From positions 1 through 20,135 of IMG/VR virus record IMGVR_UViG_3300010883_000696: a stretch of DNA of 20,135 bases. One strand, 5' to 3'. Source of the DNA: a virus. This document shows positions 1-20,135 of the stretch, one piece after another. The position numbers and the translations under genes were made by a program. Numbering within the stretch: position 1 is the first letter of the stretch; each line of letters opens with the position of its first letter. The notes below the pieces were generated by a model, which made no database searches, was not told the origin of the DNA, and worked only from the letters and a program-made list of their open reading frames with translations.

Positions 1-240
1 AAGCACCTCCAAAGAACTGCCGCTCGGGATAGGCACTTGGTACACGATCTTTGGATTGTCAGCATTTTCGCCCGTAGTCGATGCAGTGGTTATTTCCACA
101 TCAACCTTGGCGCTGGATGATGCGTGGACGTTAGCGAGTAGACAACCAATGACAATCGCTGTCCTGCTCGATCCCACCGTGTACACTGATTGGACAGTGG
201 TGACCCCAGCTTTCGTCCGTAAGTAAAAATTATTTGCCAT
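1..240 (-). CDS. Virion-associated protein of unknown function, N-terminal 80 residues only
   Basis: The frame is open from an ATG at 240 to the left edge, so the C-terminus is missing. It begins MANNFYLRTKAGVTTVQ and runs through VPIPSGSSLEVL at the edge. The start sits 4 bases after the stop of the tail-fibre gene, with AGGA about 7 bases upstream as a ribosome site that lies inside the fibre's last codons. The visible part is rich in Val, Thr and Ser with no charged clusters, consistent with a beta-rich particle protein. The MAN-x-(F/Y)-Y opening resembles the start of the fibre gene just upstream. By position it is probably a tail or decoration component. I do not recognise a named family, and the function is inferred from context only. 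Confidence 0.75.
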   Translation of the reverse strand, partial: MANNFYLRTKAGVTTVQSVYTVGSSRTAIVIGCLLANVHASSSAKVDVEITTASTTGENADNPKIVYQVPIPSGSSLEVL

Positions 241-244
241 GAAA

Positions 245-3200
245 TTATCCTAGTGCTAGGGCCATCGGTATTGAGTTGTCGGCGACCGCTTCCCATACCG
301 GGTTAGCGCCTGATCCCTTTGTGGTTAAAACATATCCAGAAGTTGATTGAGACAGGCGAGTCGGCGCGCCTGATACTCCATAAATTAAAACGTCGCCTTG
401 TGTGCCGTCTTCCAATTCAGTAAGCGTCACCGCGTTCACCGCAAGTTCAGATGACCCGACAGCCCCTGCCGCTATTTCACTCGCGGCAACACTATCGGCA
501 GCAAGGTGTGCGGCAGTGATCGCGCCTGTTCCGATTCGTGCTGCATCAAGTGTTCCACTTGCAATGTTATCAGCGTTGGTCGTGTCGGTTGTTGCGCTGG
601 TAGCCAAACCACTGATCTTCGACGTGGCTATTGCCGCACTGGCGTTGATGTCGGCATTGACGATGTCGAGGGCTGCTAATTTTGACTTTGCTATAGCCGC
701 TGATGCGTTCACATCGGCATTAACAATATCGAGCGAGGCGAGTTTAGTTTTTGCAATCGCCGCACCAGCATCCACATCCGCATCAACAATCGCAAGCGCG
801 GCTAGTTTAGATTTTGCTATTGCGGCACCAGCATCCACATCCGCATCAACAATCGCCAGTGCTGCTAGTTTCGTTTTTGCTATTGCGGCTGATGCGTTGA
901 TGTCCGCATTAACAATGTCGAGGGCTGCTAACTTAGTCTTAGCAATCGCCGCACTTGCATTGATGTCCGCATTAACAATTGTGCCATCGGTAATCTTCGT
1001 TGACGTGATCGATCCATCGGCGGGTGTTGCATCTGCCCACGTCGCTAACCCATCCGCGTCGGATTTAAGAAAGTACCCGTTAGTCGGGGAGGATGTGATC
1101 TTTATCTGACCATTAATTTCTAGCTTCGCATCAGGGTCGGCAACGCCTATACCAATGTTCTCAGCGGCAGTGATGGTCATCGCCAACGCATCTGCGTTGT
1201 CATCAATACCTGTTGATGCAAAGTTACTGGCGGAGTAGGTGTTGAAATTGATGTTGCCACCGAGTTCCGGTGTCGAATCATCAACAACTGCCGCGATTCC
1301 CGGCGCGATACCAACGAACGAGGAACCCGAGTAATACTTAAGTTGATTGCCCGTTGAATCGTACCAGAGGTCGCCAGCGGCAGGGCTTCCGGGCGCACTC
1401 GACGCAATCGTATATTCGTCGCTATACCGCTGAATCGAAGCCTCGTTGGTGGCAACCGTTGTTATGTCGCTAGATATTCCCGCGAGAGTGTTCATGTTGG
1501 TGACATTCCCGCTTGTGCCTAGCACGTTCATGTCATTCACAACATCTGCTGTTCCCAAGGTGTTGAGGTCGGCCACAACGTCTGCCGTTGCCAAGGTATT
1601 CATATCGACAACTACATCAGCCGTACCGAGGGTATTCATGTCGGCAACAACGTCCGCCGTTCCCAGCGTGTTCATATCGGCAACCGCATCAGCCGTGCCT
1701 AACAATCCAATTTCCGTTGCCTTACCCGCCACGGCAGTAATGTCGGCACTTATACCCGACAGGGTGTTCATATTTGTGACGTTGCCTGATGTGCCGAGAA
1801 CATTCATGTCGTTGACTACATCGGCTGTACCGAGCGTGTTCAGGTCGGCAACCACGTCTGCGGTTCCCAAAGTGTTTAGATCAATTACGACATCGGCTGT
1901 GCCTAAAATTGCCATATCGGCAACAGCGTCTACGGTGCCAAGTCTCCCTACTTCGGTAGCCTTCCCCGCTACGGCAGTAATGTCGGAACTGATTCCCGAC
2001 AGAGTGTTCATGTTCGTGACATTCCCACTGGTGCCAAGAACATTCATATCATTTACAACGTCTGCCGTTCCAAGTGTGTTCAAGTCGGTGACTACATCCG
2101 CTGTTCCGAGCGTATTCATGTCGGCAACTATGTCAGCCGTTGCCAGAACATTCATATCTGAAATCACATCGGCAACTGCCAGCGTGTTCATATCTGATAT
2201 GACATCAGCAATCGCCAATAGATTCATATCAGCAACGATGTCGGCGGTTCCGAGGAGCGCCATGTCTGCCACCGCATCAGCGGTTCCAAGGCGACCCACT
2301 TCCGTTGCCTTGCCCGATACAGCAGTTATGTCAGCACTTATTCCTGACAGCGTATTCATGTTGGTTACGTTACCGCTCGTTCCCAGCACATTCATGTCGT
2401 TAACTACATCCGCCGTTCCTAAAGTGTTTAGATCACTGACTACGTCCGCCGTTCCTAAAGTGTTCAAGTCGGTCACTACATCGGCGATTGCTAGGATGGC
2501 CATGTCCGCAATGACATCGGTTGTGGCAAGCAACGCCATATCAGCAACAACATCTGCCGTTCCGAGCAGATTCAAATCAGTCACCACGTCAGCAGTTCCG
2601 AGAGTGTTCATATCGGCAACGACATCGGCTGTGCCGAGAATCGCCATGTCTGCCACTGCGTCGGCAGTTCCCAGACGCCCTATCTCTGTTGCCTTCGCCG
2701 CGACCGCACCTATGTCAGTTGCATCTGCGGCCACGGAAGTTATGTCCGAACTGATACCCGCAAGAGTATTCATGTTCGTCACATTGCCGCTTGTACCCAG
2801 CGTATTCATGTCGGCAACAACGTCCGCTGTGCCGAGTACATTCATATCAGCAACGATGTCTGCCGTAGCCAAAATGTTCATGTCGCTCACAACGTCTGCT
2901 GTAGCGAGTGTGTTCGCATCCGCAACAAAATCGGCAGTCGCAATAAGATTCAAATCAGTTACAAAATCGGCAGAGGCAACGGTGTTTAGGTCTGAAACGA
3001 CATCCGCTGTTCCTAAAAGCGCCATGTCAGCAATCACATCCGCTGTTCCAAGGAGGCCTATTTCGGTAGCCTTACCAGCTACCGCCCCAATATCAGTTGC
3101 ATCTGCCGCGACTGCGGTGACATCACTTGAAATCGCATTCACCCCCGTCACGTCCGCACTGATCGAAGACACATTCGACACAGCCGCACTGATCCCGCTG

Positions 3201-4210
3201 AGAGTGTTGATGTGACCCTGATCTGTCGTGGTTGGTGTTGTTCTTAACCAAGTGGTCGTGGCTAAGTCATACACCATCTTGACGTTATTTGTCGTATTAA
3301 AATATTGCGCCCCGTCTACCAACGCATCACCGTCATTATCAAGCGTCGGGTCTGAGGATTTGGAGCCTAACTCCAGATCATTGAAATCATCATAAGCGGC
3401 GGCGGCACTGGCGCTTGATGCGGCTGATGCCGTTGCGCTCGAAGCCGAAGAGGTTGCCGAGGACGCAGAATTCGTTGCCTGAGTCGTTGCGATGACGGCT
3501 TGAGCCGTTGATATCGTGGCTTGGGCGGTAGAGGTCGCTTGGCTGGCCGCGCTTGCCGTCGCGCTGACAGCAGAAGCGGTAGCGCTGGCACTGCCCTTTG
3601 CGGCATGGTGCAAGGCCGAGTAACTGGTTCCATCAACAGTGTCATCTTCTGCGCTGATGGCCCACTCTTTAGAGGCGCCCGCTGCAGCGGTGTCGGTAAT
3701 GTTCGTTCCACCGACAGCCCAAGCCTTCGAGGAACTATCACTACCAGTAACATAGCCATCCGTTTTCTTGGCCCAGTTTCTGGCCTCCTCAACATCAACC
3801 ATCAACTCCCAGTTGGCCGCTGATAGGTCAGTAGCCCAAGTGCCAGAAGTGTGTGCGACGATGCAGATGTAGAGACTGTCTGTGCTTGCGCCAGACGAGC
3901 CATCAACGACAACATCGCGTAATGAAAATGCTGTTGCTGTCGCCCATGTCCCTTGCCATAGGCCAACACCTGTTTGAAGGTCTAAAGCGCCCCCGGAACC
4001 GAAGCCTATAATGCTCCCAGCGCGAGTGGCGGCGTTGGCCGTTATCTCAAAGTCTGTAGATTCATTGGGGAGTTTAATCGCCCTCTTAACATTGAGTTCG
4101 CCAGTGTCCCAAGCAGTGACCAAAGCGTCAAAATCCGACTTAACAACGTCGCCCCTTGCAAGAGTCCCCTGTGTGTAAGAGCCCTGTCTAGTGTAATAAT
4201 CGTTAGCCAT
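245..4210 (-). CDS. Repetitive tail fibre protein (1321 aa)
   Basis: This is probably the adhesin or fibre that contacts the host surface. The N-terminus (residues 1-200) carries motifs common in phage tail fibres: EEARNWAKKTDG at about 142-152, SSKAWAVGGTNITDT at about 160-174 and KEWAISAEDD at about 181-190. Residues 203-272 are almost only Ala, Ser and Thr. Residues 386-907 hold 36 copies of a 12-residue repeat in five super-units. A linker with APGSPAAGDLWYDSTGN and PELGGNINF motifs follows, then an IGIGVADPDAKLEINGQ motif. Residues 1077-1202 are six 21-residue repeats, and the C-terminus is Ala/Thr-rich, ending in MALALG. No intramolecular chaperone or enzymatic domain is evident. The ATG follows the hub gene's stop directly, with TAGG about 7 bases upstream. 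Fibre identity is solid. Which end attaches to the particle is inferred from the family, where the N-terminus normally anchors. Confidence 0.92.
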   Translation of the reverse strand: MANDYYTRQGSYTQGTLARGDVVKSDFDALVTAWDTGELNVKRAIKLPNESTDFEITANAATRAGSIIGFGSGGALDLQTGVGLWQGTWATATAFSLRDVVVDGSSGASTDSLYICIVAHTSGTWATDLSAANWELMVDVEEARNWAKKTDGYVTGSDSSSKAWAVGGTNITDTAAAGASKEWAISAEDDTVDGTSYSALHHAAKGSASATASAVSATASAASQATSTAQATISTAQAVIATTQATNSASSATSSASSATASAASSASAAAAYDDFNDLELGSKSSDPTLDNDGDALVDGAQYFNTTNNVKMVYDLATTTWLRTTPTTTDQGHINTLSGISAAVSNVSSISADVTGVNAISSDVTAVAADATDIGAVAGKATEIGLLGTADVIADMALLGTADVVSDLNTVASADFVTDLNLIATADFVADANTLATADVVSDMNILATADIVADMNVLGTADVVADMNTLGTSGNVTNMNTLAGISSDITSVAADATDIGAVAAKATEIGRLGTADAVADMAILGTADVVADMNTLGTADVVTDLNLLGTADVVADMALLATTDVIADMAILAIADVVTDLNTLGTADVVSDLNTLGTADVVNDMNVLGTSGNVTNMNTLSGISADITAVSGKATEVGRLGTADAVADMALLGTADIVADMNLLAIADVISDMNTLAVADVISDMNVLATADIVADMNTLGTADVVTDLNTLGTADVVNDMNVLGTSGNVTNMNTLSGISSDITAVAGKATEVGRLGTVDAVADMAILGTADVVIDLNTLGTADVVADLNTLGTADVVNDMNVLGTSGNVTNMNTLSGISADITAVAGKATEIGLLGTADAVADMNTLGTADVVADMNTLGTADVVVDMNTLATADVVADLNTLGTADVVNDMNVLGTSGNVTNMNTLAGISSDITTVATNEASIQRYSDEYTIASSAPGSPAAGDLWYDSTGNQLKYYSGSSFVGIAPGIAAVVDDSTPELGGNINFNTYSASNFASTGIDDNADALAMTITAAENIGIGVADPDAKLEINGQIKITSSPTNGYFLKSDADGLATWADATPADGSITSTKITDGTIVNADINASAAIAKTKLAALDIVNADINASAAIAKTKLAALAIVDADVDAGAAIAKSKLAALAIVDADVDAGAAIAKTKLASLDIVNADVNASAAIAKSKLAALDIVNADINASAAIATSKISGLATSATTDTTNADNIASGTLDAARIGTGAITAAHLAADSVAASEIAAGAVGSSELAVNAVTLTELEDGTQGDVLIYGVSGAPTRLSQSTSGYVLTTKGSGANPVWEAVADNSIPMALALG
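605..982 (-). repeat. Six tandem 63-base repeats (21 residues each) in the fibre C-terminal region
   Basis: Six in-frame copies run without gaps, encoding residues 1077-1202. The consensus is DIVNADINASAAIAKTKLAA plus Leu. The N-A-D and A-A-I-A-K-x-K-L positions are invariant or nearly so, while Asn/Asp alternate at positions 4 and 8. The last copy has drifted (ATSKISGL). Repeats of the NADINASAAIA type are frequent in phage fibres. Confidence 0.93.
1490..3055 (-). repeat. Array of 36 copies of a 36-base repeat (12 residues) in five super-units
   Basis: The consensus is x-L-G-T-A-D-V-V-x-D-M-N, with A for G, L for M and A for the final N as the common variants. Reading leftward, super-units of 8, 9, 8, 5 and 6 copies lie at 2768-3055, 2354-2677, 2006-2293, 1766-1945 and 1490-1705. 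Linkers of 30, 20, 20 and 20 residues of the type TLSGISADITAVAGKATEVG separate them. Each unit opens with a copy like RLGTADAVADMA (unit 1 has LLGTADVIADMA) and closes with LGTSGNVTNMN. Copies, linkers and total length agree exactly (522 residues). Third codon positions differ widely between copies that encode the same peptide. Confidence 0.95.
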
Positions 4211-6766
4211 TTAGCGCCTAATCCTCCGTGGCGAGTAATGCACCGTAACGCCCTGTAGCGTGTGTGGTTGCTCATATGTCGCTTCAGACAAAATCAATAA
4301 ACCCATGTTTGTTCCAACACCTTCAATATTGTGTTCCGCTGTAGACACAACAGCAGATGACCAATTAAACGTATCCCAGTTATCAATATTCCAGTAGCCA
4401 CCGTCAGCCGTCACCGACATATCCAACTCCCTCGCTTCTGGGACTTCTGGACTGTCGTATGAGTACGCGGGCATAAACTTCAGAGAAACATCAGAGCCTG
4501 CCGACATTTCGAAATGAATCTTTCTGAACCGTTTATTCCGTGTTGGCGTGTCGTAGTGGTAATACGAAAGCCGTAACATCGCTTCTATCTTGGCTCCATC
4601 AAAAGACGTTCCCTTGTCCATTTGATAGATGTACCCGTCATTTGAACCAAAGAATAAAATCTCATCCCCATCAGCGTCCTCTGAAGAGCAAACTGAATAC
4701 ACAACCTTCCCAAGGTCTGCCCTTATGAACCCAGCCAATTTGTTACCAGCAAATGTTCCAAAAACCGCAGTGCCGTCATTAAAAAACAAGCGGTACTGAC
4801 CCTTCGACCTAACCCGCACCGAAGAAATTGATTTTCCCTTTTTTGAGTCAATTACTGGTTTAATTTTTTTACTCAGTGATGAGATCGCAAAATCACCATA
4901 CGCATTAACCGCTGACAGGTTCGTTACTCCCCTATCATCTAAGTAAATAGTTTCTGCAAGATTCTGAACGGTGTACTCAACCGCACCAGAGTTATTGGAG
5001 AATGTTTTAAGGTTCCAATCTGCAATGCTGGTTCCATACAAGATGTAGGTGCGATTGCGATTAAAGATTGCCATCGAATCACCGCGCATTACCTGTAGCC
5101 CAGTTATTTCATCGCCCGTACCAAGTTCAGCGGCGCCCGTAATCACAGTCCATGAGTAAGGAAGGCCGATACCGGAATGCTGTAACGAACCTTTATGGAA
5201 GGCTAGAAACAAGTGCTTCTTGTGGGCGGTTATATGCCGTGGTGTATCGATAGACATCCCCGTGGATACTGGAACCCAATACGTCCCATCAAATTCAAAG
5301 GCGGGATTGAACCCATCACATCCATACATTCGATTACTGGATGTGCTTCCACCAAAGTTGTAATTGATAAACTCGTATCGGCCACCGGGAACAAGAGCGA
5401 CTGTTTGTCTAATCCCTTTAGACAAGGCGCGATGCGCCATGACCAAATCGCCTGCGGTATGACCTGCCGGAGTAGTGCTGTGGGCGCCACGCACACAACC
5501 AGTCAGACTGGTGCTTCCGGTTTTCCCCGTGTAAGTAATCTTTTCCGTTCCAATCGTTACTGTTCCTGTATCCGGAAAGTCCGATACATCGGTAACGGGG
5601 ATGGTAAAAACACTGGAATTAATAGTGGAGAGAACTGTCGTGCTGTATTTGTATAGCGTCTTGTTATCCGCAAAAGCATCGCTAATAACAACTGTTCCAG
5701 CAAATCCTGAGCCCGTTCCACCAAGTGTTATTGTGGGCGCTGACACATAACCACTTCCCGCAGTCTCAATCGTAATTACTGAGATGGCGCCTGCTGAAAT
5801 TGTTACGCTTCCAGTTGCAGTGACTCCGCTTGGCGGATCGCTAAAAGTAACGGGAGTCGTTTCGGGAGCAGTATATCCAGAGCCCCCATCTGTTATCGTT
5901 ACCGATGCAACCGTGTGACTTATATCAGACAGGACAAACAACCCTTCGGCGCTATCAATAGCGTAAGACCCAGCGCGTAATGCGATACGTCTTACCGTGG
6001 CTGTTGTGGTGGTGTCAGCCTGCTTTACCGTGTCTCCTTCGGAGAATTCCTCCGTCCCAAGATCAAAATCTATATAAGACCCCAGATCAACAGCGGCCCA
6101 TCCAGTAGTGCTTGCTTTATACATCTTGCACGCTGTTCCACCAGCGTTATCCCTAAAAGCATAGATATCCCCGTTATAGACCCACACCCCACGAATCGGG
6201 CCTGATCCCGTCACAACGCCAATTTTCGACCTCGCCCTTTCAATTGACGCTTGAGAGTAAGTCGAATCCAGCGCGTCGGTAGCGGCGCCAAGAGAATTTT
6301 CGATAGTTTTCACTACCGCGACAGTTGAAGCACTGACCTGGATATTTTCTCCTACTTGGAAAGTTCCTGTGAGCAAGGCAACAGCCATGTACCCAACCGC
6401 ATCACTTCCGGCATAAGAACCACTTTCCACTACCGTATTAACAATGAGTTCAGCAGTAGCGCCTGACGTTGCGCCAGTAATAACATTCGTATCTACCGCC
6501 GCCACCGTTCCAGTTTGGAATTCAATAATCCAGTAAATACTTTCCGAAGGCTTAACTCGTCCGTCGTACCGTTCAAAACCATCGACACGGCGATAACCGC
6601 CTTCCGGATACACCTCATAATTCTTCCCATACAAAAGGGAACCCGGCGAAGTTGAAAGGGCTGGATCAGTAAGCACCTCCCCACCCTCAAAAGCGAAATA
6701 CTTTGCTCTCAGAGAGGATGACGGAAACGAACTCCTAGATACTAAGTCGGCATAAATATTCGTCAT
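4211..6766 (-). CDS. Tail hub / head-closure protein with beta-rich inserts (851 aa)
   Basis: The N-terminus (about 25-72) has the pattern FEGGEVLTDPAL, YGKNYEVYPEGGYRR, VDGFERYDGR, which I associate with hub proteins of the P22 gp10 (packaged-DNA stabilisation) type in short-tailed phages. The C-terminal half has the expected propeller-like strands and closes with TLQGVTVHYSPRRIRR. In between lie apparent inserts. Residues 288-365 contain two GGSGY/AGSGY-x-(A)P-type repeats, and residues 390-442 form a module with GTVTIGTEKITYTGKTG and GCVRGAHSTTPAGHTAGD. Both occur as mobile decorations in virion proteins. The ATG overlaps the adaptor stop by 4 bases (ATGA), so translation is probably coupled. 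The family assignment is by remembered pattern. Virion role is very likely and exact hub function likely. Confidence 0.8.
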   Translation of the reverse strand: MTNIYADLVSRSSFPSSSLRAKYFAFEGGEVLTDPALSTSPGSLLYGKNYEVYPEGGYRRVDGFERYDGRVKPSESIYWIIEFQTGTVAAVDTNVITGATSGATAELIVNTVVESGSYAGSDAVGYMAVALLTGTFQVGENIQVSASTVAVVKTIENSLGAATDALDSTYSQASIERARSKIGVVTGSGPIRGVWVYNGDIYAFRDNAGGTACKMYKASTTGWAAVDLGSYIDFDLGTEEFSEGDTVKQADTTTTATVRRIALRAGSYAIDSAEGLFVLSDISHTVASVTITDGGSGYTAPETTPVTFSDPPSGVTATGSVTISAGAISVITIETAGSGYVSAPTITLGGTGSGFAGTVVISDAFADNKTLYKYSTTVLSTINSSVFTIPVTDVSDFPDTGTVTIGTEKITYTGKTGSTSLTGCVRGAHSTTPAGHTAGDLVMAHRALSKGIRQTVALVPGGRYEFINYNFGGSTSSNRMYGCDGFNPAFEFDGTYWVPVSTGMSIDTPRHITAHKKHLFLAFHKGSLQHSGIGLPYSWTVITGAAELGTGDEITGLQVMRGDSMAIFNRNRTYILYGTSIADWNLKTFSNNSGAVEYTVQNLAETIYLDDRGVTNLSAVNAYGDFAISSLSKKIKPVIDSKKGKSISSVRVRSKGQYRLFFNDGTAVFGTFAGNKLAGFIRADLGKVVYSVCSSEDADGDEILFFGSNDGYIYQMDKGTSFDGAKIEAMLRLSYYHYDTPTRNKRFRKIHFEMSAGSDVSLKFMPAYSYDSPEVPEARELDMSVTADGGYWNIDNWDTFNWSSAVVSTAEHNIEGVGTNMGLLILSEATYEQPHTLQGVTVHYSPRRIRR

Positions 6767-7449
6767 ATGACCTGGATGACCTCTTCAGTATCCACGCTAC
6801 TCAACCTACGCATTCTTTGATCAGGCAATGACCTGGCTTCTAGTTTGTCGAGTATGTCTTGATACTCAGCCGATGCCGCCAGCAGAATCTCTGGGGCTTC
6901 CTCTCTTTCTGCCCACATTGTTTTGGCCCTAGACACAATTATCCGGTGATACATCGTTGGGATTACTGACACGTCAGCGTTAGCCGCCATCCGTGTCGGA
7001 GATTGCCAATAATCAGCCGTAATCGTGTAAGCCTTGTCTGGTCGTGGATAAACGATAAGGGATTCATCCGGCTTAACCACAACATATGTCGGCGTTGCAT
7101 TGGTCTGCGTCCCTTGCCGTTGCGAAGACCTGAACTCAACATACTCAAGGGGACTAAGATTCGTCCAATCGTCGGACGTGTAATCCAAAAAGAAGGATCG
7201 CATATCCCACGTACCAAGATCAGTGGGCTTAGTTAACGCCGGGGCTTCAGTGCCTGTTGATAATGTCGAGGAGTACTGCGCCCAAAGGAAACTCCAATCC
7301 TTCCACAGCCCCTGTATCTGGTGATCAGACTCTGCGACAAAATCGATGATCGCTTTTAGCTGGCCTTCCTGAGTAACAACCGTACTGGGGCCAGTACCTG
7401 AGACACCGACTTCTTGCCTAACTGTTTGACAAAGTTCTAGGAACGTCAT
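6763..7449 (-). CDS. Head-tail adaptor protein (phage adaptor family, 228 aa)
   Basis: This is probably the ring protein that joins the portal to the tail hub. The N-terminus FLELCQTVRQEVGVSGTGPST is typical of phage adaptor proteins, followed by a helical segment (Q-L-K-A-I-I-D-F-V-A-E-S-D-H-Q-I-Q-x-L-W) and DWSFLWAQ. YVVVKPDESLIVYPRPD and YTITADYWQSPTRM match the beta section of that family, and the MYHRIIVSRAKTMWAEREEAPE helix follows. Length is normal. The start lies 32 bases inside the glycosyltransferase gene, and no strong ribosome site is visible, suggesting coupling. Position directly before the hub gene supports the role. Confidence 0.82.
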   Translation of the reverse strand: MTFLELCQTVRQEVGVSGTGPSTVVTQEGQLKAIIDFVAESDHQIQGLWKDWSFLWAQYSSTLSTGTEAPALTKPTDLGTWDMRSFFLDYTSDDWTNLSPLEYVEFRSSQRQGTQTNATPTYVVVKPDESLIVYPRPDKAYTITADYWQSPTRMAANADVSVIPTMYHRIIVSRAKTMWAEREEAPEILLAASAEYQDILDKLEARSLPDQRMRRLSSVDTEEVIQVI

Positions 7450-8494
7450 ATTTCAAATTTCTGTGGTATTCGATTGCCTTAACTACGGTGTTGGGATCGA
7501 TCTTTGCGGCGCACATGGCTCCGCCAGTTTCGTCATCTCTATTGCACGTCTTAAAACTGAAATGAATCTTGTGACATGGATAGCAGTCAACACCGTCAGG
7601 AACAATGGATGTTGTGTTAACCCAATACTTAGGAAGGTTCTCTCTCGACGAATGGCTCAACAAAACAACCTTGGCCACATCCTCCATGCTCACACTATTG
7701 AGAACTCCTGTTTCTGGGCCAACAACTAAATCAGCCCTTTGAGCGAATGCCAGGGTCTTGCGAATAGACCACTTGCCGCTCCTTGCAGATACTCTTTTTT
7801 CTTTTTCCCACCCAACTTCCAGTATCTGGCAAAACTCATCACCCACCATGACAAAACGGACTTCTGGCATAGCGATCAAAACTCTCGCCATCACTGCATC
7901 CATATGGGGGTAGGCTTTATGAACAGATGAACCAGAAAGCGTAACTACGATCACGTAATGATTTGAGCCGATAGACATTTTCCGCCGCTCGCGCTCAACC
8001 CACTTCTTCTCTGAAGTGCTTGGGAAGAAGGTGTTGTCGAATGAATATTCGACTCCAGCCCTGTCGTGCAAGGCCTCGCTATAGTTTTTATTTAATTTTT
8101 TGTGCCGCTTCTCTGTTGGCCACAAATACTCTTCTTCATTAGGCGTGCAGAGAAGGCCAACCTCAACTACCTGACCAAGATTGATGAACCCTTGGAATAG
8201 CGGGGCTATCCTGTCCCAATACTCGCCTAATTCAGCATTGGGAACCTGTTCGTCATATTGCGTGAGTAATTCATCGACATGCGGGTCATTCTTGAGAATC
8301 TGAGCGCCCCGTTCAGAGCAGTTAACACAGACTCTGAAGCCCTGCTTTTTGAGAATGGGGAAAATTGAACTGCATTGGAGCATGTCGCCATAACCACCAT
8401 AGCGAACAAGGCAAACCGTGTTCTCTCTTATCCCGCCAAGTTGCTCATCTGTCGAATCCTGCCATCTGCCGCTGGGTAATTTAACTACCCTCAA
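7418..8494 (-). CDS. Glycosyltransferase, GT-B fold, family 9 (heptosyltransferase)-like, 358 aa
   Basis: It would transfer a sugar from a nucleotide donor. The N-terminal half has VCLVRYGGYGDMLQCSS at about 27-43, the G-D-x-L-x turn of GT9/GT-B enzymes, and a second Rossmann-like start at about 180-206 (VIVVTLSGSSVHKAYPHMDA). The C-terminal donor-site motif ADLVVGPETGVLNSVSM lies at about 254-270, followed by VVLLSHSSRENLPKYW. CYPCH (304-308), C317 and C328 form a cysteine group of unknown role. The usual glycine-rich start is intact and length suits a full enzyme. The start is TTG in a TTGA overlap with the upstream gene. It sits inside the virion cassette rather than among metabolic genes. 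Acceptor unknown: virion protein, or the host's surface polysaccharide. Confidence 0.8.
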   Translation of the reverse strand: MRVVKLPSGRWQDSTDEQLGGIRENTVCLVRYGGYGDMLQCSSIFPILKKQGFRVCVNCSERGAQILKNDPHVDELLTQYDEQVPNAELGEYWDRIAPLFQGFINLGQVVEVGLLCTPNEEEYLWPTEKRHKKLNKNYSEALHDRAGVEYSFDNTFFPSTSEKKWVERERRKMSIGSNHYVIVVTLSGSSVHKAYPHMDAVMARVLIAMPEVRFVMVGDEFCQILEVGWEKEKRVSARSGKWSIRKTLAFAQRADLVVGPETGVLNSVSMEDVAKVVLLSHSSRENLPKYWVNTTSIVPDGVDCYPCHKIHFSFKTCNRDDETGGAMCAAKIDPNTVVKAIEYHRNLKYDVPRTLSNS

Positions 8495-9309
8495 ACAGGA
8501 TCAACCACATCAACCAAACTGATCTCAGCGGTATCAACTACGCAGGTATTCGTCTCGTCGTCCCACTTAAATCCCTTTTTGGTCGCGCACATATTTTTCT
8601 CATACAAATAGTCGGGATCACTTACATCAGACTGCGCGTCCTTCTCTTTAAGGCCAACCTCCTGCATCAACGAATCTAGGTCTGTCTCCATATCAATGGG
8701 GTTATGCTGAAGCCCCGCCGCAGACAGCGCCCCACTCAACGCCATTCCTAGAGTCCCAACGACTCCGCCCACCATTCCCATAACCATACCCGCAGGGGTT
8801 TGCGTAGCGGACATAGCACCACTCAGAAGGCCACCTTTCTTGCCATCCTTGTTTGCCGCGTTCACCTCTGCACTGTGGGATTTAGACAGACTGTCAATCG
8901 TTTTGCCATGCTCATCAATAAAGGACTGAACCATGTTCTGCTTTTCTTGCTGAGTGTGGCGGTCTTTCGAATAACTGATACCAAACGTTGTCGCCGGATT
9001 TGTAGACCTGACATTCTCCGTAAGTGACCGCAACTGACTTCTTATGGCATGTGCATCGTGTTGGTGACGAGCGGGTAATGCATTCTGCCTCGTAGTAAAG
9101 TCCTTCTGCATATCTTTGAGGTCAGTATCATCATAGGGAGAGTAATCAACCTCATCGGTCAGATTCATATCAACATCATGACCCTCGTCTGCTTCTTGAC
9201 CCGGACCTGCCGGTGCCGCATGAGCAGCATTTTGTCCACCGGGCGGACCCTGCTCTCCGTGTTCATCTGCTGGATCAGCTTCTGGTGCGCTTGGATCGCC
9301 GTATGCCAT
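8491..9309 (-). CDS. Putative virion or internal protein with Gly-rich hydrophobic patch (272 aa), unknown function
   Basis: I do not recognise a family. Residues 1-60 are Pro/Ala/Asp/Glu-rich and probably disordered. Residues 60-155 are helical and charged (KDMQKDFTTRQN, AIRSQLRSLTENV, QEKQNMVQSFIDEHGKTIDS). Residues 158-200 form a Gly/Ala/Met-rich hydrophobic stretch (GMVMGMVGGVVGTLGMALSG), and the C-terminus has a two-cysteine motif C-x4-G-x-K-W-D-x3-N-x-C. No signal peptide is present. Such a membrane-active patch in a protein encoded between capsid and adaptor genes would suit an ejected internal protein, but that is inference from position and composition. The ATG at 9309 follows the previous stop by 2 bases with no clear ribosome site. 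Confidence 0.72.
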   Translation of the reverse strand: MAYGDPSAPEADPADEHGEQGPPGGQNAAHAAPAGPGQEADEGHDVDMNLTDEVDYSPYDDTDLKDMQKDFTTRQNALPARHQHDAHAIRSQLRSLTENVRSTNPATTFGISYSKDRHTQQEKQNMVQSFIDEHGKTIDSLSKSHSAEVNAANKDGKKGGLLSGAMSATQTPAGMVMGMVGGVVGTLGMALSGALSAAGLQHNPIDMETDLDSLMQEVGLKEKDAQSDVSDPDYLYEKNMCATKKGFKWDDETNTCVVDTAEISLVDVVDPV

Positions 9310-9311
9310 GG

Positions 9312-9554
9312 CTATTTATTCACGGGTCGTTGCCTACGAAAAGGCGCTAGTGAAAAAGACCAGAGTTTAGGCGCCGGATGCATTTCTTCCCGGTACACCT
9401 CACCCTTTTCAAAGTCATCAACCATATGCGGCCCCACTCCGGGGGTTCGGCACACGATAGAAGACTTGTCCATGTTCTTTTCTTTCTTCCAATATTTATT
9501 TTCGTTCATATGCCCACCGGAGGCGTGGAAAAACTCTTTCCAAAAATGTTCCAT
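9312..9554 (-). CDS. Conserved-looking 80-aa protein of unknown function downstream of the capsid
   Basis: The protein starts MEHFWKEFFHASGGHMNENK and contains the Lys-rich segment YWKKEKNMDK and a basic end (APFRRQRPVNK). It has one cysteine and no membrane span. The frame also extends to a GTG at 9587, which has AGG five bases upstream. That longer form (91 aa) would include the inverted repeat at 9561-9586 as codons. I prefer the ATG at 9554 because the repeat-encoded residues (RGAETSPSLS) look non-conserved, though the ATG lacks a visible ribosome site. Its place between the capsid and the 272-aa protein suggests a minor virion or assembly role. Confidence 0.65.
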   Translation of the reverse strand: MEHFWKEFFHASGGHMNENKYWKKEKNMDKSSIVCRTPGVGPHMVDDFEKGEVYREEMHPAPKLWSFSLAPFRRQRPVNK

Positions 9555-9560
9555 AGATAA

Positions 9561-9586
9561 TGAGGGGGACGTTTCCGCCCCCCTCA
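9561..9586 (-). terminator. Inverted repeat after the capsid operon, possible partial terminator
   Basis: TGAGGGGG at 9561-9568 pairs with CCCCCTCA at 9579-9586, an 8-bp GC-rich stem with a 10-base loop. It lies between the 57-aa gene's stop (9594) and the 80-aa gene. On the minus transcript the stem is followed by UUAUCU rather than a U-run, so strong intrinsic termination is not expected. A pause, an RNA-processing site or a 3' end protecting the capsid message are alternatives. Confidence 0.45.
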
Positions 9587-9593
9587 CTGTTAC

Positions 9594-9767
9594 CTAACTG
9601 CCGCCATCTAGACGTGTGCCATGTGGCGCACTAGACGAAGTACCAGTACCAGAAGGCTTCTGGTCTTTGCCTTTAGATGCCAAGCCAAGCGAGGCGAGAG
9701 AATCAGTGATCTTCTGTTGATCAGAAAGACCACTCTTAACACCAACTCCTTGAGTAGACTGTGCCAT
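9594..9767 (-). CDS. Small Gly/Ser/Thr-rich protein (57 aa), unknown function
   Basis: The ATG at 9767 is preceded by AAGGGGGG three bases upstream, a strong ribosome site that overlaps the capsid gene's last codons. The stop is TAG at 9594-9596. The peptide begins MAQSTQGVGVKSGLSDQQKI and ends PSGTGTSSSAPHGTRLDGGS. The first half looks helical and the second half disordered. It sits 9 bases after the capsid stop, so it is transcribed and probably translated at high level with it. No family is recognised. A decoration or assembly peptide is possible but not shown. Confidence 0.65.
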   Translation of the reverse strand: MAQSTQGVGVKSGLSDQQKITDSLASLGLASKGKDQKPSGTGTSSSAPHGTRLDGGS

Positions 9768-9776
9768 ATGCCCCCC

Positions 9777-10754
9777 TTAAACCGCGCTGTCCCACAAGAC
9801 ACAACGTGCTTGTGCGGCGGTTGTATGAACGAGGCCAGCACCGCCCAAATAATACCAGGCGATCCCCCGCGATCTTCCGAAGTCGGTCGGAATTTTCCCT
9901 CGAACCTCTTCGGGAATAGCGACAGCCTCTGCGACAGTGTCAGAACCCAAGAAGACAGCCCAATCGGACTTAGCATTTGACCACGCAGCAGCCGCAGTAC
10001 CCATGCCAGCCGCCGCACCGCCTTTGGCGCGGTAAGTCTGCTCAACAAAACGGACACCTTCATAACGCCCTGTCTCACCATTTCGAATCATCTGAAAGCC
10101 TGTCTCGACGTACTGCGAGATGGATTCCAAATTATTCTTCATGGTGCGGAACGTAGTGGGCCAACCAATGCAGAAATAATCGTCCCCGCTATAAGCAGGA
10201 ATGTTTCTCTCTTTCATTGTGTCAACGACGGCTTTGATGTGATCTTTGCCTAGCGCGACATTGTTGGTTGCCGTTGCGGTTCCATTGGTGGTCAGCACAA
10301 CCGTATCGGTTGCCGTACCGGCAGTAGGTACAACCCGTAGAGGCGTAGCATCAATCTGGTCAGCAACCAGATCGTCTAGCACTTGGGCCGCATCTATCTT
10401 TAGGACCTTATGTATGATCTCCTTAACAGGTTGCTCAGACAAATCGTCCAGTTTTGACGAAAACGGAATACTATTTCCGTACTCGCCGATGGTCATGGTT
10501 CCCTGCGAGATGGTGAAATTTGTTTCGGCAATCGCCGTACCTTCAGTCAACGCCGCACCAGCAGTAGCAACAGTTGAGTACACATTCCAATGGAACGTGT
10601 CGCCCTTACTGAGCCCTTGATGCGCCGCATCCTTTACGTCGGCAAACTGACGAAACTTCACTATCGGACGCAGAGAAACACGTAACTCTTTACTTAAATT
10701 TAGGGAGTACATATAGCCACCGAGGCTACTGGTTCCCCATACTTGTCCAGCCAT
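9777..10754 (-). CDS. Major capsid protein, N4-gp56 family (325 aa)
   Basis: This is the main shell protein of the head. Features typical of the N4-gp56 capsid family: an N-terminal arm with RPIVKFRQFADVK; the segment ALTEGTAIAETNFTISQG at about 70-87; GEYGNSIPFSSKLDDLSEQP; a spine-like helix with KVLKIDAAQVLDDLVADQ; and a C-terminal half with GDDYFCIGWP, NGETGRYEGVRFVEQ and GRSRGIAWYYLGG. Length fits the family. The ATG has AAGGA nine bases upstream, the best-looking ribosome site in the block, as expected for the most abundant product. It follows the scaffold gene by 38 bases. Confidence 0.93.
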   Translation of the reverse strand: MAGQVWGTSSLGGYMYSLNLSKELRVSLRPIVKFRQFADVKDAAHQGLSKGDTFHWNVYSTVATAGAALTEGTAIAETNFTISQGTMTIGEYGNSIPFSSKLDDLSEQPVKEIIHKVLKIDAAQVLDDLVADQIDATPLRVVPTAGTATDTVVLTTNGTATATNNVALGKDHIKAVVDTMKERNIPAYSGDDYFCIGWPTTFRTMKNNLESISQYVETGFQMIRNGETGRYEGVRFVEQTYRAKGGAAAGMGTAAAAWSNAKSDWAVFLGSDTVAEAVAIPEEVRGKIPTDFGRSRGIAWYYLGGAGLVHTTAAQARCVLWDSAV

Positions 10755-10792
10755 GAGTGTGTTTCCTTAGTCGAAAAAATGAAGAATGGAAA

Positions 10793-11761
10793 TTAGACTA
10801 ACTGACCTCTTTGTTGTCGCATTTCCGTAATGATGTCGGAGTAAGTTGGTTCGGTTTCATCCTCGCCTAAGTGAGCGCGAGCATTGACCGGAGCAACCTC
10901 ATCCATGTCCTGCTTTCTTTGTTGTCGTCCTTTATCGGCTTTCCCGCCCAACTGCTCAACGTACTTGAACAGCCAATCCTTGGCGTAGGAACCACACTCC
11001 TGCATGATTTCCCACGGATCACGGGTAGGGTCGTTTTGATAAAGTTCCGCAGAACGGCGGTCTGCAACAGCAAGCAATGAAGGATCAGCAACTATCTCTG
11101 GATACTCGTCATGAAACATCTTGACGGCTTCCTGTCGCCTAACTTCATAACCCTGTTCGCGGGCCGCTTTCTCCTCTTCCCGCATTTCCGCCTTGGTTCT
11201 CTCGATAATTGACTTAACGTCAATCGATTGAGCCTTTGGCTTCTCTGCGGCGCGAATCTGCTTAAGCATTTGGTTTGCTTTCGCTTCATCGCCCTGAAAG
11301 AGGGCATCGTGGTATTGACCATAAAGGTCGTCAGTCGCGTCCGAATCGGATGGCGATACTTCTTCACCAGCGTCCGAAGATGGCTGGCTTGTTTGCGCTT
11401 CTAATTGAGCGCGGAAAGCATTCAGTTTCGCTTCATATTCAGCCAACTCACGTTGGCGTTCAGCGGCTTCCTGAAGGCGTTTATCGGCAGATGAGTTCTT
11501 TTGATACTGCGCTAGAACATCGCCGTAAGGAATTTCGACTTCTTCACCATCAACTTTCGCACTGACGTACCACTGATCGTCCTTGCGTAATAATGGCGTT
11601 AAAGGCTCATTCCTAGTCGGCTCATCTTCCCTATACTCGTCATCATAGGCTTCGTGACCCTCATGTACCGTAGCCGCAATCCGTTCCAACGCAGATTGCT
11701 GCTCCGATAAATGTTCCCCCTTGGTTTCAGAAACGTCCTGTTGGATAGCATCATCGGCCAT
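10793..11761 (-). CDS. Capsid scaffolding protein (322 aa)
   Basis: It probably forms the internal scaffold for head assembly and is lost or cleaved afterwards. It is strongly acidic and hydrophilic with no cysteine except one near 256. The first 60 residues are disordered (EYREDEPTRNEP). A KVDGEEVEIPYGDVLAQYQ beta/helix motif at about 69-87 is common in scaffolds of gp56-type phages. A coiled coil spans about 91-125 (RLQEAAERQRELAEYEAKL), then a Ser/Asp spacer. A long Glu/Lys helix follows at about 180-215, and a C-terminal helix region after it. The location directly before the capsid gene is the standard one. AAGGGG lies nine bases before the ATG. Confidence 0.85.
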   Translation of the reverse strand: MADDAIQQDVSETKGEHLSEQQSALERIAATVHEGHEAYDDEYREDEPTRNEPLTPLLRKDDQWYVSAKVDGEEVEIPYGDVLAQYQKNSSADKRLQEAAERQRELAEYEAKLNAFRAQLEAQTSQPSSDAGEEVSPSDSDATDDLYGQYHDALFQGDEAKANQMLKQIRAAEKPKAQSIDVKSIIERTKAEMREEEKAAREQGYEVRRQEAVKMFHDEYPEIVADPSLLAVADRRSAELYQNDPTRDPWEIMQECGSYAKDWLFKYVEQLGGKADKGRQQRKQDMDEVAPVNARAHLGEDETEPTYSDIITEMRQQRGQLV

Positions 11762-11766
11762 AACAA

Positions 11767-12048
11767 TTAACCCCTTGTTATCTCTTGCAGAGATTCCTCT
11801 GCGTGTTTTGCTTGATTGATAGCCTCTTCAAGCCAAGTAATGACTAAAGAGGGCAATCGAGCGCGGAATTGAAGTTCACGAATGGTTTCTACGTCCTCTG
11901 GATTTGCGAGAGTCCAAGAATCAAATGCTTCCTGCTTGGCTTTATCCGCTCGTCCGAGGATGTACCGACCTACCTTGGAACTTAGAAATTCTTTTGTTTG
12001 AAGCCCAAGTCGGGCCTCCGCAATTAATAATTCTGCTTCGTCAGTCAA
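11767..12048 (-). CDS. Conserved phage protein of unknown function between portal and scaffold (93 aa)
   Basis: An all-helical, Glu/Ala-rich protein: LLIAEARLGLQTKEFLSSKVG, RYILGRADKAKQEA, then EDVETIRELQFRARLPSLV and a terminal helix LEEAINQAKHAEESLQ. Proteins with this A-R-L-G ... S-x-V-G-R-Y-(I/L) pattern are common at this locus in gp56-type phages, but I know no assigned function. Translation starts at TTG (12048) within a TTGA overlap with the stop of the 50-aa gene. There is no competing ATG nearby. It ends 5 bases before the scaffold ATG. Confidence 0.8.
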   Translation of the reverse strand: MTDEAELLIAEARLGLQTKEFLSSKVGRYILGRADKAKQEAFDSWTLANPEDVETIRELQFRARLPSLVITWLEEAINQAKHAEESLQEITRG

Positions 12049-12197
12049 GTGATCTCAGCGTGCATCTTCTCGATTGAAGTTCTTGCGGTTCTCATAAAGA
12101 TGTTTGGAGCAAAGGCATGAATCAGAGAAGTTATCCACAGGGAGAAAAACCTCCACGAATACTTCATAGACCTAGCCCAATGCTCGGCATAACCCAT
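12045..12197 (-). CDS. Small membrane-associated protein, DUF6356-like (50 aa)
   Basis: The short frame is MGYAEHWARSMKYSWRFFSL, then WITSLIHAFAPNIFMRTART and SIEKMHAEIT. The layout matches what I recall of DUF6356: an aromatic/basic N-terminal helix, a hydrophobic stretch with the hallmark L-I-H-A-x-x-P, a Thr/Ala section, and a final amphipathic helix with I-x-x-(M/L)-H-x-E. The ATG at 12197 has AAGAG six bases upstream. An in-frame ATG at 12203 is a less well-spaced alternative. It fills the space between portal and the 93-aa gene and overlaps the latter by TTGA. The hydrophobic segment is about 20 residues, enough for one membrane pass. Function is unknown. Confidence 0.72.
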   Translation of the reverse strand: MGYAEHWARSMKYSWRFFSLWITSLIHAFAPNIFMRTARTSIEKMHAEIT

Positions 12198-12217
12198 CTC
12201 CATCTCTTGCAAATGGC

Positions 12218-14461
12218 TCAACCTTCCGCCCCTTGAACACTGCCGTATTGATCATTCATCAAAACCTCACTCATCTTTTTACCTTCCGGGTCAATTCCGA
12301 TATCGGGCTGATCCATCATCATCTTGTGAACCAGTGCCTCTTTCTGAAGTAGCAGTTCACCTCTTGCGATATCGTTCTTTTCTGCCTTGATGCGTGAATC
12401 AATCATTCTTATCTGTTGATTCATTGAGTCACGACGCTCTGCGGAATCGGTCTGCATCTGAGTGGATCGCATCTCACCCATCGCCTTCTCTTTGGCGGCG
12501 GTAACATCAGCCTGCCCCTTGATCTGTGCGGCAAGAATGCGACCTTGAACATCCATTTCCTTAGACGATCCCTGTTGCATCAGGTGTTCAACGGCGGCAG
12601 TAATCTCGTCCAACTGCCCAGCCATTTGATCGATACGGGCCTGATCCTGTGGTGCGAGGAATCGTTTGGAATCCTTGTAACCTAATGCACCAAATACTTC
12701 CTTGCTGATCTCCTCCAGATTTAATGAGTTAACGATGTCCGGATTGATTTCCCCCATCGTTCTGATGCCCATAAGCAATCTTTCAATCTTCTTGACAGGG
12801 TCAGTCGCGCCAATACCAACATTTACACCGACCGTCATTTCATGGCGTAGTAATTCATCGGCTTCATCACCAGTAAACTTCTGAAATGAGCCCGCCTCAG
12901 CATTTGCATCCTGTTCAGCGCGACTCGTTGCAATATTCATCACCACTTCATCGGTTTCGTAGTACTGCTCCAGACGAACCAACTGCATCAGTACACGCTC
13001 TATCCACGTTTCAGCGAATGTCCTGACCATGTACTCCATTTGGGAGTTAGCCTGCCCGGACAACATCTCCATGCCGCCAACGGTTTCGTTCATCAGGCGA
13101 TTGGTTTGCACTGTCCCCTGAGAGAAATTACCGGCAAGGTCATCAAAATCTACGTTGAGTCGATCCTGTTCCTCGTACGCACTCGCTGTAATATCTGGCG
13201 TATTCACGACCTGAACATCTGTCATCGGATCATCCATCATCACAGAACCACCCGGCACACTTCTCTTGAGTGCATGGATGTCGATGTTGGAACTTCTGCG
13301 AATGTGGTAACGCTTGTTCAGCACCAACTGGACGTTATCTGTCCTCTGGTTGGCAATGTCATTCGCCGCTGTCTGTAAGTCCTGCGTCAACTCAATCAGT
13401 GACGATGGGTAACACTTATGGGCCTCAATCGTTGTTGAGCCCATCACATAAGGACGCTCGCCATTCCTGAGATGCGGGTAAACCTCTTGTAACGGTTTGG
13501 GCGATGTCAGCATATGCTCAGTGCCAGCCGTGTAAAAAAGCCAATCTTTCCCGCTCTTGCGGATGATGTTCTTATGAATGAATACAGTGGTGTATTCAGA
13601 AATATCGTTAACTCGACCTGCAAGCGGGTCTTGCCTGTTCCCCTGCCTCGTCTGTCGCGTGGAGTCAAACTCACTCTTTCGGGATGACTCAAGCAACTCA
13701 CCAGTCGTTAAACTCTTCCACTTCGGCTCACCCGTCTTCTGATCAATATCATCCATCTTCTCCAAGACATCTGCGATGTACATGGGGATCACTTCGATAA
13801 CGAAGGGGGATGTCCCAACAGGGTCACTCCAATCTGCCGCCGGATCGATTCGAAAGTTCTCAGAAGCAATCAGCCTGATGTATGGGCAATCCTTGACTAC
13901 CTTCGTTTCTTCCCGCGACTCCTCCGCTTCTGTCCCATCCTCATTAAGGACGACGTTTCCAGCGTCATCAAACAACGGCTCCTTAATGCGAACCTTTTCT
14001 TCTTTGTACTCCCAATACTGGTGCGAAACCACGCTACCAAAAACAAGTGCCTCTTGGTATGCGGCAACCAAGGTTTGAAACCACGGGATGGTTTTTGTTA
14101 GACGATACTGAAGCAGGTGCTTGAGTATGGTCGCAGAAGCCCTTTGATTCTCGTCTGAATCGTTCTCCGGATAGACTGATACAACATCCTCTGTCGCAAA
14201 AAACGCAGAAGCAATCGCGGCTTCATTGGTTCGTATCGCCGATCTTGTCTTAGGCCGGAAAAGGCGTGATCGATGTGCATAAGTCTGGGTATGGTACTTA
14301 GAACCTGACGGATGCTCTGATTGAAACAGTGAGATATTTCTCTCCCACTGTCTCCTGTAGTTGGCATCCAAATACGACGTTGACGATGTGTACGCATCCT
14401 TCGCCAATCGAAGCCAAGGAGATCGTTCCGTTTCCTTATTAAGGGGGGCTTCCTCATTCAT
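12218..14461 (-). CDS. Portal protein (747 aa)
   Basis: It would form the dodecameric ring at one capsid vertex through which DNA enters and leaves. The N-terminus has a long helix followed by W-E-R-N-I-S-L-F-x-S-E-H and SRLFRPKTRSAIRTNEAAIA at about 67-86, typical of portals from short-tailed phages. The core carries a GSVVSHQYWEY stretch, an IRLIASENFRIDPAADWSDP segment, NERPYVMGST-like strands (NGERPYVMGSTTIEAHKCYP) and ANDIANQRTDNVQLVLNKRY. NRLMNETVGGMEMLSGQANS precedes the stem helices. The last 150 residues are a Glu/Lys/Gln coiled coil (about 610-715), as in barrel-bearing portals. Its ATG overlaps the upstream gene by 8 bases. Size and neighbours (terminase before, scaffold and capsid after) agree. 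Confidence 0.92.
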   Translation of the reverse strand: MNEEAPLNKETERSPWLRLAKDAYTSSTSYLDANYRRQWERNISLFQSEHPSGSKYHTQTYAHRSRLFRPKTRSAIRTNEAAIASAFFATEDVVSVYPENDSDENQRASATILKHLLQYRLTKTIPWFQTLVAAYQEALVFGSVVSHQYWEYKEEKVRIKEPLFDDAGNVVLNEDGTEAEESREETKVVKDCPYIRLIASENFRIDPAADWSDPVGTSPFVIEVIPMYIADVLEKMDDIDQKTGEPKWKSLTTGELLESSRKSEFDSTRQTRQGNRQDPLAGRVNDISEYTTVFIHKNIIRKSGKDWLFYTAGTEHMLTSPKPLQEVYPHLRNGERPYVMGSTTIEAHKCYPSSLIELTQDLQTAANDIANQRTDNVQLVLNKRYHIRRSSNIDIHALKRSVPGGSVMMDDPMTDVQVVNTPDITASAYEEQDRLNVDFDDLAGNFSQGTVQTNRLMNETVGGMEMLSGQANSQMEYMVRTFAETWIERVLMQLVRLEQYYETDEVVMNIATSRAEQDANAEAGSFQKFTGDEADELLRHEMTVGVNVGIGATDPVKKIERLLMGIRTMGEINPDIVNSLNLEEISKEVFGALGYKDSKRFLAPQDQARIDQMAGQLDEITAAVEHLMQQGSSKEMDVQGRILAAQIKGQADVTAAKEKAMGEMRSTQMQTDSAERRDSMNQQIRMIDSRIKAEKNDIARGELLLQKEALVHKMMMDQPDIGIDPEGKKMSEVLMNDQYGSVQGAEG

Positions 14462-14801
14462 CGAATTTCACTTCACCCGTATGATCCCGACTTAGGGATG
14501 CCATTTCTGTTTCGTTCACCTTTCCTCTGGACACCTTTGCGCGTTCGAGCAATTCACCGGCCCACCGCATTACGTTTCTGTATTCTGGGTCGATATCTGT
14601 GACCCGAATCCACATACCGTACTTGGCAGAAAGACCCTCGTTCCAAATAGCCAACATGGAGTAATCGTTACTTGGCCCCACGGCCCACAAGTGGCCGGGA
14701 TAATGCTTATTCAATGTATCCGCCACATTTTTAACCATCGTCACAACACCAGCTTCTTTAAGCATTGACCGCTTATGTTGATCAATAACTATCCTGGTCA
14801 T
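14454..14801 (-). CDS. Hypothetical protein upstream of portal (115 aa)
   Basis: I do not recognise a family. The sequence is a mixed alpha/beta soluble protein: a basic N-terminal strand (TRIVIDQHKRSMLKEAG), a helix (VVTMVKNVADTLNKHYPGHL), a WAVGPSNDYSMLAIWNEGL strand-turn-strand, MWIRVTDIDPEYRNVMRWAG, and an acidic tail KFDE. The start overlaps the 42-aa membrane peptide gene by ATGA and the end overlaps portal by 8 bases, so it is a true member of the translated chain. The alternation of strand and helix would suit a small virion-assembly or accessory factor, but nothing specific is shown. Confidence 0.78.
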   Translation of the reverse strand: MTRIVIDQHKRSMLKEAGVVTMVKNVADTLNKHYPGHLWAVGPSNDYSMLAIWNEGLSAKYGMWIRVTDIDPEYRNVMRWAGELLERAKVSRGKVNETEMASLSRDHTGEVKFDE

Positions 14802-14926
14802 TTAACAGGCTCAACCACTGAAGGCTCGCCAAATAACGCCCCACCAACAAGAATGACAACGATGGCGACTATCGCAATCTTCGTGACCAATCCTGAGTTA
14901 TTCCACATTTCCATGATTTTTTGCAT
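14798..14926 (-). CDS. Single-span small membrane protein (42 aa)
   Basis: ATG at 14926 has a very good ribosome site (AGAGGTGAGT directly before it). The peptide begins MQKIMEMWNNSGLVTKIAIV and continues through AIVVILVGGALFG to EPSVVEPVK. Residues 14-33 form one membrane helix with a Gly-rich end. The N-terminal side carries Lys and the C-terminal side Glu/Lys, so orientation is not obvious. The stop overlaps the 115-aa gene start (ATGA). A holin-like or other membrane role can be imagined, but no partner lysis gene (endolysin, spanin) is seen beside it. Confidence 0.72.
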   Translation of the reverse strand: MQKIMEMWNNSGLVTKIAIVAIVVILVGGALFGEPSVVEPVK

Positions 14927-14928
14927 AC

Positions 14929-15075
14929 TCACCTCTTTCGCCCATAGGGGCGGCTCGGATTCTCGTACAACTTTCTTCTTCTAAAGTCGTAAACCATGAC
15001 AGGCTGTTCCGGCCCTTCCGCCTTATCAACCAATTCTTTCCAACTGTAATTTCTTGTCTTTACCGTCTGCCTCAA
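14929..15075 (-). CDS. Small basic protein of unknown function (48 aa), TTG start
   Basis: Reading from TTG at 15075 gives MRQTVKTRNYSWKELVDKAE, then a GPEQPVMVYDFRRRKLYENP segment and a SRPYGRKR end. AGAGAGG lies nine bases upstream, and TTGA overlaps the previous stop. An internal ATG at 14997 would leave only 22 residues and would lose the patterned N-terminal half, so TTG is preferred. The stop (14929-14931) is 2 bases from the next ATG. The P-V-x-V-Y-D-F ... Y-E-N-P-S-R pattern looks like a conserved short domain. Function is unknown. Confidence 0.68.
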   Translation of the reverse strand: MRQTVKTRNYSWKELVDKAEGPEQPVMVYDFRRRKLYENPSRPYGRKR

Positions 15076-15245
15076 TGCAGTACCCTCTCTTCTCTTTCGC
15101 CCATAACCTCAACAGTCTCCTGCACGATCTGACATAACAACTCACTCAGTGCGCGAGTGATCTCTAACTCGGCCAATTCTTCGGGCTGAAGTTTCGTAAA
15201 ATTAGAAAGAAACATCAGTGCCACCTGATCCGGATTGTTGAACAT
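15072..15245 (-). CDS. Small helical protein after terminase (57 aa), unknown function
   Basis: ATG at 15245 with GAGGA eight bases upstream, 10 bases after the terminase stop. The peptide starts MFNNPDQVALMFLSNFTKLQ, continues as a Glu/Leu-rich helix (PEELAELEITRALSELLCQI), and ends VQETVEVMGEREERVLH. The same frame runs further upstream inside terminase, but that extension is antisense-like Cys/Ser-rich filler and the ribosome site marks this ATG. All-helical and acidic, it could be a packaging accessory by position. It does not show a DNA-binding helix-turn-helix, so I do not call it the small terminase subunit. Confidence 0.7.
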   Translation of the reverse strand: MFNNPDQVALMFLSNFTKLQPEELAELEITRALSELLCQIVQETVEVMGEREERVLH

Positions 15246-15255
15246 TGCTGAATCC

Positions 15256-16893
15256 TCAATACGAAGGCAAAGCATCTGGCTCAAGATCGTCGCTACCCAA
15301 CAACTGCGGCGGAGCGGCTTTGATGTCATAAATTCTGGACATTGCGTCCAACATATCGACGTGCACTGCGGGGAAGAGGTTGTATTCGTTATCAATCATT
15401 CGTTGAGTAACGTCATACAGCCTGCCAGTTTCGTCTTTCTGCTTCAGCGGCCTCACAATGAGTGCCGCATCGCCAACCTCAAACGCCTTACGCTGGAGCG
15501 ATGTTAGTTGGTCTGAAGAAGGGGCCAAGAAGAAGCGCCAGTTCTCAAAGTCGGGCTGTAATCTCTGTACGCGATCCCGTTTAGAACCTGGCCCTTCTCT
15601 TGGCCACGCTAGTTCCTCGATGGGGAAATGACCATTCTCTATACGCATCATTTCCTTAAAGTGTTCAATGTCAGAATCCTTGCCGTATCTTTCATACCCA
15701 ACCTTCACCACCAGGATTCCCGGTTGCCGCAACCACCTGTTGCGAATCTTCTTTACGGCTTCCCAACGCTCTTTCAAGTTCATTCGATGGCAAAGGCCAT
15801 CCAGCAGATACTTGTTAAAGGCGCTGTCAATGCCAATAACGGCTATAGCCGTTCTATCCGAAGATTGCTTCTTTGAGTGCGCCGGGTCACAGAGGATGTA
15901 GATATTCAGAACGCGAGGTCTGATTTCTGCGCGACGAATCCATTCTGGATCGAAAACCTGCTCTGAACCCGCAATCGGGTTCTGTAACATTTGACAGGCC
16001 AGTACATACTGCCCCATCGAGGATTTTTTCTTATCCCATTCAGCTTCTGATAAGAGAATGGGCTTTCCATCGGGGGAACCTGAATCAGTGGCGGGATAAA
16101 CTCTCGTTTGTGTTCCCCGCTCAATCAATTCACGGTAGGTATCCGCATAGTGATACCGCGTCCCGATATACCACTCCCTGTTCTGACCACCAGATAAGTT
16201 TTGCGACAGGTCTAGTGCTTCTGTCGTCTTGGCGATCTGATCAGGTGTGTTGACGGAGTCTCTTGTGACAACGTCATCATAAATTCTTAAGTCATAGTGG
16301 CGGGAAATAGGTTGCCCATCCACCAGCCCCCATGCTTCTACTGTTGCTTCCTTGGGGTTCGACTTACGTTTGACAATAATTCCCGAATCTTCACTCCACT
16401 GCGGGGAGTCCTGCCGTGGGTTCTGGTAGCAGATGTCCGGAAATAATTCGCGCAAAAATTCGTTGATCTCAAATTCACGCTTGATCTGCTTCAAGAAACC
16501 TTTAGCGATAGGCCGGGTGTGGGAAAAAATACCTATCGTGGTATTGGGGTTCCTTAAGATTTCCTGAATCGTTCCAGCATAGGTAATGATGGTCGATTTG
16601 TAATGACCCCTAGCCCACAGGTCTAGGACGCCATCAGGAGTAGCCTCAACCTCACGACACCGATCATAAAGCCACGGATGAACCGCATCCTTGCGCCCCA
16701 AAATAATGCACAGCAAAAACCACCGGTCGGCTTTCGCCAGTTCTCTCAGAAGTTCCGGGTCATTTTGCTTTTGAAGAAGGTTCTTATAAAAAGTTCCGGC
16801 TTGGGCAAGCGTAGCCGTGGGTAAATAATTTTTCGCTCGGTCAATAAACTGATCACGATTCAGCTTCGCTTTTATGACGACTTCCTTTTCCAT
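15256..16893 (-). CDS. terL: Terminase large subunit (545 aa)
   Basis: ATP-driven DNA packaging motor and nuclease. The Walker A-type motif is WARGHYKST at about 93-101, followed by the helix TIITYAGTIQEIL. The Walker B-type segment is DLRIYDDVVTRD at 201-212, and coupling motif candidates follow. The C-terminal RNase H-like nuclease begins at YILCDPAHSKKQSSDRTAI (D336 and D346), continues at VKVGYERYGKDSDIE, and ends with HVDMLDAMSRIYD (D513, D516), giving the expected acidic cluster. Length is standard. The ATG lies inside the preceding 64-aa gene (22-base overlap) with only a weak ribosome site. The portal gene lies three small genes away. No intein or truncation is seen. Confidence 0.93.
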   Translation of the reverse strand: MEKEVVIKAKLNRDQFIDRAKNYLPTATLAQAGTFYKNLLQKQNDPELLRELAKADRWFLLCIILGRKDAVHPWLYDRCREVEATPDGVLDLWARGHYKSTIITYAGTIQEILRNPNTTIGIFSHTRPIAKGFLKQIKREFEINEFLRELFPDICYQNPRQDSPQWSEDSGIIVKRKSNPKEATVEAWGLVDGQPISRHYDLRIYDDVVTRDSVNTPDQIAKTTEALDLSQNLSGGQNREWYIGTRYHYADTYRELIERGTQTRVYPATDSGSPDGKPILLSEAEWDKKKSSMGQYVLACQMLQNPIAGSEQVFDPEWIRRAEIRPRVLNIYILCDPAHSKKQSSDRTAIAVIGIDSAFNKYLLDGLCHRMNLKERWEAVKKIRNRWLRQPGILVVKVGYERYGKDSDIEHFKEMMRIENGHFPIEELAWPREGPGSKRDRVQRLQPDFENWRFFLAPSSDQLTSLQRKAFEVGDAALIVRPLKQKDETGRLYDVTQRMIDNEYNLFPAVHVDMLDAMSRIYDIKAAPPQLLGSDDLEPDALPSY

Positions 16894-17066
16894 TTCTGGT
16901 AATCAGAAGGACTAAAAGAGTCAGAGAGAAGCGACCCACCCTTGCTGTCTTTAAGTTGCGCCTGCCCTGTCGGCTTAATGACATCCGGAGGGCTTGCGCT
17001 GATCTGCGTATTCCCTCTCCCGGCAAGGTGAGCGAATCGTTTTAGAAAGTCGTTTGAAAAAGCCAT
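16872..17066 (-). CDS. Small protein directly upstream of terminase (64 aa), unknown function
   Basis: It starts MAFSNDFLKRFAHLAGRGNT and ends SDSFSPSDYQKWKRKSS. A TAATG overlap joins it to the preceding gene, and its end overlaps the terminase start by 22 bases. It is basic at both ends with a Ser/Pro-rich middle. The position is where a small terminase subunit often lies, but it is shorter than that family and has no helix-turn-helix, so that role is not claimed. Confidence 0.68.
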   Translation of the reverse strand: MAFSNDFLKRFAHLAGRGNTQISASPPDVIKPTGQAQLKDSKGGSLLSDSFSPSDYQKWKRKSS

Positions 17067-17812
17067 TACCTATCGCTCTCAAAAGTGTTGGGGTCATATC
17101 CCGGCTTACCCGGTAACTTGCCCATGCGATCCCTTCTGGCCACCACGATCTCCTTACGAGTCGCTGTTGGTTTATTGGACGCATAGTTACTGCCTTCCAC
17201 CGCCCGGACATACTGCTTGGCAACTGCGCCCACAGTTTGAGCGTGACCTGTTTTCTCAAGGTTGGGTATCCATACCTCGTCAGCGCGGTTAGCCGCAATA
17301 TCTTTCCAGTAAGCGGCGCTTGTATTGGTGTAATCGATTGCCTTGGGGCCGTCGTCATCACCGCCACCGCCACCGCCAGATACCCCACCCGAAGCCTCCG
17401 GCCTTGTTCTGACCGTGGCCTTGGTTAATTCAAAAGGAAGTTCCAGACTGCTTGGAGTCAGGTCATGCGTCGCAACGGGAGGTTCTGGCGCTTTCTTAAA
17501 GCGATCCCAATACGACCAATCAATTTTGATGCCGGAAGGCATGTTGTACGCGAAACTCATTACGCCTTCTGATCTAGCGACTTTGGGATTCGGATACGCC
17601 TTTCCTGTTTTGGGGTCGTAAACAACCGTGTTGACATCAACAGGCCGGGTAAACGTGGTCGCGGCTGGGCGAGTGCCCACAGAAGAAGTGAAGGTGGAGC
17701 CTGTTACCGGAGTCCCGGCAGGTTTAAGGGAAGAGCCTGCCACGGAAAGGCGGCGATTCCGAGACTCCTCACGCATTTCGGCAATGCGGTTGAGGAAATC
17801 TACGCTAATCAT
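17066..17812 (-). CDS. Hypothetical protein with Gly/Asp linker (248 aa)
   Basis: No family is recognised. The N-terminal helix MISVDFLNRIAEMREESRNR is followed by a long Thr/Val/Pro-rich, probably extended region. Its core is DPKTGKAYPNPKVARSEGVM (about 66-85). A flexible spacer of Gly and Asp lies at about 142-155. A C-terminal helical/basic domain contains AAYWKDIAANRADEVWIPNL and KEIVVARRDRMGKL. The composition suits a multi-domain structural or scaffold-like protein. It overlaps its neighbours by ATGA upstream and TAATG downstream, so it belongs to the same translated chain as terminase. Confidence 0.78.
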   Translation of the reverse strand: MISVDFLNRIAEMREESRNRRLSVAGSSLKPAGTPVTGSTFTSSVGTRPAATTFTRPVDVNTVVYDPKTGKAYPNPKVARSEGVMSFAYNMPSGIKIDWSYWDRFKKAPEPPVATHDLTPSSLELPFELTKATVRTRPEASGGVSGGGGGGDDDGPKAIDYTNTSAAYWKDIAANRADEVWIPNLEKTGHAQTVGAVAKQYVRAVEGSNYASNKPTATRKEIVVARRDRMGKLPGKPGYDPNTFESDR

Positions 17813-18036
17813 CTCGGCACCCTCGGATTCTGTACCTTGCCTATGGTTTCCTGTCTGGCCTGATTGATTTGCTTAATGGCATTTTCCGTAGAGTCTTCCA
17901 TCTCGTTACCCTTTTTAATCACTCTCAAGAGTTTTTGAGTCAGCGGATCAAACTCCCCTTCCGGTCTTGGTTCTTCTACCGGATCTTTTGCGGTGTACCC
18001 AACAGTTCTGCCTTTAGGCGCTACATTGATTGCCAT
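17809..18036 (-). CDS. Hypothetical small charged protein (75 aa)
   Basis: It starts MAINVAPKGRTVGYTAKDPV, has the acidic Pro-rich stretch EEPRPEGEFDPLTQ, then an amphipathic helix (KLLRVIKKGNEMEDSTENAI, KQINQARQETIG). No cysteine, no membrane segment. It shares a single base with the preceding gene (TAATG) and four with the next (ATGA). Unknown family. The helical C-terminal half could mediate oligomerisation. Confidence 0.72.
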   Translation of the reverse strand: MAINVAPKGRTVGYTAKDPVEEPRPEGEFDPLTQKLLRVIKKGNEMEDSTENAIKQINQARQETIGKVQNPRVPR

Positions 18037-18311
18037 TACTTTATTGACCTATTTTTTGATCTGGACATCACCCGCAAATTTCCTGTGCTGTTATCTTTGG
18101 GGTTTCGATTGGCGTGGTGAATATCTTTCCCATCGCCTTTACTGACCCGTCCTGTTTTGGTTAATTTTCGGCGGGCCTTATTTCTGGAACTTCTCTCAGC
18201 AACCGCTTTGGGGGAGGAATGAAATTTTTTGTATTCATTTTTGTAATTTCGGGATTTACCCCCACCCGTTTTGTATTCAGAAGCCGTTCTGGCGCGAATT
18301 AAACCAGCCAT
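18036..18311 (-). CDS. Small basic HNH-like protein (91 aa)
   Basis: The protein is very basic (Lys/Arg-rich). Its centre, SSRNKARRKLTKTGRVSKGD, leads into GKDIHHANRNPKDNSTGNLR (61-80) and VMSRSKNRSIK. This is the layout of a small phage HNH-type protein: the D-I-H-H pair (63-66), N69/N74 and the N-L-R of the third element at 78-80. The final histidine expected in a complete HNH site is replaced by Asn/Arg (SKNR), so nuclease activity is uncertain. HNH proteins are often encoded next to terminase and can assist packaging cleavage. The start shares one base with the stop of the 44-aa gene (TGATG), with AAGAG about 12 bases upstream. Confidence 0.8.
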   Translation of the reverse strand: MAGLIRARTASEYKTGGGKSRNYKNEYKKFHSSPKAVAERSSRNKARRKLTKTGRVSKGDGKDIHHANRNPKDNSTGNLRVMSRSKNRSIK

Positions 18312-18445
18312 CAGTAGGAACTCTTCTTTTTCTTGTAGCCGGACGCATAGGCGGCTTTCGCCTGTTTTTGTGCCTGCTGCTTAGAGGGGTAGGTATTACC
18401 TTTGGAACCCCATTTGTATCCGCTTTTCGATTTTTTAATTGGCAT
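18311..18445 (-). CDS. Small Lys-rich protein (44 aa)
   Basis: From ATG at 18445 the peptide is MPIKKSKSGYKWGSKGNTYP, SKQQAQKQAKAAYASGYKKK, KSSY. The K-W-G-x-K-G-x-x-Y and A-Y-A-S-G-Y-K elements match a short peptide often found in phages. It resembles a tiny nucleic-acid-binding or packaging peptide, but function is not known. An in-frame TTG at 18565 would give 84 aa, but its added 40 residues come from the hairpin and direct-repeat region and look non-coding. A weak AGAGA sits about 6 bases upstream and is the right arm of a hairpin. Confidence 0.7.
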   Translation of the reverse strand: MPIKKSKSGYKWGSKGNTYPSKQQAQKQAKAAYASGYKKKKSSY

Positions 18446-18448
18446 CAA

Positions 18449-18464
18449 ATTCTCTATGGAGAAT
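18449..18464 (-). promoter_or_regulatory. Hairpin over the ribosome site of the 44-aa gene
   Basis: ATTCTC (18449-18454) and GAGAAT (18459-18464) form a perfect 6-bp stem with a 4-base loop, ending 3 bases from the ATG at 18445. The Shine-Dalgarno-like AGAGA is inside the stem, so folding could lower translation. The stem is AU-rich and weak. Confidence 0.35.
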
Positions 18465-18533
18465 AACTCCCCCTTGAAACCCGCATGTTTATTGACTTTT
18501 TCAGGGTACGTCCAGGCTTGTTTTATTTGGTTA

Positions 18534-18559
18534 CTTCTCAGAAAGAACTTTATGAGAAG
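18534..18559. repeat. Inverted repeat in the 18446-18665 intergenic region
   Basis: CTTCTCA (18534-18540) pairs with TGAGAAG (18553-18559). Inside it AAAG and CTTT can pair as well, with one mismatch between the two parts. It overlaps the first copy of the 25-base direct repeat. No T-run follows on either strand. The rest of the 220-base gap holds only short repeats (TATCATTACT at 18570-18579 and 18597-18606; a GGGG/CCCC stem at 18583-18595). I see no gene in it. Confidence 0.5.
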
Positions 18560-18682
18560 GAACAACCCCTATCATTACTAGCGGGGAATGGCCCCATATC
18601 ATTACTGATACCGAATGAACCCGTGCACTGGTGAGCGGGTACTCAATCGCGTCCTCTAAAGTACTTTATGAGAAGGAACAAC
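18542..18682. repeat. 25-base direct repeat pair (18542-18566 and 18658-18682)
   Basis: Both copies contain ACTTTATGAGAAGGAACAAC preceded by AAAG plus one differing base (A or T), giving 24 of 25 identical positions, 116 bases apart. The right copy spans the stop and last codons of the 74-aa gene. The left copy is intergenic, so part of a gene end appears duplicated. Confidence 0.8.
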
Positions 18683-18890
18683 ATTCTTTGGTAGAGCACT
18701 GCCTTTTCTTGTCACGTTTTTCAGCACGTTTGTATCGCGTCCTGCAATCACACTTCCATTCGTGATGGACGCATCCCTTCACATAAACATGCAATAGATT
18801 TGCCTCTTCCTCCAACAGTCGTATACGCAACTTGATGTAGGAAAGAAGAGAAGAATTGGGGTCTATGGTTTGTCCATAGGCCCGAAACAA
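18666..18890 (-). CDS. Small Cys/Lys-rich protein (74 aa), unknown function
   Basis: A TTG at 18890 follows the upstream stop with no gap. The protein is MFRAYGQTIDPNSSLLSYIK, a helical charged middle (LRIRLLEEEANLLHVYVKGC), and a basic Cys-rich end with CVHHEWKCDC, then RAEKRDKKRQC and KECC. Six cysteines and two adjacent histidines in the last third could bind a metal ion. The stop codon lies in the palindrome TAAAGTACTTTA and within the direct repeat. The start is uncertain, as no ATG lies in frame. Family not recognised. Confidence 0.6.
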   Translation of the reverse strand: MFRAYGQTIDPNSSLLSYIKLRIRLLEEEANLLHVYVKGCVHHEWKCDCRTRYKRAEKRDKKRQCSTKECCSFS

Positions 18891-19127
18891 TTAACTAAGT
18901 ACTCGCCTTTTTAGGGGTGTATAGCGATTAAGAATATCTACCCCTACCCTACCTATTACTAAACCGTATTGTTCCGCTATGCACCCCCCTTTTAAGGCTT
19001 CTAGGGGGTATTTCTTTAGGTAGTAACAGATAGATTCGCCCTTGTTATATGTTCTTAGAGCCCAATCTTTATCGAGTGGGCATATAGGGGCTGAACAAGC
19101 CTCAAAGTGAGTGCATTCTGAAATCAT
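18891..19127 (-). CDS. Small Cys-containing protein (78 aa), CSAPICPLD type
   Basis: The N-terminus MISECTHFEACSAPICPLDK has the pattern C-x5-C-x4-C, followed by DWALRTYNKGESICYYLKKY and a C-terminal variable part. I recall short proteins with C-(S/N)-A-P-(I/L)-C-P-L-D and G-E-x-(I/V)-C-(Y/F)-Y-L from phage and mobile elements, generally of unknown function. The cysteines suggest metal binding. ATG at 19127 is preceded by GAGGA with almost no spacing, so the site is atypical. It is the first convincing gene left of the 630-base gap and therefore the likely start of the structural transcript. Confidence 0.75.
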   Translation of the reverse strand: MISECTHFEACSAPICPLDKDWALRTYNKGESICYYLKKYPLEALKGGCIAEQYGLVIGRVGVDILNRYTPLKRRVLS

Positions 19128-19364
19128 TCCTCAGTGGGATTCGATGGTTATACCGTATGAGCCGCTAAAGGGGGTAGCTGTGGGCGCGGTCGGTGTTTAT
19201 CACGCCCCCGCCGCGAAATATGCTCCCGCGTGAGACTCCTTTTTGTTGCGAGGTGCGGACTACTGTTAGTCAGCAACACTCCGAACAACCCCAACGGATA
19301 CCGGCGGCGATGTGATGGGAGTGTGATGGGGTGCGCCTAACCTGCTCGCAGGCCTATCGGTTGC

Positions 19365-19380
19365 CACTTGCTACCAAGTG
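19365..19380. repeat. Perfect hairpin CACTTG-CTAC-CAAGTG
   Basis: Six-base perfect stem with a four-base loop in the gene-poor region. It is not followed by a T-run on either strand, so it does not look like a terminator. It could be a protein-binding palindrome or RNA structure. Confidence 0.5.
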
Positions 19381-19490
19381 CTTGCCAGTAACGCTGTTCC
19401 TGTCAGTAGTGCAGGCGGATAGGGTGGCGCACTATGATATTTTCACCCCTTCCCATTTCCATCCCGTTAACGCTGGGCTACCCCTTGCTG

Positions 19491-19502
19491 TAAAGTACTT
19501 TA
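19491..19502. repeat. 12-base palindrome TAAAGTACTTTA, second copy at 18657-18668
   Basis: The identical 12-base perfect palindrome occurs at 19491-19502 and at 18657-18668, where it contains the stop codon of the 74-aa gene. Flanks differ, so the shared part is the palindrome itself. Dimeric DNA-binding proteins commonly use sites of this kind. A regulator is not encoded in the window. Confidence 0.6.
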
Positions 19503-19509
19503 GACAATC

Positions 19510-19532
19510 CCCTATGTAACGCACGTATAGGG
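19510..19532. repeat. Inverted repeat CCCTAT / ATAGGG
   Basis: CCCTAT at 19510-19515 and ATAGGG at 19527-19532 with an 11-base loop. It lies 8 bases from the TAAAGTACTTTA palindrome. Alone it would be a weak structure. Confidence 0.4.
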
Positions 19533-19624
19533 CTTGTACTGTCCTATGGGTATATTGCAACTTACCCCTTGCACTACCCGCTTATCTGCCGCCCTGAGTC
19601 TATTCGACGTTCCGCCGTAAGTGC

Positions 19625-19652
19625 TTGTTATCCTTATGTTTTCTGTTGTCAA
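19625..19652 (-). promoter_or_regulatory. Candidate sigma70-type promoter reading leftward
   Basis: On the minus strand a perfect TTGACA (19652-19647) is followed after 16 bases by TAACAA (19630-19625), which matches only three of six positions of TATAAT. It would transcribe toward the structural genes, with a leader of about 500 bases before the 78-aa gene. The -10 is poor, so this is tentative. Confidence 0.3.
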
Positions 19653-19754
19653 GTCTTTTATGCTATGGTGGCCACTGTTAAGGCGTGTTGTCGTGTGTTG
19701 TTAAGTGCACGTTACATACCATGAAACTACCATAACCCGCCCATGTTAACGCCA

Positions 19755-19991
19755 CTATACGTCGTCATAGTAACGACCATAAACAAACAACAAGAGATTA
19801 AGACCAAAAAACATACCCAACCGATCTACCTCGAATGACAACATAGTCCCGCGCAGGAGAAGGCAAAGGGCTAGGGTCGCCAAGCACCACTCACCCACGG
19901 GGGTAGGTGCGCCTAGCAAGCAAGCGACTAAAAACATTAAAACGTGCGGCGACGCAATCGGCCAGTTAAGTCTGCGGCGAACGTCCCACAA
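19755..19991 (-). CDS. Possible small membrane protein (78 aa)
   Basis: From TTG at 19991 the frame gives MWDVRRRLNWPIASPHVLMF, then a hydrophobic stretch LVACLLGAPTPVGEWCLATL with a Pro-containing turn, ALCLLLRGTMLSFEVDRLGM, and FFGLNLLLFVYGRYYDDV. It reads as two or three membrane segments (about 17-29, 38-48 and 60-71) with basic residues at the N-terminus and acidic ones at the end. That pattern is unlikely by chance. No clear ribosome site precedes the TTG, and the next in-frame ATG (residue 19) would cut into the first membrane segment. It is separated from the downstream block by the gene-poor region. Function is unknown. Confidence 0.5.
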   Translation of the reverse strand: MWDVRRRLNWPIASPHVLMFLVACLLGAPTPVGEWCLATLALCLLLRGTMLSFEVDRLGMFFGLNLLLFVYGRYYDDV

Positions 19992-20035
19992 GTCTTAAGG
20001 CGCAATCAGTACATGCGACCGGCGGCGAAGTGGAA

Positions 20036-20063
20036 CCCCATCCGGTACATCCTAAGGATGGGG
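20036..20063. repeat. Inverted repeat CCCCATCC / GGATGGGG near the right edge
   Basis: An 8-base perfect stem (20036-20043 with 20056-20063) and 12-base loop. An alternative smaller hairpin CATCC-TAA-GGATG (20048-20060) shares the right arm, so two mutually exclusive folds exist. No T-run follows. Confidence 0.5.
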
Positions 20064-20082
20064 ATTATCTCAAATGAATTAG

Positions 20083-20106
20083 TGCAAAGCATTCGAGTGC
20101 TTTGCA
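20083..20106. repeat. Inverted repeat TGCAAAGCA / TGCTTTGCA
   Basis: A perfect 9-base stem (20083-20091 with 20098-20106) around a 6-base loop TTCGAG. It lies 20 bases from the previous inverted repeat in 144 bases (19992-20135) without a supported gene. Neither side has a T-run. It might be a regulator site or an RNA structure. Confidence 0.5.
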
Positions 20107-20135
20107 GTAACCCATTATCAATTGCGAGATCAAAC

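Follow-up and report, generated by a model that had tools for sequence, protein, structure and literature searches.

A glycosyltransferase (GT) gene lying between the capsid and adaptor genes of an IMG/VR virus was found to be inherited vertically, co-diverging with the portal gene, and its product is almost certainly a member of the GT9 family with a GT-B fold. The analysis was centred on the window, a 20,135-base IMG/VR virus record that represents a fragment. The best explanation, to which we give about an even chance, is that the gene, passed on vertically and expressed late, encodes a phage heptosyltransferase whose donor is probably ADP-heptose and whose acceptor is more likely a virion protein than LPS; the computed basis of this explanation is the fold, motif conservation, fixed gene order, and vertical inheritance.

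The late cassette of the window is of SU10 type, with genes in the order terminase, portal, scaffold-like, capsid, 272-aa gene, GT, adaptor, 851-aa neck/closure-like, and repeat-rich fibre. The genes and overlaps used below are as follows.

15256..16893 (-), terminase large subunit gene (phrog_38, E 5.3e-51)
12218..14461 (-), SU10-type portal gene (Pfam SU10_portal, E 3.7e-39)
9777..10754 (-), major capsid protein (MCP) gene (phrog_1357, E 1.9e-23)
8491..9309 (-), 272-aa fast-evolving gene between capsid and GT (no family above cut-off; weak homologues, all of them in the marine clade)
8491..8494 (-), TTGA stop/start overlap of 4 bases, the GT TTG lying over the TGA of the 272-aa ORF
7418..8494 (-), gene for a 358-aa glycosyltransferase of GT9 type, starting with TTG (from the ORF together with relatives, hhalign, fold search, and motif conservation)
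7418..7449 (-), out-of-frame overlap of 32 bases between the GT end and the adaptor start (adaptor ATG at 7449)
6763..7449 (-), SU10-type head-tail adaptor gene (Pfam SU10_adaptor, E 3.7e-17)

The preliminary description had placed an enzyme at 7418-8494, coupled to the 272-aa gene through TTGA and to the adaptor through a 32-base overlap; the ORF is real, its coordinates and frames were confirmed, and the adaptor was identified as SU10_adaptor. The TTG start is consistent with relatives, which share the same first residue via ATG, GTG or TTG. Across 86 methyltransferase-less loci with a detected adaptor, the GT/adaptor overlap is 32 bases in 44 and 4 bases in 32, and is therefore not a matter of chance. 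Elsewhere in the window, a 1321-aa fibre-like protein (245-4210, minus strand) carries LED repeats (Pfam E 2.2e-19) and numerous LGTADVVxDMNTLG-type repeats, and an HNH_3 endonuclease-like gene (18036-18311, minus strand) lies upstream of the terminase. In another locus, a peptidase M15-like gene (L061:8224-9027) occupies the capsid-GT slot, at the position of the 272-aa gene in the window.

Searches with the window GT protein as a single query gave no match in Pfam, PHROGs, NCBIfam, PDB, or INPHARED, and the Pfam GT9 model gave none against it at E ≤ 1. Relatives were collected from IMG/VR and GTDB genomes; among 50,697 annotated phage records, no relatives of the family were found. Three distant relatives pass Pfam GT9 (PF01075; 29.2 bits for L087, 32.6 for L095, and 27.6 for L096, cut-off 22), and hhalign of a 25-sequence family alignment against E. 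coli WaaF/WaaC/WaaQ/WaaU gave 97% (E 1.2e-10). An AF2 model from close relatives only (pLDDT 74) was superseded by one from the deeper, 25-sequence alignment (pLDDT 93), for which the nearest solved structures in Foldseek are GT9 enzymes (3tov, 3.8e-14; WaaF 1psw, 4.9e-13; WaaC, ~1e-8; TibC, 4e-8). Relatives, profile-profile comparison, and fold search together indicate a divergent heptosyltransferase-family protein. The earlier call of a GT9-like, GT-B enzyme is thus upheld by Pfam GT9 in relatives, by hhalign to the Waa enzymes, and by AF2/Foldseek, with the profile search being negative for the window sequence alone and positive when relatives (Pfam GT9) and profile-profile comparison were used.

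Motif conservation was counted over ~145 distinct family members, with denominators giving the members that cover each site.

8384..8386 (-), codon for the aspartate of GxGD (D37), aligned with D13 of E. coli WaaF (145/145 relatives)
7916..7918 (-), codon of K193, within SVHKAYP, aligned with the invariant Lys of Waa enzymes (144/144 relatives)
7706..7714 (-), E261-T262-G263, within GPETGxLN, corresponding to D[ST]G at the donor site (143/143 relatives)
7511..7585 (-), four-cysteine motif C304-x2-C307-x9-C317-x10-C328, which may bind a metal (unvarying in every member that spans it)

The GxGD aspartate (D37 here) serves as the catalytic base in GT9 enzymes. Further residues of the motifs are likewise 100% conserved. 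Since this aspartate, the donor-site lysine, ETG, and the four cysteines are invariant, the enzyme is, as judged from sequence, very probably active. Compared with WaaF/WaaC/WaaQ (PF01075), it shares the GT-B fold and the aligned GxGD aspartate, donor-site lysine, and acidic-[ST]-G motif, but identity is ~13%, GPETGxLN and LLSHSS stand in place of the Waa DSGxxH and YGPS, and the window family lies within a phage head cassette and is often methyltransferase-fused. RfaF-like proteins of uncultured Caudovirales (BFVD A0A6J7WHE7) are likewise GT9 folds in phages, at 13% identity. Many chromosomal GT9 enzymes have, as the window GT does, a CxxC...C...C arrangement near the C-terminus; similar four-Cys motifs occur in WaaF-type and LPS-type chromosomal enzymes, including those of hosts, and the motif was therefore rejected as a mark of protein heptosyltransferases. 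Being GT9-wide, it is no proof of protein glycosylation and does not decide the acceptor.

The position of the gene is constant, as the preliminary description had suggested be checked: the order MCP < GT < adaptor was found in 122/122 loci having all three genes (all loci combined), and among the first 96 loci every marine contig long enough to include both neighbours has the GT after the capsid and before the adaptor. To avoid selecting on the GT, capsid-first (MCP) scans blind to it were run, giving 139 loci. The GT family is present in 85 of these, as 75 N-terminal methyltransferase fusions, 3 pairs of separate methyltransferase and GT genes, and 7 GTs alone; 25/139 have no GT within at least 4 kb, and the remainder are too short or partial. 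Lysogens with a methyltransferase-GT9 gene include the environmental isolates Aromatoleum anaerobium LuFRes1 and Pseudothauera rhizosphaerae CC-YHH848. An adaptor search in ten fused loci with sufficient room gave no match. In 32 GT-less relatives the adaptor lies 0.5-1.8 kb past the MCP. The GT-less relatives, which include the cultivated Vibrio phage 219E41.1, keep the same head cassette, so the GT is not needed for head assembly.

Distance correlations were 0.85 for GT-portal, 0.75 for GT-MCP, and 0.83 for MCP-portal, and Mantel permutations for GT-MCP gave at most 0.08. On the MCP tree, which came from a quick search and whose root is not known, the 45 GT-alone loci, window included, make up one side of a branch (SH-aLRT 90) beside fused members, such that one change suffices for all 45; GT-less loci fall mostly on deep branches, with few nested. 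A methyltransferase-GT9 fusion appears to be ancestral, and the tree fits the methyltransferase having been lost once, in the window's marine clade; a separate Methyltransf_11 gene was sought in 18 marine contigs and none was found. In three loci (L092, L095, L096) the methyltransferase half is unrecognised by Pfam while the GT half is kept, suggesting divergence or decay. Two others (L139:3915-4568, L214:4515-5168) have an ORF between methyltransferase and GT that has a GIY-YIG-like start, gives no Pfam match, and is absent from the near-identical L213; this inserted ORF is possibly a homing endonuclease.

Genes for heptose donor synthesis were found in three GT-positive records. A 64.5-kb podovirus-like contig (G024), in which methyltransferase and GT are separate, carries GmhA-, HldA-, GmhB-, and HldC-like genes for all four steps; they lie around the terminase genes (L272:4805-9456), forming an apparently complete pathway, with the HldA-like kinase and GmhA-like isomerase immediately before TerL and the isomerase overlapping TerL by 4 bases. 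The HldC-like adenylyltransferase scores above the TIGR02199 cut-off, and the kinase, GmhB, and GmhA scores are under the NCBI equivalog cut-offs. GmhA and an adenylyltransferase are present in G036, and a kinase in G006, which belongs to the window's own clade. No heptose genes were seen in most GT-positive contigs, window included, many of which are fragments, and neither kinase nor GmhA was found in 12 GT-negative relatives; within the clade this amounts to 3 records versus none, which is not significant at such small counts. GmhA, in 2/31 GT-positive records versus 11/50,697 annotated phage records, is far commoner here, the two collections being different in kind. Heptose metabolism in phages was itself already known, since cyanophages and Caulobacter phage Cr30 likewise have heptose genes.

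The three heptose-carrying phages (G024, G036, G006) show no gene of the epimerase family, and a phage-made product would therefore be ADP-D,D-heptose, unless the host epimerises it; ADP-D,D-heptose is the donor seen bound to TibC (PMC4358343). ADP-heptose is the probable donor. The ADP-heptose genes of the three relatives support this, yet they suit a virion or a host-surface acceptor alike.

Further sugar-related genes accompany the GT. FkbM methyltransferases occur in 3 GT-positive contigs versus 0/12 GT-negative contigs (L120:5151-5927; L123:15473-16225, minus strand; G010:C1:1237-1704), and some loci have a TylF-type methyltransferase gene in the MCP-GT interval. On the contig of L078, a GT-positive marine phage, 2OG-Fe(II) oxygenase-like and sulfotransferase-like genes lie upstream of the portal (L122:191-1502). 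The FkbM, TylF, sulfotransferase, and GT2 genes hint at synthesis of a decorated glycan by several of the phages.

A virion protein as acceptor has, in our estimate, an even or marginally better chance. It is argued for by the late head-gene position, inheritance with head genes, and known examples of both cytoplasmic heptosylation and virion glycosylation. TibC is an established case of an enzyme with this fold that heptosylates protein in the cytoplasm (PMC4358343). TibC/Aah resemble the window GT in the GT9-like fold (Foldseek) and four-Cys layout (TibC C339, C342, C358, C370), and a cytoplasmic protein acceptor would match the role proposed here; the Cys spacing, however, is shorter in the window GT, and the partner differs, the neighbours being capsid, 272-aa, and adaptor genes, with no autotransporter. 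The N-terminal beta-barrel of TibC (residues 1-97, PMC4358343) is missing from the window GT, where GxGD is at residues 34-37 and DSSP assigns a single short strand (2-5) before the N-lobe. PMC11256854 cites reports of capsid glycosylation in mycobacteriophages Che8 and Rita and describes phage-encoded glycosyltransferases proposed to modify virion proteins; as described there, these are actinobacterial siphoviruses with glycosyltransferase genes near the genome 3' end (Maravista), unlike the present arrangement. Searches of the open-access literature found no match for this GT cassette.

Individual acceptor candidates were examined as well. The 272-aa neighbour was ruled out as a general acceptor, as its homologues were found in the marine clade only. 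A small LDRSRPFGE-type protein encoded near the adaptor, present clade-wide and matching no known family (L012:11046-11348, L088:9191-9406, L097:13855-14298), and a 120-130-aa protein after the MCP were both rejected as GT partners, being present without the GT too. Among the neighbouring proteins examined, none co-occurs only with the GT, and scanning the MCP for Ser/Thr/Asn sites that track GT presence gave one weak position only.

The principal alternative is a late-acting enzyme that alters the LPS core or another surface glycan of the host and so keeps superinfecting phage or released progeny from binding to infected cells or debris; we regard this as a serious possibility that falls short of even. 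A host-surface acceptor, which has an appreciable though minor share of the probability, is argued for because the closest enzymes by function act there, the nearest solved enzymes including heptosyltransferases WaaF and WaaC, and because relatives also occur in prophage-like loci; phage heptose genes would fit equally well. In one prophage (L087) the GT is adjoined by a GT2 gene that weakly matches a GtrB-like PHROG. That adjacency is confined to L087, however: no GT2 genes were found in 37 phage contigs, and no GtrB/GT2 or flippase match was obtained among ten window proteins scanned, with no flippase or membrane partner noted in the late operon. The transferase accordingly differs from Gtr-type O-antigen conversion cassettes, in which flippase GtrA and GtrB lie alongside. 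Nor does the gene move as a moron; it is inherited with head genes and kept across phages of varied hosts.

A role of the fold as structural element or chaperone in the neck or capsid, with sugar transfer lost, would suit the invariant place beside the adaptor and the overlapping reading frames, yet is very unlikely given the fully conserved catalytic and donor-site motifs, the methyltransferase fusion, the donor-synthesis genes of some phages, and the same cassette in GT-less relatives. Phages also use glycosyltransferases on modified bases, and glycosylation of phage DNA against restriction would be another role for the enzyme; base-modifying phage glycosyltransferases are not known to belong to GT9, and the gene sits among head genes, which makes this role extremely improbable.

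Under the preferred explanation, a vertically inherited virion-directed heptosyltransferase, the gene would encode an active GT9 enzyme descended from a methyltransferase-GT9 fusion and would belong to the near-core late genes of a large podovirus/prophage clade of SU10 type. The enzyme would be made late with capsid and adaptor, via the overlapping genes, and would draw ADP-heptose usually from the host and, in some relatives, from phage enzymes. Sugar transfer would take place in the cytoplasm, with a structural protein of the phage as the most likely acceptor, either ahead of head assembly or in its course; the methyltransferase fused to the GT in most relatives would cap the sugar product, and the glycan may shield or tune the virion surface. 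Tentatively, this widespread podovirus clade may have its own virion-heptosylation system: a GT9 fused to a sugar methyltransferase, its gene lying where the head and neck genes meet, would attach (methyl)heptose to a head protein, and ADP-D,D-heptose would in some members come from a four-step pathway of the phage itself.

The usual view of phage glycosyltransferase genes is that they are mobile accessories which alter the host surface, whereas here one is inherited with capsid and portal. It has an invariant active site, a fixed slot, and frequent methyltransferase fusion, in a large clade of mostly uncultivated podoviruses. With ADP-heptose synthesis in some members, phage heptose glycosylation would be directly testable in cultivated lysogens.

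Follow-up and report, generated by a model that had tools for sequence, protein, structure and literature searches.

What is the role of the gene-poor stretch of some 630 bases (positions 19128-19754) near the right end of this viral DNA, which an earlier note had proposed as the most likely place for a late promoter, a small RNA or another cis element such as an origin? The window (the whole stretch of DNA analysed) is the linear virus record IMGVR_UViG_3300010883_000696, 20,135 bases in length, and its genes are read leftward. Matches to PHROG families identify a portal, a terminase large subunit and a major head protein. By portal, the closest named phages come mostly from Vibrio, with about 34% identity at best; by terminase they are VpV262 and ICP2 (about 26%), and the group is therefore far from cultured phages. 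The virus is an uncultivated tailed phage, probably a marine one, a habitat suggested by these named-phage neighbours.

The motifs cited in the earlier note are all present as strings within the interval, as confirmed by string check:

19365-19380, arms CACTTG/CAAGTG
19491-19502, TAAAGTACTTTA
19510-19532, arms CCCTAT/ATAGGG
19668-19675, GTGGCCAC
19652-19647, minus strand, TTGACA

The palindromes do not exceed chance: perfect inverted repeats with arms of at least 6 and loops of up to 14 number three in the interval, against 1.75 ± 1.39 across 200 dinucleotide-shuffled copies and a mean of 2.6 for 30 further 627-base stretches taken from the window. None of the 190 fetched loci, a set that excludes the window's own copy (L001), contains an exact match to TAAAGTACTTTA, CACTTGCTACCAAGTG or CCCTATGTAACGCACGTATAGGG. 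GTGGCCAC, which is 8 bases long, is present in 11 of these loci; the relative G001 (IMG/VR 3300032278_000015; 48,388 bases) has it only outside the homologous gap, at 23075. With counts at chance level and three of the four strings absent from relatives, the palindromes were rejected as operators or as an origin. Nor is the TTGACA supported as a promoter element, the promoter scan pairing no -10 with it. Two copies of the 12-base palindrome TAAAGTACTTTA lie in the window, at 18657-18668 and 19491-19502.

The description of the stretch as gene-poor holds, but the interval was drawn too short on its right side: non-coding DNA reaches at least 20135, and no frame with a coding signature was found in 19128-20135. 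The gap yielded no conserved protein frame, and a tRNA/tmRNA scan of the DNA found none. Conservation across relatives is limited to an element at the left edge of the interval, which is not among the motifs that had been named, and one block to the right of the interval that is shared with one relative:

19121-19255, minus strand, conserved candidate late-promoter element of about 135 nt, whole (nhmmer profile, 13 lineages)
19256-20135, no strand, remainder of the intergenic region, mostly not conserved
19876-19987, no strand, 112-nt block with 70% identity to the gap of G001 on its early side (E 6e-9)

Palindromes picked by eye in the open gap are thus at chance level, and the conserved signal is at the edge of the gap.

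The counterparts of window positions 19128-19254 were detected by a low-stringency search, at the same place in several relatives. An nhmmer profile built from nine lineages finds one strong site in each of them. When each lineage was removed in turn (L036 and L018 together), leave-one-out E-values ranged from 7.8e-18 to 5.6e-12, the window matching at 19254-19126 on the minus strand with E 9.6e-13. Lineages outside the training set also match (L006, 1.3e-14; L007, 1.3e-13; L133, 5.4e-23; L125, 7.7e-10), and L006 has a weak second partial match (918-945, E 0.61). Among the 31 family contigs, defined as those with the family's HNH gene at 67% identity or more, 16 carry the element in single copy per stretch searched, representing 12 lineages, or 13 with the window. 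Its distance to the HNH gene is about 1.5 to 3.4 kb in the 16 contigs and 0.8 kb in the window. The element was not found in the remaining 15 contigs, 13 of which start less than 2 kb upstream of HNH, and most of these 13 may not reach the site. Three of the 13 (L024, L026 and L139), however, extend 1.7-2.0 kb upstream of HNH, a distance at which the element is present in some relatives, and the other two contigs (L137 and L011) extend 3.6 and 3.8 kb.

Further afield, the profile finds no element in any of 96 loci: 13 that carry a homologue of g155, an early gene of G001, 25 with a terminase at about 50%, 49 with a distant HNH gene, 6 from named phages and 3 from genomes. The element is therefore confined to one family. 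The named phages with a similar HNH gene (6 of 46 records) also have different annotated neighbours. A host or prophage location was sought in genome_contigs and rejected, as only three distant HNH matches (49-50%) came up, each without the element. A DNA search of 50,697 phage records, using window positions 18000-20135 and the element regions of two relatives, gave at most one weak match, i.e., 39 bases inside a gene of a Pelagibacter phage (E 6e-3).

The position of the element is best seen in G001, which carries homologues of the window's late genes. Its homologous gap of 882 bases divides a leftward early arm (AAA ATPase, metallopeptidase/VWA protein and two genes without Pfam match) from a rightward late arm. 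All seven element contigs that also hold early-arm genes (six lineages) have the element between the arms.

On the late strand, 17 of 146 columns in the 13-row alignment are invariant, TATAA among them. The family order is TTCGCAA, GGAGTC..CGCG, CGTGATAA, a -30 box (GGGGGCTTTA-like), 12-13 nt, a -10 (TATAAC/A) and CTSAGG, with the order of the boxes fixed and their spacing near-fixed across rows. In the window these are, from the distal end towards the first late gene:

19246-19252, minus strand, distal box CTCGCAA (family consensus TTCGCAA in the 13-row alignments)
19221-19241, minus strand, block AAGGAGTCTCACGCGGGAGCA with a CGCG core (C26 and G27 of the core invariant in 13/13 rows of the alignment)
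19197-19204, minus strand, box CGTGATAA (G55, A56 and A58 invariant in 13/13 rows of the alignment)
19166-19175, minus strand, -30 box ACCCCCTTTA (family consensus GGGGGCTTTA), 13 nt upstream of the -10
19147-19152, minus strand, -10 element TATAAC (TATAA in 13/13 lineages)
19138-19141, minus strand, expected transcription start, as predicted from the -10
19128-19132, minus strand, SD-like GAGGA in the conserved CTSAGG, with the g78 ATG at 19127
18891-19127, minus strand, g78, first late-arm gene, cysteine-containing (87% identical to its G001 homologue)

The -10 variants are close to TATAAT (TATAAC in six and TATAAA in seven of the 13 lineages). With spacers of 15-19, the best match to TTGACA at the -35 position is 3/6 in one row and at most 2 in the other twelve. 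The part from the -10 to the SD scores 32.5 at the element in G001, where the next best score is 9.2; maxima in 20 shuffled copies have a mean of 10.5 and a largest value of 16.3. By eye, the AAGGAGTCTCACGCGGGAGCA block holds an imperfect dyad, CTCACG/CGGGAG.

Taken together, it is fairly likely from the sequence that this is a divergent control region separating an early from a late arm, with a late promoter at the late edge (19255-19121, minus strand). One master late promoter would fit the divergent arms, the presence of a single strong site, and a -10 that lies beside an SD-like sequence and the first late gene; to judge from copy number, it may be the only late promoter of its kind. The absence of a -35, together with the box at about -30, suggests that a phage factor would replace the -35 contacts. 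Even the identity of the element as a promoter is inferred, as are its start site, its timing and its dependence on a phage activator. The -10 (TATAAC) would be expected to be bound by the host RNA polymerase carrying the primary sigma factor, and a phage regulator would occupy the box at about -30 and the three further boxes up to about -110. The promoter would fire only after early products appear, with a start near 19140 and leftward transcription of g78, the HNH gene, the terminase, the portal and the head genes. What stands of the late promoter proposed in the earlier note is its position, between divergent arms and immediately ahead of the first late gene, and the conserved -10 and SD-like element, but not the motifs cited for it.

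Several features count against a promoter, as do the family contigs and the more distant loci that lack the element. Conserved sequence continues for about 100 nt beyond the -10 on its upstream side, taking in a long GC-rich block, and so exceeds what most promoters require; in G001, L036 and L027 the listed ORF that comes first in the late arm begins further downstream; and in the window the SD-like GAGGA lies almost on the g78 ATG, at a very short spacing. Sigma region 4 was found in none of 10 family contigs, which are fragments, and in 14/14 control genomes. Of the other searches, a promoter scan of the G001 gap found no promoter, and a scan for early-strand sigma70 promoters gave matches in three of six family gaps, at unrelated sites, while the window and the remaining gaps gave none. 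The literature searched, PMC9410871, PMC2988021 and PMC6739421 among it, showed nothing on promoters of this phage group.

Among the closest known systems are the T4 middle promoters, which combine a MotA box with a sigma70 -10. PMC2988021 gives the box as (a/t)(a/t)(a/t)TGCTTtA, at a distance of 12 ± 1 bp from the -10, and reports nearly 60 middle promoters in T4. The element resembles these in its good -10, in lacking a -35 hexamer and in having, where the -35 would be, a conserved box separated from the -10 by 12-13 nt. At the position of the MotA box, 4 of 13 rows read GGGGCTTTA, and the CTTTA of that box is common to five of the 13, including the window, with the A/T part replaced by G or C. 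In contrast to the MotA box, it is a G-run (in some rows a C-run) that precedes CTTTA; in contrast to T4 middle promoters, the element has three more conserved boxes upstream, occurs at one site in G001 and would control late instead of middle genes. A search for MotCF gave 0/10 family contigs (fragments) and was uninformative, its control likewise giving 0/14 genomes. The resemblance is one of layout and does not make the element a T4-type middle promoter. Lambdoid phages use a single late promoter for one long late operon. The element would be similar in having one late promoter and one long late operon, but its arrangement of boxes is not the one known for the lambda late promoter.

The main rival, though an unlikely one, is a packaging site of the cos type next to the terminase cluster, formed by the whole element or only by its upstream half (TTCGCAA ... 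GGAGTC..CGCG ... CGTGATAA). Terminase would then bind the boxes and cut at the GC-rich block, and the genome would end just before the terminase-side cluster. The element does lie upstream of an HNH - terminase - portal cluster, about 2.2 kb from the terminase gene in the window; each stretch searched has a single strong site, as does G001 over its full length; and in some rows an imperfect dyad can be seen by eye around the CGCG core. In HK97, the HNH protein GP74 promotes cos cleavage, and a short conserved site lies upstream of the HNH and terminase genes (PMC9410871). However, the HNH protein here matches Pfam HNH_3, and the invariant TATAA followed by CTSAGG before a gene, i.e., the -10-like and SD-like sequences by which the element differs from an HK97-type cos, are not called for by a cos site. 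All 16 element contigs run across the element and none ends inside it, the nearest contig end being 93 nt away (L025), and in G001 it is mid-contig. The contigs that cross the element are not decisive against a cos site because contigs of intracellular DNA could cross one.

A composite of two sites joined by position only, with a late promoter in the downstream half and an independent packaging, replication or partition site in the upstream half, is less probable again. The element does divide into a distal GC-rich half and a proximal half with the -30, -10 and SD; for the L027 lineage the leave-one-out profile match covers only positions 51-136, and the profile matches of L006 and L007 start at positions 25 and 21. 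Yet a TTCGCAA-like box can be aligned in 13/13 rows at near-constant spacing (in L006 and L007 after upstream extension), which counts against a composite.

The structured small RNA or replication origin that had been suggested within the 630 bases is very improbable: the non-coding stretch is long, two strong hairpins lie further right (20036-20106) and the cumulative AT skew of G001 has its maximum within the homologous gap (at 23654), but divergent transcription alone could give such a turn, the cumulative GC skew of G001 shows none in the gap, most of the 630 bases are not conserved, no Rfam match reaches the gathering level, folding energies inside 19128-19754 are ordinary (lowest z -2.0), as they are in the two 120-base stretches over the element, and RNAalifold finds three pairs in the element with no net covariation. 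One of these three pairs is changed on both sides in one sequence, and the consensus fold has -0.05 kcal/mol. GGGG/CCCC arms that by eye seem to swap between lineages were considered as an RNA hairpin in the element and rejected, since the individual folds and RNAalifold disagree.

Conserved but ordinary in kind, the element has an unusual layout for a promoter and belongs to a phage group about which little is known. As a candidate, it would be a compact late-control element for a group seen here only in metagenome contigs, and should a phage factor recognise the -30 box, a transcription activator of a new type may be encoded in the early arm. More speculatively, and with little probability attached, a lineage whose structural genes lie this far from cultured phages might have arrived at the logic of T4 middle promoters, in which a phage factor redirects host sigma and the -30 box replaces the -35. 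Here it would serve as the one master switch for late genes, joined to a packaging-type site upstream of it, and a single 135-nt element would set both late transcription and genome cutting.

On the early side, the block at 19876-19987 is possibly an early promoter or operator; its core, GCAATCRGCCAGTTAAGTCTG, matched only the G001 contig in viral_contigs. An ORF at 19755-19991 (78 aa) overlaps it and has a same-frame stretch in G001 (33 aa, 48%, E 2.8e-4). It was rejected as a gene, a frame on the opposite strand being nearly as good (E 1e-3) and third-position bias being absent; in two pieces of the shared block, differences by codon position are 4/1/3 and 5/6/5. Near the end of the window are the two strong hairpins (20036-20063 and 20083-20106, arms of 8 and 9); the segment 19755-20135 holds these two against a shuffle mean of 0.04, and the plus strand of 20000-20119 has a folding z of -3.5.

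Some features of the neighbouring genes can be added. The first late-arm gene, g78, has neither a Pfam nor a PHROG match, and the same codon is used at 58 of the 68 residues identical to its G001 homologue (85%), compared with 44-59% for six other late genes. This conservation of synonymous sites may reflect either recent exchange or a further cis element within the gene. By eye, g78 also carries ACCCCC...GGGGGT arms. The listed start of the window ORF 18311-18565 is probably too early: its homologues in L018 and L025 start with an ATG (MPIKK...) immediately past the candidate promoter element, and MPIKK is internal in the window ORF. In the left half of G001, a pfkB-family carbohydrate kinase gene and neighbouring YqaJ and ERF recombination genes are found (15677-16687 and 10593-11919). 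The window ORF 245-4210 is very long (1321 aa), with many LGTADVVADMNTLGTADVV-type repeats, and the ORF at its place in G001, which has a similar N-terminus, is 618 aa long; the number of repeats may vary.
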